Shown piece by piece: positions 1-64,000 of a stretch of 64,000 nucleotides of DNA (position 1 is its first letter; each line of letters begins with the position of its first letter). The stretch is from assembly GCA_947387485.1 (NCBI GenBank), contig CANDNT010000001.1, positions 1,054,001 through 1,118,000 of the forward strand. Reading direction: 5' to 3'. This DNA comes from Aquimarina rhabdastrellae (lineage in GTDB: Bacteria; Bacteroidota; Bacteroidia; Flavobacteriales; Flavobacteriaceae). The translations under genes and the position numbers were made by a program. The notes below the pieces were generated by a model. The model did not search any database and was not told where the DNA came from. It was given only the letters and a program-made list of their open reading frames with translations.

Positions 1-1073
1 AAGAAGGTGAAGTGATTCAACACTCTATGATTTCTAAATCTATCGAACGTGCACAGAAAAAAGTAGAAGAAAATAACTTTGGTGTTCGTAAACGTCTACT
101 TGAGTATGATGATGTAATGAATGCACAACGTGAGGTAGTATACAAAAGACGTTATCATGCATTATTTGGAGAGCGTTTACGTGTAGATATCGCAAACATG
201 ATTTATGATACTGCCGAAGTTATTGCTGAATCTAACAAAAATGCGTTAGATTTTAAAAACTTCGAATTTGAATTGATTCGTTACTTCTCTATCAGTAGTC
301 CTATTACTGCTGCAGAATTTGAGAAGAAAGATCCACAGACAATTGCTGGTATCGTATATAAAGCTGCTTATGAGCATTATCAAGATAAAATGAAGCGTAA
401 TGCAGAAACTGCTTTCCCTGTAATTAAACACGTATATGAGAATCCTGAGAGTAATTTTGAACGTATACTAGTTCCTTTTACAGATGGTATCAAATCATTA
501 AATGTTGCTACAAATCTTCAAAAAGCATATGAAACTGAAGGTAAACAATTGATTACTGATTTTGAAAAGAATATTTCGTTAGCTATTATCGATGATGCTT
601 GGAAGACTCATTTACGTAAAATGGATGAGTTAAAGCAAAGTGTACAGCTTGCTGTTCATGAGCAAAAAGATCCTTTATTAATTTATAAGTTTGAAGCTTT
701 TGAATTATTTAAAGCGATGATAGAAGAGGTAAACAAAGAGATCATTTCTTTCTTATTTAAAGGAGAATTACCTACTGCACCTCAGCAAAACATAGCCGAA
801 GCTCGTCAAGAAGCTCCTAAAGAAGCGCTTGAAACTTCAAAAGAAGAAGTTTTAAATATGGATGAGCGCGCTGCTCAAGCTAGAGCTGCTGGTCAAACAA
901 CACAACAGCAACAACCACGAGTAACTGAAACTATCACAAGAGAACAACCTAAAATAGGTCGTAATGATAAGGTTACTATCAAAAATGTAAGAAATGGTGA
1001 AAACAAAACTGTGAAGTTTAAACAAGCTATTCCTTTACTTGAGAGTGGTGAGTGGGTATTGATCCAAAACTAA
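1..1073 (+). CDS. secA: Preprotein translocase ATPase SecA, C-terminal part (5' end outside window)
   Basis: This is the last third of SecA, the ATPase that drives unfolded preproteins through the SecYEG channel. The reading frame is open to the left edge, so the GTG at 12 is an internal codon and not the start. The visible part begins in the helical scaffold region (SKSIERAQKKVEENNF, then RKRLLEYDDVMNAQR) and covers the helical wing and scaffold domains. The tail is charged and Gln-rich, then ends in a short basic block finishing GEWVLIQN. The CxCx8C(H/C) zinc motif that binds SecB in proteobacterial SecA is absent, as is usual in Bacteroidetes. It is followed by two hairpin terminators. Confidence 0.97.
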   Translation, partial: EGEVIQHSMISKSIERAQKKVEENNFGVRKRLLEYDDVMNAQREVVYKRRYHALFGERLRVDIANMIYDTAEVIAESNKNALDFKNFEFELIRYFSISSPITAAEFEKKDPQTIAGIVYKAAYEHYQDKMKRNAETAFPVIKHVYENPESNFERILVPFTDGIKSLNVATNLQKAYETEGKQLITDFEKNISLAIIDDAWKTHLRKMDELKQSVQLAVHEQKDPLLIYKFEAFELFKAMIEEVNKEIISFLFKGELPTAPQQNIAEARQEAPKEALETSKEEVLNMDERAAQARAAGQTTQQQQPRVTETITREQPKIGRNDKVTIKNVRNGENKTVKFKQAIPLLESGEWVLIQN

Positions 1074-1097
1074 AAAACACTTAATAATTGAATATAG

Positions 1098-1128
1098 AAA
1101 AAGCGAAGTAAGATTACTTCGCTTTTTT
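1098..1128 (+). terminator. Rho-independent terminator after secA
   Basis: An inverted repeat built on AAAAAGCGAAGTA and TACTTCGCTTTTT is followed by a T run, 25 bases after the secA stop codon. Confidence 0.85.
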
Positions 1129-1174
1129 ATTATAATGCTATTTAAAAGCTAACGTATCCTTATTTCAGTGGTAT

Positions 1175-1203
1175 AAAAAAACCGTCTTATAGACGGTTTT
1201 TTT
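1175..1203. terminator. Bidirectional terminator between secA and icmF
   Basis: The hairpin ACCGTCT-TAT-AGACGGT has A and T tracts on both sides, so it can act on either strand. It lies just beyond the 3' end of the minus-strand icmF gene. Confidence 0.85.
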
Positions 1204-1232
1204 AATTATATTTTAGTTGAATTGAAAAGCTA

Positions 1233-4200
1233 TTACATGTTTCTTCTGTACTGTCCTCCTACTTCAAATAATGCGCTTGTAATTTGACCTAAAGAACATT
1301 TTTTACATACTTCCATTAAGGCTTCAAAGATATTTTCATTATGAATAGCCTTGTGTTGTAAGTCTTTTAGTAACTCTTTGGTTTCATCTGCATAAGACTT
1401 GTGTAATTCTTCAAGAGTATTAATTTGGAATTGTTTCTCTTCTTCTGTTGCACGAATTACCTCTGCTGGTGTTACAGTAGGTGATCCTTCACTACTCAAG
1501 AATGTATTTACACCTATAATAGGGAATTCTCCTGTATGTTTTAATGTTTCGTAGTATAGACTTTCTTCTTGAATTTTACTACGCTGGTACATTGTTTCCA
1601 TTGCACCTAATACTCCACCTCTTTCGGTAATACGATCAAACTCTGCTAATACTGCTTCTTCAACAAGATCTGTTAATTCTTCAATAATAAATGATCCTTG
1701 AATTGGATTTTCGTTTTTAGCCAATCCTAATTCTTTATTGATAATTAACTGTATTGCCATTGCTCTACGTACACTAGCCTCTGTAGGTGTTGTAATCGCC
1801 TCGTCATAAGCGTTTGTATGTAAAGAATTACAGTTATCATAGATTGCATATAACGCCTGAAGTGTTGTACGGATATCATTAAAATCAATCTCCTGTGCAT
1901 GTAATGAACGTCCTGAAGTTTGAATGTGATATTTCAACATTTGCGCTCTAGGATTTGCTCCGTATTTATGTTTTAAAGCTTTCGCCCAAATCTTACGAGC
2001 AACACGACCAATTACAGCATATTCTGGATCAATTCCGTTTGAGAAGAAGAAGGATAAGTTAGGACCAAATTTATTGATATCCATCCCTCTACTTAAATAA
2101 TATTCTACATATGTAAATCCATTAGCAAGAGTTAATGCCAATTGCGTGATAGGATTTGCTCCTGCCTCAGCAATATGATATCCTGAAATAGACACAGAAT
2201 AGAAGTTACGTACATTCTTTTCTATAAAGTACTCTTGTACATCTCCCATTAATCGCAATGCAAATTCTGTAGAGAAAATACAGGTATTTTGAGCTTGATC
2301 TTCTTTAAGGATATCTGCTTGTACAGTACCACGAACAGAACTCAATGTTTTTGTTTTTATTTCTTGATAAACGTCTGTAGGTAACACTTGATCTCCTGTT
2401 ACTCCTAAAAGCATTAATCCTAATCCATCATTACCTTCTGGTAATTCTCCATTATAACGCGGACGTTCTGTACCTTTTTCTTTGTAAATCGCAGCTATCT
2501 TAGCTTCAATCGCTGCTTCTAATCCATGTTCTTTGATATACAATTCACATTGCTGATCGATAGCAGCATTCATAAAGAATCCTAATAACATAGGGGCAGG
2601 CCCATTAATCGTCATACTCACCGATGTCAAAGCATGAGCCAAGTTAAATCCTGAATATAACTTTTTTGCATCATCAAGGCAGCAAATCGATACTCCTGCA
2701 TTACCAATTTTACCATATATATCTGGTCTATGATCTGGATCATTACCATATAATGTTACAGAGTCAAACGCCGTTGATAAACGTTTTGCTGGCATTCCTA
2801 AACTTACATAATGGAAACGTCTATTAGTACGTTCTGGTCCTCCTTCTCCTGCAAACATACGTGTAGGATCTTCTCCTGTACGCTTAAACGGATATAACCC
2901 TGATGCATAAGGGAACTCTCCTGGTACATTTTCTTGTAAACTCCATTTTAAAACATCTCCCCATGCTTTATATTTTGGTAAAGCTACTTTAGGAATTTGT
3001 GTATGTGATAACGACTCTGTATGTGTTTCAATTTTAATCTCTTTATCACGTACTTTAAACGTATAAATTGGATTCTTGTATTTTTCAACTTTAGCATCCC
3101 ATCCTGTGATAATTTCCCAGTTATAAGGATCCAAATCCATTTTTACACGATCAAATTCTTTTAATAATAAAGCAACGAATTCTTTATTTTCTTCTGTCGT
3201 TGTTATAGTTTCTTCATTAATTCCAGATTTTATCAATTCTGGAACTTGCCCTACTACAGATTCTATGGTTTTATAGATTCCATATAATTTTTGAGCTACT
3301 TGTTCTTGTGTTAAAGCTTTACTATCGTATGCTCTATTGTTCTCTGAAATCTCTGATAAATAACGTGTACGTGCTGGTGGTATCACAAATATTTTTTCAG
3401 ACATTTCTTTAGAGATATGAAATTCTGATTTTAAATCAGCATCTGTTTTTTCTTCAATCTTATCCATGATAGACTTATACAACGTATTCATCCCTGGATC
3501 ATTGAATTGTGATGCTATAGTACCATATACGGGTAAGGTTTCTGGATCATCATGCCATAAGTTATGATTACGCTGGTATTGCTTTTTTACATCTCTTAAT
3601 GCATCTAGAGCTCCTCTTTTATCAAACTTGTTGATCGCTACCAAATCTGCAAAATCAAGCATATCGATTTTCTCTAATTGTGTCGCTGCTCCAAATTCTG
3701 GAGTCATCACATATAGCGATACATCAGAATGTTCTAAGATTTCTGTATCTGATTGCCCAATTCCTGATGTTTCTAATATAATCAAATCATATTCTGCTGC
3801 TTTTAATACCTCAACAGCTTCAGATACGTATTTTGATAATGCCAAATTAGATTGTCGTGTAGCAAGCGAACGCATGTATACACGCTTGTTGTTAATTGCA
3901 TTCATACGAATACGATCTCCTAATAAAGCTCCTCCAGTTTTTCTTTTAGAAGGATCTACAGAAATTAATCCTATAGTCTTTTCAGGGAAATCGATTAAGA
4001 AACGACGTACTAGCTCATCTACTAACGAAGACTTACCTGCTCCACCAGTACCCGTGATTCCTAATACTGGAGTTTTTGAAGTCTTATTTTTCTCATGAAT
4101 TTGAGCTAATGTCTCTTTTGCTACTTCAGGAAAGTTTTCTGCTGCAGAAATCACACGTGCAATAGCTCCTATTTCTTTAGACGCTAAATGTGCTGCTTCA

Positions 4201-4658
4201 CCATTTAATGCATCTCCGATTGCATAATCAGATTGCATTACCAAGTCATTAATCATTCCTTGAAGTCCCATTTCGCGACCATCATCTGGAGAATAGATAC
4301 GTGTGATACCATAATCCATTAATTCTTTGATCTCTTCTGGAAGGATTACTCCTCCTCCTCCACCAAAGATTTTTATATGTCCTGCTCCTTTTTCTTGAAG
4401 CAAATCATACATATATTTAAAATATTCGTTATGTCCTCCTTGATAAGAAGTCATCGCGATAGCATTTGCATCTTCTTGGATAGCACAATTCACAACTTCT
4501 TCTACACTGCGATCGTGTCCTAAATGAATCACTTCTACTCCTGTAGATTGAATGATTCTACGCATGATATTAATAGCGGCATCGTGTCCGTCAAACAACG
4601 AAGCGGCTGTTACAATTCTTACTTTATGTTTAGGGGTATATGGTGCTATTTGTTCCAT
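1233..4658 (-). CDS. icmF: Fused acyl-CoA mutase IcmF (isobutyryl-CoA mutase with G-protein chaperone)
   Basis: This adenosylcobalamin-dependent carbon-skeleton mutase carries its own G-protein chaperone. Three modules are visible. A B12-binding domain at residues ~10-145 has the D-G-H-D motif at 23-26. A MeaB-like GTPase at ~195-450 has the P-loop GTGGAGKSS at ~203-211 and NKFD at ~343. A TIM-barrel mutase domain runs from ~560 to the end. At the two substrate-selectivity positions it has Phe602 (RMFAGEGG) and Gln790 (AQNTCIF). These match IcmF enzymes and not the Tyr/Arg pair of methylmalonyl-CoA mutase. The likely substrate is isobutyryl-/n-butyryl-CoA or a similar branched acyl-CoA, although databases often label such proteins methylmalonyl-CoA mutase. 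It is transcribed alone. Confidence 0.93.
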
Positions 4659-4907
4659 CTATATTCAAAAAATATTTTAAGTGCTGCTAATTTACGAAAT
4701 ACGCATTAAAAACGATTATTTTTTTAGAATTATATAATTCGTTTCATTATATATATACTTTCATTAAATATAATCAAACATTATTTTTTTTCAATTAACA
4801 CATTTTTAACTGTAACATTTTACCTAAATGTTAATCTAACATTAAAAGAAACTTTCATATTACGGGAAAACAATATATTGTCAACATAAATTAAATTTTT
4901 AACTAAA

Positions 4908-7511
4908 ATGATATCAACATCATCTAAAAAATGGGCTATTTTCTTGTCCTCTTTAATGCTACTTACTGTAGGTGTTACAGATATGCAAGCACAACGAAGA
5001 AAGAAGAAAAAATCTAAAAAAGGAAAGACAGAACAAGTAGACACAGAGAAAAAGAGTAAAGAAAAGTCTATCGATGAGCTTACTAAAAAAAGTGAGAAAA
5101 TCGAAGGTCTTTTTACCATTTATAGAGATTCTATCAGCGGAACTACCCAATTATTAATTAAAGAAGATCAATTAAATAAAGACTTTATTTATTTCAGTCA
5201 AATTGCTGATGGGGTTCTTGATGCTGGATCTTTTAGAGGATCATATCGTGGTGCTAAAGTTTTTAGAATAGAAAAGCACTATAACAAATTAGAGTTTAAA
5301 ACACAGAACACTTCTTTTTACTTTGATAAAAACAATGCACTTTCTAAGTCTGCCGAAGCTAATATTAGTGAAGGTATCATGGCTAGTTTAAAAATAGAAA
5401 CTCATGATAAAGACAAAGGATTATACTTAATTAAATCTGATGATTTATTTATCAAAGAAACTTTTGATCAAATCAAAAATCCTAGTTTCCCAGGGCAATC
5501 TCCATTTGCATTTAAATTAGGTTCTTTGAGTAAGGATAAAACCAAAATTGGTCGTATCAAAAATTATCCAGAAAACACTAATATCACCAGTCACTATGTA
5601 TATTCAAAAGGTTCTGTATTAAACGGAGGTTCTGATGCAGTTACTGATGGTCGTAATGTAACGATCAAAGTTGATCACGTATTGATTGAAATGCCTGAGA
5701 ATAGCTACCAAGCACGTTTTGACGATCCTAGAATTGGGTATTTCCTTACAGGAGTTACAGATATGACTTCTGCTAGTCATACACCTTATAGAGATCTAAT
5801 TCACCGCTGGCACTTAGAGAAAAAAGATCCTAATGCTGCGATATCAGAGCCTGTACAGCCTATAGAATGGTGGATAGAAAATACTACTCCAGTAGAGTTT
5901 AGAGAAACTATTAAAGAAGCTGTTCTAGAATGGAATGTAGCTTTTGAAAAAGCAGGATTTAAAAATGCTATGGTTGTAAAAGTACAACCAGATGATGCTG
6001 ATTGGGATGCTGGAGATATTCGTTATAATGTATTGCGCTGGACTTCTTCTCCTAATCCTCCTTTTGGTGGATATGGTCCTAGTTTTGTAAACCCTAGAAC
6101 TGGTCAAATTTTAGGAGCAGATATTATGCTAGAGTTTGTTTTTCATACAAATCGTGTGAAATATGACAATATCTTTAACCTAGCGGCTGCTAGTGAAACA
6201 CAAAGCCAATTACCGATTACAACTAAACCTAACGAAACAGTATATTGTTCTTATGGACACCGTATGCAAGAAAACACTTTGTTTGGTCAAGCTGCATTAA
6301 TGGCAATGGGAGCTAGTGATCTTGAAATGAAAGGTATGAAACGTCAAGCTATGAAAGAATTAATCATGCACGAAGTTGGTCATACTTTAGGTTTAAACCA
6401 CAATATGAAAGCAAGTCAATTGTTTTCTCCTGAAGAGTTAAATACTCCTGAAAAAATTAAAGACAAGTGCCTTACTGGTTCTGTAATGGATTATACAGCT
6501 ATCAATGTTGCTAATGATCCTGCTAAGCAAGGGCCATATTATTCTACTGCTGTAGGACCTTATGATGTATGGGCTATTGAGTTTGGATACACTCCTGTTA
6601 AGTCTGATGCAGAACTTAATGCTATTGCAGATCAATCTACACGTCCGGAGTTAATTTTTGGTAATGACGCAGATGATATGAGAGCTCCAGGTAAAGCTAT
6701 TGACCCTAGAGTAATGATTGGTGATATGTCAAACGATCAAATCACATATTCTGTTAATCGTATGGATTTAGTAAATTCTATGATGAAAAATCTTAAAGAG
6801 AAATCTACTCATAAAGGAGAGTCTTATCAAGAATTACGTCAGTCATACTATATCTTAGGTCGTCAATATGCTACTGCTAGTAATGTTATTTCTAGATTTA
6901 TTGGTGGGGTTTATGTAGATCGTAGTATGGTAGGGCAAAGCGAAACGTTAAAGCCTTTTACTCCTGTAAGTCGTGAAGATCAAAAAAGAGCAATGAACGC
7001 TTTAGCTAAATATGTTTTTGCTCCTGATGCTTATAAAATGCCTAATGATTTATTTAATTATTTAGCATTACAACGTAGAGGATATAACTTCTTTGGTGGA
7101 CCAGAAGATCCAAAAATCCATAACCAAATTTTAGGATACCAAAAAGAAGTATTGAACCATATCTTACACCATAATACATTACAACGTATTTCTGACTCAG
7201 AATTATACGGAAACGAATATACCTTATCACAGTTTATGACTGATCTTAATAATGCTGTATTTAAGGCAGATGCTGTAGGATCAATCAATACTTTTAGACA
7301 AAACTTACAACTGGAATACACTAAGCGTTTAATCGCTATCGCTAAGCATACGAAAGGATCTAAATATACGTATGCAGCAAAGTCTATGGCATTGTATAAC
7401 TTAAAGAAAATCCGCAATTCTATTGCTAATGGAAGCGGAAACCAGTTAACACGTGCCCATAGAGATCATATCAAGACTTTAATTGATAACACAATTAAAG
7501 AGATCAAATAA
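4908..7511 (+). CDS. Secreted zinc-dependent metalloprotease (DUF5117/DUF5118 family)
   Basis: An 867-residue exported metalloprotease. A signal peptide covers residues ~1-28 (hydrophobic core, then DMQAQ), followed by a very Lys/Arg-rich linker. The zinc site HEVGHTLGLNH starts at residue 488 and fits the metzincin pattern HExxHxxGxxH. The Met-turn candidate is SVMDY, about 35 residues further on. The order, with an N-terminal beta-rich DUF5118/DUF5117 region, then the catalytic domain, then a long helical C-terminal region, matches the large secreted family common in Bacteroidetes. Its substrate is unknown. It is a single gene with its own terminator. Confidence 0.88.
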   Translation: MISTSSKKWAIFLSSLMLLTVGVTDMQAQRRKKKKSKKGKTEQVDTEKKSKEKSIDELTKKSEKIEGLFTIYRDSISGTTQLLIKEDQLNKDFIYFSQIADGVLDAGSFRGSYRGAKVFRIEKHYNKLEFKTQNTSFYFDKNNALSKSAEANISEGIMASLKIETHDKDKGLYLIKSDDLFIKETFDQIKNPSFPGQSPFAFKLGSLSKDKTKIGRIKNYPENTNITSHYVYSKGSVLNGGSDAVTDGRNVTIKVDHVLIEMPENSYQARFDDPRIGYFLTGVTDMTSASHTPYRDLIHRWHLEKKDPNAAISEPVQPIEWWIENTTPVEFRETIKEAVLEWNVAFEKAGFKNAMVVKVQPDDADWDAGDIRYNVLRWTSSPNPPFGGYGPSFVNPRTGQILGADIMLEFVFHTNRVKYDNIFNLAAASETQSQLPITTKPNETVYCSYGHRMQENTLFGQAALMAMGASDLEMKGMKRQAMKELIMHEVGHTLGLNHNMKASQLFSPEELNTPEKIKDKCLTGSVMDYTAINVANDPAKQGPYYSTAVGPYDVWAIEFGYTPVKSDAELNAIADQSTRPELIFGNDADDMRAPGKAIDPRVMIGDMSNDQITYSVNRMDLVNSMMKNLKEKSTHKGESYQELRQSYYILGRQYATASNVISRFIGGVYVDRSMVGQSETLKPFTPVSREDQKRAMNALAKYVFAPDAYKMPNDLFNYLALQRRGYNFFGGPEDPKIHNQILGYQKEVLNHILHHNTLQRISDSELYGNEYTLSQFMTDLNNAVFKADAVGSINTFRQNLQLEYTKRLIAIAKHTKGSKYTYAAKSMALYNLKKIRNSIANGSGNQLTRAHRDHIKTLIDNTIKEIK

Positions 7512-7540
7512 GGGGATTTATTTGAACTACTGATAGGATG

Positions 7541-7574
7541 CCCCATATACAAATTGTATATGGGGTTATTTTTT
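7541..7574 (+). terminator. Rho-independent terminator after the metalloprotease gene
   Basis: CCCCATATAC and GTATATGGGG form a perfect 10-bp stem around a 5-nt loop, followed by a T-rich tract. Confidence 0.9.
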
Positions 7575-7577
7575 ATA

Positions 7578-9008
7578 TTAAATACTCTCAAATAAAGCAT
7601 CAATTTCTTGTTTTATTGGAGTTTCATGACTTTCTTTATTTTCTTTTCTATTTAACTTAGCTGTTATTTGTTCTTTAATAACAAGGCTTTCTCTATATTC
7701 TTTAGCTTCTGCATCTTTAATAAATTCTATCTTTCCATAATTTTCTCTTACAACTTTTTCTATCTCATCTAATGAAATATTAAAATATTCTCTTCTTAAA
7801 TTTACATGATTAAGCCTCTTATTATTAAACACCTTATGTAATTTATTTTCAAGCTCAGGAGCATTTTCTGAATAAATCATAGCATGAACATCAAACTTAA
7901 ATGGAACAGAGGCGTCTCCTAATTCATTTACTCTATCCATCGGTTCTAACCTTCTTGTCATTCCTATCTTGTATACATTTTCTCCAAAAGAACCTATATT
8001 CGAAATCACATAAACATGCCCCGATTTAGTTTGTTGCGCCATAGATAAAGCTCTTTTATTTTTATCTTCAGCTTCTTGCAATTTTATTAGCAACTCTTTT
8101 AGTTGCTCTTCATATTTAAGTTTGTCTTCTTCTGAAGATTTCAAAATTTCATTTCTAGCTTTTTCCATCGCTTGTTGAAGCATCTTTTCTTCTTTTATAG
8201 CTTCTTTTTGAGCTTTTTCAAAATCTCTACGAGCTTTTTCTTCTTCCCGAATCTGCTCTCTTATTCGTTTTTGCTCATCCTTTTCTTCTTGTTTCTTTAA
8301 TGCATATCCATATGTTAGCATTAATTCGTCTATTTTTAATGAAAGAAAGCTTGCTTGAATATGTATATCTTGTGAAACATTTAATTTGTTTATAGCTTCA
8401 AAAACCTTTCTTATCCTTTTTTCATATTGTTCAACATTATTCCATTTGACTTTTGCTATAAGAGTATCACATTCTCCATTAAATGCTCGAAGAGTTAATT
8501 TTATAGCCCTTTTTGTCATTACTTCACCTTGTTTCTGACTATTACCTACAGTCCAATTAGTTTTACAAACAACTGCTTTTCCTAGATAAATTAAATCTTT
8601 TTGTTTTTCCTTATTTTCTTTAATGCTGTCTTTATAGTCTTCTGACGTATCTAAATCGAAATGTGGTTCATAAAATCCATATTCTGCTATTTCTAAAGTA
8701 TCTTTTAGTAACTCATTATCTTTCTTTAATTCTTGATAAAGTTTCTCTGCAGATAAATACTTTTCTTTTAAGTCTGTAAACTCTCTTTTTAGTTCAGCAA
8801 TTCTTTTTTCAGATTCTTCTTTTTCTATATTGAAAGTATTTATTTTCTCTGCTATTTCTTTATCTACATCTATAATTCCTTTATATTTTTCGGTATATTC
8901 ATCTATAATATTCTTTAACTCTTTATTCTTTTTAGATTTATCCAATACTATTTTTATTAGTATTCCAATAGCGATAAAACTGCTTATAATTATTATTGCC
9001 GTGATCAT
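7578..9008 (-). CDS. DUF4041 / T5orf172 (GIY-YIG-like) protein with N-terminal membrane anchor
   Basis: A 476-residue protein. Residues ~1-23 are a hydrophobic anchor and ~25-115 are predicted coiled coil. A DUF4041-like segment (DLIYLGKAVVCKTNWTVG onward) follows, then a second long charged coiled coil at ~235-325. A C-terminal T5orf172 domain (~330-430) carries the GIY-YIG-type elements VYVI...YKIGMT and a following Arg and Glu. T5orf172 domains are nuclease-like and occur in phage and mobile-element proteins, but no specific role is established for this combination. It is a single gene; the divergent intergenic region carries two copies of a palindromic motif. Confidence 0.8.
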   Translation of the reverse strand: MITAIIIISSFIAIGILIKIVLDKSKKNKELKNIIDEYTEKYKGIIDVDKEIAEKINTFNIEKEESEKRIAELKREFTDLKEKYLSAEKLYQELKKDNELLKDTLEIAEYGFYEPHFDLDTSEDYKDSIKENKEKQKDLIYLGKAVVCKTNWTVGNSQKQGEVMTKRAIKLTLRAFNGECDTLIAKVKWNNVEQYEKRIRKVFEAINKLNVSQDIHIQASFLSLKIDELMLTYGYALKKQEEKDEQKRIREQIREEEKARRDFEKAQKEAIKEEKMLQQAMEKARNEILKSSEEDKLKYEEQLKELLIKLQEAEDKNKRALSMAQQTKSGHVYVISNIGSFGENVYKIGMTRRLEPMDRVNELGDASVPFKFDVHAMIYSENAPELENKLHKVFNNKRLNHVNLRREYFNISLDEIEKVVRENYGKIEFIKDAEAKEYRESLVIKEQITAKLNRKENKESHETPIKQEIDALFESI

Positions 9009-9070
9009 TATTTATTTCTGTATTATTATTTAATTTCAGGCAAATAAAAAGAATACTACTCTAAGGTTTT

Positions 9071-9126
9071 TACGGTTTTACCGCATAAAGTATTGTTAAA
9101 TTAATCAGTGTTTATGGTTTTCCGTA
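9071..9126. promoter_or_regulatory. Tandem inverted-repeat operator-like sites (TAYGG-N4/5-CCGYA)
   Basis: TACGGTTTTACCGCA (9071-9085) and TATGGTTTTCCGTA (9113-9126) lie in the divergent promoter region between the genes at 9008 and 9264. Their centres are about 42 bp apart, close to four DNA turns. Related sites occur at 23871 and 49777, also intergenic. The cognate protein is unknown. Confidence 0.5.
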
Positions 9127-9263
9127 AGGTAATTTATAACAGTTTTTGTAAGACTTATATTTTGGACAGATAGCCTATAAAATTGATTATTAAATACAAT
9201 TCAATATTTAATACTATAGGTTTTTTATTTTATATTAATCATTAAAAAGTTAATTAAGAACAT

Positions 9264-9611
9264 ATGGATAGTCAACATCAGTTTTTTAAGATCATATATA
9301 CGACATATACATCTATAGCTGGTTCAAAAATTCCAGATACTATTATACGAACTGTTGCTGCACAAGTAGCTCATTATTATCACAATCAATATTATCGATT
9401 TAGAAAATCACATCCTAAATCTAAAGCGCGTTATTCTTCTTTTGATATAAATGATTTAAAACATCCTATCACTTATGAAATTATAATCACTTTACTCAAA
9501 AAGCATACTGGTAAAGAATACCTTAACTATGCTAGTATATTATTAGAGCTATCTATACCTGCATTAAAAAAATTTGAAGACGATCGTATGGCTTTCTATG
9601 ATATGTTTTGA
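9264..9611 (+). CDS. Hypothetical protein (115 aa)
   Basis: I do not recognise this protein. It is a soluble, basic, mostly helical 115-residue product without signal peptide or membrane segment. A Tyr/His-rich stretch lies near residues 35-45 and a Lys/Arg/Ser segment near 47-60. It follows a divergent region with two palindromic operator-like sites and a CCTATA...TATAGG hairpin with T run (about 9173-9225). Its last 16 bases overlap the 3' end of the convergent gene at 9596-10114. It could be a regulator or small helper protein, but nothing in the sequence decides this. Confidence 0.6.
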   Translation: MDSQHQFFKIIYTTYTSIAGSKIPDTIIRTVAAQVAHYYHNQYYRFRKSHPKSKARYSSFDINDLKHPITYEIIITLLKKHTGKEYLNYASILLELSIPALKKFEDDRMAFYDMF

Positions 9612-10114
9612 TTAATAAAAACTTTTACCCATGATTTTTCTTTGATCTCATTGAAAAGTTCTTCTTCTTTAAATACTATCTTTTGTATCCTATTTTTATA
9701 ATTTTCAGTTAGAAAACGTTTTTCTCCTACTCTATTTTTCATTATTCGCGTTAATTGTTCTTCATCATGGGTAATGAAATAGATATTTTGTAATACATAT
9801 TCTTTTACCTCTAAACAATTTATCAATTCTTCTAGCTGTTTTATGTTTATAGTGTTAGGTAGTTGATATATCAATACATCTGAAAAAGAATCTTGTAACT
9901 CTTTTTCTAATAAACTCATTATTTTAGTATACGATACAAGTTCTCCTTTCTCTACAACTTCTGCTATTTCTTTACCATCACTCGTATTCACTCTTAAATG
10001 TTTTTTAATGAGTTTTCTTATTCCGATTTTTTTTAAATTATGGGTAGTACTTATTTTTTCTGCTATTGCTTCCTCATTGCCGAAAATTTGTATACTTATA
10101 TATGCTTTTTTCAT
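9596..10114 (-). CDS. Degenerate adenylate-kinase-like protein lacking the P-loop
   Basis: A 172-residue protein whose order of motifs follows adenylate kinase but with catalytic parts missing. Near the N terminus IFGNEEAIAEKI replaces the GxPGxGKGTQ P-loop, so the nucleotide-binding glycines and lysine are deleted. Later pieces still line up: GKEIAEVVEKGELV corresponds to the AMP-binding helix region, LIYQLPNT sits where active enzymes have DGFPRT, and a weak NRIQ-like segment follows. It should therefore not be an active kinase; a binding or regulatory role is inference. It is about 40 residues shorter than bacterial Adk and lies downstream of a methyltransferase gene on the same strand (51-nt gap). 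Confidence 0.6.
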   Translation of the reverse strand: MKKAYISIQIFGNEEAIAEKISTTHNLKKIGIRKLIKKHLRVNTSDGKEIAEVVEKGELVSYTKIMSLLEKELQDSFSDVLIYQLPNTINIKQLEELINCLEVKEYVLQNIYFITHDEEQLTRIMKNRVGEKRFLTENYKNRIQKIVFKEEELFNEIKEKSWVKVFINQNIS

Positions 10115-10164
10115 GTATTTCTAACTGGTTTAAATCTTTATAAAACATTCATTAACACACCATT

Positions 10165-10800
10165 TTATTGTTTTCTTCCCACAAATCTAATAACAGCTCC
10201 TACTCCATTATGAAAAGTTCCTTCTTTAAGTGTTACTTCTTCTTCTAATGTAATGATATCATAAGCTTTAAAATCTCTTAGTATCTCTTCTTTTGAATAG
10301 AGCTGTGTTATATCTTTTGGCCCTCCTACTGCAGGGTTTTTGGCATTATAACTCAAGTGTTTTTTACTAAATGCCTCAAAAATGATAATGCCTCCTGGTT
10401 TTAGATAACTATTAAGTTTGGTATGAAACTTACTTTTATCAGCTGCCAAAAAATGAGCATAAATTAACCCTATAGCATCAAATGATGCTGGTTTAAACGT
10501 TAAATCTGCCAAATCTGCTACTTGGTATGTTATCTCTACCTTATGCTCTTTTGCTAATTCAAATGCTTTGTCTTTTCCTGTTTCGCTTATATCAAGAGAA
10601 GTCACTTCCCATCCTTGTGTTGCTGCATAGACTCCATTACGCCCTTCTCCATCTGCTGGCATAAGGATTTTCCCTGAAGGAAACTGTGCTAACCATTTTT
10701 CAAAAAACACATTAGGTTGTTTTCCGTATGCAAAACTAGACTGCTTATAGCGTTCGTTCCATTTTTGATGCCATATGCTATTTTTATTTACTTCACTCAT
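10165..10800 (-). CDS. Class I SAM-dependent methyltransferase (TehB/TPMT-like)
   Basis: A 211-residue cytoplasmic methyltransferase. The start has WNERYKQSSFAYGKQPN, typical of the tellurite/thiopurine-methyltransferase-like group. The SAM-binding region at ~43-75 has ILMPADGEGRNGVYAA in the motif I position and an acidic residue (SLDIS) ending the second strand. DAIGLIYAHF and LKPGGIIIFEAF follow as motifs IV and V. The substrate cannot be told; members act on tellurite, thiols or small molecules. It probably shares a transcript with the adenylate-kinase-like gene downstream. Confidence 0.85.
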   Translation of the reverse strand: MSEVNKNSIWHQKWNERYKQSSFAYGKQPNVFFEKWLAQFPSGKILMPADGEGRNGVYAATQGWEVTSLDISETGKDKAFELAKEHKVEITYQVADLADLTFKPASFDAIGLIYAHFLAADKSKFHTKLNSYLKPGGIIIFEAFSKKHLSYNAKNPAVGGPKDITQLYSKEEILRDFKAYDIITLEEEVTLKEGTFHNGVGAVIRFVGRKQ

Positions 10801-10903
10801 TATCTTATCTTTTAATAAATTAAAATCTTAATGTTCTTGATGTAAACAAAAGTAGTAGCTGTTATCTTCTTTATAGTAGGACAATTTTTAAGTTTTACAG
10901 TAC

Positions 10904-11755
10904 TTAATTAAAGTTCTTTCTGAAGTCTTCTGGAGAATAGTTCGTATGTTTTTTAAAGAATCTAATAAAATACGAGACATCTTCATATCCCAAATGATGT
11001 GCTATTTGATTGATTTTATTCGTTGTTGCAAGAAGATATCTTTTGGCTTCAAGTATGATATATTCATTAATAACATCAGAACATGTTTTTCCAAGCATTT
11101 TCTTAGTCATACTATTGAGTTGGTATGGTGTCATATGCATCAATGCTGCATACTGCTTTACTTGTTTTTTTGTAGTACTCTGTGTTTCTATTAATTGTAA
11201 TAGTTTTTCTAATCGTTCTCGATCGTATGATTTTTCTTTTTCTTGTGTATCTTCTTTTATTCTAAGTAGTTCAATAAATAACAATTTTAAATTGGCTTTG
11301 ATTGCTGTTGTATATGCTTTTGGTTTTTGGGTAAATTCTAGATAAATAGCTTCTAACTTAGCTTTAATGTTTTGAAATGGTATTTTTTCTAATTCATATA
11401 AATTAGTCACAGTTACTGATTGTAATATAGTTTGTATTAAAGGATAGTTTGCTGCAAAGAATTCTTTTTTGAAATGCAACATATATCCTTTACTATTAGC
11501 GTCGAGTGAAATTTGATGTACTTGCCCTGGTTTTATAATATAAAAGTCTTGTGCGCATATCTTATAGGATTTAAGATCTATCTCATGTACACCTGTTGCT
11601 TGTTCTAACAATAAAAGATAATAGTAATCATGCCTATGCAGTTTTTGAGTCATGGGTTGTCCTTGCAATAAGGATTCGACTTTATCTATATTGAAATAAG
11701 ACTCTTCATCTACTTGATTGGATGTTATAAGTTGTCGTATTTCAATTTTTTTCAT
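10904..11755 (-). CDS. AraC family transcriptional regulator
   Basis: A 283-residue regulator with an N-terminal cupin-like sensing domain (~20-130; LHRHDYYYLLLLEQ, then IIKPGQVHQI) and a C-terminal double helix-turn-helix of AraC type (~185-280). The second HTH has the family signature INQIAHHLGYEDVSYFIRFF ending YSPEDFRK. It is the last gene of a minus-strand cluster, 6 nt after the phosphatase gene and with chrA upstream, so it may control that cluster. The ligand is unknown. Confidence 0.92.
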   Translation of the reverse strand: MKKIEIRQLITSNQVDEESYFNIDKVESLLQGQPMTQKLHRHDYYYLLLLEQATGVHEIDLKSYKICAQDFYIIKPGQVHQISLDANSKGYMLHFKKEFFAANYPLIQTILQSVTVTNLYELEKIPFQNIKAKLEAIYLEFTQKPKAYTTAIKANLKLLFIELLRIKEDTQEKEKSYDRERLEKLLQLIETQSTTKKQVKQYAALMHMTPYQLNSMTKKMLGKTCSDVINEYIILEAKRYLLATTNKINQIAHHLGYEDVSYFIRFFKKHTNYSPEDFRKNFN

Positions 11756-11761
11756 GATTTC

Positions 11762-12109
11762 TTAAAAATTTTCAAGATATGGTATAACTTTTTCTTCTAA
11801 TAACTGAATTAATTCTTTTTGGTAATACTTAAATCGATCTGGAATATTAAGCACCTTTATCTTAAAATCATATTTTTCTTTAGTTTGAGAATTGATTAAT
11901 TTCTTATGTCTTTTTTCCATTACTAAAATTAAATCAGCCCATTTTACTAATTCTTCAGTTAAAGGATTTGTACCTTCTTTATGGCATATTTTTAAATTAG
12001 TTCCTGCTGAATCAAATAGAAATTGATCAACATATCTAGATGAGAAATAATCATCTGCAGTTTTAGAGCGTTGCTTATTGGCTGAGCAAATAAATAATAT
12101 ATTGTTCAT
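11762..12109 (-). CDS. Small tyrosine-phosphatase-like protein (low-molecular-weight PTP type)
   Basis: A compact 115-residue protein. The N terminus ILFICSANKQRSKTAD contains the phosphatase loop C-x5-R (Cys8...Arg14). ADLILVMEKRHKK matches the region before the DPxD loop of low-molecular-weight phosphatases, while the loop itself is altered (LNIPDRFKYY, with a single Asp). This fits the COG4551 group of short predicted tyrosine phosphatases. It sits between chrA (4-nt gap) and an araC gene (6-nt gap). Activity on protein phosphotyrosine is assumed from the family only. Confidence 0.8.
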   Translation of the reverse strand: MNNILFICSANKQRSKTADDYFSSRYVDQFLFDSAGTNLKICHKEGTNPLTEELVKWADLILVMEKRHKKLINSQTKEKYDFKIKVLNIPDRFKYYQKELIQLLEEKVIPYLENF

Positions 12110-12113
12110 TCTT

Positions 12114-13226
12114 TTATATCAATTGCAATCCATATCCTATAATACTTCCTCCTAATATGATCCATAACGGACTTACTTTTTTATATCCAAAGCTTATTAC
12201 TATACTCAAAAGCATTAGTATTATAGCTCTCCAGTCAAAAATCATCTGGTATCCCAATTTTAAACTCACAGCAATCATAATACCTACTGCTCCTGCATTA
12301 ACAGCTTCTAAGAAATGACTCAACAACTTTGACTTTCGCAAAAGCGGTATAAGTTTCACTAATAATCCAACTAAGAAAAAAGAAGGTAAAAACATCCCTA
12401 ACGAAGCCCATAAAGCTCCAGATATACCATTGAGCTGATACCCTATAAAAGTTGATGTTGTTAATACTGGTCCTGGCGTAAATTGCCCCATTGCTATAGC
12501 ATCTAAAAGCTGATTTTTAGTAAGCCATCCTAAGTTTTCTACCAATTCTGCATCGATATAAGCTATTAAAACATATCCACTCCCAAAAAGAATCAATGCT
12601 ATTTTAAGAAAATAAAAGAAAATCGAAGTACTACTCTGTATACTTATCGGTTTTAATAACCATAACAAAGGTGTAAAAAATACTACTGTCTTATTTTGTT
12701 GTTGCAGCATAAGCCATAGCATGCCTAATAATCCACTACCTATAATAAGCATAAACTCATCTATACCTAATAAAGATAATCCTGTAACTATAATTCCGAT
12801 TATTATAAGTTGCCATGTTTTAAAGGCTTTTTTTCCTAGTTTATAAGAGGCATTACAAATAATCCCTATCACAGCTGGTTTGATCCCATAAAAAAATGGA
12901 GCAATGGCTGGTACTGTTCCATAATGACTATAAACCATCGCCAATAATAACGTAAAAAATACTGCTGGGGTGATAAATGCTAATCCCCCGATCCATAATC
13001 CTGCCCAGCCTGCTCTTACATAACCACAATGCATAGTCATTTGTGTTGAATTAGGTCCAGGAACAAGGTTTGTAGCTCCGATCATGTCTAGGAAATATTG
13101 CCGTGTCATCCACTGTCGTTTAGTAACGACCTCATCTTCCATCATTGCGATATGTGCTGCAGGTCCGCCAAAAGCAATACATCCTAATTTAAAAAACAAT
13201 GTAAAGACTTCTTTTAATGGGGTCAT
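12114..13226 (-). CDS. chrA: Chromate transporter ChrA (two-domain form)
   Basis: A 370-residue inner-membrane protein with about ten hydrophobic segments and two homologous CHR domains. The first has FGGPAAH near residue 20 and NLVPGPNSTQ near 53. The second has FGSGYVL and GQFTPGPVLTTST. These are the conserved motifs of ChrA transporters, which export chromate (CHR superfamily). The length matches the long-chain form. It is the third gene of a five-gene minus-strand cluster with gaps of at most 18 nt, upstream of a small phosphatase and an AraC regulator. Confidence 0.92.
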   Translation of the reverse strand: MTPLKEVFTLFFKLGCIAFGGPAAHIAMMEDEVVTKRQWMTRQYFLDMIGATNLVPGPNSTQMTMHCGYVRAGWAGLWIGGLAFITPAVFFTLLLAMVYSHYGTVPAIAPFFYGIKPAVIGIICNASYKLGKKAFKTWQLIIIGIIVTGLSLLGIDEFMLIIGSGLLGMLWLMLQQQNKTVVFFTPLLWLLKPISIQSSTSIFFYFLKIALILFGSGYVLIAYIDAELVENLGWLTKNQLLDAIAMGQFTPGPVLTTSTFIGYQLNGISGALWASLGMFLPSFFLVGLLVKLIPLLRKSKLLSHFLEAVNAGAVGIMIAVSLKLGYQMIFDWRAIILMLLSIVISFGYKKVSPLWIILGGSIIGYGLQLI

Positions 13227-13243
13227 AATCTTATCAATAATAT

Positions 13244-13780
13244 TTACAGTAAATTATCTTTTATAATCCCAAAAACTCTATTGTCTGGATTATCACTATC
13301 CTTTTTATCCGGAATCAACTTAAAATTATTCTTTTGTAATATACGTATCGAAGCTTCGTTTTTATAACTGGTATAGGCTTCTATCACTTCTAATTGTAAT
13401 GTTTTAAATCCATAGTTTATTACTGTAGCAATAGCCTCGGTCATGATTCCTTGATTGTAAAATTGCGGACTTAAATCATACCCTATTTCGGCTTGTTTGC
13501 GATCTTCAGAAAAATTCCATAAGCAGATAGATCCTATCATCTCTGGATTATCTTTTAGGTTAATACTCCAATAAATATTAGCCTTATCAACATAGCCTTG
13601 ATCTATTTTGGATATGAATTGTACAGCTTCTTCGATAGATTTTGTTTGTCCTCTTTTTACATATTGATTTACAATTGTATCAGATCTTAAAAACAAAACT
13701 GCATTTGCATCATCTTTTGTGGGTTTTCTTAATAATAACCTTGCTGTTTGTAATTGTGGAAAATCAGTTTCTTTTGTCAT
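13244..13780 (-). CDS. GNAT family N-acetyltransferase (RimJ/RimL type)
   Basis: A 178-residue acetyltransferase starting with TARLLLRKPTKDDANAV, the typical beta1 segment of the RimJ/RimL-like GNAT_3 group. The acetyl-CoA site region EIGYDLSPQFYNQGIMTEAI is present, though the usual G-x-G after Q/R is changed to NQGI. NEASIRILQKNNF matches the final conserved motif. The acceptor is unknown. It lies 17 nt upstream of chrA and 17 nt after a second GNAT gene. Confidence 0.88.
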   Translation of the reverse strand: MTKETDFPQLQTARLLLRKPTKDDANAVLFLRSDTIVNQYVKRGQTKSIEEAVQFISKIDQGYVDKANIYWSINLKDNPEMIGSICLWNFSEDRKQAEIGYDLSPQFYNQGIMTEAIATVINYGFKTLQLEVIEAYTSYKNEASIRILQKNNFKLIPDKKDSDNPDNRVFGIIKDNLL

Positions 13781-13797
13781 TTTTTGATTGTTATTTT

Positions 13798-14346
13798 TTA
13801 GTTTTTCGAATTGAAATATTGTGTTTTACTTATACTAAATACGTTAACTGGAATTCCGTCATAGGACGCCAAATGTTTTTCTAGAGACATCCCATTTTTA
13901 ATAGCTACACGCTCACTTCCTATATTATCTATATGTACTACAGAAATCAACGATTCGCTAAAATTGTGTTCAAAAGCATATTCTTTACATTTCTTTGCTG
14001 CTTCTGATGCGTAACCTTTACCCCAAAATTGTGGCAATATCGAATAACCTATTTCTAAACGTTCTTCTCCCTCTACTGTTTGTACTAATAAGCCACATTG
14101 CCCTACAAAAGCATTAGTTTCTTTATCAATTAGCACATTCATTCCTCCTAAGTCATTTTCATATCGATGAAATACTTTATTAAACCATAACTGACATAAT
14201 TCTCTTGCACTCTTATTTGGGTCTAATCCCAAAAACACAGCTACATTTTCTTTTTCGAATAAGTGTTGCCAAGTTTCAAAATCTTCTTTTTTTAATACTC
14301 TAAAAGTTAATCGTGCTGTTTCTTCTCCTGTTAAAATGTATTTCAT
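13798..14346 (-). CDS. GNAT family N-acetyltransferase (RimJ/RimL type)
   Basis: A 182-residue GNAT protein. ETARLTFRVLKKEDFETW opens the fold, EIGYSILPQFWGKGYASEAA gives a complete acetyl-CoA pyrophosphate loop (Q-x-x-G-x-G/A type), and NIGSERVAIKNGM is the closing motif. It is the first gene of the cluster running to the AraC gene at 10904. It differs clearly from the neighbouring GNAT gene, so the pair is not a recent duplication. The substrate is unknown. Confidence 0.88.
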   Translation of the reverse strand: MKYILTGEETARLTFRVLKKEDFETWQHLFEKENVAVFLGLDPNKSARELCQLWFNKVFHRYENDLGGMNVLIDKETNAFVGQCGLLVQTVEGEERLEIGYSILPQFWGKGYASEAAKKCKEYAFEHNFSESLISVVHIDNIGSERVAIKNGMSLEKHLASYDGIPVNVFSISKTQYFNSKN

Positions 14347-14416
14347 TTTCTCCTATTATATAGCTTTCAATATACATTTCTTATAGTTACTTTTCAAATA
14401 CACTACTAGATATTTA

Positions 14417-14707
14417 TTACTTCTTTTTAAACCATCGCATACACTTCTTTAATATCTTATTAAACATTTTTAAATCTTTATTTATAAGCTCTTTTTCTCT
14501 TGAAGAAACTTTACTTTTAAAAGATTCCAACGAAGGTTTTAGGATAGCCATATCCTTTTTAATAGCATCTTTTTCCCATTGACTTGTTCCCTGCTTTAAT
14601 TCTTCTATCAATTTTGAGAATTGAATATTTATTTGTTCACCTTGAGTGGAGTTATTCCATATTTCTTTTAGCTCTTCCCATGGTTCTTTGTTTATCTGTT
14701 CTGTCAT
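14417..14707 (-). CDS. Hypothetical protein encoded with ECF sigma factor
   Basis: A 96-residue highly charged, fully helical protein with no membrane segment and no zinc-binding motif, so it is not a standard transmembrane or ZAS anti-sigma factor. The C terminus is strongly basic (MRWFKKK). It starts one base after the stop of the sigma-factor gene, which implies translational coupling and suggests a partner or modulator of that sigma factor. I do not recognise the family. Confidence 0.7.
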   Translation of the reverse strand: MTEQINKEPWEELKEIWNNSTQGEQINIQFSKLIEELKQGTSQWEKDAIKKDMAILKPSLESFKSKVSSREKELINKDLKMFNKILKKCMRWFKKK

Positions 14708-14708
14708 C

Positions 14709-15215
14709 TTATTTTATTTTTTGAGTTATACAATGGAGCAGTATTTTCTTTATTCGTTTCATCTTTACCGCTACGTGATTTTCTGTTAATCCTGTAATCT
14801 CACCTATTTCTTTATACTTCAATCCTTCTAAACTGAGTATTACAATAGCGCGTTCTTCTTCTTTTAATAAAGCTATACATGCTCTAAGCGCAGTTATCTT
14901 TAATTCTTCTTCTAGAGCTATATTATCTGCTTTAGGTATAAACTCTATAGCCTCTAATTGCGTGGTTTTTGAGTTTTTTTTACCAAATCGTGTATTGGCT
15001 CTACCACACACATTCAAGGCTATACTATATATCCATGTATTGATTTTGGATTTCCCTTTAAACGTTGGTAACGCTTTCCATAATTGATATACAACTTCTT
15101 GAAAAAGATCCTGAGGTTCTATGGGATTAACTGCATATATCTTACATATCCTATAAATACTCCCTTTGTTTTCTTCGAGTATCTGTTCAAAATTAATTTT
15201 TGAGTGCTTTTGCAT
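14709..15215 (-). CDS. ECF-type RNA polymerase sigma factor
   Basis: A 168-residue sigma-70 family member with region 2 at ~20-90 (DLFQEVVYQLWKALPTF, then INTWIYSIALNVC) and region 4 at ~110-160 (EERAIVILSLEGLKYKEIGEITGLTENHV). Regions 1 and 3 are absent, as in extracytoplasmic-function sigma factors. The next gene is coupled to it. Flavobacterial ECF sigma factors usually sit beside an anti-sigma gene; here the partner is not a recognisable anti-sigma protein. Confidence 0.92.
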   Translation of the reverse strand: MQKHSKINFEQILEENKGSIYRICKIYAVNPIEPQDLFQEVVYQLWKALPTFKGKSKINTWIYSIALNVCGRANTRFGKKNSKTTQLEAIEFIPKADNIALEEELKITALRACIALLKEEERAIVILSLEGLKYKEIGEITGLTENHVAVKMKRIKKILLHCITQKIK

Positions 15216-15383
15216 CTTTTATCTGCTTTCATTCATATATGTTAGTGACAACGGTTATGAAAATATGACAAGAATTCTGATTTATTTTTTATTTCACCTA
15301 TTTTTTATGAAGATATTTTGCACTCTTGTACGATATAGCTGCCTTTTATCGATTTCTTTATATTTTGAATAGTGTTATTTTTA

Positions 15384-15412
15384 TTTGTTAGCACGAAAAA
15401 ACAGTATTTTTG
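15384..15412 (+). promoter_or_regulatory. Bacteroidetes-type promoter for the DUF4197 gene
   Basis: TTTG at 15384-15387, a 17-bp spacer, and TATTTTTG at 15405-15412 match the -33/-7 consensus TTTG / TAnnTTTG. Transcription would start about 20 nt before the ATG at 15437. Confidence 0.75.
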
Positions 15413-15436
15413 TTTTATAAACTAAAACCTCATACT

Positions 15437-16153
15437 ATGAAAAGATTTCTTATGCTTTTATTGGTTATCACAATGTCTAGCTGTGCCGAATTACAACAGA
15501 TTGCAGAAAACTTACCGCAACAAACTGGTGGCTTTGGATTGAGTAATGTTGATATCGGTAATGGTTTGCGAGAAGCTTTGGATAAAGGTATTGATAAACA
15601 AGTAACCAAGTTGACACAAAAAGATGGTTTCTTTAAAAATCAACTGGTCAAAATTGCTTTACCAGAAGAATTACAAAAAGTTGATAAAGCGCTACGTGAT
15701 ATTGGTTTAAGTAGTCTTGCAGATGAAGGTTTAAAAGTACTTAATCGTGCTGCCGAGGATGCTGTAAAAGAAGCAACTCCTATCTTTGTAGATGCTGTAA
15801 AAGGAATCACATTTGCCGATGCAAAAAATATCTTATTAGGTAGTGATGATGCAGCTACTCAATATTTATCAGGTAGAACGCGTACGGCTCTTTACGGAAA
15901 GTTTAGCCCAGTTATTAACACTTCTCTAGCTAGAGTTGGTGCTACAGAAGTATGGTCGAATATTATTACTAAATACAATACTATACCTTTTACTAAAAAA
16001 GTTAATCCTGATTTAACAGATTATGTTACAGGACAAGCACTAGAAGGGGTTTACAAAATGATTGCTGTAGAAGAAAACGAAATTCGTAATAAAATTGGAG
16101 CTCGTACTACAGATCTATTACGTAAAGTATTTGCTTTACAAGATGGGCGATAA
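15437..16153 (+). CDS. DUF4197 domain-containing lipoprotein
   Basis: A 238-residue exported lipoprotein. I chose the ATG at 15437 because it is followed at once by a lipoprotein signal peptide (MKRFLMLLLVITMSSC, lipobox cysteine at residue 16) and lies just after a good promoter; an in-frame ATG at 15410 lies inside the promoter. The mature part is a helical DUF4197 domain, including the region GSDDAATQYLSGRT. The family is widespread in proteobacteria and Bacteroidetes and has no assigned function. Confidence 0.87.
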   Translation: MKRFLMLLLVITMSSCAELQQIAENLPQQTGGFGLSNVDIGNGLREALDKGIDKQVTKLTQKDGFFKNQLVKIALPEELQKVDKALRDIGLSSLADEGLKVLNRAAEDAVKEATPIFVDAVKGITFADAKNILLGSDDAATQYLSGRTRTALYGKFSPVINTSLARVGATEVWSNIITKYNTIPFTKKVNPDLTDYVTGQALEGVYKMIAVEENEIRNKIGARTTDLLRKVFALQDGR

Positions 16154-16172
16154 TAAGTCTGTAACTTAACTA

Positions 16173-16217
16173 AAAACAAAAACAGTATTCTATTAATTAG
16201 AATGCTGTTTTTGTTTT
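16173..16217. terminator. Bidirectional terminator between convergent genes
   Basis: ACAAAAACAGTATTCTA and TAGAATGCTGTTTTTGT form a long stem around TTAAT, with A and T tracts on each side. It serves both the DUF4197 gene and the convergent response-regulator gene. Confidence 0.85.
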
Positions 16218-16936
16218 TATACCTTTTTACCTTCTATCTTTTCAAAAAAGGCTTTGCGATATGTATTCCCTATTGGCAGTTCATTATCATGTATCCAAAC
16301 TGAGGTATTTTCTATCTTATCTATCACATCTAGTGCTATAATAAAAGATTTATGTATTTGAATAAATCTCGTCTCTGGTAATTCTTCTTTGAGTTGTTTT
16401 AAGGTTTTATATATAATGATCTGTTCGTTTTTGAGATGTACTGCCAGGTAGTTTTTTAATCCTTCTATATATAATATATCTGATACAAATACTTTTACAT
16501 AATTGTGTTTACCATCTGTTTTAAAGAAAAAATATGCCTCACTAGCTTCTTTTGTTTCCACGGCCACCTTTTCATCTTCTTTAGGTTGCAATTTTAGACA
16601 TGCTTGATAAAATCGATCAAAAGCTATTGGTTTTACCAAATAATCTACAGCACTAAGTTCAAACCCGTCAATTGCATATTGGGGATATGCTGTTGTAAAA
16701 ATAATCTTTGTATTAGTTTTTAATAATTTAGATAATTGTAAACCTGTTAATTCTGGCATTTGGATATCTAGAAAAACCACATCTATCTCAGTATTGTCTA
16801 CTATTTTTAATACTTCTAATGGATTTGTATATGTTGCTATACATTCCATAAAAGGTATTTTTGTAATATACCGTTCTAAAATTCGTATTGCTGGTGGTTC
16901 GTCATCTATAATGACACATCTTATTGTTTTATTCAT
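16217..16936 (-). CDS. LytTR family response regulator
   Basis: A 239-residue two-component regulator. The receiver domain (~5-120) has the acidic pair CVIIDDE, the phosphoacceptor Asp in VVFLDIQMPELTG, and the conserved Lys in DYLVKPI. The C-terminal LytTR DNA-binding domain (~140-236) has ILYIEGLKNYLAVHL and FIQIHKSFIIALDVI. Its start overlaps the kinase gene by 4 nt, so the two are translationally coupled. Direct repeats of the kind recognised by LytTR domains lie upstream of the pair at 18030-18059. Confidence 0.95.
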   Translation of the reverse strand: MNKTIRCVIIDDEPPAIRILERYITKIPFMECIATYTNPLEVLKIVDNTEIDVVFLDIQMPELTGLQLSKLLKTNTKIIFTTAYPQYAIDGFELSAVDYLVKPIAFDRFYQACLKLQPKEDEKVAVETKEASEAYFFFKTDGKHNYVKVFVSDILYIEGLKNYLAVHLKNEQIIIYKTLKQLKEELPETRFIQIHKSFIIALDVIDKIENTSVWIHDNELPIGNTYRKAFFEKIEGKKV

Positions 16937-17973
16937 AACGGTATTTTTAAATAGGCTTTAAAATGTGTTTCAGTTTCTTCATTATGCATCGTATAGTTGT
17001 CTTTATACATTAGCGTTAATCGCTTTTGTATATTATTCATTCCTATACCTTTTTCCATATATTTCTCTGAGGTATTCTTTTTATTATAGGTTTCTATTTC
17101 TAGAAAAGTATCCTTTATTTTAATGTGTATATTAGCTGGATCATTATGATTGTTAATCACTCCATGTTTAAATACATTTTCTACAAAATGAATCATTAAT
17201 AACGAAGGTACTTGTTGTATGGTAACGTCTCCTTGTATTTGAAAATCTACAGCAAATTGATCTTCAAATCTTTTTTTATAAAAGTAAATATAGTCTTGTA
17301 AAAATTTAAGCTCTTTTGCTAATGGTAAAACATCATGCTGAGTTTCATATGTCACATATTGCAGTAACTGTGAAAGCTTCATTACTCCTTCTGCAGTTTC
17401 TGGTTGTGTATCAAATAATTCTTCATAAAAACTATTTAATGTATTCAATAAAAAATGAGGTTCTATTTGGGATTTCAATACGTTTAATGCTGCTTTTTTA
17501 TGTTCAATCTCTAATTGATGGATTTTATTTCTTGTCTTTAACGTTTTAAAATATAAAAAGACTAAGCTACTATACAAACATGCTCTAAGAGTATAATATA
17601 TCCCATCAAACAAATACCTTCTACTAAATTCTTCACTATCGATATAATAATTATGAGCTCCAGTTAAATTATATAGTAGTACTTCATCTAATACATATCG
17701 TATTCCCATAAACAGGATTAATAGAACCAGAAACCCTCCTGCGTATTGTACAAACTTTTTGGTATACAAATATCGAGGAGCAAATATCTTATAATTAAGC
17801 GTATAGATAACGCCATAAAATACTAGATTAAAAGATATTCCCATCAAATAATACGGATATTTAAATTGAAGGGGAGCATATTTATTTTCAGTTACATAAT
17901 TCCATCCCATATCCATAATGATCAGTATTAGGATAAGGATAATATTATACTTTAATTCTTTATTCAGTTTCAT
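16933..17973 (-). CDS. Sensor histidine kinase, LytS/YehU type
   Basis: A 346-residue kinase with about four N-terminal membrane segments (~10-150) and no periplasmic sensor domain. The His_kinase domain motif EPHFLLNTLNSFYEEL carries the phosphorylated His near residue 193, and a short HATPase region follows (FVENVFKHGVINN, then GIGMNNIQKRLTLMY). This matches the LytS-like kinases that pair with LytTR regulators in Bacteroidetes. The signal may be membrane-derived; it cannot be read from the sequence. Confidence 0.94.
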   Translation of the reverse strand: MKLNKELKYNIILILILIIMDMGWNYVTENKYAPLQFKYPYYLMGISFNLVFYGVIYTLNYKIFAPRYLYTKKFVQYAGGFLVLLILFMGIRYVLDEVLLYNLTGAHNYYIDSEEFSRRYLFDGIYYTLRACLYSSLVFLYFKTLKTRNKIHQLEIEHKKAALNVLKSQIEPHFLLNTLNSFYEELFDTQPETAEGVMKLSQLLQYVTYETQHDVLPLAKELKFLQDYIYFYKKRFEDQFAVDFQIQGDVTIQQVPSLLMIHFVENVFKHGVINNHNDPANIHIKIKDTFLEIETYNKKNTSEKYMEKGIGMNNIQKRLTLMYKDNYTMHNEETETHFKAYLKIPL

Positions 17974-18029
17974 TATAAAATATCTTAGACTAAGTAAATA
18001 TAGTGGGTTTAATCAGGGCTCTTTACTTT

Positions 18030-18059
18030 TTAGGACAAACCTATCGTTTCTTAGGACAA
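18030..18059 (-). promoter_or_regulatory. Direct repeat TTAGGACAA x2, candidate LytTR operator
   Basis: TTAGGACAA occurs at 18030-18038 and again at 18051-18059, a 21-bp period with a 12-bp gap. LytTR domains bind 9-bp direct repeats about 12-13 bp apart. The sites lie ~57 bp upstream of the kinase start and in the divergent region before the gene at 18196, so they could control both sides. A weaker third copy (TTACTACAA) begins at 18069. Confidence 0.55.
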
Positions 18060-18195
18060 CTCACCACTTTACTACAACAAAAAAATACATCCACAATCTC
18101 GTAGCATTTGTCCGCTAATCATTAACGTTTATATAATCTGTAAAAACGATACTGCTATTCGCTTTACTATTGCTTCATATTAAAAAACCACTATT

Positions 18196-19041
18196 ATGAA
18201 ACAATTACTTTACTTAACTATAGTATTTCTATTTACCTCGACATATGCACAACAATTAGATTCTAAAGATACTAGTACAGATTTAGAAATCCTTCTAGTA
18301 GGTACTTTTCATTTTCAAAATTATCATCCCGAAAATAACCAAGATGTAGCTCAAACAGATGTTCTTGATGTTTTATCTCCTAAAATTCAAAAAGAATTAG
18401 CCTATATCACTGATCAAATTGCAGCCTTTGCTCCTGATAAGATTTTCTTTGAATACCCATTCGCTAAACAAGCTCGCTTAGATTCAATTTATAATTCTTT
18501 TGATCAAAATTACACTATCGAAAAACACAGAAGCGAAGATTACCAATTGGCTTTTCGTACAGCAAAAAAACTAAATCATCAAAAAATTTACGGCTGTGAT
18601 TATCGAGATGCTCAATTTCCTTTTAAAGAGATGATTAGTGAAATGAAAAAGGCTAATCAAAATAAACTTATAGATCAATTTATGGGTGAACTTAAATCTT
18701 GGGAAAATGAATATAATGCTATGATTAGACAACATCAATCTTTAAAACATGCATTGTTATACCTCAACAATGATGAAAATCGTAATCGAGATGTAAATTT
18801 TTATTCAAACCTAGCTATACAAGGCGGAACTACAGACCAAATTTCGGGAGTAACTATAGCTTCAGAATGGTACCGTCGTAACTTAATGATGTGGTCTTAT
18901 ATCCAGAAACGTATTGAAACTGGTAAAGACAAAAAAATCATGATCCTTCTTGGTTCAAGCCATATCGCTATCCTAAAACAATTTATTAACCTCAATCCTA
19001 AATGGAAAACTGTAGCATTAAAAACTCTTTTAGATAATTAA
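18196..19041 (+). CDS. DUF5694 family exported protein (TraB/EreA-like fold)
   Basis: A 281-residue protein with a signal peptide (residues ~1-18, ending STYAQQ). LVGTFHFQNYHPE near residue 35 and ILLGSSHIAIL near 255 are the two His-containing ends of a putative active site, as in the TraB/PrgY and erythromycin-esterase-like proteins to which DUF5694 appears related. IFFEYPF and KIYGCDYRDA lie between them. Enzymatic activity is not proven for this family. It is the first of three plus-strand genes that diverge from the LytS/LytTR pair; the next gene starts 12 nt later. Confidence 0.8.
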   Translation: MKQLLYLTIVFLFTSTYAQQLDSKDTSTDLEILLVGTFHFQNYHPENNQDVAQTDVLDVLSPKIQKELAYITDQIAAFAPDKIFFEYPFAKQARLDSIYNSFDQNYTIEKHRSEDYQLAFRTAKKLNHQKIYGCDYRDAQFPFKEMISEMKKANQNKLIDQFMGELKSWENEYNAMIRQHQSLKHALLYLNNDENRNRDVNFYSNLAIQGGTTDQISGVTIASEWYRRNLMMWSYIQKRIETGKDKKIMILLGSSHIAILKQFINLNPKWKTVALKTLLDN

Positions 19042-19053
19042 TCCTCTTTACTT

Positions 19054-21450
19054 ATGAAACTATTATATCGTCTTTGCATTTTTATATGTTGTTCACAATC
19101 GCTGTTTGCTCAAGAATACCTCATTACAGGTGCCGTTACTGGTACAACTAGATCTCCACTAGAAGAAGTGTTATTAACTGCTTTTGATGCTCAATCAAAT
19201 ACGTATTTAAAACATACCTATAGTGATGCTTCTGGAACATATAGCTTTACATTTTCTGATACTAATCCTGTGTATATCAAAGCTGATGCTTTAGGGTTTA
19301 AAAGTTATAAAAGCGACCATCTAGTTCCAGGTCAAGATATTCCGCATCTCATCACATTAGCGCCATTAGAAGAAGAACTAGATGAGATTGTTATATTACA
19401 AAAGAAAAAAATCGTTTCGCTTAAAGGTGACAAACTTATTTATGATGTTGAACAATCTGGAATAGGTGATGGTAATTCTGGACTAGAAGTAATTAGTAAA
19501 ATGCCAGGAATACGTCTTGATAAGGATGAGAATATCGTTTTTAGAGGTACACCAAATATGCAGGTAATGATAAACGGAAAGCGTTCTTTGCTAAAAGGTG
19601 AGCAACTCACTCAGTTTTTAAAAAGTATCGGTGGCGAAAATATCAAATCTATCGAAATCATTGCCAATCCGTCTGCTCGTTATGATGCCGAAGGTGTTGC
19701 TGGAGTTATAGATATTAAATTAAAAAAATCATACCAACAAGGACTTACCGGAAACATCAATACCTCTCTTGGTTATGGTGAGTTTCATAAAGGTTCTATT
19801 GGTGTAAATCTATACCAGCATACTAAAAAATGGAGTTTTAATGCTAGTGCAAAATACGGCAATTTCAATTCTGTTAACCATAGAGAAATCCTTCAAGATA
19901 TACATGACGGTGAAAACACAACACATCTGGATCAATCTAATGATTGGTTTCCTAAATCTTCTAACACAACTTTTTCTTTAGGTACAGAATATACTATAAA
20001 CGATAATAGTGCTATAGGTTCTTCATGGAATTATAATAATTATATCAGTGACGAAACTACCGAAGGTAGAACCAATGAGTTTGTCAATCAAGAATTTATA
20101 AGATATACTACTTTGGATATTGAAGGAGATATTAGAAATCACGACATCACAGGTAATTTGTATTATAATTTTACATCAGATAGTCTGGATACCGAACTGA
20201 ACGTGCAATTGAATTATGCACATTATAATAATAGTAAATCACGAACTACACTTAATCGTTATTTTAATGCTATCGATAATATTACTTATCAAAATGATTT
20301 TGAGCTGTTCCAAAATAACCCTGCCAAATATGATATTTTTACTTCTCAAATAGATTATAAAAAGAATTTCTTAAAAAAATTCACCTTAGAACTAGGTGCA
20401 AAATACAGCTATGTACATAATGATTATGATAATCAATATCAGATCTTAGCCGATGATCCTAGTAATATGATTGATATCCCTAATAATCATTTGCTATATT
20501 CCGAATCTATTGGAGCTGCTTATGGTATCTTATCATGGAATACCGACCGATGGAATATTCAAGGTGGTTTACGATCTGAGTATATCGATTATAAAACGAC
20601 ATCGATTACAGGAGGTTTGACAGCTACAGATAATTATATTGCTTTTTTCCCTTCTTTAAGTATCAGTCATAGTCTTGATAAACACAGTTTTCAAGCCTCT
20701 TATAGTAGACGTATAAACCGACCTCGATATTTAGACCTTAATCCATTTTATGAATATATAGATACTTATAATGTGTCTTTGGGGAATCCTAATTTACAGC
20801 CACAGTTTTCTAATGCATTTCAATTAACTTATATCTATAATCAAACAACATCGATTTCTGGGTATGCTAATTTTTCTAATGACGTCATTTATAATGTAAT
20901 TCGCTATGATCAAGAACTAGACATTACTACTATTTTTCAAGACAACATTGCAAGTTCTGTAACAACAGGAGCTTCTTTTTCTACAACTGTGGATCTTTTT
21001 GCTTGGTGGAATATCAATCTTAATGCTAATGCTTATTATAATCGTATTACTTCAGAAATTCCTAGTTTAACTTTTGATAATAAAGGTTATGGGGGAAATG
21101 CTGGAATAACCAATACACATAAACTTAAAAACGATTGGACGCTTTCTTGGGATACTTTTTATGATATTGGTGGTGTTTATGGTAATTATGATACACGTCC
21201 TTCTTATGACCTCTCGTTAAGCCTAAAAAAATGGTTCTTAGATAAAAAACTCAAAGTACAATTTAAGGCTAATAATGTGCTTAATCGTAGTTTCTTTCGC
21301 TCTTCAATTACTCAAAACAACGCAACAACGCATTGGGTTAATAAATGGGAAGCACGTAGATTCTATCTTACTGCTACTTATAATTTTGGATCAGGAAAAA
21401 AGAAGAGAGTAAAACAAGGTAATCTTAATGATGAAATAAATCGACTGTAA
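19054..21450 (+). CDS. TonB-dependent outer-membrane receptor-like beta-barrel protein
   Basis: A 798-residue outer-membrane protein. The signal peptide covers ~1-19 (SQSLFAQ). A carboxypeptidase-regulatory-like beta-sandwich at ~22-110 (LITGAVTGTTRSPLEEVLL) is followed by a plug domain (~115-225; VISKMPGIRLDKDENIVFRG, then NPSARYDAEGVAGVIDIKLK) and a C-terminal barrel of many strands ending FYLTATYNFGSGKKKR. This is the outer membrane beta-barrel family (PF14905 type) of Bacteroidetes, smaller than SusC. There is no SusD partner, so the substrate is open. It probably forms one transcript with the DUF5694 gene. Confidence 0.9.
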   Translation: MKLLYRLCIFICCSQSLFAQEYLITGAVTGTTRSPLEEVLLTAFDAQSNTYLKHTYSDASGTYSFTFSDTNPVYIKADALGFKSYKSDHLVPGQDIPHLITLAPLEEELDEIVILQKKKIVSLKGDKLIYDVEQSGIGDGNSGLEVISKMPGIRLDKDENIVFRGTPNMQVMINGKRSLLKGEQLTQFLKSIGGENIKSIEIIANPSARYDAEGVAGVIDIKLKKSYQQGLTGNINTSLGYGEFHKGSIGVNLYQHTKKWSFNASAKYGNFNSVNHREILQDIHDGENTTHLDQSNDWFPKSSNTTFSLGTEYTINDNSAIGSSWNYNNYISDETTEGRTNEFVNQEFIRYTTLDIEGDIRNHDITGNLYYNFTSDSLDTELNVQLNYAHYNNSKSRTTLNRYFNAIDNITYQNDFELFQNNPAKYDIFTSQIDYKKNFLKKFTLELGAKYSYVHNDYDNQYQILADDPSNMIDIPNNHLLYSESIGAAYGILSWNTDRWNIQGGLRSEYIDYKTTSITGGLTATDNYIAFFPSLSISHSLDKHSFQASYSRRINRPRYLDLNPFYEYIDTYNVSLGNPNLQPQFSNAFQLTYIYNQTTSISGYANFSNDVIYNVIRYDQELDITTIFQDNIASSVTTGASFSTTVDLFAWWNINLNANAYYNRITSEIPSLTFDNKGYGGNAGITNTHKLKNDWTLSWDTFYDIGGVYGNYDTRPSYDLSLSLKKWFLDKKLKVQFKANNVLNRSFFRSSITQNNATTHWVNKWEARRFYLTATYNFGSGKKKRVKQGNLNDEINRL

Positions 21451-21537
21451 AGACTGCATAAAGTCTTGCATATATTTAATTACAAGATAAGTCTATTTTA
21501 TTTTTGCAATATAATATTCATCAATAAAAAATATAAC

Positions 21538-23031
21538 ATGAAATTAATTGTAGCAAATGACACAAATCTAAAAGCAGTAATCAACGACAGGATTTACAAA
21601 ACCTTAATCATTCCAGAAGGACAAACAATCAAAATTGATACAGATATTTCTCCTAACATAGGAGCTTCTCAAGCTGTAACTTTATTTTTTGAGTGCGGTG
21701 CAAAAATTGCTTTTGAAGGTAACGGAAAGTTATTATGGCATGGTTTTATTCAAACCGAATTACCTTTTCAGCACATTTTTGATATCACCGCTTCTAATCA
21801 TCCAGAAACTACTTTACATGGTATTATAAAAAATCCTGAAATCCATATCGAATGGTTTGGTGGTAAAAGCTTACAACGAGGTAACACCATTATCGACTCT
21901 ACTCAAGCATTTAAAGCTGCTTTAGAATTAGGTAAAGCAGTAATGATAAGTCCCGAAGAATATAACGTAAGTAAACGATTTGTTGACGGAAAAGTGGTTC
22001 AGTTAAATACTGGATATTATTATATCAATGATACCTTAACAGTCCCTAGCGGTGTACAAATCAAAGGATATGGACCAACGAGAACTTTTTTAACCGATAG
22101 TAGCTCTGGAGGTTTAGACTATATGCTGTATTTTAGAAAAGATAATTCAGAAGGCGCTCCTTTTGGGAATTATATCAAAATTAATGAATTAACCATTGCT
22201 GGAAAAGGTTCAAATTCTGGAGAGCCGAGTTCTTGGACTACTGAAACTTTAATATCAGCTATAGAATGTACTTATGCTATTCATTTTGACAATTGTAGAT
22301 TTCAAGGAGGTAAAAACTTAATCCGATTAGAACGCTGTTTTGGTAATGTTAGTATCACTAATAGTCACTTAACTCTGGCTAGCCAAAGTATCTTGAATTT
22401 AATTTCTTGTCATGGTTTTAAAATGGATCATTGTCGCGTAGAGGCATGTAAAAACTTAGTTCCAGATACGCCATCTGCGGCTATTACGATTGGTACTGGA
22501 GGTAATCCTATTATCTTCTCTAATACGTTTTTTCAATTTAATTCGGGTTATGCTATCTGGTCTAATACAGCTAATCAAATCAATATCCAAGGTTGTTATT
22601 TTGAAGATAATTTCCATCATACCAGTAGAGCTGGTACAGATGAAAACGGAAATGCTATAACTGATAAAAATCCTATAGGAGCCCATGTATTATTAAAAAA
22701 TACTTCTCAAGCTAATATTCTTGGTAACTTATTTGCTCAAACGCGACCTAATGGACTTGAAAATTCTACTAATCCTCCTCAAAACTACGCGTTTAGAATA
22801 TTAAGTGAGGAAAAAGATATCTTATTGGATGTTAGAGGGAATAGAATTATAAACGCTAAACACTCTCCTGGTGCTATAGGAACTATGCAACCTTATATTC
22901 TAGGAGGAAATAAACGTATCAAAGGAGTTGGTTTACCATCTGCCGATGACAAAACTATTCTTGATTATCGTCAAGAATTAGAAACGTATATTCACGATAG
23001 CAATTATATTGATTTAGATCCTGAAAATTAA
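21538..23031 (+). CDS. Right-handed parallel beta-helix protein (pectate-lyase-superfamily-like)
   Basis: A 498-residue protein. I prefer the ATG at 21538 because the residues before it look non-coding and the leader is A/T-rich. The middle (~170-450) is a series of short beta-helix coils rich in Asn and Gly, for example CTYAIHFDNCRFQGG and ITNSHLTLASQSILNL. The segment VPSGVQIKGYGPTRTFL is typical of the pectate-lyase-3 / phage-tailspike-like N-terminal coil. No signal peptide is visible. It may bind or cleave a polysaccharide; no catalytic residues can be named. Confidence 0.75.
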   Translation: MKLIVANDTNLKAVINDRIYKTLIIPEGQTIKIDTDISPNIGASQAVTLFFECGAKIAFEGNGKLLWHGFIQTELPFQHIFDITASNHPETTLHGIIKNPEIHIEWFGGKSLQRGNTIIDSTQAFKAALELGKAVMISPEEYNVSKRFVDGKVVQLNTGYYYINDTLTVPSGVQIKGYGPTRTFLTDSSSGGLDYMLYFRKDNSEGAPFGNYIKINELTIAGKGSNSGEPSSWTTETLISAIECTYAIHFDNCRFQGGKNLIRLERCFGNVSITNSHLTLASQSILNLISCHGFKMDHCRVEACKNLVPDTPSAAITIGTGGNPIIFSNTFFQFNSGYAIWSNTANQINIQGCYFEDNFHHTSRAGTDENGNAITDKNPIGAHVLLKNTSQANILGNLFAQTRPNGLENSTNPPQNYAFRILSEEKDILLDVRGNRIINAKHSPGAIGTMQPYILGGNKRIKGVGLPSADDKTILDYRQELETYIHDSNYIDLDPEN

Positions 23032-23040
23032 TACTTGTTT

Positions 23041-23817
23041 TTATAAGCTTCTAAAATAACTAAACGCTTTTGTCAATCGAGATCCATACCAAGAGAAATA
23101 TTCTCCGTCTACTAATTGGATATCAATTGATGGAAGCGTTTGCTTTATTTCTTCGATATGCATTTCTTTAAAAGGATATGGCTCCGACGATAATAAAATG
23201 GTATCTACTGCTCTTTCTTTTAAATCTTCTAAGGTTATCACGGGATATCGTTCTTGATCCTTAAAAACGTTCTCAAATCTATTAATCGTTAATAGATGAT
23301 CTATAAAAGTAGTATTACCAGCTACCATCCACGGATTTCTCCAGATACAATAGGCTACTCTTTTTATAGGTCGTTGTGTTATCGATTTTGTAAAATCTTG
23401 ATATTCGCTTATAATTTTATTCTTGATAACAGTTGCTTGCTGTTCTCGATCAAAAAGAAGTCCGTATTGCGTTATCAATGTAATGGCATCATCAATAGTA
23501 TACATATCAGATACGTGAACTGTAAAATCTTTTTCTAGTTGTGTTACAATCTCCCTAGTATTCTCTTCTTTGTTACATAAAATAATATCAGGTTGTAATG
23601 CTTGTATACGATCGTATTTAACTTCTTTGGTCCCTCCTACTATTTTTTTTGCTTTTCTTAAATGTTCCGGGTGCACACAAAACTTAGTAATTCCTACTAA
23701 TTCTTCTTCTAATCCTAAATCTACTAGTAATTCGGTTTGTGATGGTACCAAAGAAACAATCCTTTTGGGGATTTGTGCTAGTTTAATCTTTCTATGTAAT
23801 TGATCTTCTAAATACAT
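23041..23817 (-). CDS. Helical-backbone metal-receptor protein (BtuF-like), no signal peptide
   Basis: A 258-residue protein of the periplasmic-binding-protein fold used for corrinoids and ferric siderophores (RIVSLVPSQTELLVDLGLEEELVGIT, then LQPDIILCNKEENT). CIWRNPWMVAGNTTFIDHLL is the typical second-lobe motif. The usual signal peptide is missing; the coding region starts directly with MYLEDQLHRKIKL. Such leaderless forms are common in Flavobacteriia and may be cytoplasmic. No permease or ATPase gene is adjacent. With icmF in the window, a corrinoid link is possible but unproven. Confidence 0.85.
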   Translation of the reverse strand: MYLEDQLHRKIKLAQIPKRIVSLVPSQTELLVDLGLEEELVGITKFCVHPEHLRKAKKIVGGTKEVKYDRIQALQPDIILCNKEENTREIVTQLEKDFTVHVSDMYTIDDAITLITQYGLLFDREQQATVIKNKIISEYQDFTKSITQRPIKRVAYCIWRNPWMVAGNTTFIDHLLTINRFENVFKDQERYPVITLEDLKERAVDTILLSSEPYPFKEMHIEEIKQTLPSIDIQLVDGEYFSWYGSRLTKAFSYFRSL

Positions 23818-23870
23818 TTACTATTACATTACAACAAACTTATAAAACACTCAAAATTAATAACTTAAAC

Positions 23871-23885
23871 TATGGTTTTTCCGCA
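23871..23885. promoter_or_regulatory. Inverted-repeat operator-like site (TATGG-N5-CCGCA)
   Basis: TATGGTTTTTCCGCA is the same type of site as those at 9071, 9113 and 49777. It lies 54 bp upstream of the minus-strand gene ending at 23817 and 50 bp upstream of a small plus-strand reading frame. Confidence 0.45.
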
Positions 23886-23934
23886 TTTTTTTTATTAAAT
23901 TTAAGTAATCATAAACATATAAAACATTATTACT

Positions 23935-24051
23935 ATGGAAACACTTTTACTTAAAATTTTACCAATAGCTATTATTAGCTTTATTGTCTTCAGTATTATT
24001 AGAGGTTTAATTGGGTATGCAAAATACGTTTTAAATTCATACAACCATTAA
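23935..24051 (+). CDS. Small single-pass membrane peptide (38 aa)
   Basis: An ATG-initiated frame encodes 38 residues: a short start (METLLLK), a hydrophobic helix (ILPIAIISFIVFSIIRGLIG), and a polar tail ending NSYNH. It ends 19 bases before a strong terminator and has an A/T-rich leader. The compact layout between operator-like site and terminator supports a real small membrane protein. Its function is unknown. Confidence 0.55.
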   Translation: METLLLKILPIAIISFIVFSIIRGLIGYAKYVLNSYNH

Positions 24052-24070
24052 ACTAATATTCTGTAAAAAG

Positions 24071-24110
24071 AATAAGGGATTTGAAGTTAGATTTCAAATC
24101 CCTTATTTTT
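24071..24110. terminator. Bidirectional terminator between small membrane gene and pyrF
   Basis: AATAAGGGATTTGAA and TTCAAATCCCTTATT form a perfect 15-bp stem around a 7-nt loop with a following T run. It is placed between convergent genes. Confidence 0.92.
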
Positions 24111-24920
24111 TTATATTAATGCTGCCATTTGTTCTTGTAGCTCTTTTGCTTTGTCCACTGCTGCTTCGGCAAAATCTTTATCGTTAGAAGCATATAAAAT
24201 CCCTCTAGAAGAGTTGATTAATAATCCTATCTGGTCATTTAATCCATATTTACATACTTCGGCTAGACTTCCGCCTTGAGCGCCTACTCCTGGAACTAAT
24301 AAGAAACTATCTGGTATTATTTTTCTAATATCGCCTATGTATTCTGCTTTGGTCGCTCCTACTACATACATCAATTGCGAAGCATTTTCCCATGTTTTTG
24401 AAGTTTTTAAAACTTCTTTATACAATTCTTCACCATTTACAGTTTGCGTCTGAAAATCAAAAGCACCTTGATTAGACGTTAAGGCCAATAAAATGGTATG
24501 CTTATCTTTAAAAGCTAAGAATGGTTCTACAGAATCTTTACCCATATAAGGTGCTACTGTAACCGAATCAAATGCCAAATCTTCAAAAAAAGCTTTGGCA
24601 TACATACTACTGGTATTTCCTATATCTCCGCGTTTTGCATCTGCAATAGTAAAGATCTCAGGATACTTTGTATTAAGGTACTGTATCGTCTTTTCTAACG
24701 ATTTCCATCCTTTGATACCATAAGCCTCATAAAAAGCGGTATTAGGTTTATACGCTACAGCGAGATGATGTGTTGCATCGATAATAGCTTTATTGAACTC
24801 AAAAATAGGGTCTTCGCATGCCAATAAGTGCTTAGGAATCTTATTAAGATCCACATCTAAACCTATACATAAGAAAGATTTTTTCTTTTTGATTTGTTCA
24901 ACAAGGTGTTGTGTTGTCAT
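24111..24920 (-). CDS. pyrF: Orotidine-5'-phosphate decarboxylase
   Basis: A 269-residue enzyme that converts OMP to UMP in pyrimidine synthesis. The catalytic D-x-K-x-x-D motif is in [15 protein letters not shown], and [12 protein letters not shown] holds the first conserved Asp. It belongs to the longer PyrF subfamily (type 2, about 270 residues, with the SMYAKAFF segment), which is usual in Bacteroidetes. It follows the saccharopine-dehydrogenase-like gene after 23 nt and may be cotranscribed with it. Confidence 0.95.
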
Positions 24921-24943
24921 AATAGTGTGTGTTATCGTATCAC

Positions 24944-26152
24944 TTATTCTTTTCCATCTACATAATCTTGTAAATAGGCATAACGCTCGGTTAATTTCCC
25001 ATCTTTGGTCATGCGAGCACGCTCTAAAATTCCGTTTGCATCTCCATCAAAAAATGCTGGAATCACATGATTTAAAAACATTTCTCCAAAACCTTCACTT
25101 GCATCCTTAGGTAATTCGCAAGGCAAATTATCTACCGCCATTACTACAATTGCTTTTGGATCTTTATAATCGATTTCGCTTTCTGTTACTGGATCATATC
25201 CATAAATAGGATCTGCAATAGTAGAAGGACGTATAGTACACGCTACTGGCCCATCAATATCACAAGATACATCTGCTACAATCTTAATATTAAAAGTATC
25301 AGATTTAGCATCTTCTCTAGTAAAAATATACGGTGCTCCATCTCCATAAAAGTGACCTGCGATATAATAATCTGTTACCGCTGCAAAACGCATAAAATCA
25401 CTTTCGTAAGCCTCTGGATTATTATAAAAATCTTTTTTATCGATCACCTGTCCATCTTTGCGCTTATTGTATTCTAGCACATCGATATTCACATATACAG
25501 GCTCATCAAAAGTTTGTGTCAAATACTCCTCTACCGTTACTTCTTTTATTTTAAGGTGATCCAAGATTTCTTTTGCTCCTTGTCCTACTTTACCTTTACC
25601 TGTTAATACAATCCTGATATTAGGTAAATTAAGTTTATCTAACTCTTGCTCCATTGCAGCTTTATCTACAAGAGATTCTGCTTTAGGTAATGAAAAAATG
25701 CCTTCTTTAAGCCCTAATGCTCTAAATCCATTATAAGCTCCCACAATACCTGCATAACGTCCAAAACCGATTAAACGCATTCCTTTTTCATTGACAATCA
25801 CTTCGTGGTCGTATAATTCGATATTTTTTTCTAAAATAGCACGAAGTAAATCACGATTATATGGTTGTTTTTTGATGGTATGCGAAAAGAAGAAGTATTT
25901 TTTATTAGGAATCAATGCCGAAATTGGCACTTCTTTTACTCCTAATAATACTTCGCTATCGGCTATCGTATCAACCACCTCAAAACCAGCATCTTTATAC
26001 TCTTGATCTGTAAAAACTCTAATAGGAGAAGTTTCTACTTTAATTGATGTATCAGGAAATTGTTTAGTTATATTTTGTAAGCCTTCTGGCGAAAAAACAA
26101 CACGACGATCTGGCGGTGTTTTACGTTCTTGTATTATGGCGAAAGTTGTCAT
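24944..26152 (-). CDS. Saccharopine-dehydrogenase-like / alanine-dehydrogenase-family oxidoreductase
   Basis: A 402-residue NAD(P)-dependent enzyme. The N-terminal AlaDH/PNT-like domain starts [20 protein letters not shown] and includes [17 protein letters not shown]. The Rossmann part is at ~165-260 ([19 protein letters not shown]). [20 protein letters not shown] is typical of the L-lysine-forming saccharopine dehydrogenase/LYS1-like group. The real substrate in Bacteroidetes, which make lysine by the diaminopimelate route (lysA is in this window), is uncertain, so saccharopine cleavage should not be assumed. Confidence 0.82.
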
Positions 26153-26210
26153 TTAGATTTTGGTATATATTTTGTTTTAAAAAATGAGGTAAAGATATAA
26201 TAAATATGAT

Positions 26211-26218
26211 TATCTTTG
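26211..26218 (+). promoter_or_regulatory. -7 box of the tmRNA promoter
   Basis: TATCTTTG matches TAnnTTTG 43 bases before the mature tmRNA 5' end. No convincing TTTG element is seen at the usual distance. Confidence 0.5.
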
Positions 26219-26261
26219 CCGACCAATTCTTACTGAAAGATTGGAATTATCATGACAACTT

Positions 26262-26661
26262 GGGGTCGACTGGTTTTGACAGCGAGATTAATAGAATGGT
26301 AAGCACGTCGAGCGCTGAGATACAGCTCGTAAATATCATATTTCAACTTTTTTAAACGGCGAGAATAACTACGCTCTAGCTGCATAATCCGAATCATAGT
26401 AGGATAGTGCCTCGGTCTACAAGGTAGACAAGCAGAATACCTCCCAACAGCCTTGGTTTACGGCGATTGACATAGAGGTATCGTAAAAGTAAACATAGAA
26501 ATCACAGTGTCTTGATGTGATTTTGAAACCTTAATGAGACTAAGCTCTAGGTTGGCTGTTTTTGGTCGCTCCTAAGGTCGAAAATTTAAACAAAAACTAA
26601 GCGTGTAGAAAGCTGTTTTGTTACTTGTTTGGACGAGGGTTCGAATCCCTCCGACTCCACA
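26262..26661 (+). ncRNA. ssrA: Transfer-messenger RNA (tmRNA)
   Basis: The 5' end GGGGTCGACTGG and the 3' end CGACTCC pair as a tRNA-like acceptor stem, and GGTTCGAATCC near the 3' end is the T-arm. The tag frame at 26358-26387 reads GENNYALAA and then TAA, the tag typical of flavobacteria. The RNA rescues stalled ribosomes with SmpB and marks the protein for degradation. The 3' CCA is not encoded in full (the genome reads ACA). Several pseudoknot-forming segments lie in the middle. The length is close to 400 nt. Confidence 0.97.
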
Positions 26662-26672
26662 AGAATATAAGT

Positions 26673-26698
26673 AAACCCTTGATTTATCGAGGGTTTTT
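26673..26698 (+). terminator. Terminator of tmRNA
   Basis: AAACCCTTGA-TTTA-TCGAGGGTTT with a short T run starts 12 bases after the tmRNA 3' end. Confidence 0.85.
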
Positions 26699-26804
26699 GT
26701 TTTTAAGGGGAAAGAATAGGGGAATATAATTTTACATCATTAGTTAATTTAATAGTATATTTTATTTAGTTTTAGGTTTATAATATCTAATCTATCATTA
26801 AATC

Positions 26805-27149
26805 ATGAAACTATATACATATTGCAAACATTGTAAAGAAGAAATAAATGTTACCACTAAAGCTTCCGATAGAGGAAGTCTACAAATGAAACACGGAGAT
26901 CACCTTGATTTGAAATGCGAAGAATGTAACGGCATGAATAATAAACATGTTAATGATATCAAAGCCGAAATAAAATACTCTTCTTTATTTGTTGCTTTAG
27001 GCATTAGTATTCTCGTTACTTTAATTTTATGGTTTTTTATTGGTGCAATTAGTACTCTATCCTTAAGTATACCTCTCTTGTATTGGAAAATTCAATCTGA
27101 TACTATTCATAAGTTTAATTCTTATATGGTACGTAGAAAACCTATCTAA
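26805..27149 (+). CDS. Hypothetical membrane protein with N-terminal zinc-ribbon-like motif
   Basis: A 114-residue protein. The first ~45 residues have two C-x-x-C pairs (CKHC at 7-10 and CEEC near 43), a likely zinc ribbon. Two hydrophobic segments follow (~62-82 and ~85-97), then a basic tail (MVRRKPI). A cytosolic zinc domain anchored in the inner membrane is the simplest reading. It is a single gene facing a convergent minus-strand gene across a shared terminator. I do not recognise a named family. Confidence 0.65.
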   Translation: MKLYTYCKHCKEEINVTTKASDRGSLQMKHGDHLDLKCEECNGMNNKHVNDIKAEIKYSSLFVALGISILVTLILWFFIGAISTLSLSIPLLYWKIQSDTIHKFNSYMVRRKPI

Positions 27150-27182
27150 TTCTTATAGAATTTCTTATTTAAAAAATATAAT

Positions 27183-27229
27183 TAATATATAAAGGAGAAT
27201 AATCTGAGATTACTCTCCTTTATATATTG
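27183..27229. terminator. Bidirectional terminator between convergent small genes
   Basis: AATATATAAAGGAGA and TCTCCTTTATATATT form a perfect outer stem, with an inner TAATC/GATTA stem continuing the hairpin. Confidence 0.85.
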
Positions 27230-27250
27230 ATAGTAATTATGCATATTTAA

Positions 27251-27475
27251 CTACCATATCTTTAAATAGACATGTCCTTTTTCGTCAGCTTCTATTTTGA
27301 CACGAAAAGCCCCTAGAGAGTTTAATACATGTATAGCTTCAAAACTTTTTTCATGTTTATTATAACATCGTATATGATCGTCTCTTCTATCTATAATAAT
27401 TCCTCCAGAATGGTATGCTGTAGTGTTTTCTAAAATTGTTGTAATAAGTTCGGTTTTGTTTTTTAATTTGTTCAT
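27251..27475 (-). CDS. Hypothetical protein (74 aa)
   Basis: A short basic protein with an N-terminal helix (MNKLKNKTELITTIL) and then beta-rich sequence with IDRRDDHIRCY and a C-terminal AFRVKIEADEKGHVYLKIW. I chose the ATG at 27475. The frame is also open upstream from a TTG at 27526 next to an AGGAG-like stretch, giving 91 residues. Its shape is like a small beta-hairpin domain, but I do not recognise it. Confidence 0.5.
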   Translation of the reverse strand: MNKLKNKTELITTILENTTAYHSGGIIIDRRDDHIRCYNKHEKSFEAIHVLNSLGAFRVKIEADEKGHVYLKIW

Positions 27476-27526
27476 TGCTCTAGATTTAAGGTTTGTATAT
27501 CGTATAGAGCAATTTTCACTCCTCAA

Positions 27527-27961
27527 TTTTTTTTAACTTAAAAATAGAAGTAAAACAGTGCAGTTTTTTAACATAAAAACAAAGTTAATCATCTCTATAT
27601 CAAAAGCTATTATCTTAATATGTTAAATTTCTGTAGTTGCAGTTTTTTTTTAGTTTTTAGGTATATTTTCAATCTTTTTCTCCTCTTTTATTTTTGTTTT
27701 CAAGTGGTATTATTCACTAAATAAGACCATCATTAAATCATCACTTAGTCTTACTAAAAACAGTATAAAATTGTACCCTTAACATGACCTTTCTAACATT
27801 ATCTCATCTATTATAGATAAAGTTCTTTTGTGAACTCTATTATGTTTCACATACTAAAAAGTGTTCTGAATAAAAAAACATCTTTTTACCCTAAAAAACA
27901 CAAAACACTGATAATCAAATATTTTTAACATCAAAAAGCATATATAAGTCAAAAAAAGGAT
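27527..27961. other. A/T-rich intergenic DNA without recognised genes
   Basis: No open frame of useful length and no strong hairpin with a T run was found in this stretch before the candidate small RNA. Confidence 0.5.
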
Positions 27962-27969
27962 TATATTTG
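27962..27969 (+). promoter_or_regulatory. -7 box for candidate small RNA
   Basis: TATATTTG fits TAnnTTTG exactly. No clear TTTG is seen at -33 (ATTTTTAACA is there instead). Transcription would begin near 27975. Confidence 0.45.
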
Positions 27970-27974
27970 CATAT

Positions 27975-28148
27975 ATTACTCCACTATCCTTATTCTAATT
28001 ATTCCGCGTATAGCATTGATATTTGCTATCATTTTGATGTGCCGTCATTACCTAAGCATGACACATAGTAACCCCCTTATATTCACCCCCATTTACGGGT
28101 GCCTATCGATATAGTTGATATATTATATAGGATAGGCATCTTTTTTTT
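27975..28148 (+). ncRNA. Candidate structured small RNA (~170 nt)
   Basis: In a 1.2-kb gap between genes, a TAnnTTTG box is followed by sequence that is visibly less A/T-rich and has four hairpins: ATAGCA/TGCTAT (28010-28029), GTCAT/ATGAC (28044-28062), CACCC/GGGTG (28084-28101), and TGCCTATC/GATAGGCA (28100-28138). The last is followed by eight T's, which makes it a good terminator. CTATCC near the 5' end (27984-27989) could pair instead with GGATAG of the terminator stem. A 6S-like RNA is one possibility, but I cannot identify the class. Confidence 0.5.
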
Positions 28149-28757
28149 GATCTAAAATTAACTGTTATATCACATCTATATCTAATATAAAATAAGTCAA
28201 AAGCTATTTTTGTGTCCTTAATTCTGGTATAATCTAAAATATAAAAAGGAGTTTAGTTACTTTGGCATACTCAGTGAACCAAACAAGCTCAATGACTAGT
28301 GCAATTCAAAATGTAAAGTACTGAATGTAAAATATAAAAGTGTTATAGTTGTTGAGTTTATTCGTTAATGAGTCTTTGAGTTTGTCAGTTTATGATTAAA
28401 AATAATTCATACAACTTTTGTGATTGCCCCTATAAACATTAAAGGATTGTTTTAATTACGTGGGATAACTCTTGAGTTTATTTAAGATCGACCTTCGATT
28501 CGATATACTACTTTTATTATTTCCTTATCTCGACTTTTTTATAACATCGATGAAAGCTTTCTTATGTATTTACGACATAGCTATTAAAGGTTATAGTTAT
28601 AAAAAACAAAACCCACCCTTATGACTAAGGATGGGAAAAAAATTGCTATGAAAAAGAAAAATTATCACTAAATGCGCTAGTGATTTTTCAAATATACACA
28701 AATTTACTTAATTAAAAGTTAATCCCCTTTAATGCTTAGTAAAATTTGGTATTTTAT
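28149..28757. other. Intergenic DNA downstream of dnaJ
   Basis: No gene is visible. It holds a hairpin ATCACTA/TAGTGAT at 28664-28684 and the probable dnaJ terminator at 28602-28635. Confidence 0.5.
28602..28635 (-). terminator. Probable terminator of the dnaJ transcript
   Basis: Read on the minus strand, CCCATCCTTA-GTCA-TAAGGGTGGG (one mismatch) is followed by TTTTGTTTTTT. Confidence 0.7.
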
Positions 28758-29867
28758 TTATGAAAACATGTCTTTTACCTTCTCAAAAAATGATTTATCA
28801 CTACTTTCTGGCTTAGGTTGGAAGTGATCATCTTGTGACATTTTCTGGAAGAATTCTTTTTGTTCTCTACTTAATGTACGAGGTGTCCATACATTTACAT
28901 GCACTAATAAATCTCCCTTACCATATCCATTGATATTAGGAATTCCTTTACCTCTTAATCTTAAAATTTTACCACTTTGAACTCCTTCTTCAATCTTGAT
29001 ACGTACCTTACCTGTCACCGTATCAATCTCTCTTGAGGTACCTAAAGCAGCTTCAGAGAAACTTATATATAAATCGTAGTGAAGATTATCTCCTTCACGT
29101 TGTAAATCATTGTGTTTAACTTCTTCTATCGCAACTAATAAATCTCCTGCTATACCATTTCCTGGTGCTTCATTTCCTTTACCAGAAACTTTTAACTGCA
29201 TTCCGTCTTCTACACCTGCAGGGATTTTAATACTTACAGTTTCTTCTTCTATTTTTAACCCTTGAGCATCTGCTCCAGCTGGTTTATGATCTATAGATTG
29301 CCCTGCTCCACCACAAACATTACATGGTGCAGAAGTTTGCATTCTACCTAAAATCGTATTGGTTATACGAGTTACTTGTCCTGATCCATTACATGTACTA
29401 CATGTTTTATATGTTGTCCCTGGTGCTTGAATCTTACGTTTTACTTTAATCTTCTTTTCTACACCATTTGCAATTTCTTCAAGAGTAAGCTTTACACGAA
29501 TACGTAGGTTACTCCCTTTGGCACGACGTTGTCTTCCGCTTCCACCGAATCCTCCGAAGCCACCAAAACCGCCTCCGCCAAATATATCACCAAATTGACT
29601 GAAGATATCATCCATATTCATACCTCCACCACCAAATCCGCCTCCTTCAAAGGCTTGGTGACCAAATTGATCGTAGCGTGCTTTTTTATCTGGATCACTT
29701 AGTACTTCATAGGCTTCTGCTGCTTTCTTAAAATTCTCTTCGGCTTCTTTATCTCCAGGGTTTTTATCTGGGTGAAATTGTACCGCTTTTTTACGGTATG
29801 CCTTTTTAATTTCGGCAGCACTTGCACCTTTACTAATACCTAATATGTCGTAAAAATCTTCTTTCAT
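28758..29867 (-). CDS. dnaJ: Chaperone DnaJ (Hsp40), Bacteroidetes type
   Basis: A 369-residue co-chaperone that stimulates DnaK ATPase. The J domain (~1-70) has HPD in VQFHPDKNPGD, a Gly/Phe-rich linker covers ~75-115, and C-terminal substrate-binding domains run from ~120 to 350. The central zinc region has only two CxxCxGxG repeats (CSTCNGSG and CNVCGGAG), not the usual four, so only one zinc centre can form. This shortened form is common in Bacteroidetes. It lies 89 nt after grpE on the same strand, forming a stress chaperone operon. Confidence 0.96.
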   Translation of the reverse strand: MKEDFYDILGISKGASAAEIKKAYRKKAVQFHPDKNPGDKEAEENFKKAAEAYEVLSDPDKKARYDQFGHQAFEGGGFGGGGMNMDDIFSQFGDIFGGGGFGGFGGFGGSGRQRRAKGSNLRIRVKLTLEEIANGVEKKIKVKRKIQAPGTTYKTCSTCNGSGQVTRITNTILGRMQTSAPCNVCGGAGQSIDHKPAGADAQGLKIEEETVSIKIPAGVEDGMQLKVSGKGNEAPGNGIAGDLLVAIEEVKHNDLQREGDNLHYDLYISFSEAALGTSREIDTVTGKVRIKIEEGVQSGKILRLRGKGIPNINGYGKGDLLVHVNVWTPRTLSREQKEFFQKMSQDDHFQPKPESSDKSFFEKVKDMFS

Positions 29868-29956
29868 CTGTTGAAACTATTTGTGGATTGGGCATTTCTT
29901 TAATATTATATAGTATTGCCTATATCCATTTTAGCATATATAAATACGTTTATATG

Positions 29957-30514
29957 TTATTGTCCTGTTACTACTTTAGGAAAACGTATTACTTTATCGC
30001 CTAATTTATATCCTTTTTCTATAACATCTACAATTTTACCTTTAAGGTCTTCTGTAGGTGCCGGAATTTGAGTTATTGCTTCGTGATCATCTGCATTAAA
30101 AGTATCTCCTGCTGCAACTTCTACTTGAGTTAATCCTTTTCCTTTTAAAGTTTCTTTTAACTTATTATGAATTAAATCAACTCCTTCTTTTAACGCTTTG
30201 TCTTCAGATTTTTCTAATTCTTTTTGCGCTCTGTCAAAATCATCTAATACTGGTAATAAAGAAACCATTACTTCTTGATTGGCAGTTTTAAATAATTCTA
30301 TACGCTCTTTTGAAGTTCTACGCTTATAGTTTTCAAACTCTGCAAACAATCTCAAGAACTTATCTTTCTCTTTTTGCAATTCTTCTTTTAATTGCTCTTC
30401 TGCACTTACTTCTTCTTGTACTTGTTCATTAGTAGTTTCTTCTACAGCCGTATCTACAGTTTCTTCTACTTGTTGGTCTTTTATATCTTCTACAGTTTTA
30501 TCTTTCTTACTCAT
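29957..30514 (-). CDS. grpE: Nucleotide exchange factor GrpE
   Basis: A 185-residue protein that releases ADP from DnaK. The first ~40 residues are acidic and disordered, a long coiled-coil helix follows (~40-110, including FLRLFAEFENYKRRTSKER), and the beta-wing domain at the C terminus has HEAITQIPAP and GKIVDVIEKGYKLGDKVIRFPKVVT, the GrpE signature region. It is the first gene of the grpE-dnaJ pair. Confidence 0.97.
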   Translation of the reverse strand: MSKKDKTVEDIKDQQVEETVDTAVEETTNEQVQEEVSAEEQLKEELQKEKDKFLRLFAEFENYKRRTSKERIELFKTANQEVMVSLLPVLDDFDRAQKELEKSEDKALKEGVDLIHNKLKETLKGKGLTQVEVAAGDTFNADDHEAITQIPAPTEDLKGKIVDVIEKGYKLGDKVIRFPKVVTGQ

Positions 30515-30623
30515 TATTTTGTAGCAATATTTAATACTAGTGTCACTTTCTGGTCTGCAAAAGTACTGCCATTTCTCTTATAATGTCATAATGTCATCAC
30601 AATATTTTAATAATTTTTTAAGA

Positions 30624-30651
30624 TTTGACATTAGTTTATCAGCTACTTTTG
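30624..30651 (+). promoter_or_regulatory. Bacteroidetes-type promoter for the YceI gene
   Basis: TTTG at 30624-30627, a 16-bp spacer and TACTTTTG at 30644-30651. The predicted start is ~25 nt before the ATG at 30681. Confidence 0.75.
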
Positions 30652-30680
30652 TCCCGTAAAGATTAAAATTAACTATACTT

Positions 30681-31346
30681 ATGAAATTTAAAATTTTTGG
30701 TACACTAGCTATCACTGCTCTACTTTTTGCTACTTCTTGTAAAGAAGAAAAGAAAAATGAAGTTACAACTACTGAGTCTAAAGAGGTAAAAGAAGCTCCT
30801 GTTACTGCGGTCAACTTTAATGTTGATGCTGCAAATAGTACATTAGCATGGGTAGGAAGCAAGCCTACTGGTAAACATGAAGGTACTATTAAATTAAAGT
30901 CTGGTGTTCTTAATGTAAAAGAAGGTACATTAGAAGGTGGATCTTTTGTTGTTGACATGAACTCTATTGTAGTGACTGATATCGAAGGTGAAGATAAAGA
31001 GCATCTTGAAGCTCACCTTAAAGGTTTAGAAAAAGATGGTGAAGATCACTTTTTTAATGTAACTAAATTCCCTACTGCTGCTTTTGAAATCACTGGTGTT
31101 ACTACTGCTAATGGAGTAAGTACAGTACAAGGAAACCTTACTATTAAAGGAATCTCTAAAAATATTTCTTTCCCTGCTACTTTTGCGACTACAGCTGAAG
31201 GTGCTTCTTTAACAAGTGAAGTATTTACTATTAACAGAACAGAGTGGAATGTAAACTATGCTTCTAAATCTGTTTTTGAAGACTTAGGCGATCGTTTTAT
31301 CAACGATGATATCGAAATCAAAATAGACCTTAAAGCAACTAAATAA
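30681..31346 (+). CDS. YceI family lipoprotein
   Basis: A 221-residue exported lipoprotein. The signal peptide ends in the lipobox LLFATSC (Cys at ~20), followed by a charged linker to ~45. The rest is a YceI lipocalin-like beta-barrel: STLAWVGSKPTGKHEGTIKL, GGSFVVDMNSI, FPTAAFEITGV, LTIKGISKNISFPA, and the ending GDRFINDDIEIKIDLKA. YceI proteins bind isoprenoid-like lipids; the ligand here is unknown. It is a single gene with its own promoter and terminator. Confidence 0.92.
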   Translation: MKFKIFGTLAITALLFATSCKEEKKNEVTTTESKEVKEAPVTAVNFNVDAANSTLAWVGSKPTGKHEGTIKLKSGVLNVKEGTLEGGSFVVDMNSIVVTDIEGEDKEHLEAHLKGLEKDGEDHFFNVTKFPTAAFEITGVTTANGVSTVQGNLTIKGISKNISFPATFATTAEGASLTSEVFTINRTEWNVNYASKSVFEDLGDRFINDDIEIKIDLKATK

Positions 31347-31371
31347 TTAGTGCTTCAATTTATATAGAAAC

Positions 31372-31399
31372 AAAACACCTCTTAATGAGGTGTTTTTTT
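31372..31399. terminator. Terminator between YceI gene and umuD
   Basis: AACACCTC-TTAAT-GAGGTGTT with flanking A and T tracts. It can serve both converging genes. Confidence 0.88.
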
Positions 31400-31838
31400 A
31401 TACCTTTTTGATTACATAAGTCACAATTCCCCATATGATCAATTCATTATCTTCTGTTACTTTTATAGGTTTATAGTTATCATTTTCTGGCATCAAATAC
31501 ACACAGTCTTTTTGAACATCTAATCGCTTTACTGTAAATTCTCCATCTATAAAACATACTGCTATTTTGCCATGTTGTGCTTCTTTACTTTTATCAACAA
31601 CCAATAAATCTCCGTTTGACAATCCTGCATTAATCATAGAATCTCCTCTTACACGTGCAAAAAAAGTAGCTTCTACATTATCAATCAATTCACGATCTAA
31701 GCTAATTCTAGGTTGTCTAAAGTCTTCTGCTGGTGATGGAAATCCTGCCGATACCCCTTCTTCTACCAAAATGAATTCTTGATTTTCTGAACGCTCTACC
31801 GAGTATAGTTCTAACGCTTTTCTATCACTCTCTTTCAT
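31398..31838 (-). CDS. umuD: DNA polymerase V subunit UmuD (S24 peptidase)
   Basis: A 146-residue LexA/UmuD-type protein that cuts itself after RecA activation and then joins UmuC. The cleavage site Ala-Gly is in VSAGFPSP (~30). The Ser/Lys dyad is in RVRGDSMINAGL and GEFTVKRL. The gene overlaps the start of... the downstream gene order is umuC first and umuD second on the minus strand, with a 14-nt overlap between them, so both are made from one mRNA. No clear LexA box could be recognised upstream of the pair. Confidence 0.93.
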   Translation of the reverse strand: MKESDRKALELYSVERSENQEFILVEEGVSAGFPSPAEDFRQPRISLDRELIDNVEATFFARVRGDSMINAGLSNGDLLVVDKSKEAQHGKIAVCFIDGEFTVKRLDVQKDCVYLMPENDNYKPIKVTEDNELIIWGIVTYVIKKV

Positions 31839-33090
31839 TACAATTTACTTCTATAATTTCGCTCAACTTTGTGGTATATTGTGGTGACAAATGTTCTTGT
31901 CTCATTTTCCATGTTCTTTCCAGATCTTGACTTGCTATTTTTATTTTATGTGCGCCAAATTTATCATTTAACCCATCCATTATTTTCATTAAGGATTCAT
32001 GTTTGGGATCTTCGTTTGCAAATAATTGTACTTGCTTTGTTGTTGTCAGTCCTGTAAGTACTACACCTGCTCTTTTATAATGTATATTGGCTTTAAAAAT
32101 TTCTTTTAATCCTTTTACTACAGCATTTACAATCACCAAGGTTGAATCTGTAGGGTAAGGCATAGCTACCATTGTTCCTGCTCTATATTGTTCTTTTGAG
32201 CTGTCATGTCTATTACTACGTAAAAACACATATGCATGCGTACAGGCTGATTTTTGCTTTCGCAATTTCTCGGCACAGCTATATGCAAAGGTTACAATTC
32301 GTTCTTTTACTTCTTCATATTCTTTATAAGTATATTCAAAACTTCGTGTTGTAGCTATCGCTTTTTTATCTCGTGTATCATCATCTAGGGTCATTGTAGC
32401 TTCTCCTTTAAGGTCTTTTTGTAAACGCAATCCTATAACCGACATGTTTTTTTTCACCCATGATTCACTCAATTGTGTAAACTCGTATGCAGTTCCTATA
32501 CCTAAATCAGACAATCGTTTATGATGTCCTCTTCCTATCCCCCATACCTCTGCTATAGGCATCCATTTTAATGTTTTGACTCTACGTTCTTCTGTATCAA
32601 TCACAAAAACACCTTTTGTTTTTTGCTGAAACTTTTTGGCTACATGATTCGCGACTTTGGACAATGCTTTGGTAGGAGCTACACCTACACTAACAGGAAT
32701 ATTGGTATATTGAAATATAGTTTTCTTTATTTGATGTGCATAGGTTTCTATATCAACTGGTAAATTTTCTAATAACAAAAAAGCTTCGTCTATACTATAC
32801 ACTTCAACTTCTGGAGCAAACTGCTTTAAAACTTCCATTACTCTAGAGCTCATATCGCCATATAACGAATAATTAGAAGAGAATACTTTTATCTGTTTCT
32901 CTTTAAATATCTTTTTAAATTTAAATGCTGGCGCTCCCATAGGTATACCTAACAGCTTTGCTTCAGCACTTCTAGAAATTACGCAACCATCATTATTAGA
33001 CAATACCACTACAGGTTTTGTCCTTAAATCTGGTCTAAAAGCTCTTTCGCAAGACACATAAAAGCTATTACAATCTATGATTGCATACAT
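31825..33090 (-). CDS. umuC: DNA polymerase V catalytic subunit UmuC (Y family)
   Basis: A 421-residue translesion polymerase. The palm/fingers start MYAIIDCNSFYVSCERAF holds the first catalytic Asp, and EVYSIDEAFL carries the second Asp/Glu pair. The thumb has the helix-hairpin-helix region (MPIAEVWGIGRGHHKRLSDLG), and the little-finger domain and UmuC C-terminal DUF4113 region (FGAHKIKIASQDLERTWKMR) follow. The length matches UmuC rather than DinB. The 3' end overlaps umuD by 14 nt. Confidence 0.95.
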   Translation of the reverse strand: MYAIIDCNSFYVSCERAFRPDLRTKPVVVLSNNDGCVISRSAEAKLLGIPMGAPAFKFKKIFKEKQIKVFSSNYSLYGDMSSRVMEVLKQFAPEVEVYSIDEAFLLLENLPVDIETYAHQIKKTIFQYTNIPVSVGVAPTKALSKVANHVAKKFQQKTKGVFVIDTEERRVKTLKWMPIAEVWGIGRGHHKRLSDLGIGTAYEFTQLSESWVKKNMSVIGLRLQKDLKGEATMTLDDDTRDKKAIATTRSFEYTYKEYEEVKERIVTFAYSCAEKLRKQKSACTHAYVFLRSNRHDSSKEQYRAGTMVAMPYPTDSTLVIVNAVVKGLKEIFKANIHYKRAGVVLTGLTTTKQVQLFANEDPKHESLMKIMDGLNDKFGAHKIKIASQDLERTWKMRQEHLSPQYTTKLSEIIEVNCNERE

Positions 33091-33139
33091 ATTTCTTTTG
33101 TTTTCCTTAATCTATAAAATACGTCAAAAAAATCAGTTA

Positions 33140-34447
33140 TCAAAGATTACTCTTCAATTCTTCATCTATCTCTTTTAATGTCTTTGACTTTATATATAAT
33201 TGTTTGAGATGTTTAGGACTACCTATAATTTGAGATCCATAAATGCCTGTATGTCCAGAAAATAAATAGGCTACAATACAGGCTATAGCGATATAAGCTC
33301 CTCCTTCTGCCCCAAAGAGTTCTATTCCCATAAATGTACACGCTATAGGTGTATTGGTAGCGCCAGAGAAGACCGCTACAAATCCCATTCCTGCCAATAA
33401 TGCTACTGGTAATGGAACAAACCATATTAAGGCATTACCCAAAGTTGCTCCTACATAAAACAAAGGTGTTACTTCTCCTCCTTTAAAACCGGCTCCTAAC
33501 GTAAAAGAAGTAAATAGTATTTTTAATAAAAAGTCATAAGAATTTAAGTCTTCGCTAAAAGCAGCTACAATTGTAGGTACTCCTAATCCTATATATTTTG
33601 TTGTTCCTATAGCCCATACTGCCAAAGCAACTACTATACCGCCTAAAAAAGGTCTTAATGGTGGATATGCTATTTTCGTTTTAAACAACTTTCCCCAGAA
33701 GTGTGTCATTTTGGAAAATATAATTGCTCCAATACCAAAAATTGCTCCTGCAAAAATAGTCCAAAAGAAATTTACTGGGGTCATCTCTGGTACAAACGGA
33801 ATACTATACGTAGTATGTGTTACATGCCAAGCGTGGCAACTATAATCTGCTATAATGGCAGTAAATACACTAGGTAAGATTGCTTCGTATCGCATACGTC
33901 CTAAAACGAGTACCTCTAATGCGAAAATCATTCCGGCCAACGGTGTCCCAAATACAGAAGCAAACCCTGCGCTAACTCCCATTACAATTAGGATTTTTCG
34001 GTCTTCGTTATTTAATTTTAATAGTGTAGTAAATTGATCTGCAATTGCTCCTCCCATTTGTACAGCAGAGCCTTCTCTTCCCGCTGATCCACCAAATAAA
34101 TGTGTAATTACTGTTCCTATCCATATCCAAGGAGCCATTTTAAACGGAATCACTTTTTGAGGTTCGTGATATTCTTCGATCAACTGGTTATTTCCTTTAA
34201 CAACATCTTTTCCCCAGTAATGATACAATGCACCTACAACAAATCCTCCTATAGGCAATAACCAAATAATCCACAAATTAGTTTCTCTTACTTGTGTAGC
34301 CCACTCTAACGAAACTAATAATAATGCAGATGCCGATCCTGCCAATGCTCCTACTATAATAGATAGTATAAGCCATTTAATCGCGTAAAATAAAATTGGA
34401 ATTTGTTCTAAGGACGTAAAATAATTCTTGATAGCTTGTTTGTTCAT
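33140..34447 (-). CDS. CLC-family fluoride/proton antiporter (CLC-F type)
   Basis: A 435-residue membrane protein with about ten hydrophobic segments. It has the CLC gate motif in GSAGREGSAVQMGG, but the usual GSGIP motif is replaced by KGNNQLIEEYH and GxFxP by FKGGEVTPLFY. These changes are typical of the CLC-F branch, which exports fluoride in exchange for protons. The identification rests mainly on the fluoride riboswitch in its leader. Database labels often read voltage-gated chloride channel. It is a single gene. Confidence 0.88.
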   Translation of the reverse strand: MNKQAIKNYFTSLEQIPILFYAIKWLILSIIVGALAGSASALLLVSLEWATQVRETNLWIIWLLPIGGFVVGALYHYWGKDVVKGNNQLIEEYHEPQKVIPFKMAPWIWIGTVITHLFGGSAGREGSAVQMGGAIADQFTTLLKLNNEDRKILIVMGVSAGFASVFGTPLAGMIFALEVLVLGRMRYEAILPSVFTAIIADYSCHAWHVTHTTYSIPFVPEMTPVNFFWTIFAGAIFGIGAIIFSKMTHFWGKLFKTKIAYPPLRPFLGGIVVALAVWAIGTTKYIGLGVPTIVAAFSEDLNSYDFLLKILFTSFTLGAGFKGGEVTPLFYVGATLGNALIWFVPLPVALLAGMGFVAVFSGATNTPIACTFMGIELFGAEGGAYIAIACIVAYLFSGHTGIYGSQIIGSPKHLKQLYIKSKTLKEIDEELKSNL

Positions 34448-34500
34448 TTCCTCTCTACTATAAGCTACACTATAAAGTGTAGCACATGTTTACTACATTT

Positions 34501-34552
34501 TATAGACGTCATCAGCTTTTTATAAAGCGGTTCCAGGCAGACATCATTGCCT
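34501..34552 (-). promoter_or_regulatory. Fluoride riboswitch (crcB motif)
   Basis: Read on the minus strand, the segment begins AGGCAATGATGTCTGCC, continues GGAACCGC, and ends GCTGATGACGTCTA. This matches the fluoride aptamer element by element: the GGC-AUGA-GCC hairpin, the AAC-GC strand, and GCUGAUG followed by a UCUA end. A perfect GCTACACT/AGTGTAGC hairpin (34464-34483) without T run lies between aptamer and start codon and may form the expression platform, acting on translation rather than termination. Confidence 0.93.
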
Positions 34553-34562
34553 TTATGAATGG

Positions 34563-34570
34563 CAAATGTA
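34563..34570 (-). promoter_or_regulatory. -7 box for the fluoride riboswitch transcript
   Basis: On the minus strand this reads TACATTTG, matching TAnnTTTG. The start point would fall just before the aptamer, as expected. Confidence 0.65.
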
Positions 34571-34633
34571 TCACTTTTACTTTAATCTTTAAGATATTTT
34601 ATTTCATTTGATTTATTAAAATTCTGCAAACAT

Positions 34634-34666
34634 AAAAAATCCCCAACGTGTCAATTGGGGATTTTT
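34634..34666 (-). terminator. Terminator after hsp20
   Basis: AAAAATCCCCAA and TTGGGGATTTTT form a perfect 12-bp stem around an 8-nt loop, downstream of the minus-strand hsp20 gene. Confidence 0.88.
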
Positions 34667-34760
34667 CTTAACTAATTAAAACAATAACCAAATGTCTTGA
34701 TATAATTTGGCTGTGGTTTCCCACATTTATCTATGAAAACAAACTTATCTATCTATATTT

Positions 34761-35192
34761 TTAATCGATTTCTATTAAACGTTTAGGTTGTACTTTTGCT
34801 TCTTCTTTTTTTGGTAATGTTATTTCTAATATTCCACTTTCAAAAGAAGCTTCAATTTTTGTCGTCTCAATCGTTTCTGGTAAATTAAATACGCGTTTAA
34901 ATGATGCATATGAAAATTCTTTGCGAGAGTATTTTTTTACAACCTCTTCTTTTTCTTCTTTTTTAACTGAAGCTACAGTTAATTGATCATTATCTAATTC
35001 GATATTAATATCTGCTCTTGTTAATCCTGGTATAGCCAGTGCTATTTCAAAATTATGTTCTGTTTCGGCAATATTTACAGCAGGAGTATTTAAACCTATT
35101 TTTGGTCCTTGTGTTGTTCCGCCTAACCAATCTGTTTGAAATAATTCGTCGAATGAAAATGGTAATCTATTTGTTCTTTTTATAGTGTTCAT
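34761..35192 (-). CDS. Hsp20 / alpha-crystallin small heat-shock protein
   Basis: A 143-residue holdase chaperone. The alpha-crystallin domain (~38-135) contains VNIAETEHNFEIALAIPGL, the strand pair ADINIELDNDQLTV, and KRVFNLPETIETTKIEASFESGILEITLPK with the conserved A-x-x-x-x-G-x-L motif. The tail QPKRLIEID contains the I/V-x-I-like oligomerisation end. The leader carries inverted repeats at 35301-35328. It is a single gene. Confidence 0.95.
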   Translation of the reverse strand: MNTIKRTNRLPFSFDELFQTDWLGGTTQGPKIGLNTPAVNIAETEHNFEIALAIPGLTRADINIELDNDQLTVASVKKEEKEEVVKKYSRKEFSYASFKRVFNLPETIETTKIEASFESGILEITLPKKEEAKVQPKRLIEID

Positions 35193-35548
35193 ATCTATTT
35201 TTTATAATGTTAATTTCAATTTTTGTTACACTTGTTACATAGCAATTTCAATTCCATTACAAAAAACAAGACATTTTGACATAAAATACAATTCAATAAA
35301 TGACTTTTTGTCATTCTTATCATAAGAACACTGTCAAAAACGTACAAAAAAAGCTTTATGATCATTTCATAAAGCTTTACTTATAATATTGATTTTTCTT
35401 TTTATACCATATCTTATTTGAAAGTACCTTGTAGCAAAATTGAAGATTTGCGAAGTTTTACAAAAAAAATAGAAGCATCGCAGAAGCTACAGTGATATTT
35501 TATGATAAAGTAAAATGCAGAAATAATAATTTTAATGCAGTATGGGTA
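35193..35548. other. Intergenic region upstream of hsp20 with inverted repeats
   Basis: No gene is seen. TGACTTTTTGTCA (35301-35313) and TTCTTATCATAAGAA (35314-35328) are adjacent palindromes ~110-135 bp before hsp20 and could be operator sites. A second hairpin at 35346-35378 is listed separately. Confidence 0.45.
35346..35378 (-). terminator. Terminator on the minus strand after the TerB-like gene
   Basis: AAAGCTTTATGA-TCATAAAGCTTT stem, followed on the minus strand by a T run. Confidence 0.65.
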
Positions 35549-35950
35549 TTAATTATAGAATCTCGTAAAAATGGAGATTAATTCTTGAGGTGGTATCAAT
35601 TTATTAGGATATTGATGCATCACTTCAAGCACTGTATCTATTGCTTCTGCTCTTAATCCCATTTTTAATCCTGTTTCTTTAATTTTATAGATTTCTTGTT
35701 GTGAAGTTTCTTGGTCCACATTCATCAATAATATTAATCGATGAAATTGTAAGATTCGTTGAGATTCTGATTTAATAGGTATCGCTTCTTTTCCGTTTAA
35801 CGAAATCTGATCCAATTCTATCTTACTTATGCCCAATTGAGAGGCTATCGCTAGAATAAAATCATATTCTTCGGTTTTAATTTTCCCATCAGACATAGCA
35901 AATTGCAACAGTTCTGATAACAGGCTCAGTTTTTCTTCTTTACTGTACAT
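35549..35950 (-). CDS. TerB-like domain protein
   Basis: A 133-residue all-helical cytoplasmic protein. The N-terminal segment LLSELLQFAMSDGKIKTEEYDFILAIASQLGI carries the TerB signature of an acidic helix with DGKI and E/D-x-x-x-L spacing. TerB-like domains may bind metal or serve as scaffolds; a tellurite phenotype cannot be inferred from this alone. It is a single gene, with no other ter genes nearby. Confidence 0.75.
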   Translation of the reverse strand: MYSKEEKLSLLSELLQFAMSDGKIKTEEYDFILAIASQLGISKIELDQISLNGKEAIPIKSESQRILQFHRLILLMNVDQETSQQEIYKIKETGLKMGLRAEAIDTVLEVMHQYPNKLIPPQELISIFTRFYN

Positions 35951-36084
35951 AGAATAAGTTTTTGTTCAATGATTAGGGGGACACTAAAATTAAAAAAAAT
36001 CCTGACTTTTGCTATATAAATACACAAAAACTGCGCCTTTTTAATTTTAAATCTTCATTATTTTTTATTTAGCTTGTAGAGCTT

Positions 36085-36092
36085 TACCTTTG
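36085..36092 (+). promoter_or_regulatory. -7 box directly before the DUF1456 start codon
   Basis: TACCTTTG ends 5 bases before the ATG at 36098. Transcription would begin at or next to the start codon, giving a leaderless mRNA. Confidence 0.55.
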
Positions 36093-36097
36093 TCGCC

Positions 36098-36355
36098 ATG
36101 GGATTGACAAATAATGACATTTTTAAGAAACTTCGCGTAGCTCATAAATTACGTGATGAAGATATTGTAAAAATCTGTGCTTTAGTTGATTTTAAAGTTA
36201 CTAAAAGTGAACTAGGTGCACTTTTTAGAAATGAAAATCATCCAAAATATATGGAATGTGGAGATCAGATTTTACGAAATTTCCTCAATGGTTTGATCAT
36301 TCATTTAAGAGGTCCAATGCCTGAAAAAAAGGATAAAAATACTCCTAAAAAATAA
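36098..36355 (+). CDS. DUF1456 (YehS-like) protein, single-repeat form
   Basis: An 85-residue protein starting MGLTNNDIFKKLRVAHKLRDEDIVKI, the DUF1456 signature, with a following C-x-L-x-x-F-x-V-(T/S) segment, a repeat ending RNENHPKYMECGDQILRNFLNGL, and a Lys-rich tail. E. coli YehS has two such repeats (~156 aa); here there is one, so this is the short form seen in many flavobacteria. The function is unknown. The mRNA is probably leaderless. Confidence 0.8.
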   Translation: MGLTNNDIFKKLRVAHKLRDEDIVKICALVDFKVTKSELGALFRNENHPKYMECGDQILRNFLNGLIIHLRGPMPEKKDKNTPKK

Positions 36356-36470
36356 CACTCAGCACCTTGTTTCTAACATTCAGCTAGTTAACATTTTTAT
36401 ACTCAAAAATAATTGCTTAATTTAAAGGTAGATTCCTGTTTAATAATCTCATTTAATTAAGCTATTATTT

Positions 36471-38081
36471 ATGTTGACTAAAACTGAAAAGCAATTATTT
36501 CGTTCGGAACTTTTTAGACATCTTGACGGAATTACAGTTGCTCCTATAGCATATATTTTACATCATAAAGAACTTACTTCGTATATTCTCGAACAAAACG
36601 AAGTATTGATTACACAGTTATCTTCTCACTTTAATACTAATGAAGGATATCTTAATGTAGCGCTCCGTGTAATGGCTTCTCAAGGTTGGATTAACTATAC
36701 TCCTACGTCAAATGGAGATATACTTATACAATGTAATGCTGTAAGTAAAATAGCTTTTGATCATTTTTATTTATATAAAGGTGTTGTAGATTTATTAGAT
36801 TTTTCGGGAAAGTATCATCCTAGAAAATTTGAGATTGCACCTTTTCAAAAACTGGAACAATTATTTAAACAATATCACGATGATTTTGATTTAACCATTT
36901 CTTCTGATGCAACTATTGCTACTATTCAACATCAAATACTTAAACATATAGAAGGTATTTTGGTAGGGCCTACTGTAGTACGTTTAGGTATGGGTGGTAT
37001 GTTTCATAAATATTTTATGGAAGCTTCTTTTAGCCCAGAAGAATATCATAAACATCCTGAATGTTTTTCTGTAATCTTAGATTTTTTAAGCTCATTAGGA
37101 TGGTTTGTTAAACTTAATGGTAATTATTCTTTTACAGATAAAGGCTTATTTTTTGCCAAAAGAGCTTCTGCTTATGGTGTTACTGTTTCTTATATTCCTA
37201 TGTTTAGAAAATTAGATGAGTTACTTTTTGGTAACCCTAACGCCTTATGGCAACATAATGGTAGTGAAGAAATTCATGTAGATAGAGAAATGAATGTTTG
37301 GGGAAGCGGTGGTGCTCATATCGCTTATTTTAAAAAAATAGACGAGATTATTATTCATATTTTTAATCAACCTATAGCAGAGCAACCTAAAGGTATTCTC
37401 GACATGGGTTGTGGTAACGGAGCATTCCTTATACATCTTTTTGATGTTATTGCTACGCAAACTTTAAGAGGTAAACATCTAGAAGAGCATCCGTTATTTT
37501 TAGTAGGAGCCGACTATAATAAAGCGGCATTAAAAGTAACTCGTGCTAATTTAGTTCAAGCCGATATATGGGCAAAAGTTATCTGGGGAGATATTAGTAA
37601 TCCTGAGCAATTACATCAAGATTTAAAAGAAAACTATAATATTGCTCTAAGCGACTTATTATCTGTACGTACCTTCCTTGATCATAATAGAATATGGGAT
37701 ACTCCAAAATTGCAATTGGATCAACCTAGTATATCAACTGGAGCTTTTGCTTATCGAGGGAGTCGTCTATCTCATGATGATGTGGAACGTAATTTAAAAG
37801 ATCATTTTTCAAAATGGGTTCCTTATATTTCTGCTTATGGTTTGATCGTAATTGAACTACATACTATTGCTCCAGAAATCACTGCTCAACATATAGGACA
37901 AACTGCAGCTACAGCTTATGATGCTACTCATGGTTTCTCTGATCAATATATTGTAGAGGTAGCTTCTTTTCTTAAAGTTATTCAAGAAGTTGGTTTATAT
38001 AGTGATCCAAATTATTTCTATAAATTTCCTAACTCAGAACTAGCCACTGTAAGTATCCATTATTTATTAGGTGCATCTTAA
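36471..38081 (+). CDS. Large SAM-dependent methyltransferase with duplicated N-terminal winged-helix modules (AprA MT1-like)
   Basis: A 536-residue protein. Residues ~10-115 (FRHLDGITVAPIAYILHHKE) and ~150-235 (LKHIEGILVGPTVVRLG) are two similar helical/winged-helix modules, likely an internal duplication. The C-terminal class I methyltransferase domain has ILDMGCGNGAFLIHLF at ~308-323, VGADYNKAAL, and a conserved-looking VIELHTIAPE and HIGQT region. The architecture resembles the mononuclear-iron methyltransferase MT1 of the apratoxin synthase AprA, but here it stands alone with no polyketide genes nearby. This match is from memory and the substrate is unknown. Confidence 0.7.
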   Translation: MLTKTEKQLFRSELFRHLDGITVAPIAYILHHKELTSYILEQNEVLITQLSSHFNTNEGYLNVALRVMASQGWINYTPTSNGDILIQCNAVSKIAFDHFYLYKGVVDLLDFSGKYHPRKFEIAPFQKLEQLFKQYHDDFDLTISSDATIATIQHQILKHIEGILVGPTVVRLGMGGMFHKYFMEASFSPEEYHKHPECFSVILDFLSSLGWFVKLNGNYSFTDKGLFFAKRASAYGVTVSYIPMFRKLDELLFGNPNALWQHNGSEEIHVDREMNVWGSGGAHIAYFKKIDEIIIHIFNQPIAEQPKGILDMGCGNGAFLIHLFDVIATQTLRGKHLEEHPLFLVGADYNKAALKVTRANLVQADIWAKVIWGDISNPEQLHQDLKENYNIALSDLLSVRTFLDHNRIWDTPKLQLDQPSISTGAFAYRGSRLSHDDVERNLKDHFSKWVPYISAYGLIVIELHTIAPEITAQHIGQTAATAYDATHGFSDQYIVEVASFLKVIQEVGLYSDPNYFYKFPNSELATVSIHYLLGAS

Positions 38082-38157
38082 AAATAATAATTCCTGACAT
38101 TTCTTGTAAAATATCAGGAATCATACAACATAACTCATCACTAAGTTATTATTAATT

Positions 38158-38493
38158 CTATTCTTGAACAATGCGGACAGGTATTTGATAAGCTATCATT
38201 GAATTTTTTTCTGAAGTTTTAACTTTCTGATAATTCAATCTATTTTTAATATACCCCTCTACTTGAACACTTTCTGATTCTACAGATAATACTACAATCT
38301 CATTATCTTTATTTAAGGTAAACGTTACCTGCGCTTTGATGTCTTCTTCTATCTTAAAAGAAGGATCTTTTAATAAAACTCCGATTTCGTCAGAGAGTTT
38401 ACGGTCTGTTTTTTTTACTGGTGTATTGGCTGCTGAGACTAAGCTAGCACATAAGAAAAATGCTGCCATTACAATTACACTTACTCTTTTCAT
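38158..38493 (-). CDS. Hypothetical exported protein (111 aa)
   Basis: A signal peptide (MKRVSVIVMAAFFLCASLVSA) is followed by a 90-residue domain with an alternating beta pattern: QVTFTLNKDNEIVVLSVESES, VEGYIKNRLNYQKV, YQIPVRIV. This resembles a TonB C-terminal-type fold (beta-alpha-beta with the V-x-F-x-(L/V)-N-x-(D/N)-G-x-(I/V) pattern) seen in many small periplasmic Bacteroidetes proteins. It is a single gene and its function is unknown. Confidence 0.7.
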   Translation of the reverse strand: MKRVSVIVMAAFFLCASLVSAANTPVKKTDRKLSDEIGVLLKDPSFKIEEDIKAQVTFTLNKDNEIVVLSVESESVQVEGYIKNRLNYQKVKTSEKNSMIAYQIPVRIVQE

Positions 38494-38933
38494 TATTATG
38501 TTGTTTAAAATTGATTTACATTTATAAGACCTTGAGTAAGCTTTTTTTGTTACATCACAAATTACTGTTTAACAGTAATTTAATAATCATTAAACCATAA
38601 TTTTGTTCTATAAAAAACATCGCAACTATATATAAAATCAAGAGTTTAACCAATTTATTCTTATGTTATAATTTATTTTCATTATTAAAACATTAACACC
38701 TTAAAATCAGTATTTTATAATATTTCTAACTCTTTTTTATTTTCAATTAAGACTAGTCTCTGTGCTTATATGCATTTATTTAACTTGTATCTTTAATTAA
38801 ACCACACATTGTAATCGTTCATGTCTACTTAAGATACTACAGAAAGCTTAAAACGCATCGTATAATCTTTCTGATTGTCTTTTATAATACTATATAATTG
38901 TGTAACGCTATTTCAGGACATGACACCATAAAA
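38494..38933. other. Intergenic region without recognised genes
   Basis: Only A/T-rich DNA is seen, with one perfect palindrome AATTACTGTTTAACAGTAATT split around 38560-38580 that has no T run. Confidence 0.45.
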
Positions 38934-38963
38934 AAAGAAGCTTGATGTAGATCAAGCTTCTTT
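38934..38963 (-). terminator. Terminator after the cupin gene
   Basis: AAAGAAGCTTGAT-GTAG-ATCAAGCTTCTTT directly follows the stop codon of the minus-strand cupin gene, with a T run on that strand. Confidence 0.88.
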
Positions 38964-38964
38964 C

Positions 38965-39474
38965 TTATATTCTTGTATATTGCTCAATAATCTTTTTATG
39001 TTCTGGATATTGCACTGCTAATTCTTCTCTATTTGCCAATTCAAAATCTGCAAAATCAAATCCAGGAGCTACAGTACATCCTACAAAAGTATAAGCATCT
39101 TCATTTTTTACACTTGACGCAAACCAACATCCTGCTGGAACAACCAATTGCGGGAACTCTCCTTCTTCAAGATTCTTTCCTACACTATATCTAGCATATA
39201 CTCCATCTTGATCTATCACATGTACGTATAAAGACGCACCTTCGTAATGATGCCATATTTCATCTTGTTTGATGCGATGAAAAGCAGAAAAATTTTCTGA
39301 GGTTAATAAAAAATAAATAGCCGTACTATAATTACGATCTCCAGAGAAATCTCCTATTAGAGCCTCTTTTTTAATTGTTGCTTCACTACGATAAGTTTCT
39401 TTATAAAAACCTCCTTCTGGATGAGGCAGCATGTCTAATTTCTTTACAATTTTTTCTATTCTTTGATTATTCAT
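38965..39474 (-). CDS. Cupin domain protein, DUF985 family
   Basis: A 169-residue single-domain cupin. LDMLPHPEGGFYKETYRS and STAIYFLLTSENFSAFHRIKQDEIWHHYEG contain the conserved His/Glu positions of the cupin_5 (DUF985) family, and VVPAGCWFASS with FVGCTVAPGFDF marks the second cupin motif. It is cytoplasmic. The biochemical role of the family is not established. It is a single gene with its own terminator. Confidence 0.87.
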   Translation of the reverse strand: MNNQRIEKIVKKLDMLPHPEGGFYKETYRSEATIKKEALIGDFSGDRNYSTAIYFLLTSENFSAFHRIKQDEIWHHYEGASLYVHVIDQDGVYARYSVGKNLEEGEFPQLVVPAGCWFASSVKNEDAYTFVGCTVAPGFDFADFELANREELAVQYPEHKKIIEQYTRI

Positions 39475-39493
39475 GATGATAGATTAGGTTAAG

Positions 39494-39526
39494 AAAAAAG
39501 GCTGTTTGATAAATCAAACAGCCTTT
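39494..39526 (-). terminator. Terminator after sucC
   Basis: AAAGGCTGTTTGAT and ATCAAACAGCCTTT form a perfect 14-bp stem, located just downstream of the minus-strand sucC gene. Confidence 0.88.
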
Positions 39527-39550
39527 AATTATTTTATAAGCTTTTTAAAG

Positions 39551-40744
39551 TTATGCTAATACTGCTTGAACTTTATCTGCTGCTTCTTGGAATTCTACTG
39601 CACTTTGTACATCTAATCCACTGTTATCGATCAATTCTTTTGCGATATCAGCGTTTGTTCCTTGTAAACGTACAATAATAGGCACTTTGATATCGTCTCC
39701 CATGTTTTTGTATGCATCAACAACTCCTTGAGCTACACGGTCACAACGTACAATACCACCAAAGATATTAATTAAGATAGCTTTTACGTTTTCATCTTTT
39801 AAGATTAATCTAAATGCTTCTTCTACACGCTTAGCATCAGCAGTACCACCTACATCCAAAAAGTTAGCTGGTTCTCCACCTGCTTGCTTAATTAAATCCA
39901 TAGTAGCCATTGCTAATCCAGCTCCGTTTACCATACATCCTACGTTTCCGTCAAGATCAACATAGTTAAGACCAACAGCTTTTGCTTCAACCTCAACTGG
40001 GCTTTCTTCACGAATATCACGCATTTCTGCATAATCTTTATGACGGTATAATGCGTTGTCATCTAAAGTAACTTTAGCATCAACAGCCATAATTTTATTA
40101 TCACTAGTTTTTAAAACTGGGTTGATTTCAAATAATGAAGAATCAGACTTTACATAAGCAGTATATAATGCATAAACGAATTTTGTCATTTCTTTAAATG
40201 CAGTTCCGCTTAACCCAAGGTTAAATGCTATACGACGTGCTTGGAAAGGTAGTAATCCAGCTGAAGGATCTACCTCTTCTGTAAAGATTAAGTGTGGAGT
40301 TTCTTCTGCTACCGTTTCGATATCCATTCCTCCTTCTGTAGAGTACATGATCATATTACGTCCCGTTGCACGGTTTAATAATACTGACATGTAGAACTCA
40401 TCTGGTTCACTTTCACCAGGATAATATACATCTTCTGCTACTAATACTTGGTGTACCTTTTTACCTTCAGCCGAAGTTTGAGGAGTTACTAAGTTCATTC
40501 CAATGATTTGTCCTGCTATTTCTTCAACTTCTTGAATGTTTTTAGCAAGCTTAACACCTCCACCTTTTCCACGACCACCAGCATGTACTTGTGCTTTAAT
40601 CACATGCCACTCAGTTCCAGTTTCAGAAGTTAATTGTTTTGCGGCATCTACCGCTTCTTTTGCATTGTGAGCAACTATACCACGTTGAATACGTACGCCA
40701 AAGCTGCTTAATATTTCTTTACCCTGATATTCGTGTAAATTCAT
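39551..40744 (-). CDS. sucC: Succinyl-CoA ligase (ADP-forming) subunit beta
   Basis: A 397-residue TCA-cycle enzyme subunit. The N-terminal ATP-grasp domain (~1-230) starts MNLHEYQGKEILSSFGV and includes KAQVHAGGRGKGGGVKLA. The C-terminal ligase domain has CMVNGAGLAMATMDLIKQAGG and NIFGGIVRCDRVAQGVV. The length fits SucC. sucD is not adjacent here, which is usual in flavobacteria. It is followed by its own terminator. Confidence 0.97.
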   Translation of the reverse strand: MNLHEYQGKEILSSFGVRIQRGIVAHNAKEAVDAAKQLTSETGTEWHVIKAQVHAGGRGKGGGVKLAKNIQEVEEIAGQIIGMNLVTPQTSAEGKKVHQVLVAEDVYYPGESEPDEFYMSVLLNRATGRNMIMYSTEGGMDIETVAEETPHLIFTEEVDPSAGLLPFQARRIAFNLGLSGTAFKEMTKFVYALYTAYVKSDSSLFEINPVLKTSDNKIMAVDAKVTLDDNALYRHKDYAEMRDIREESPVEVEAKAVGLNYVDLDGNVGCMVNGAGLAMATMDLIKQAGGEPANFLDVGGTADAKRVEEAFRLILKDENVKAILINIFGGIVRCDRVAQGVVDAYKNMGDDIKVPIIVRLQGTNADIAKELIDNSGLDVQSAVEFQEAADKVQAVLA

Positions 40745-40971
40745 AATGTTCTTATTTGCCTTTTAATAGGAGTCCCAAAAATAGGAAATGTGATTTTATT
40801 GTGCTAATCTTTTTGACGTAAAAAAATAGAATTCCTAAACGGTAATTTCATAAATTCTTCTTATTCTTCTCTGTTTTAAATAAATCTACTGATTTTGTAG
40901 ATTTTTTAACTCAGAGTTGATCTTGGATTGAATTATTATTAATACTTTCGTAAGCTTTAATAATTAATATC

Positions 40972-42207
40972 ATGGAAAACGCAAATTTATTAGCTATTGC
41001 TCAGGAGTTTGGAAGTCCAGTCTACGTCTATGATGCTTCCAAAATTGTTTCACAATACAACCGCTTAACTCAAGCATTTAAACAGGTGAAACAGGTAAAG
41101 CTTAACTATGCAGTTAAGGCTTTATCGAATGTAGCAATCCTTAAGTTAATGAATTCGCTTGGTGCCGGATTAGATACAGTTTCTATCCAAGAGGTTCGTT
41201 TAGGGCTTGCTGCGGGGGTGTCACCCTCTAATATCATTTTTACACCTAATGGTGTTTCTCTAGAAGAAATTGAAGAAGTTTCTGCTATGGGTGTTCAAAT
41301 TAATATTGATAACTTATCTATACTGGAACAGTTTGGAGCTAAATATCCTTCTACTCCTGTATGTATTCGTATCAATCCTCATGTTATGGCTGGAGGTAAT
41401 AGTAATATCTCTGTAGGTCATATCGATAGTAAATTTGGTATATCTATTCATCAAATTCCTCATATTTTAAGAATTGTTGAGAATACAGAAATGACTATCA
41501 ATGGAGTACATATGCACACAGGTAGTGATATACTCGATATTGATGTATTTTTATATGCTAGCGAAATCTTATTTGATACGGCAAAGCATTTTAAAGATTT
41601 AGATTTTATTGATTTTGGTAGCGGTTTTAAAGTACCTTATAAAGAAGGGGATATCGAAACTAATATCGAAGAATTTGGAGAAAAGCTTTCAAAACGCTTT
41701 AACGATTTTTGTAAAGAGTATGGTAAAGATATTACTTTAGGTTTTGAACCTGGTAAATTCTTGGTTAGTGAGTCTGGTTTTTTCTTAGCCAAAGTTAATG
41801 TAGTAAAACAAACTACTTCTACTGTTTTTGCTGGAATTGATTCTGGATTTAATCACTTAATTAGACCTATGTTATACAATTCACATCACGACATTATCAA
41901 TGTTTCTAACCCTGAAGGTCGTGAACGCTTTTATTCTATAGTAGGTTATATTTGCGAAACGGATACTTTTGCTTCAAACCGAAGAATTAGTGAAATTACA
42001 GAAGGAGACATTATTGCCTTTAAAAACGCTGGTGCTTACTGTTTCTCTATGGCTAGTAATTACAATTCTAGATATCGCCCTGCCGAAGTATTGTGGTATA
42101 ATGAAAAGGCACATTTAATTCGTAAAAGAGAAACCTTTGAAGATCTATTGAATAACCAAGTAGACATTTCTATTTTTGAAAAACAAGAAGAAGAGCATAT
42201 TTCTTAA
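40972..42207 (+). CDS. lysA: Diaminopimelate decarboxylase
   Basis: A 411-residue PLP enzyme making L-lysine from meso-diaminopimelate. The PLP lysine is in LNYAVKALSN near residue 48. HMHTGSDI and the Gly-rich phosphate loop FIDFGSGFKVPY follow, and the substrate-binding cysteine region is ICETDTFASNR. The fold-type III decarboxylase barrel and C-terminal beta domain are both complete. It is a single gene with near-consensus promoter box TACTTTCG upstream (40943-40950) and a terminator after it. Confidence 0.95.
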   Translation: MENANLLAIAQEFGSPVYVYDASKIVSQYNRLTQAFKQVKQVKLNYAVKALSNVAILKLMNSLGAGLDTVSIQEVRLGLAAGVSPSNIIFTPNGVSLEEIEEVSAMGVQINIDNLSILEQFGAKYPSTPVCIRINPHVMAGGNSNISVGHIDSKFGISIHQIPHILRIVENTEMTINGVHMHTGSDILDIDVFLYASEILFDTAKHFKDLDFIDFGSGFKVPYKEGDIETNIEEFGEKLSKRFNDFCKEYGKDITLGFEPGKFLVSESGFFLAKVNVVKQTTSTVFAGIDSGFNHLIRPMLYNSHHDIINVSNPEGRERFYSIVGYICETDTFASNRRISEITEGDIIAFKNAGAYCFSMASNYNSRYRPAEVLWYNEKAHLIRKRETFEDLLNNQVDISIFEKQEEEHIS

Positions 42208-42226
42208 TCTCTTTCTTTTATACTAT

Positions 42227-42262
42227 AAAAAAGCCGCTAGAGCTAAATTCTAGCGGCTTTTG
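42227..42262. terminator. Bidirectional terminator between lysA and the metalloprotease gene
   Basis: AAAAGCCGCTAGA and TCTAGCGGCTTTT form a 13-bp stem around a 7-nt loop, between converging genes. Confidence 0.92.
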
Positions 42263-42283
42263 ATTCTTAATCTTTTATTATGC

Positions 42284-45148
42284 TTATTTCTTAATTAGTT
42301 TCTTTGATATTTTATTATCAATAACTAAGAAATACATTCCTTCGTTTAATGACTCAATATTATACTCTTCTTTAATTTGGTCATCCTTAAATTTCATTAC
42401 TGTTTTTCCTAATACGTCAACAATCTTAATTTCTTCTATTTGATTTTGTTGATTTCCTTTAAGGTATACTACATCTTTTGCAGGATTAGGATACATTACA
42501 AATTGTGTCTTGTCTTCTTCAAATTCTGTTACATCAAGAGTTGATACTCTAACTCCGTTAGAAATCATCTCACATGGGACTTGATTGTATACTCCTACTG
42601 TATATTCTCCTATTCTGTCTGCAATATAAATAGCACTAGTAGCACCATCAAGAGGTTCTCCATTAATATACCACTGGTATCTATCATATGTAGTAGTACC
42701 TTGAATTGTTAACTCATCCGTAGATTCATTATAAACAATTGTAGGCGTTTCTGGAGCATCTGTAACATTTAAGTGTACTGGTACTCTTGCAGTTTCACAT
42801 CTTCCTAGTGTTTCTATTTCCCAATTATATAAATAGTAATAAAAACCTGTTGGGCTATTTTGATTTGTTGTTCCTGTAATAGAAATCAATCCATCAACAC
42901 TATATGGGAAACTTACATTACGGTTGTTTCTAAATAAATCTGATCCTGTATTGAATCCTATTTCCATGTTATTTCCTACTGGAATTTCAAAATCAATATC
43001 AATTACTTGTTCTCCATCTTCTATCATTATCACTTTAGAAGCAATAGCATTTCCGTTTTCATCTCTAAGAACTAAGGTACGTTCTCTTGTTCCTCTAGCA
43101 AATACTGTTGCCTTTTTTAAGATCACTCTATTTTCTGCATTAAACGTTAACGCAAAACCACCTCCATGAATTCCTCCACGGTTATCGTTTATTGATGTTA
43201 TTCCCACATTATGAGAAGTTACTTCTCCTAATATTCCTGATACATAATAAGTTGTATTCTGATCTAATTCTGGTGTATTAAAAACAGTTCCAGAACCTAT
43301 TATACGTCCATTTGTTTCTTGATCATACCATAAGTATGCATTATCACCATTTAACTCAATTGCATTAGAAGTTCCTCTACACACATCAATAGTTTGTTCT
43401 ACTGGTTGTTGCGCTGTTTCCATTTCTACCTCTAGCGTATAGCTATCTGTTCCTCTAGCATTAGTTACTGTTAATGTAACCGTATACATTCCATCTGCTG
43501 CATAGCTATGTGTAGGGTTTTCTGCTGTAGATGTATTTCCATCTCCAAAATCCCATAAATAACTATCTACTGTATTAATAGATGTGCTTCTAAACTGAAT
43601 TTCATTACAATTCGATTCAGAATCAAAATTTGCTACAGGAGGTTGATTGTTATCTCCTAATGGATACGATCCCGAAATACTAAACAACCCTATCGAAGAA
43701 TAATCTGAATATCCTGTATTAACATCATCTTCTCCCGCTCCGTCAATTTCTAAGAAATATGTTCCTTCTGGTAATGTAGTAATGATTGAAGCGCTTAAAT
43801 TTCTATATGGATTAGATATAGCAAGTTCTTCTCCTCTTCCGTCTAAGATTCTCGCTTGTATATTAAGGTTAGCGATATCATATCCTCTATACTGTGTATC
43901 TGGATTAACATCAAATCTTACTTCACCTCCACTAGTTACAAAAGAAAATACATCTACATCTGTACGTTCTGCAATTAATCCAGTGTTTTGATCTGCATTT
44001 ACAGTACCGTCTGAAGCAGTAACTAATAAACTTGCAGTAGCTGGTGTTCCTCCATGATCATCATCTTTAAATCCTACACCATTTGATGCTCCAGATATGA
44101 TAGCAATATCATCTTCTTGTTGTGTCGCATCTGTATATTCTCCTAAACTCCAGTGTCCTACTTTAGTATTAGCACTCCATCCCATAATAGGACTCCATTC
44201 TCCATGTCCGCTATAATACTCTCCGTTTGCTCTATTAATTCCATCATGAGATAATCCTAAAGTATGTCCTAATTCGTGAGATCCTGTTTCTCCTGCAGAT
44301 CTTCCTGATCTATTATATACCCAACAAGGCTCATCTAATCCCGATGAAAACGAATATAAATAAGCAACTCCTCCAGCTGTAGGAGCAGCATCTTTTGTAG
44401 GTGTAAAAATCACCATCATTCTACGATTCACTGGTGCTGCATCAAATAATTCTCTTCTAGTCGTAATGTTAAGGTTAAAAGATCTAAAATCTTCTGCCAT
44501 GATTCTCCAAGCCAGCATAATTTCTTCGTCACTATAACCAGATGGTGCTGCATCAATGGTTCCTCCACCAACCCAGTTGGTATTTTCTACAAGTTCTCCA
44601 TCAAAATCCAAATACACGATTCCTGGTGCTCCTGGTTGACTTTCTAATTCTGGCACACGACTAGATGCTGCTACATTATTTGCTGTTTTATTTTCTACAG
44701 TAGCATAAGAAATACATACCAACTTATTGATATCAATTTCTTCTACATAGACATTACCATCATCTCCTGAGTAATACTGAAAAGCTCTTTGAGCATCTCT
44801 TAAAATAATTTTACCGATAATAAATCCATCTTTTTTAACAATGTCAAAAGTTGATGTTTTTTTATCTCCGATGTTTCCTACCAGCTTATAATCTCCCATA
44901 TTCCCTTCTTGAAGTTGTATAGTAGCTTCTAGCTGTTCTTGTTCTGAAACCTGTAAAAGAAGTGTTGTTTTAGCGACTGATAATAGTTTTTCACTAAAGT
45001 CTCTCTCTTTTCCTAGGTTAAATAATTTAGCTTCTTGTGCTTGTCCTGTGATTGAAGTTAACAGGAGCATTAATGTTAAGGATAATACATACCCTTTTTG
45101 TGCAATATACTTTGGGGACAAGTATTGCATCACATTAGTGATTTTCAT
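42284..45148 (-). CDS. Secreted reprolysin-like metalloprotease with PKD domain and T9SS type A sorting signal
   Basis: I start it at the ATG at 45148, which precedes a proper signal peptide (LSLTLMLLLTSITGQAQ); the open frame reaches 44 residues further up but those look non-coding. The 954-residue product has a propeptide-like region, then a zinc protease domain with HELGHTLGLSHD starting at residue 291 (metzincin). A pre-peptidase-type beta domain follows (~395-490), a PKD domain is at ~500-580 (YLWDFGDGNTS), then Ig-like/adhesion segments. The C-terminal ~75 residues (MYPNPAKDVVYL...GMYFLVIDNKISKKLIKK) are a type A sorting domain. It is exported to the surface by the type IX system. Confidence 0.92.
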   Translation of the reverse strand: MKITNVMQYLSPKYIAQKGYVLSLTLMLLLTSITGQAQEAKLFNLGKERDFSEKLLSVAKTTLLLQVSEQEQLEATIQLQEGNMGDYKLVGNIGDKKTSTFDIVKKDGFIIGKIILRDAQRAFQYYSGDDGNVYVEEIDINKLVCISYATVENKTANNVAASSRVPELESQPGAPGIVYLDFDGELVENTNWVGGGTIDAAPSGYSDEEIMLAWRIMAEDFRSFNLNITTRRELFDAAPVNRRMMVIFTPTKDAAPTAGGVAYLYSFSSGLDEPCWVYNRSGRSAGETGSHELGHTLGLSHDGINRANGEYYSGHGEWSPIMGWSANTKVGHWSLGEYTDATQQEDDIAIISGASNGVGFKDDDHGGTPATASLLVTASDGTVNADQNTGLIAERTDVDVFSFVTSGGEVRFDVNPDTQYRGYDIANLNIQARILDGRGEELAISNPYRNLSASIITTLPEGTYFLEIDGAGEDDVNTGYSDYSSIGLFSISGSYPLGDNNQPPVANFDSESNCNEIQFRSTSINTVDSYLWDFGDGNTSTAENPTHSYAADGMYTVTLTVTNARGTDSYTLEVEMETAQQPVEQTIDVCRGTSNAIELNGDNAYLWYDQETNGRIIGSGTVFNTPELDQNTTYYVSGILGEVTSHNVGITSINDNRGGIHGGGFALTFNAENRVILKKATVFARGTRERTLVLRDENGNAIASKVIMIEDGEQVIDIDFEIPVGNNMEIGFNTGSDLFRNNRNVSFPYSVDGLISITGTTNQNSPTGFYYYLYNWEIETLGRCETARVPVHLNVTDAPETPTIVYNESTDELTIQGTTTYDRYQWYINGEPLDGATSAIYIADRIGEYTVGVYNQVPCEMISNGVRVSTLDVTEFEEDKTQFVMYPNPAKDVVYLKGNQQNQIEEIKIVDVLGKTVMKFKDDQIKEEYNIESLNEGMYFLVIDNKISKKLIKK

Positions 45149-45409
45149 AGTTAGATTAGTTAATGTTAATGTGTTTACGCAATGATAACTGAGGTTTTCA
45201 GTTTCTGCTATATCAAAACTACTAAACTTTTCTAAAGAAAATACTAATATTATCTTAACTATATTCAATACAAAATACACTTAATTTATAATCAACACTT
45301 TACATAAACCATAAAATATTTACGGTTTAAAAATAAATTATCGCTATAAACAATAAAACCTTTCTTAGATGATAAAAAAGGTTTTATGCGATGAATTATC
45401 GTATATATT

Positions 45410-47011
45410 TTAAATAGTTGTCGTAATTATTAAGAATTCTCCTTTTAATGGATCCAAATATTTCATTAACTCAGGTACTAATTCATCTCCGTATTCTAGA
45501 TACATTTCAGAAAAATTAGTATTGCGTTCTTGTAGACTATAATTAGGGAACAATTCGTTTTGGATTGTAGTCAATCTAGTGACATGATCTTTTAATTTTC
45601 GCTTTTGAGCTTTAAGCAATCGCTGTTCGAGTTTATCTAACCCTTTTAATTGTTTAATTTCTTGTGCCTTTACAGCATTGATAAACGTTACATCTGTTGC
45701 TTCTGCCAAGACATACATTTCTTTAAATTGCTCTTGAAGTAACTTTCGCTGTGAAGAAAAATCTATTTCAATATTAGATATTTGTCTAACCTTTCTATTG
45801 ATTAACTCATGTTGTTTTAAGAAGATTTCTTCTCTCTTTATATCTAGTTTTTCTAGTTTTTCTGCTTGTTTTTTAGTCTGCATTAATACCGAATTACGTA
45901 ATAGTAATATCGGAAAAGGAACATTTACTGCTTCAAAATAGTTTTTAAGTTCAAACCAATATGCTAACTCTCCGCCACCACCTATGTAACATAAGTTAGG
46001 TAAGATCACTTCTTGATATAAAGGACGCATCATTACATTAGGACTAAATCGTTCTGGATGCTCTTTTAACTCTTGTATTATTTGTGCTGTTGTCCAACTT
46101 ATCGTTGTGTTATTTACAGAATAGGTATCCGCTGTCTGGATAATACGTTCGCGACTATTTTCACCCAAATAGAACAAATTAATTTCTCTTGGGTTTACCT
46201 GTACTTTGTATCCTAATTCATTAATTGTATTAGCTGTAGGCATTACATTTTTATAAGCTACCTGCTCTAGCAATTCTTTCTCCATATACGGAATAAAAAT
46301 TTGCTTTAATGCAGGCTCATCTGCATCTACAATCACTAATCCATAGGCTTTGAATAATTCATTTGCAAGATAACGTGTAGCTTCAGCTAAATTTTGATGT
46401 TTTAGATAAGCTTCTTCAAACAAGTGTTTAAGTTGGGTTGCATTTCTTCCTATTCCTAATTCTGAAGCAAAAATCTCGAAAACCTTATCTAGTCCTTGGG
46501 TATCAAAACATCCCACTGCACCTCCATCTGCCCTATTCCACTGAATTTTCTTTCCTTTAAAATTAAAATAATTAATCTCTTCAAAATCATGATCCTCTGT
46601 AGCCATCCAATAGATCGGCACAAAGTTATATTCTGGATAAGCTTCTTTTAATTCTTGTGTTAATCTAATTGTAGAAACAATCTTATACAAGAAATACAAT
46701 GGTCCTGTAAACAGATTTAATTGATGTCCTGTTGTTATGGTAAACGTAGTTTCTTCTTGTAATGATTCAATATGTTCAAGTGTCTTTGTCGAAGCTTTTA
46801 CATTTTTATATTGCTTTTTTAATGCCTCTACTAATACTATTCTGGACGTCGTGGGAAAACTTTTTTGTTTTTCTTTTAATTGTGGTAGAAAATTTGCTTT
46901 GGTAGGAAAACGATTATATAATTGTTTTAAAGCATTTTCTTGATCTAAATAATTACATATCAACGATGAGAAATAATTAGTATCTCTAAACGGAAGACAT
47001 TCACTTGGCAT
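45410..47011 (-). CDS. bshC: Bacillithiol biosynthesis cysteine ligase BshC
   Basis: A 533-residue enzyme that adds cysteine to glucosaminyl-malate, the last step of bacillithiol synthesis. The N terminus MPSECLPFRDTNYFSSLICNYL and motifs TFTITTGHQLNLFTGPLYFLYK, YWMATEDHDFEEINYF and LCYIGGGGELAYWFELK (Rossmann-like core) are typical of BshC. A long coiled-coil region lies at ~400-480. The length equals the family's usual size. It is transcribed alone. Confidence 0.95.
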   Translation of the reverse strand: MPSECLPFRDTNYFSSLICNYLDQENALKQLYNRFPTKANFLPQLKEKQKSFPTTSRIVLVEALKKQYKNVKASTKTLEHIESLQEETTFTITTGHQLNLFTGPLYFLYKIVSTIRLTQELKEAYPEYNFVPIYWMATEDHDFEEINYFNFKGKKIQWNRADGGAVGCFDTQGLDKVFEIFASELGIGRNATQLKHLFEEAYLKHQNLAEATRYLANELFKAYGLVIVDADEPALKQIFIPYMEKELLEQVAYKNVMPTANTINELGYKVQVNPREINLFYLGENSRERIIQTADTYSVNNTTISWTTAQIIQELKEHPERFSPNVMMRPLYQEVILPNLCYIGGGGELAYWFELKNYFEAVNVPFPILLLRNSVLMQTKKQAEKLEKLDIKREEIFLKQHELINRKVRQISNIEIDFSSQRKLLQEQFKEMYVLAEATDVTFINAVKAQEIKQLKGLDKLEQRLLKAQKRKLKDHVTRLTTIQNELFPNYSLQERNTNFSEMYLEYGDELVPELMKYLDPLKGEFLIITTTI

Positions 47012-47186
47012 ATATCACTTTTTTTGGAGCATAAATATACGTCAGATTCTACTTCTAAATCCTAAATTTTAGTTAATACCATTTTTAAAAATCTTTATAT
47101 GGTTGTACTTTACCTTTTTAAATAAAATTTTGTGTAATCTTTTTTCATCAATGCAAAGGGAATTGATGAATGCTAAAAACTAGTTA

Positions 47187-49667
47187 ATGAAATATATTTT
47201 AGCCTATGCCTTAATTGTATGCTCTTTTATAGGGTTTTCACAACAATCTCCTGCGGATTTCTTGGGGTATGAAATCGGAAGTGAATTTACACGTCATGCA
47301 GATGTTGTCAACTATTTCAATCATTTGGCCAATAACTCTTCGATGATCACCTACCATCATTATGGAAAAACAAATGAGCGAAGACCACTTACTTATGCTA
47401 TTATTTCGACCGAAGAAAATTTAAAAAATATAGAAAATATACGTCTTGATAATTTAAAAAATACAGGAATTGTTGAAGGAACTAGTTCTCCTGAAGTTGC
47501 TATTGTTTGGCTAAGTTATAATGTACATGGTAACGAAGCTTCTAGTACAGAAGCGGCTATGAAAACTGCTTATGAGCTTATTACAACTAAAAAAGATTAC
47601 CTAAAAAACACTGTAGTAATTCTAGATCCATGTGTAAATCCAGATGGACGTGATCGTTATGTAAATTGGTATAACCAAGTAAAAGCTACGCCTTATAATA
47701 CCGATCAAAAGGCTACAGAACATGTAGAGCCATGGCCAGGAGGTAGACCTAATCATTATCTATTTGATTTAAATAGAGATTGGGCTTGGGCTACTCAGGT
47801 AGAATCTCAGCAACGTCTTAAGGTTTATAATAAATGGATGCCACACGTACATGTTGATTTTCATGAACAAGGAATTAACGAACCTTATTATTTTGCTCCA
47901 GCAGCAGAACCTTTTCACGAAATTATTACTGATTGGCAACGTGATTTCCAAACACAAATAGGTAAAAACCATGCGCGTTATTTTGATCAAGAAGGATGGC
48001 TGTATTTTACTCGAGAACGTTTTGATTTACTATACCCTAGCTATGGTGATACTTATCCTACTTTTATGGGTGCAATAGGTATGACGTATGAGCAAGCTGG
48101 TCACGGAAGAGCTGGTCTAGGTATACAAACAGACGAAGGTTATGTACTTACTCTTAAAGATCGTGTAGCACATCACACTACTACAGGGTTATCTACTGTA
48201 GAAATTTCCTCAAAAAGTGCCACGCAATTAAACAAAGAGTTTAAATCGTTTTTTAATACTTCTGGATTAACTTATAAGAGCTATGTACTTAAAGGAAATG
48301 CAGATCGTATTGCTGCTTTAACACGCTTATTAGATCGTCATGATATCTCTTATGGATATACTACTGTAGCCAAAGTTAAAGGACTCTTGTACGCTACAGG
48401 AAAACAAGGTAGCATGGATAGTAAAGGTGCTCTAGTCGTAAGTACGAATCAACCTAAGGGTAAAATGGTAAAAGCCTTATTCGAAATTGATGCTAAGCTT
48501 TCTACTCCTATTACTTATGATATTACTGCATGGAGTCTTCCTTTTGCTTATGGACTAGAAACTGTTGCTTCTACCACACTTGTTCCTACTCAAAAGAATG
48601 AAATTCAAAAGATAACAAATACGACTCTTGCCAACGCAGCTGGATATATTGCCAAATGGAATAGTATGGATGATGCTAGCTTTTTGGCTGATTTATTACA
48701 ACATAAGATTAGAGTACGTTTTAGCGAAAAAGATTTTAATAACGGTGGTACTTCTTTTAAAAAAGGTAGTCTTATTATCACCAAAAGTGATAACCGTTCT
48801 CTAGAAAACTTTGATCAAAAATTAGTTAGTATTGCCAATAAACACCAACGTAAATTATATGCTACGGCTTCTGGTTTTGCTTCTAATGGAGTTGATTTTG
48901 GATCACCAGACGTTAAGCTTATCAATCCACAACGCATAGCTGTATTAAAAGGTGATTATGTTTCTTCTTTAAGTTATGGTGAAATCTGGCATTTCTTTGA
49001 ACAGCAACTTCACTACCCTATCACTTCTATTGATACGGCTTATTTAAACCGAATTAGCTTAGATTCTTATGATGTGCTTATCATTCCTAATGGTTATTAT
49101 GGTGGTCTTCTTAATAAAAATACTTTAAAACCTTTACAAGAATGGGTTTCTAAAGGCGGAAAAATCATCGCTATACAAGGAGGGGTGAATGCTTTTGCTA
49201 ATCAAGATGGTTTCAGTCTTAAATCACATAAACCAAAGGAGACTAAAGAAGATAGCGAAAATGTTACTCCGTATTTAACTCCTTATGATCAACGTGAAAA
49301 AGAAAGTGTTCAAGAATTAATCACTGGTAGTATTTTTAAAACTCAAGTGGATGCTTCTCATCCTATGGCTTTTGGTTATACAGATACGTATCATAGCCTT
49401 AAATTAGGTAGTTCTTCTTATCAGTTCTTAAAAAACGGCTATAATATTGCTTATATTAAAGGTGATGCTAAAAATATTTCAGGTTTTGCTGGTGAAAAAG
49501 CTTTAGCCGAATTAAAAAACTCTTTAGTATTTGGAGAAGAGCGTATTGGTAATGGAAGCATTGTCTATATGGTAGACAATCCATTGTTTAGGTCTTTCTG
49601 GCAAAACGGTAAGTTATTCTTTACTAATGCTATTTTCTTTACCAATAATAACAAATTTAGAATTTAA
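47187..49667 (+). CDS. M14 family zinc carboxypeptidase, exported
   Basis: An 826-residue peptidase. The signal peptide covers residues 1-19 (FIGFSQQ). The M14 catalytic domain (~30-350) has the zinc pair H-x-x-E in NVHGNEAS (His114, Glu117), the substrate Arg/Asn in LDPCVNPDGRDRY, the third zinc His in HVDFHEQG, and the catalytic Glu in GMTYEQAGHG. The C-terminal half (~350-820) includes a DJ-1/glutamine-amidotransferase-like region (YDVLIIPNGYYGGLL, GGKIIAIQGGVNAFA). The architecture is usual for secreted M14 proteins in Bacteroidetes. Confidence 0.92.
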   Translation: MKYILAYALIVCSFIGFSQQSPADFLGYEIGSEFTRHADVVNYFNHLANNSSMITYHHYGKTNERRPLTYAIISTEENLKNIENIRLDNLKNTGIVEGTSSPEVAIVWLSYNVHGNEASSTEAAMKTAYELITTKKDYLKNTVVILDPCVNPDGRDRYVNWYNQVKATPYNTDQKATEHVEPWPGGRPNHYLFDLNRDWAWATQVESQQRLKVYNKWMPHVHVDFHEQGINEPYYFAPAAEPFHEIITDWQRDFQTQIGKNHARYFDQEGWLYFTRERFDLLYPSYGDTYPTFMGAIGMTYEQAGHGRAGLGIQTDEGYVLTLKDRVAHHTTTGLSTVEISSKSATQLNKEFKSFFNTSGLTYKSYVLKGNADRIAALTRLLDRHDISYGYTTVAKVKGLLYATGKQGSMDSKGALVVSTNQPKGKMVKALFEIDAKLSTPITYDITAWSLPFAYGLETVASTTLVPTQKNEIQKITNTTLANAAGYIAKWNSMDDASFLADLLQHKIRVRFSEKDFNNGGTSFKKGSLIITKSDNRSLENFDQKLVSIANKHQRKLYATASGFASNGVDFGSPDVKLINPQRIAVLKGDYVSSLSYGEIWHFFEQQLHYPITSIDTAYLNRISLDSYDVLIIPNGYYGGLLNKNTLKPLQEWVSKGGKIIAIQGGVNAFANQDGFSLKSHKPKETKEDSENVTPYLTPYDQREKESVQELITGSIFKTQVDASHPMAFGYTDTYHSLKLGSSSYQFLKNGYNIAYIKGDAKNISGFAGEKALAELKNSLVFGEERIGNGSIVYMVDNPLFRSFWQNGKLFFTNAIFFTNNNKFRI

Positions 49668-50011
49668 TATTCTTCTATAATTTTTCCATAAGCAATGGTA
49701 TATTTTTATCAATATCATTGCTTATGGATCATAAAAAGTGTTAAATTTAGTTTCAACTTCTTATTTATTACCTAATTACGGTTTTACCGTATACAACTTT
49801 ATATCATAACTTCTATCTTTGTCGACTCTTTGAATTACTATTCAAAGTCTGGAAAACAAAACTCTCAAACCGTCATAAATAGTATAATTGCCCATCTATA
49901 ACTAATCACTATAGGTAGCTGAAATACTATGTCTACCCCTTTATTTTTATTATTAGATGATGATACATCGCAATTGTTGTATGTATTATCCTAGAATTTT
50001 ATTGATTATTT
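49668..50011. other. Intergenic leader region with operator-like palindrome and promoter
   Basis: No gene is seen. TACGGTTTTACCGTA at 49777-49791 is a perfect inverted repeat around TTTTA. TATCTTTG at 49814-49821 matches TAnnTTTG. CTTTGAAT/ATTCAAAG (49828-49847) can form a hairpin near the predicted 5' end of a ~185-nt leader for the gene at 50012. Confidence 0.5.
49777..49791. promoter_or_regulatory. Inverted-repeat operator-like site (TACGG-N5-CCGTA)
   Basis: This is the most symmetric of four related sites (see 9071, 9113, 23871). It lies 22 bp before a TAnnTTTG box, where an activator or repressor would act. Confidence 0.5.
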
Positions 50012-50212
50012 ATGAGTACAAATCGTAGAGAAAAAGTTGAACATTGGTTGATCAAAAATCAGAAATACATTAATTACCAAGCCATTGAAAGAGAGATAGG
50101 TGTTGCTAAAGGTTGTATCCAAAAGTTTTTAAAATACAATCGTAAAATTAACGATGACCGCATTGCTGCTATCGAGCAATGGATAAAACAATTAAATATT
50201 AATAGCTTTTAA
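50012..50212 (+). CDS. Small helix-turn-helix-like protein (66 aa)
   Basis: A 66-residue basic protein. NYQAIEREIGVAKGCIQKFLKYNRKINDDRIAAIEQWIKQL has the spacing of a lambda-repressor-like HTH (recognition helix near CIQKFLKY) and ends with a helix. It is too short for a sensor domain, so it may be a small DNA-binding protein. A palindromic site and promoter lie upstream in a long leader. I do not recognise a named family. Confidence 0.65.
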   Translation: MSTNRREKVEHWLIKNQKYINYQAIEREIGVAKGCIQKFLKYNRKINDDRIAAIEQWIKQLNINSF

Positions 50213-50307
50213 AATACTAGCATCCTACCTTTTTGGTCGTCATTTATTTATGTTGTGTCAAACATTATGGATGCTGGATTCCCCACCCCTCATATTGAAT
50301 TAAACAA

Positions 50308-50341
50308 AAAGGAGAAATTATGTCATTTTAATTTCTCCTTT
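50308..50341. terminator. Hairpin terminator after the small HTH gene
   Basis: AAAGGAGAAATT and AATTTCTCCTTT pair around a short loop. The T run is stronger on the minus strand, so it may also stop the rimO transcript. Confidence 0.65.
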
Positions 50342-50678
50342 AACTTTTATGCTTTGTAATAAATAATTCAATCTCAACTATAGTAATTGAGTTGATCATC
50401 GTTTCTATAATTCTAAATATACCTTAAAATAGATTTTACATTATATAACTTTTTTTCATCGCCAAAAAAGTTAGAAAAAAGTCTAGGCTTACGAAACTAT
50501 AGCTAAATTTATTATTCAGAAGCTAAACTTAAGACAAACTCGCTAACGCTCAAACAGTCCAAAGTTTTTTACGCTTCTCTCATTGCAAATTTCACACTAT
50601 ATTTTCGATAGGCCGAATAAAAAATCGCCCTATTATTATTTTTTTTTAAATCTTAATTTTAAGCAATCATTCTGAATA
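50342..50678. other. Intergenic region downstream of rimO
   Basis: No gene and no recognised repeat. The last ~60 bases include a TATTATTATTTTTTTTT tract without a stable hairpin before it. Confidence 0.45.
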
Positions 50679-51983
50679 TTAAGAAATAACTTCTCCATAT
50701 AGATCAAAGTCTGCTGCTTCGATCACTTTTATAGTGATATATTCTCCTGTTTTTAAATAATATTTTGATGCATCTATTAGTACTTCATTGTCCACATCTG
50801 GTGAATCAAATTCTGTACGTCCTACAAAATATTCTCCTTCTTTTCTATCGATAACAACTTTGTATTCTTTACCTATCTTTTCTTGATTCAGCTCCCATGA
50901 GATTTGTGATTGTATTTCCATAATCTCATTAGCACGTTGTATTTTCACCTCTTCTGGTACATCGTCTTCTAATGTATAGGCATGGGTATTTTCTTCGTGA
51001 GAATAGGTAAAACATCCTAAACGTTCAAAACGCATTTCTTCTACCCATTGTTTTAAAGTTTGGAAATCTTCTTCTGTTTCTCCAGGATACCCAACAATTA
51101 GAGTCGTACGAATAGCCATTTCTGGTACAGCGGCTCTAAACTCTTTTAGTAATTTAGTCGTCTTGGCTTTGGTAGTTCCTCGACGCATTGATTTAAGGAT
51201 AGGATCTGCTATATGCTGTAATGGTATATCTATATAGTTACAGATTTTAGGTTCTTCTCGCATCACTTCTAACACTTCCATAGGGAATCCAGAAGGGAAA
51301 GCATAATGCAAACGAATCCACTCAATTCCGTCTACTTTTACTAATGCTCTTAATAAATCTGCAAGTTTGCGTTCTTTGTATAAATCTAGTCCGTAATATG
51401 TTAAATCCTGAGCAATTAAAATCAATTCTTTTACCCCATCTGCAGCTAGCTTTTCCGCCTCTGTCACTAGGTCTTCTATAGGTGTTGATTTATGTTTACC
51501 ACGCATTAACGGAATCGCACAAAAAGAACATGGTCGATCACACCCTTCGGCTATTTTTAAATACGCATAGTTTTTTGGTGTTGTTGTTAAACGCTCCCCT
51601 ATTAATTCATGTTTATAATCAGCACCTAAGGCTTTTAATAAACTAGGTAACTCTGTAGTACCAAAATATTGATTTACGTCAGGAATTTCTTTTTCCAGAT
51701 CTGGTTTATAACGCTCTGAAAGGCATCCCATAACAAATACCTTATCGACTTCACCTTCTTCTTTACGCTTAACATATTCTAGAATCGTATTTACAGATTC
51801 TTCTTTTGCATTAGCAATAAACCCACAAGTATTAATCACCACAATATTTCCTTCTTCTTCGTGAACTACTTCTTTATTGTTGGCTTTTAATTGCCCCATC
51901 AAGACTTCGCTATCGTAAACATTTTTGCTACAACCTAAAGTCACTACATTGATCTTGTTCTTCTTGAGTGTTTTTGTACGCAT
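50679..51983 (-). CDS. rimO: Ribosomal protein S12 methylthiotransferase RimO
   Basis: A 434-residue radical-SAM enzyme that adds a methylthio group to an Asp of ribosomal protein S12. The N-terminal UPF0004 domain has the three cluster cysteines (VTLGCSKNVYDSE, NTCGFIANAKEES, GCLSERY). The radical-SAM site is C-x3-C-x2-C in CDRPCSFCAIP. The C-terminal TRAM domain ends the protein (~365-434). CSKN and the TRAM length fit RimO rather than MiaB. Confidence 0.96.
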   Translation of the reverse strand: MRTKTLKKNKINVVTLGCSKNVYDSEVLMGQLKANNKEVVHEEEGNIVVINTCGFIANAKEESVNTILEYVKRKEEGEVDKVFVMGCLSERYKPDLEKEIPDVNQYFGTTELPSLLKALGADYKHELIGERLTTTPKNYAYLKIAEGCDRPCSFCAIPLMRGKHKSTPIEDLVTEAEKLAADGVKELILIAQDLTYYGLDLYKERKLADLLRALVKVDGIEWIRLHYAFPSGFPMEVLEVMREEPKICNYIDIPLQHIADPILKSMRRGTTKAKTTKLLKEFRAAVPEMAIRTTLIVGYPGETEEDFQTLKQWVEEMRFERLGCFTYSHEENTHAYTLEDDVPEEVKIQRANEIMEIQSQISWELNQEKIGKEYKVVIDRKEGEYFVGRTEFDSPDVDNEVLIDASKYYLKTGEYITIKVIEAADFDLYGEVIS

Positions 51984-52107
51984 TTTTGCTTTATTTTATA
52001 GAGGGCAAAAATACTGCTTTTATTGGGTTAAAAAATAGGTTTTGCTTTTTATTCTTGAAAAGTCGCTATTTTGAAGCTTTTATTAATTGTGTATTCTTAA
52101 ATATTTA

Positions 52108-52548
52108 TTAATCAAAAGAAGCTAACCACTGTCTATGTTCCAAATGATTTAATAGTACTACTTTAAAATAGCTATGTTTTTCATCTATAATTAATTCTAA
52201 TAAATCATATAAATTTGAAAGACCTATAATATTCCCTTCGATTCCGCCCAGAAAAAGTCTCATATTCGTTCCTAGAATTTCTTTTTCAACGAAACTATCA
52301 AAATTTTGATTTTCTAAATTTGTAGGATGTATCATTGGAGAATTCTTGTTTTCAGAAATCAATTTTTCTAAAGCCAACTTTACTTTTCTTTGTATTTCTT
52401 CAAATTGAGTATTCTTTATAATTACTTCTTTTAATCCTAAATCATTAATTCCAAGTAATTCTAAAAACATTTTTCCTTTTTCTGAATTACCCCTTCCATA
52501 GATTTTTAATATATTCTCTTTTGAATAAATAAAAATATTTTTCATCAT
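52108..52548 (-). CDS. Hypothetical protein, possible orphan immunity protein
   Basis: A 146-residue soluble, helical protein (signal peptide absent) with ENKNSPMIHPTNLENQ in the middle and a C-terminal YFKVVLLNHLEHRQWLASFD. I do not recognise a family. It is the last member of the chain of small minus-strand genes that follows the Rhs gene, which makes an immunity role plausible but unproven. Confidence 0.6.
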   Translation of the reverse strand: MMKNIFIYSKENILKIYGRGNSEKGKMFLELLGINDLGLKEVIIKNTQFEEIQRKVKLALEKLISENKNSPMIHPTNLENQNFDSFVEKEILGTNMRLFLGGIEGNIIGLSNLYDLLELIIDEKHSYFKVVLLNHLEHRQWLASFD

Positions 52549-52572
52549 TATTTAGGTTTTAAGAATACACTA

Positions 52573-52606
52573 GTTTTCTTTTTTATTTCATATTTTTTAT
52601 ATCCTT
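52573..52606. repeat. Divergent copy of the dispersed A/T-rich repeat
   Basis: TTTATTTCATATTTTTTATATCC resembles the core of the copies at 53092 and 58888, but the rest of this copy is not conserved. Confidence 0.35.
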
Positions 52607-52648
52607 CGTGAGAAGAGGCATTCACGTAATACTCTAACTTTATTTTAA

Positions 52649-53053
52649 TCATTCTTTGCCGAGTGGAGATCGGATTAATTCACAATATAAAAAACTATCT
52701 TCATGATTTGATAGAAATGGTATTTCGCTAATGTCATTATAAAATAATTCTATTTTTATATCATGAAATTTATTAATATTTGTAATAGATAACTCTATAA
52801 TTGGAATAAAACTCCTTTTGAGGTCATTTATAATCAAAAAATCCCCTTTTATAGAATCTTTGTTTTGAGTGTTGAAAGATGAAATAAATTTACCATTTAC
52901 ATAACCCTAAAATTTAGAATCATCAAGAAAGTTTATTGTTACATTCTTATCACTCCATTTTCCTAAAATTTCATTCTTTTGCAATTCTTTACTACAATTA
53001 ATAAATAAACTCAAGCAAATAATCAATGATAAATTAAAACCTAATTGCTTCAT
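52649..53053 (-). pseudogene. Lipoprotein gene broken by an in-frame TAG
   Basis: An ATG at 53053 opens a frame encoding a lipoprotein signal (LIICLSLFINC, Cys at ~20) and then KNEILGKWSDKNVTINFLDDSKF before TAG at 52907-52909. The same frame continues to 52649 with GYVNGKFISSFNTQNKDSIK and further sequence of the same style. KWSDKNVTINFLDDSKF is the beta-hairpin start of a lipocalin-like small lipoprotein. One base change separates this from a full 134-residue gene. Confidence 0.7.
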
Positions 53054-53091
53054 TCCAGTTAAAATTTTGATAAATAGTTAGACTGGGGATT

Positions 53092-53173
53092 ACAAACGCA
53101 ATAAACAAAAGGTGCACTTTATAAAAATGTGTCAGTTTTTATTTCTTATTTTTTATATCCGCTAGAGGGGGAT
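53092..53173. repeat. Dispersed repeat, copy 1
   Basis: About 82 bp with roughly 80% identity to 58888-58970. The core TTATTTCTTATTTTTTATATCC is followed by a G-rich end (GAGGGG). It lies between the lipoprotein pseudogene and the next small gene, and partial copies are at 59799 and 52573. Confidence 0.65.
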
Positions 53174-53181
53174 TATAGAAC

Positions 53182-53598
53182 TTATAATTTCCAAAACTTA
53201 ATAAATAAATTTTCGGGTATATATTTTTTTGGATCAGTAGATAGTCCTACTTCATTTGGTATTTTTACTTCCATAAATAGGTAATTTAAATGATTCTCAT
53301 TTTTTAAATAGACATTTAAATAATACTCTCCAACTAATGGAGCTTCTTCCCAAGCTTGAAAAGAATGATATCCGTACATTACTTTATCTTCATGCAAAAA
53401 TTCATACTTAATATGTCTACCAGCATAACTTCCTGGATTAATCTCTAAAATTTTTGCAATAGTAAAAACACCTTCATTTTTTAGTTTGTTTACTGTTCTT
53501 ATTTTAAAAACCAGTATAACAAAAAGGTAAACTATTATTAAAGAAATATAAATTTTATAATTCCTCTGACTTTTGAAAAACGTCTTAATCTTATTCAT
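53182..53598 (-). CDS. Hypothetical membrane protein (DUF3592-like)
   Basis: A 138-residue protein with one N-terminal membrane segment (~15-33, KIYISLIIVYLFVILVFKI). An extracytoplasmic beta-rich domain follows with IAKILEINPGSYAGRHIKYEF and GEYYLNVYLKNE. GEYY and the short A-x-I-x-E/N opening resemble DUF3592-type and flavobacterial immunity-like proteins. It is part of the small-gene array. The function is unknown. Confidence 0.6.
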   Translation of the reverse strand: MNKIKTFFKSQRNYKIYISLIIVYLFVILVFKIRTVNKLKNEGVFTIAKILEINPGSYAGRHIKYEFLHEDKVMYGYHSFQAWEEAPLVGEYYLNVYLKNENHLNYLFMEVKIPNEVGLSTDPKKYIPENLFIKFWKL

Positions 53599-53647
53599 TT
53601 TTTATAATCATGCTATTTTTGATAAAAAACATACTAAACTCATCATA

Positions 53648-54130
53648 TTATTCATGATCATAAACATTTTCAAATATTAATAGGTAAATCAAGATATAAT
53701 TTATAAATACTTGAAATTCATCTTTTATAAATATTTTATACTCTTTTTTAAAAACGAAAAATGACTTTTTAACATATCCTATAAACTTATCTTCAATAAA
53801 TATTTTTATATATGGATTAAAAAAAATAATCTTATTATACTTAAAATTAATTTTATTCTCTTTTTCTATATCAATAAAACCTTTGAAAGATAGCCCTTTT
53901 CTTTTTTCAAATTGACTTGTATTCAAATTACATCCATCACTATCACTAGTAAATTTTATAGAATTTGTTTTATCATCGGTTGTTATCATTAAAAAATCAT
54001 CTCTATCATATACTCTTATTCTTCTTTTGTCAAAACTTATTAAATTAGATATTGAATAAAATAACAATTCACCTTCTTCATTAATAGCAGAAATTTTTTC
54101 ATTAAATGTTCCTGTAATTTTAAAATTCAT
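53648..54130 (-). CDS. Hypothetical protein (160 aa)
   Basis: A 160-residue protein without signal peptide, rich in beta strands. YSISNLISFDKRRIRVYDRDDFLMITTD and YIKIFIEDKFIGYVKKSFFVFKKEYKIFI repeat a strand-turn pattern that faintly resembles tubby/LURP-like domains. The C-terminal ~20 residues are hydrophobic (INYILIYLLIF), a possible membrane tail. Not recognised further. Confidence 0.5.
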   Translation of the reverse strand: MNFKITGTFNEKISAINEEGELLFYSISNLISFDKRRIRVYDRDDFLMITTDDKTNSIKFTSDSDGCNLNTSQFEKRKGLSFKGFIDIEKENKINFKYNKIIFFNPYIKIFIEDKFIGYVKKSFFVFKKEYKIFIKDEFQVFINYILIYLLIFENVYDHE

Positions 54131-54207
54131 GTTATATATTATTATTTAAATCCAAAAGTGGTATTGCATGTATACGCTTTACAAAATGAAACTACTTTAT
54201 ATTGTTT

Positions 54208-54609
54208 TTAATAGTGTTCTTTTAATTCTATATTTAGTTTTAGATATCCCTCTATCAACTTTATTAATTCATCATTTTTATAATACTTTCTTTTATATCT
54301 AACAATAGGTCCATCAGTTTCTGAAAAGATTATATAGAAATAGTTTTTGTGACTCTTGGAATAAACTACTTCAATGTAACCCCTGTTATTTCTGACCTTT
54401 GCATTAATACTTCTATTAGAATACTTCAGCAGGTTATAAATAGTGTTTAAACTTCTTTTATCTTTTAAAGTAATAGTATTTATACTTTTGAAAGCTTTAT
54501 TTGTTTTATTTATCAATGTTATTTCTTTACCACTATCGTTATCACTGTTTTCATCAATTGAATTACAGGAAATAATACAGGTAAACACTATTAAAACAAA
54601 AAACCTCAT
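54208..54609 (-). CDS. Hypothetical lipoprotein (133 aa)
   Basis: Starting at the ATG at 54609 gives a lipoprotein signal (FFVLIVFTCIISC, lipobox Cys at ~15), followed by a Ser/Asp-rich linker and a small soluble domain (INKTNKAFKSINTITLKDKRSLN, then YSKSHKNYFYIIFSETDGPI). The frame is also open 15 residues upstream, but that start has no signal. It is probably a periplasmic immunity-type protein in the array. Confidence 0.6.
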   Translation of the reverse strand: MRFFVLIVFTCIISCNSIDENSDNDSGKEITLINKTNKAFKSINTITLKDKRSLNTIYNLLKYSNRSINAKVRNNRGYIEVVYSKSHKNYFYIIFSETDGPIVRYKRKYYKNDELIKLIEGYLKLNIELKEHY

Positions 54610-54711
54610 TGAACATTTAATTTTAGCATCTCCTATAAAACAACCAATTGACACACATTATAATACTTAAAAAACATTTTTAATAATCACTCCTTTCTAA
54701 AATAATAGTTT

Positions 54712-55137
54712 TTATATTTTGTGTTTAACAACCCCTATATCTTCGCCATAATCAAAGCGTATTTCTTCTAAAAACTCTCCAATTTCTTTATATTCTTCAT
54801 CAGAAATAGTAGTTCTATTACAATTGTTTTTTTCTAAATATTCTAAAAACTCTAACGGCCATTTTAATCCATAATTAATAGTATAATAATCCAAATCAGC
54901 ACTCCAAAGCCATTTTCCATCAGTATTCAATGTCCAATAATGTGGAACTCTTTCATCTGTAAATAGAGATCTATTTCTATCTAAGAAAAAACAAAAATTT
55001 TCAGATTCAGAAAGATGTTTTATTAATCTTTCATTCTTAAATCCAATATTATTTTTAATGTAAGAATCAGAAATTAAATACATATTCTTTTCTGTTATGT
55101 TAAAAATTATTCGTCCTCTTATTTCTTTTGTATTCAT
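54712..55137 (-). CDS. Hypothetical soluble protein (141 aa)
   Basis: A 141-residue cytoplasmic acidic protein rich in aromatic residues. WTLNTDGKWLWSADLDYYTINYGLKWPLEFLEYLEKNN resembles the compact shape of SUKH/immunity-like proteins, and TTISDEEYKEIGEFLEEI follows. Candidate orphan immunity protein by context; no family is claimed. Confidence 0.6.
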   Translation of the reverse strand: MNTKEIRGRIIFNITEKNMYLISDSYIKNNIGFKNERLIKHLSESENFCFFLDRNRSLFTDERVPHYWTLNTDGKWLWSADLDYYTINYGLKWPLEFLEYLEKNNCNRTTISDEEYKEIGEFLEEIRFDYGEDIGVVKHKI

Positions 55138-55288
55138 GTTTATATAGTATCTAATTCTTTGATATAGATATTTTACATCTCTCTTATCATTGTTTTCTCT
55201 TTCGATTTACATTAACATCAAGAAGTAAACTTAATACTGCAATTTTTATTAATCGTGAAACATAACTAATAACCTTTTTCTTAATCTA

Positions 55289-55492
55289 TTAATCAAAGAA
55301 AATTATCATTATTAAAATTATGCAACATACAAAAGCTATCCCTACATTATAATTAGCCGTATCATGACTAAAAGCATCTCTACTTTTAAAATCAAAAGTT
55401 TTCCATATATCTGTAAATGACAATTTTCTTTGTTTTATAATTCTCAAATAACTATATCTTATAATCGCTCCTACAAACTCTAAAAGTATCAT
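55289..55492 (-). CDS. Hypothetical small membrane protein (67 aa)
   Basis: A 67-residue protein with two hydrophobic stretches, residues ~1-17 and ~48-66 (GIAFVCCIILIMIIFFD), joined by a basic cytoplasmic loop (IKQRKLSFTDIWKTFDFKSRD). It is 17 nt downstream of another small membrane gene on the same strand. Not recognised. Confidence 0.5.
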   Translation of the reverse strand: MILLEFVGAIIRYSYLRIIKQRKLSFTDIWKTFDFKSRDAFSHDTANYNVGIAFVCCIILIMIIFFD

Positions 55493-55509
55493 ATACTGCT
55501 ATTAACTAT

Positions 55510-55881
55510 TTATCTAAAATTTAATTCAATACTATAAACAAATAATATTACGGATGATAATATATATATCATCATCCATAACCCCATATATTCGGGATAC
55601 ATCTTTTGATTTTTTAACAAATATTCTGTTTTTCTCTTATAATTATAATGATTACTAATGAATAAGATTATACAGATAATAAAATATCCCCAAAAAAAAT
55701 ATGATGGAATATTTATACTCAATATTGTTAATATTAAATTAATTATAGTTGCTATATTATTAAACTGACAAAATGAAATAATAATTACAGGCATTATCAT
55801 AGGCTCATATTCATTTATACTCAATTGCCTATAATACAAACACAGGTACATGTTTTCATAGAAAGCTTGTATGTATTTCAT
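55510..55881 (-). CDS. Hypothetical integral membrane protein (123 aa)
   Basis: A 123-residue protein with about four membrane helices (~29-42, ~46-60, ~61-76, ~102-118) and an N-terminal Tyr-rich stretch (YENMYLCLYYRQ). It probably shares a transcript with the 67-residue gene that follows it after 17 nt. Not recognised. Confidence 0.55.
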   Translation of the reverse strand: MKYIQAFYENMYLCLYYRQLSINEYEPMIMPVIIISFCQFNNIATIINLILTILSINIPSYFFWGYFIICIILFISNHYNYKRKTEYLLKNQKMYPEYMGLWMMIYILSSVILFVYSIELNFR

Positions 55882-56103
55882 TTTATTTATTCTCTTAATG
55901 CGTTTACTTTCTTTTATTGCTTTGTGTTCTCTAAATCACATAAACACACAATCTTCAACACTTTTAGTTTTCAACACAATATTCTTATTAGGGTTATATT
56001 AGTTCTTCAGTTTTTATATTTAAAAACATATATTTTCGTTAATATTAATGTTATACTCCTTCATCAAAAGAAGAAAGTTATTTTGTAAGTCCCCCAGAAT
56101 TAG

Positions 56104-56781
56104 CTACGAAGAAAGTGTTTCAAATTTGGTATAATTATTTTTAGCAAAGCTAGCTTTGTTAAAACGTTCTACAAGACTATTCTGCATGGGCTTACCAGGT
56201 TGGATATATCTAATATTAATCTCATTAGCTTTAGCCCAATCAATAAAGATTAAAGAAGTAAATTCTGGACCATTATCTACACGTATTTCTTCTGGTTTCC
56301 CTCTGTAATCAATGAGTTTATTCAACTCTCTGATAAGTCTGTGAGCGTTTATTGATATGGCTATAGTAATCCACAAAGCTTCTCTATTAAAATCATCAAT
56401 AATATTAAGTGTTCTAAACCTTCTTCCATCTATTAAACTATCTGACATAAAATCCATACTCCAAACAATATTTTGAGTAATAGGGAGTGTCAAAGGAGCT
56501 TTTACTCTAGCTGGAAGGCGTTTTTTAGGTCTACGTTTTATATTAAGTCCCATCAATTTATATATTCTATAAATACGTTTATGATTCCAAGTATAACCTC
56601 TTAAACGAAGTGTTCTGTATAGCTTTTTGAAACCATAGGTAGGATATTTACTCACCAACTGATCTAACAATACAATGATTTGTGAATCGTCTTTTCTCTT
56701 AGCTTTATAATAATAAACAGATGTACTTATGTTTAAAAGCTTACAAGAAACACGAATACTTAAATTATGTTCTTTGATCAA
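56104..56781 (-). pseudogene. IS3 transposase OrfB, C-terminally truncated
   Basis: Normally ~270-290 residues; here 225. The DDE catalytic Asp (WSMDFMSD), second Asp (VDNGPEFTS) and Glu (NSLVERFN) are all present, as is the HTH_21 region at ~5-70. After VERFN the sequence changes to KASFAKNNYTKFETLSS and stops, where an intact enzyme continues with about 45-50 residues. The C-terminal part was lost through a deletion next to the IS end. It is produced from OrfA by -1 frameshifting in intact copies. Confidence 0.8.
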
Positions 56782-56813
56782 ATATTTTGCTTGATCTCGT
56801 TTCTCAGTTGGTT

Positions 56814-57080
56814 TTAAAGCTTTTTTTCTATTAAATCTTTTAGTGCGTAATTTTGATGTGCTAATTCAGCATACATTTGTTTATATCGACTTAACTCAGC
56901 TTCCATCTCCCGCATCTTCTTAAGTTGAGAAATCTCTAATCCTCCATATTTTCGCCTCCAATTATAAAATGTTTGAAGACTAATGCTTTCTGCTTTGCAT
57001 ATCTCTTTTACTGAAACGCCTGACTCGTGGCGTTTTAAAAAACTAATAATCTGTGACTCTGTAAATCTGCTCTTTTTCAT
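56814..57080 (-). CDS. IS3 transposase OrfA (HTH)
   Basis: An 88-residue protein with the transposase_8 HTH (KSRFTESQIISFLKRHESGVSVKEICKAESISLQTFYNWRRKYGG) and a leucine-zipper-like second half ending LIEKKL. The run A-AAA-AAA-G at 56821-56827 (minus strand), with the OrfB frame opening from it, is a typical slippery site for the OrfAB fusion. Confidence 0.85.
   Translation of the reverse strand: MKKSRFTESQIISFLKRHESGVSVKEICKAESISLQTFYNWRRKYGGLEISQLKKMREMEAELSRYKQMYAELAHQNYALKDLIEKKL
56821..56827 (-). promoter_or_regulatory. Programmed -1 frameshift slippery site
   Basis: On the minus strand seven A's are followed by GCTTT. A -1 slip joins EKK to ALKPTEKRDQAK and continues into OrfB, the standard IS3 arrangement. 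Confidence 0.7.
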
Positions 57081-57147
57081 ACGAATAAAGTTATGGCTAT
57101 TTTTCTATTTTTATCCGTAGCTATTTTTTAGGGAGACTTATAATCAA

Positions 57148-57570
57148 TCAACTATCATTATTACTTTTTTCATTTAAAAAATCAATAAAACTTTCTAATT
57201 TAGAAGAACTAACTATAAAATCTAATTGAGGTAAAAAAATATAAGTCTTTTTATTTTTACAACATACCTTGATGTTATTACTTTTTTTCATTTTTCTAAA
57301 TTCTTCTATTTCACTCCATAATACTTTTTCCTCTTTTCTTTTTTCTTTTATTATAAGTCCTTCATCACATATATATACTTGTTTAAGAAATATCAAATGT
57401 TTCATATTACATATAGCAAGAACAAAAAATATTAATATAATCGGAATGAAAAGATATACTTTATTAGAAATCAATACATACAAAAAAACTATTTGAACCA
57501 TTATAAAGGCATATGGTAAAAAATATTTAGCTAAAAATGTAAAATCATTACTTATTTTTTTCTTACTCAT
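57148..57570 (-). CDS. Hypothetical membrane protein with PH-like domain
   Basis: A 140-residue protein with two membrane helices (~12-32 and ~36-52). A soluble part begins VYICDEGLIIKEKRKEEKVLWSEIEEFRKM and continues YIFLPQLDFIVSSSKLESFIDFL. This strand order is like small bacterial PH-like/YcxB-type domains. It stops 8 bp before the IS3 element, which did not interrupt it. In the small-gene array; the function is unknown. Confidence 0.55.
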   Translation of the reverse strand: MSKKKISNDFTFLAKYFLPYAFIMVQIVFLYVLISNKVYLFIPIILIFFVLAICNMKHLIFLKQVYICDEGLIIKEKRKEEKVLWSEIEEFRKMKKSNNIKVCCKNKKTYIFLPQLDFIVSSSKLESFIDFLNEKSNNDS

Positions 57571-57686
57571 TATATATTCATTCTTCTATATTAGCTACAA
57601 ACATAGCACATCTCTCAATTCTAAAAATAACTTTATAGATGTATTACAAATTCTATCATAGAGAAACTTACGTACTACTCTTATTT

Positions 57687-58313
57687 TTAATTATTTCTCT
57701 TGTTTGGAAATACTCCTATTCTAAAGCCAACACTTTCACCAAACTGATTTGTCTCACCTATTAAATGAAGTTCATCTATAATACATTCATCTAATATACT
57801 ATCAAAAGCACCACCTAAAGCAGGATATACATTATACTTATTATTTTTATAATCATATTTTGTATAATTTTCTTCATGACACCATTCTTCTATATTACCA
57901 TATAGATCGTATAAGCCAAATTTATTAGGCTTCTTTTTACCTACCTCTTGTAATTTATTATTACTATTAGCACTATACCAAGCATATTCTGATAATTTCT
58001 TATCATCAATTCCAAAAGACCATTTCTGTTTCGAATCTCCCATACACGCATATGTCCATTCTTGAACTTGAGGTATATCCACATAATAATCTTCATTAAT
58101 TTTCCCTTCTAGGCGAAGTTTCTTTTCTAAACGATTACAATACTCTATTATCTCATCAAAATGATAGAAACCTATAGCAGGATGCTTTTTTTCTAGTCTT
58201 TGCCAATAATTTAACTCATTCATTCCCAATAAATACCAATCAGCTACAGTAACTGGTGTTTTATTGATAAAAAAACTTTTTTCGTTGTCATTAATTTCTA
58301 TTAGATCAATCAT
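57687..58313 (-). CDS. Formylglycine-generating-enzyme-like (SUMF1) domain protein
   Basis: A 208-residue cytosolic protein of the FGE-sulfatase fold. FFINKTPVTVADWYLLG is the strand after the N-terminal helix (family: hKyEVTNxQY). Later come YVDIPQVQEWTYACMGDS, KPNKFGLYDLYGNIEEWCHE and LGGAFDS...GFRIGVF, the family's core motifs. The catalytic cysteine pair of true FGE is not evident. Such stand-alone SUMF1-like proteins occur in flavobacterial toxin/immunity arrays and may be non-enzymatic. Confidence 0.75.
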   Translation of the reverse strand: MIDLIEINDNEKSFFINKTPVTVADWYLLGMNELNYWQRLEKKHPAIGFYHFDEIIEYCNRLEKKLRLEGKINEDYYVDIPQVQEWTYACMGDSKQKWSFGIDDKKLSEYAWYSANSNNKLQEVGKKKPNKFGLYDLYGNIEEWCHEENYTKYDYKNNKYNVYPALGGAFDSILDECIIDELHLIGETNQFGESVGFRIGVFPNKRNN

Positions 58314-58482
58314 TTATTAACTATATTATAAGAGAAGTATGTAGTTGGTAATTACTACGGAGATATTTGCATTAAAGAAATTCTATTTTTCTTTATTTTA
58401 CTCTTTTAAATAACAATGTTCCGCGTTGATATTTTATCAATTACGTTGTTATATTTTTTAAGAACATCTTCGTGAATTTCTT
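58314..58482. other. Decayed reading-frame remnant before the S74-like fragment
   Basis: A frame shifted relative to 58483-58623 reads EEIHEDVLKKYNNVIDKIS and looks like a continuation of it after a frameshift. Confidence 0.35.
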
Positions 58483-58623
58483 CTATGCTTTTATGGTACC
58501 ATCAACTTCAAGTTTTTCTGATGGTGTTGTTATACCTATACCTATTTTATCACCTGTATCTGTTAGTTGTGCAAATACTCCATAACTCATACAAAATATG
58601 ATTATACTTATTGCTCTTTTCAT
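58483..58623 (-). pseudogene. Remnant of a secreted tail-fibre-like (peptidase S74 type) gene
   Basis: An ATG at 58623 begins a 46-residue peptide: a signal peptide (MKRAISIIIFCMSYGVFAQ), then DTGDKIGIGITTPSEKLEVDGTIKA, and TAG. IGIG(T)TTPSEKLEVDGTIKA is the standard opening of flavobacterial secreted tail-fibre-like proteins that continue with hundreds of residues. Here the gene is cut short and out of frame afterwards, so it is a fragment. Confidence 0.65.
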
Positions 58624-58811
58624 GTTTTTGATTTAATGAATTTATTCTCTTATAAAGATACTTATTTTAAACCTTTATTAGCTACGCAATATTTTAAAGA
58701 ATCATCTAGTATTTAAAAATAAACAGGACGAATAAATATATCTCCTCAATCTACTACAGTAATAGTTATAAATGTTGGTACTGTGCTATCTATGACTTTA
58801 TAACACTGAGA

Positions 58812-58856
58812 CATATTTAAATATAACTACTCTAGTGCATTTTTGCAAAGCATATT
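58812..58856. repeat. 45-bp direct repeat, copy A (flanks the RAYT pseudogene)
   Basis: CATATTTAAATATAACTA...GCAAAGCATATT; 42 of 45 bases match copy B at 59647-59691. Confidence 0.75.
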
Positions 58857-58887
58857 TATTTGTATACAACTGTTCTTTATGTACATT

Positions 58888-58970
58888 ACAAATGCACAAA
58901 TAAAAGGCACACTTTACAAAAGTGTACCAGTTATTATTTCTTATTTTTTATATCCCGCTCGAGGGGAGTT
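58888..58970. repeat. Dispersed repeat, copy 2
   Basis: Matches 53092-53173 over about 83 bp, with core TTATTTCTTATTTTTTATATCC and a GAGGGG end. It lies 32 bp after direct-repeat copy A. Confidence 0.65.
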
Positions 58971-58994
58971 CTTTGATAAAAATATGGCTTTGCT

Positions 58995-59552
58995 TTAAAC
59001 TATAAAACCTACATCGTCTATTTCTAAAATAGTAGTATCATCTTGGTAGTTTCTTGCACTTGAATATTTCCAATCTTCTGGGTTAATAACAAAACCGCTC
59101 AATACTGGATTGTTATGGGTATAATCTATTTTCTGTTTAATCACTTTTTCACTCCATAACTCGATAGGCATATTGTGTTGTTGCCAAAATTGGTGTTTAC
59201 TTGTTGTTGCATTTTTCTTTCATGCTTTCGCAAACATCCATAATAACCACTCTTTTCTACTTTCTTGTGGGTTAGTTTCTATCGCTTCTATAACTTTTCT
59301 GGAAGTATAACGCTTAAAATCTCTTAATAATTCCGCTGGTTGCTCATTTGTAGAACGAAATACAAAATGTACATGGCTTGGCATAAAACAATAGGCATAC
59401 AACTCCATTCCTTTTTCTGCTCTGCAATAACTTACACTATTTGCTAATACATCTAAATACACTTGTCTAGTAAATACATCTAGCCAATAAATTGTAGCAA
59501 AACTCACAAAATATAAACCTAACTTATTATGAAATTTGTATTTTCTACTCAT
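58995..59552 (-). pseudogene. REP-associated tyrosine transposase (RAYT/TnpA-REP), interrupted by TGA
   Basis: The frame from 59552 encodes a Y1-transposase of the REP type: YCFMPSHVHFVFRS contains the HxH motif, and GFVINPEDWKYSSARNY near the end is typical of RAYTs. An in-frame TGA at 59220-59222 stops it after WLLWMFAKA, while the same frame continues with KKNATTSKHQFWQQHNMPIEL and SEKVIKQKIDYTHNNPVL to TAA at 58995. A single base change separates this from a complete ~185-residue protein. REP-like hairpins and direct repeats flank it. Confidence 0.85.
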
Positions 59553-59624
59553 ACTTAAAAATACAAAAAGCTACTCTAATTTCTTAGCATAGCTTTATAT
59601 TCTATTTGCTTACTACTCATAAAC

Positions 59625-59647
59625 GCCACTAGCTACAAGCTAGCGGC
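59625..59647. repeat. REP-like hairpin 1
   Basis: GCCACTAGC-TACAA-GCTAGCGGC: nine-bp arms with a single A-C mismatch at the sixth pair and loop TACAA. It has the same design as hairpin 2. Confidence 0.7.
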
Positions 59648-59691
59648 ATATTTAAATATAACTAATCTAGTATATTTTTGCAAAGCATATT
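59647..59691. repeat. 45-bp direct repeat, copy B
   Basis: CATATTTAAATATAACTA...GCAAAGCATATT; 42 of 45 bases match copy A, 835 bp apart, with the RAYT pseudogene between them. Confidence 0.75.
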
Positions 59692-59767
59692 CTTAAATAC
59701 AAAAAAAAGCTACACAGTATCTCTACTATATAGCTTCTCTTTTTATTTCTTATTTCTTTACTGTGAC

Positions 59768-59790
59768 GGCACTAGTTACAAACTAGCGCT
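59768..59790. repeat. REP-like hairpin 2
   Basis: GGCACTAGT-TACAA-ACTAGCGCT: the same loop TACAA and the same A-C mismatch at the same stem position as hairpin 1. Confidence 0.7.
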
Positions 59791-59798
59791 AGCAAGGG

Positions 59799-59836
59799 CC
59801 TTTTGTTTCTTATTTTTATATTCCGATCGAGGGAAA
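59799..59836. repeat. Dispersed repeat, partial copy 3
   Basis: The core TTTCTTATTTTTATATTCCGATCGAGGGA corresponds to the last half of the 53092 and 58888 copies. Confidence 0.55.
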
Positions 59837-59994
59837 CTTGTTTTCACATCCAATTGTTTCAAAACTCCCATTATTTTCTCGAAATTTTCGCTAAAGTTGT
59901 GCATATAAATCAAACCCTAAACACCTCAATCCACTACTAACCAGAAATTTACACAGCTTTACTTAAATCCACTACGGATTAAAATATACGTATT

Positions 59995-60714
59995 TTAAAA
60001 CCCTAAAAAACGTATATTTTTAGTAACTCTCCAGTCAACCAACTCTCGATAATCAGCAACTATTTGTGTAATGTATTCATTTTCATTAAAAATTAGTTTT
60101 GCAAAATACGTATTTGCAGCTATTCCTCCATAAAGATATATAAATATATATTTACCATCTTTTGAAGAAAATATTTCTACAGGTTTATAAAACAAAAATG
60201 ATTCACATTGATTTACATCAAAAAAATTATTAAAAGCTTCTCTTGGTATAAAAACTTTTCTATTATTGATTATCAAATCAATATTGTCAATCTCTAAACT
60301 AGGTATTCTATAGTAAGCTCCAAATCCAATTTCACCATCAAAATAGTTTAAGTTATTTCTTAATTCAATTTTATGTTTTTTGGAATCAAACTTTTTGTAC
60401 TTAATATTAACTTTAATTTCTGTACCATTTTTTAATTTACCATTAAAAGAAGTATATAAAGAATCTCTGCATTCAATATTTACTATCTTCTTCAACAAGT
60501 TCCTATTAGTTATATATTTTTCCTTAATTCTGTTTTTTTTTAAGTAATTGATTGCATAATCTACAGATCTTTCATTTACATTATATTTTTCTCCAGTTCT
60601 ATCATCTGTATAAAACTGTTCTTTCTTAATAGATTTAATATGTTCTTCAAAATCAATTTGGGAATATGCATCACAAACAATAATTAAAAAAATCACATAA
60701 ATATAGTTTTTCAT
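59995..60714 (-). CDS. Exported protein, candidate immunity protein for the Rhs toxin domain
   Basis: A 239-residue protein with a clear signal peptide (MKNYIYVIFLIIVCDAYSQ). The mature part is a mixed helical and beta domain without a recognised family: ECRDSLYTSFNGKLKNGTEIKVNIKY near 90, GEIGFGAYYRIPSLEIDNIDL near 135, FIPREAFNNFF and FYKPVEIFSSKDGKYIFIYLYGG later. It begins 16 nt after the Rhs stop, the standard place for the cognate immunity gene. A periplasmic immunity protein implies that the toxin acts in the periplasm, which agrees with the L,D-transpeptidase-like toxin motif. Function inferred from context. Confidence 0.7.
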   Translation of the reverse strand: MKNYIYVIFLIIVCDAYSQIDFEEHIKSIKKEQFYTDDRTGEKYNVNERSVDYAINYLKKNRIKEKYITNRNLLKKIVNIECRDSLYTSFNGKLKNGTEIKVNIKYKKFDSKKHKIELRNNLNYFDGEIGFGAYYRIPSLEIDNIDLIINNRKVFIPREAFNNFFDVNQCESFLFYKPVEIFSSKDGKYIFIYLYGGIAANTYFAKLIFNENEYITQIVADYRELVDWRVTKNIRFLGF

Positions 60715-60730
60715 TAAAATTTCATTTTTA

Positions 60731-63700
60731 TTAATTTGTTACACCATGAGAAATCAGATCTCCAGTAATAACTTTATATTTATTTGTAACTATCCCTTGT
60801 GGAGATGGTGCCATTATAGGATCAACAGGAAATCTTTGGTTAGTTATAAAGAAAAAACCTTGTTGATTTGTTTTATCAAACAAATCTCTTATTTGCTGTA
60901 AGGCATTAACTGTATCCATAAACGATGGCTCATATAAGTTTCCGAATTCATAATTAGGTGAATTACAAACTGCTTTACATCCAATATTGTAAGAAGGATT
61001 ACCTGGATGAATAAAAACTCCTGCATTATTTAGCCGTATAGTATTTTCCCAATTATTTTGACCTCTATGAGCCGTCATTTGATCAAATCTTATTGGGTAA
61101 ACACCTTTACTTTCTAATGCATTATCACCTGTACCAGGCCCTCTTTCATAATCATGATTCGCATACATATAAAGTACTAATTTTTGTTTTAAACTTTTTC
61201 CATTTTTAATAATTTCAAAATTAAGTTGATATTGATCTATTCCATATGAATCCGTTCCTATTATTCTAGATCTATAAACATTTAATGTATCTCTTCCTTT
61301 TATATCAATATATTTCAAAGGATTATTATACATTCCAATATAAGGAGAATCACCTTTTCCTGCTGGATCTGGGGAAAGCCATCTCACTATACGACTATCC
61401 CATATACGTTCCTCAAACGCTTCTTTACCTGTTTCATAATCCTTTTCTTGTCCTTGATATGTATATCGATATCCTCCATCTATGTTTTTATTAGGCATAG
61501 TCATTCCAAAAGGATAATAATCTGTCGCTGAGAGTGACATCTCTTGTCCAGAGTTAGTACGCCCTATCACCGCTCTTACGTTTCCTAAATGATCTTTAAG
61601 TTCATAGTACCTTCTATCTCCTTTAAAAACACCTAAACGGCTACTACCATATATAGTTCTTTCTATTAATAAACCATCTCTGTAAATCGCTATAGTATTA
61701 CCCGCAGCATCCCTAATATAATATTCTGTAGATACCGATCCTGGAACCAAATAGGAGTCTTTACGGACACGATGTCCTCTATCATTATAAAAGAACTTGA
61801 CTAAAGATACATTATTTTTCTTTATCTCGGTTACTAACCCACTTGCATTATAGCTATATTCTATGCCTTCTTCATTATTTTTAACCAGTTGACCGATATC
61901 ATTATATACATAATTTTTACCGTCTTGATCTTTGATATCTGCAGCATTGGTATCTCCTATTACTCCATCATCAACTCGTAATAATTGATTTTGTTTATCA
62001 GTTTTGTATACATAGGATAATTGATCCATTGCATTATTTCCATTTTCTGTATGTTTATTACGATTTAAACTTTGTATATTACCATTGGCATCATATGTAA
62101 TTCCATATACATTATAGTCTCCATTTGTATCTATATCTTCTCCTTTAACGATATTCGCTCTAAAGGTTAGTTTTTCGCTAGCTTTTGCATAAAACCCAGG
62201 TTTTAATGCAATTGACCTAGAGGCTTGTATATGTTGAGTATTTTCTATAGGAGTGGATAAAATTGTATCTTGCACAAATCCTTGAACATTACTGATCACT
62301 CTATTAAAACTTGCCCCAGTTAGCCATTTATTTTTATTATAGCTGTAATAATAAGTGTCTTCGGATTCATTTGTTCCTAACATTTGAGCATTCCAGCTCA
62401 TTGCTTTGATATTACCATTATATTGATCTATACCTCCATGGAGATGTCGGATATCTTTAGGCGTATTTGTTCTTCTATAATCCTGATTATAGTACTGTAA
62501 ACTCATACCGAATACATCCTGCAAATCACCTCCTGGATCCACTCCTGCATGTAGATCTGGATGGTTGATACTCTTTAATGCCCCATTAATATTATATATA
62601 TAATCCATACCTTGCAATCCATCACCTAGTTCCATTCTTTTTAAAGCACCTGTTTCATAATACTCATAATTAGCATCTTCAACAAAATGAACATCATTAG
62701 TAGAAGTTTCTACTTTTACCAAACTATAATCTGCCGAATCATAGGTATATCGATGTACAAATTGTTCCTTACTAGCTCCTTTCTGGTAATATACCTTTGC
62801 AACTTGATTTGTGATAGGGTCATATTTATAATCTATTGTCTTTACCCCTTCTAATCCGTTAATTTTTTGTACTATCCATTTTACACGTCCATAGATATCG
62901 TAACTATACCAAGTTGTTGTAGTTTCTGGATTGGTTGTATAGGTTTTTGATACATTACCAGATACAAAACTTTGTCGTTCATAATTAACAGATCTCGAAT
63001 CTCCATTAAAAGCTGCCTCTAAACCAGTATTGTCTGCAATATCGTATACAGTGAAATTTTGTTCTTTTTTGCTTAACCCCAACATCGAAGGCTCTGATCC
63101 ATCTGGATCTAATGAGTAAAAAATATTACCTAATATATGATTTGAATGAAAAACTCCACTCTCAATAGGTCTACCATAATCATCATAATTTGTATACGAA
63201 AACTCAGAACTAAATGTAGGAATTGGCTCTGTACTTATTGATATTTCAACTTGTTTACTGTTTTGAGAATAACGTATTTGCCCATCTTTACGGTATTTAA
63301 ATTGAGCTGCCCCTTCATCTACACTATTGGTTTCTATCAATTCGCCTAAAGCATTATAACGATACGTAGTTTCCATTTTTCCTTGTGGTTGCTTACTACT
63401 TACTAATCTTCCTGATTTATTATATTCATTTAGACTATAATCATAATAATTCTCACAATGTTGTATTCCAAACTCTCCGGGAAGATATACTGGCGATGAA
63501 ATATATCTTGTGGTTCCTAAAAAACTTGTTGATATACCATACCTACTTTCTATTCTATAAAAACCAGGTTTTAAAATGTATGCTGATCGCGCTTTTGTGT
63601 TATCTATAACCTCTTCGGTTATTAAATCATATATTCTATAAAAATATCCAAGAGGGATTTCTTCTAGAGTAATTTCTAGATCTTTATTTTCGCTATTAAC

Positions 63701-64000
63701 ATTCTCTGTAAGTACATTAATATCCTCACCTTCAATAGTAACCTGATCTATTAAATTATTTTTTACTCCTTCTAATTTACTTTCTATTGCTGTAGATTTA
63801 ATATCTATAGCTTTTTCATATAATCTAATATTATCACATCCTCCTACTGGTATATGTACATCTACCCATGCTTGACTTTCTATACGTACAATGTTAATCC
63901 TACTTTCTAAACTTGCATTTTCTTCATTTCCACTTCGAGCAGCTGCTATAACATTTCCATCTGAATCTCTAAAAACTACTGTTTCTATATTATCTACATC
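60731..64000 (-). CDS. Rhs/YD-repeat protein with C-terminal DUF5675-like toxin domain (5' end outside window)
   Basis: A frame open to the right edge gives at least 1089 residues; the ATG at 63376 is internal, because upstream codons read on as CENYYDYSLNEYNKSGRLVSS. Many YD/RHS repeats are visible (MDYIYNINGALKSI, QLSYVYKTDKQNQLLRV and similar). The Rhs core end has YELKDHLGNVRAVI and YYPFGM, then a DPAGKGDSPYIGMYNNPLKYIDIKGRD hinge cut in pieces by this description. The last ~185 residues (60734-61288) are a separate domain with GVFIHPGNPSYNIGCKAV: His (61007-61009) and Cys (60977-60979) in an H-x-G-N...G-C pattern, as in DUF5675 and L,D-transpeptidase-like enzymes. Confidence 0.88.
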   Translation of the reverse strand, partial: DVDNIETVVFRDSDGNVIAAARSGNEENASLESRINIVRIESQAWVDVHIPVGGCDNIRLYEKAIDIKSTAIESKLEGVKNNLIDQVTIEGEDINVLTENVNSENKDLEITLEEIPLGYFYRIYDLITEEVIDNTKARSAYILKPGFYRIESRYGISTSFLGTTRYISSPVYLPGEFGIQHCENYYDYSLNEYNKSGRLVSSKQPQGKMETTYRYNALGELIETNSVDEGAAQFKYRKDGQIRYSQNSKQVEISISTEPIPTFSSEFSYTNYDDYGRPIESGVFHSNHILGNIFYSLDPDGSEPSMLGLSKKEQNFTVYDIADNTGLEAAFNGDSRSVNYERQSFVSGNVSKTYTTNPETTTTWYSYDIYGRVKWIVQKINGLEGVKTIDYKYDPITNQVAKVYYQKGASKEQFVHRYTYDSADYSLVKVETSTNDVHFVEDANYEYYETGALKRMELGDGLQGMDYIYNINGALKSINHPDLHAGVDPGGDLQDVFGMSLQYYNQDYRRTNTPKDIRHLHGGIDQYNGNIKAMSWNAQMLGTNESEDTYYYSYNKNKWLTGASFNRVISNVQGFVQDTILSTPIENTQHIQASRSIALKPGFYAKASEKLTFRANIVKGEDIDTNGDYNVYGITYDANGNIQSLNRNKHTENGNNAMDQLSYVYKTDKQNQLLRVDDGVIGDTNAADIKDQDGKNYVYNDIGQLVKNNEEGIEYSYNASGLVTEIKKNNVSLVKFFYNDRGHRVRKDSYLVPGSVSTEYYIRDAAGNTIAIYRDGLLIERTIYGSSRLGVFKGDRRYYELKDHLGNVRAVIGRTNSGQEMSLSATDYYPFGMTMPNKNIDGGYRYTYQGQEKDYETGKEAFEERIWDSRIVRWLSPDPAGKGDSPYIGMYNNPLKYIDIKGRDTLNVYRSRIIGTDSYGIDQYQLNFEIIKNGKSLKQKLVLYMYANHDYERGPGTGDNALESKGVYPIRFDQMTAHRGQNNWENTIRLNNAGVFIHPGNPSYNIGCKAVCNSPNYEFGNLYEPSFMDTVNALQQIRDLFDKTNQQGFFFITNQRFPVDPIMAPSPQGIVTNKYKVITGDLISHGVTN

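Follow-up and report, generated by a model that had tools for sequence, protein, structure and literature searches.

A DUF5675-like Rhs C-terminal tip with a predicted L,D-transpeptidase-type fold and an exported-looking candidate immunity partner in Aquimarina rhabdastrellae

Among the closest described systems, the Tox-LD-peptidase domain of Zhang et al. 2012 is presented in the available part of that work (PMC3482391) as a module found on RHS proteins, in Bacteroidetes among others, with the residues H, S and C, with linked immunity genes (Imm16 and Imm57) and with a predicted attack on peptidoglycan. As this domain is listed there on RHS proteins, the kind of a wall-directed Rhs L,D-peptidase is already known. 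Tlde1a, according to the available part of PMC9638812, is a T6SS L,D-transpeptidase/carboxypeptidase effector featuring H121, S128, H129 and C131. Finally, DUF5675 (PF18925) is a Pfam family without an assigned function that occurs in both phages and bacteria, and its mentions in the accessible parts of the literature searched come from phage genome papers. Here we compare with these systems the C-terminal tip of an Rhs protein encoded in a 64,000-nucleotide stretch of the Aquimarina rhabdastrellae genome (hereafter the window; Table 1). We propose, with a probability of roughly 0.7, that this tip serves as an exchangeable toxin module of the Rhs protein, has a YkuD/Tlde1-like fold, represents an outlying Rhs-borne branch of DUF5675, attacks peptidoglycan stems and is neutralised by the 239-residue protein encoded directly behind it.

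Table 1. Features of the rhs locus and of a related locus, with positions in the window unless stated otherwise.
Feature	Position	Strand	Basis or remark
3' part of rhs gene	60731..64000	(-)	1089 of 1315 aa in window; remainder on same contig past window end
Rhs-associated core end (hyperconserved), precedes tip	61295..61519	(-)	TIGR03696 match
C-terminal tip, 186 aa + stop, DUF5675-like, predicted L,D-transpeptidase-type fold	60731..61291	(-)	alignments, models
Tip motif GVFIHPGNPSYNIGC	60977..61021	(-)	read from sequence
His95 codon of tip, predicted catalytic base	61007..61009	(-)	invariant in 23/23 rows
Gly104-Cys105 codons of tip, Cys predicted nucleophile	60977..60982	(-)	invariant in 23/23 rows; Cys105 codon at 60977-60979
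Candidate immunity protein, 239 aa, signal-peptide-like N-terminus	59995..60714	(-)	starts 16 bp after rhs stop
Short Y1/IS200-like transposase gene, 110 aa	59220-59552	(-)	just past candidate immunity gene
FGE-sulfatase-like protein	57687-58313		within run behind immunity gene
Weakly DUF6585-like protein	57148-57570		within run behind immunity gene
IS3-like transposase genes	56104-57080		by eye
Short core-end/tip ORFs of L006 (L006 coordinates)	580-1245, 1220-2035, 3926-4561

The minus-strand frame ending at 60731 stays open up to the window edge and forms the end of a 1315-residue genomic ORF, whose RHS/YD repeats and Rhs-associated core are those of an Rhs polymorphic toxin: PF05593 matches the full protein at 35.2 bits (cut-off 22), and TIGR01643 (36.3 bits, cut-off 15.8) and TIGR03696 (residues 828-902, 50.5 bits, cut-off 32.5) match the window fragment. 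The core ends with ...NPLKYIDIKGR and the tip opens with DTLNVYRS, and the position of the TIGR03696 match confirms the view of the first-pass annotation that a tip distinct from the repeat core follows just after the Rhs hyperconserved end; its interval of 60731-61288 was correctly placed and differs trivially from ours, as it included the stop codon and omitted the first Asp. The gene is preceded in the genome by one encoding a 1696-residue partner with no informative Pfam match, and both proteins have N-termini that look signal-like by eye. PADLOC returned nothing for the whole Rhs protein, this partner, the candidate immunity protein or the nearby Y1 gene; promoter-like sites at the locus were as many as expected (13 seen vs 13.2), and no terminator was found there.

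The locus features a conserved core with an exchangeable C-terminal tip, as in Rhs polymorphic toxins. The 178-residue core-end stretch is matched in 50 of 57 genus genomes, and the tip in only 2 of 66, namely its own genome and that of Aquimarina sp. RZ0 (G026), where an 8596-base contig carries a 75% identical homologue as part of an orphan 257-residue fragment joining a piece of core to the tip. Among the other core matches within the tip's own genome, the best, on contig 7 (66% identical; L081:69-1999, minus strand), shares a similar core end and continues into an unrelated tip, with an unrelated lipoprotein-like gene downstream. The tip is also rare in wider samples (2 of 395 phylum genomes and 2 of 395 order genomes, both counts including its own genome), with 2 loci recovered in a scan of genome contigs and no relatives found by a pattern scan of viral contigs or by tblastn up to E 1 in phages or plasmids.

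Three protein searches yielded 24 tip homologues beyond the window's own protein, of which 23 begin with DTL or DSL, the remaining one (P0003) being without that end. When the window tip was aligned with 22 of them (23 rows; P0009 and P0010 excluded for length), the sole invariant columns were I85, H95, G104 and C105. H and GC are also present in P0009, P0010 and the L048 tip, none of which belongs to the alignment, and their retention in all 23 rows and in these three further sequences makes the motif more than chance; the His/Cys pair singled out from the single sequence has therefore held up across the family. In the predicted model His95 directly follows a short strand (93-94), and Gly104-Cys105 lie immediately before strand 106-109. 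H75 was considered as a third catalytic residue, being invariant in the first 11 sequences, and was dropped as it is not so in the 23.

The relation of the tip to DUF5675 is carried by its family. The window tip alone gave nothing meaningful in Pfam, NCBIfam or PHROGs, and no PF18925 match. PF18925 was reached by 5 of 23 family members at E up to 1, the best match (P0007, E 1.2e-4, 22.3 bits) remaining below the curated cut-off of 26.7, which is reached by neither the tip nor its relatives. Two of five relatives tested reached PHROG 1501 (P0017 over positions 1-150 of 159, E 1.6e-4), which looks like the phage DUF5675 family because two true DUF5675 proteins match it at 2e-20 and 8e-20. PF18925 itself occurs at 34 places in 25 of 196 order genomes and is absent from the tip's own genome. 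Profile-profile alignment by hhalign between the tip family and 27 DUF5675 proteins (from 30 loci, with the near-copies L021, L033 and L035 left out) gave E 1.2e-5 and a probability of 81%, the match having its centre at the motif and at the helix that follows it; matches were weak with a smaller set of 9 DUF5675 proteins (14.9% and 18.6%) and for P0017 alone against the DUF5675 alignment (49%). In a reciprocal HMM search with 1122 decoys, of which 62 were window ORFs and 1060 shuffled sequences, the best decoy was beaten by 9 of 27 DUF5675 and 10 of 26 tip proteins, narrowly so by the window tip itself (0.7 vs 0.96). These profiles indicate that the tip family is significantly related to DUF5675 in the wider sense, the signal of the window tip alone being weaker; the earlier DUF5675-like assignment is supported at the level of the family, while the single tip stays below threshold and lacks a Pfam match. 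The order of strands and helices is similar in both families, each with H followed by GC, and their sequence link is weak but reciprocal; the aligned DUF5675 proteins are mostly stand-alone and 130-180 residues long, whereas the tip is an Rhs C-terminus, and their invariant E31, P50 and S109 have no conserved counterparts among the tips.

The predicted fold of DUF5675 points the same way. The DUF5675 model is similar in fold to solved L,D-transpeptidase (YkuD) members, and Tlde1a ranks first among the matches of the tip model itself, at 17% identity over the aligned part; for both models such L,D-transpeptidase matches surfaced only upon realignment of Foldseek's top 999 PDB chains, the initial E-values against the PDB being poor. 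Neither the Tlde1 family (PF10908) nor YkuD families of Pfam appeared among the matches of the tip or of the 23 family members. A PDB sequence search with the DUF5675 alignment returned nothing; with the tip alignment it returned 38 sequences, all SHP-2 phosphatase chains apart from one Gp6, and with a best E of 0.11 these were taken to be chance matches. The initial L,D-transpeptidase/Tlde1-like reading thus finds support in both the sequence relation and the predicted fold.

By eye and from its hydrophobicity, the 239-residue candidate immunity protein starts with what looks like an export signal, in agreement with the first-pass annotation; nothing informative matched it in Pfam, NCBIfam, PHROGs or PADLOC. 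In G026 an equally long, 59% identical homologue follows the tip homologue after 13 bases, and a full-length, 30% identical homologue of the 239-residue protein lies behind the remnant of such a tip in G301, from another family of the same class. Its place directly downstream of the toxin gene and this co-conservation are those of an Rhs immunity gene, a role for which it is a candidate. The protein was found in 7 of 397 genomes of the taxonomic family (its own included, with only one other strong match) and its homologues in 17 of 395 class genomes. Across 15 of the 18 listed loci, viewed with flanks of about 1.5 kb (own locus, L064 and L065 left out), a tip remnant adjoins a family member in one, that of G301; as its members are rarely next to a tip, this would be a broader family of exported-looking proteins that may have supplied the immunity protein. 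Behind the tip homologues of L006 and L048 stand unrelated proteins whose starts look export-like, the one in L006 having a sub-threshold CarboxypepD_reg match, and the export-like partners in the five readable tip contexts (window, G026, G301, L006 and L048) are consistent with a periplasmic target. Elsewhere, an orphan homologue of the 239-residue protein (33% identical, G765) adjoins a PG_binding_1 protein, and at L046:10388-11752 a homologue lies directly behind a PG_binding_1 protein, the 16 kb covered there containing no Rhs gene.

We infer a toxin whose tip, once delivered, would be freed from its Rhs shell in a rival's periplasm, where Cys105 as nucleophile and His95 as base would attack an L-D bond in a peptidoglycan peptide stem. 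The stem could thereby be trimmed (carboxypeptidase) or have its end exchanged (transpeptidase), weakening the wall, while the exported 239-residue product would bind the tip in the producer's own periplasm. The His-Cys spacing of 10 in the tip is that of H121 and C131 in Tlde1a as described in the available part of its report; equivalents of S128 and H129 are absent, an Asn standing three residues before the Cys where Tlde1a has Ser. The YkuD motif H...(S/T)HGC is likewise incomplete in the tip, with N102 and I103 in place of S/T and H. The lack of the Ser/Thr and of the second His would suit a domain that keeps the L,D-transpeptidase-like fold as a non-enzymatic, peptidoglycan- or surface-binding module targeting or anchoring the Rhs shell, and the exact GC pair is missing in 2 of the 27 DUF5675 proteins (GS, without the Cys, in L030; AC in L031), so the site can drift within the fold. 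We nevertheless consider such a binder unlikely, as H95, G104 and C105 make up three of only four invariant columns, as expected of an active site, and as a co-conserved partner gene fits a toxin.

A cysteine enzyme of the same fold could also act on another target, for instance the lipoprotein-peptidoglycan link that DpaA cuts, or a protein of the host or the extracellular space. This appears similarly improbable, given that Tlde1a is the tip model's own top match, that the partner looks exported, as periplasmic action would predict, and that one relative is encoded within the lysis region of a phage. Relatives of the DUF5675 protein L020 occur in 197 of 50,697 phage records, and among the 30 rows listed, which include some doubled records, 23 are annotated as putative transpeptidase, L,D-carboxypeptidase/transpeptidase or the like, indicating that depositors had already filed the family under the L,D-transpeptidase class; no paper arguing for this class was found in the literature searched. 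In crAss001 the relative (gp30, an L,D-carboxypeptidase/transpeptidase by its deposited name) is encoded two genes after the lysis regulatory protein/holin gene and, unlike the tip, stands beside lysis genes without an Rhs or immunity gene; in cr7_1 the 7 features shown around it include no lysis gene. That the fold is unrelated and the motif a chance or metal-binding likeness, as the missing direct family match of the window tip and the poor Foldseek E-values could suggest, is highly improbable given the independent agreement of sequence and structure.

Relative to the known toxins, the proposed wall-directed tip resembles Tox-LD-peptidase in being an RHS C-terminal domain with a predicted L,D-peptidase fold and in having a linked candidate immunity gene and a predicted action on peptidoglycan. 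Judged by the available part of its description, it differs in having H and C with no S seen at the expected place, and its partner lacks a Pfam immunity match, as opposed to Imm16 and Imm57. Tlde1a is a T6SS effector, whereas the tip is carried on an Rhs protein with a signal-like N-terminus and was not seen as a T6SS effector. The earlier statement that no Rhs toxin with such a domain had been described must hence yield to the 2012 prediction of Tox-LD-peptidase on RHS proteins, and survives for the DUF5675-type tip, of which no example was found in the literature searched. Within that literature the branch related to DUF5675 appears to be new, as do its reduced motif and the exported-looking family of its candidate immunity protein. 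More tentatively, the tips may form a separate Rhs warhead lineage, named so far only from Bacteroidota and recruited via DUF5675 from phage-type wall enzymes, that would act as a periplasmic hydrolase of unusual specificity with a reduced His-Cys site devoid of Ser/Thr-His and an exported immunity family of its own. Wall-directed Rhs toxins would gain a branch without part of the classical L,D-transpeptidase motif. An uncharacterised Bacteroidota Rhs tip gains a concrete, testable mechanism with named predicted catalytic residues and a matching candidate immunity gene, and DUF5675 can, on the basis of its fold, be assigned a likely role as an enzyme of peptidoglycan.

Behind the candidate immunity gene, a run of small genes extends over 53182-60714 on the minus strand, in which several short proteins have no convincing Pfam family; it may be a polyimmunity array or a decayed cassette array. 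In L006 (Flavobacteriales bacterium BRH_c54), at least three short ORFs lie close together, consisting of Rhs core-end pieces with different tips, in a cluster resembling an array of stored tip cassettes. A longer relative of the Y1/IS200-like gene (182 residues, by eye) is found near these orphan tips, and the presence of such genes near tips in both the window and L006 suggests that these transposases may accompany tip cassettes.
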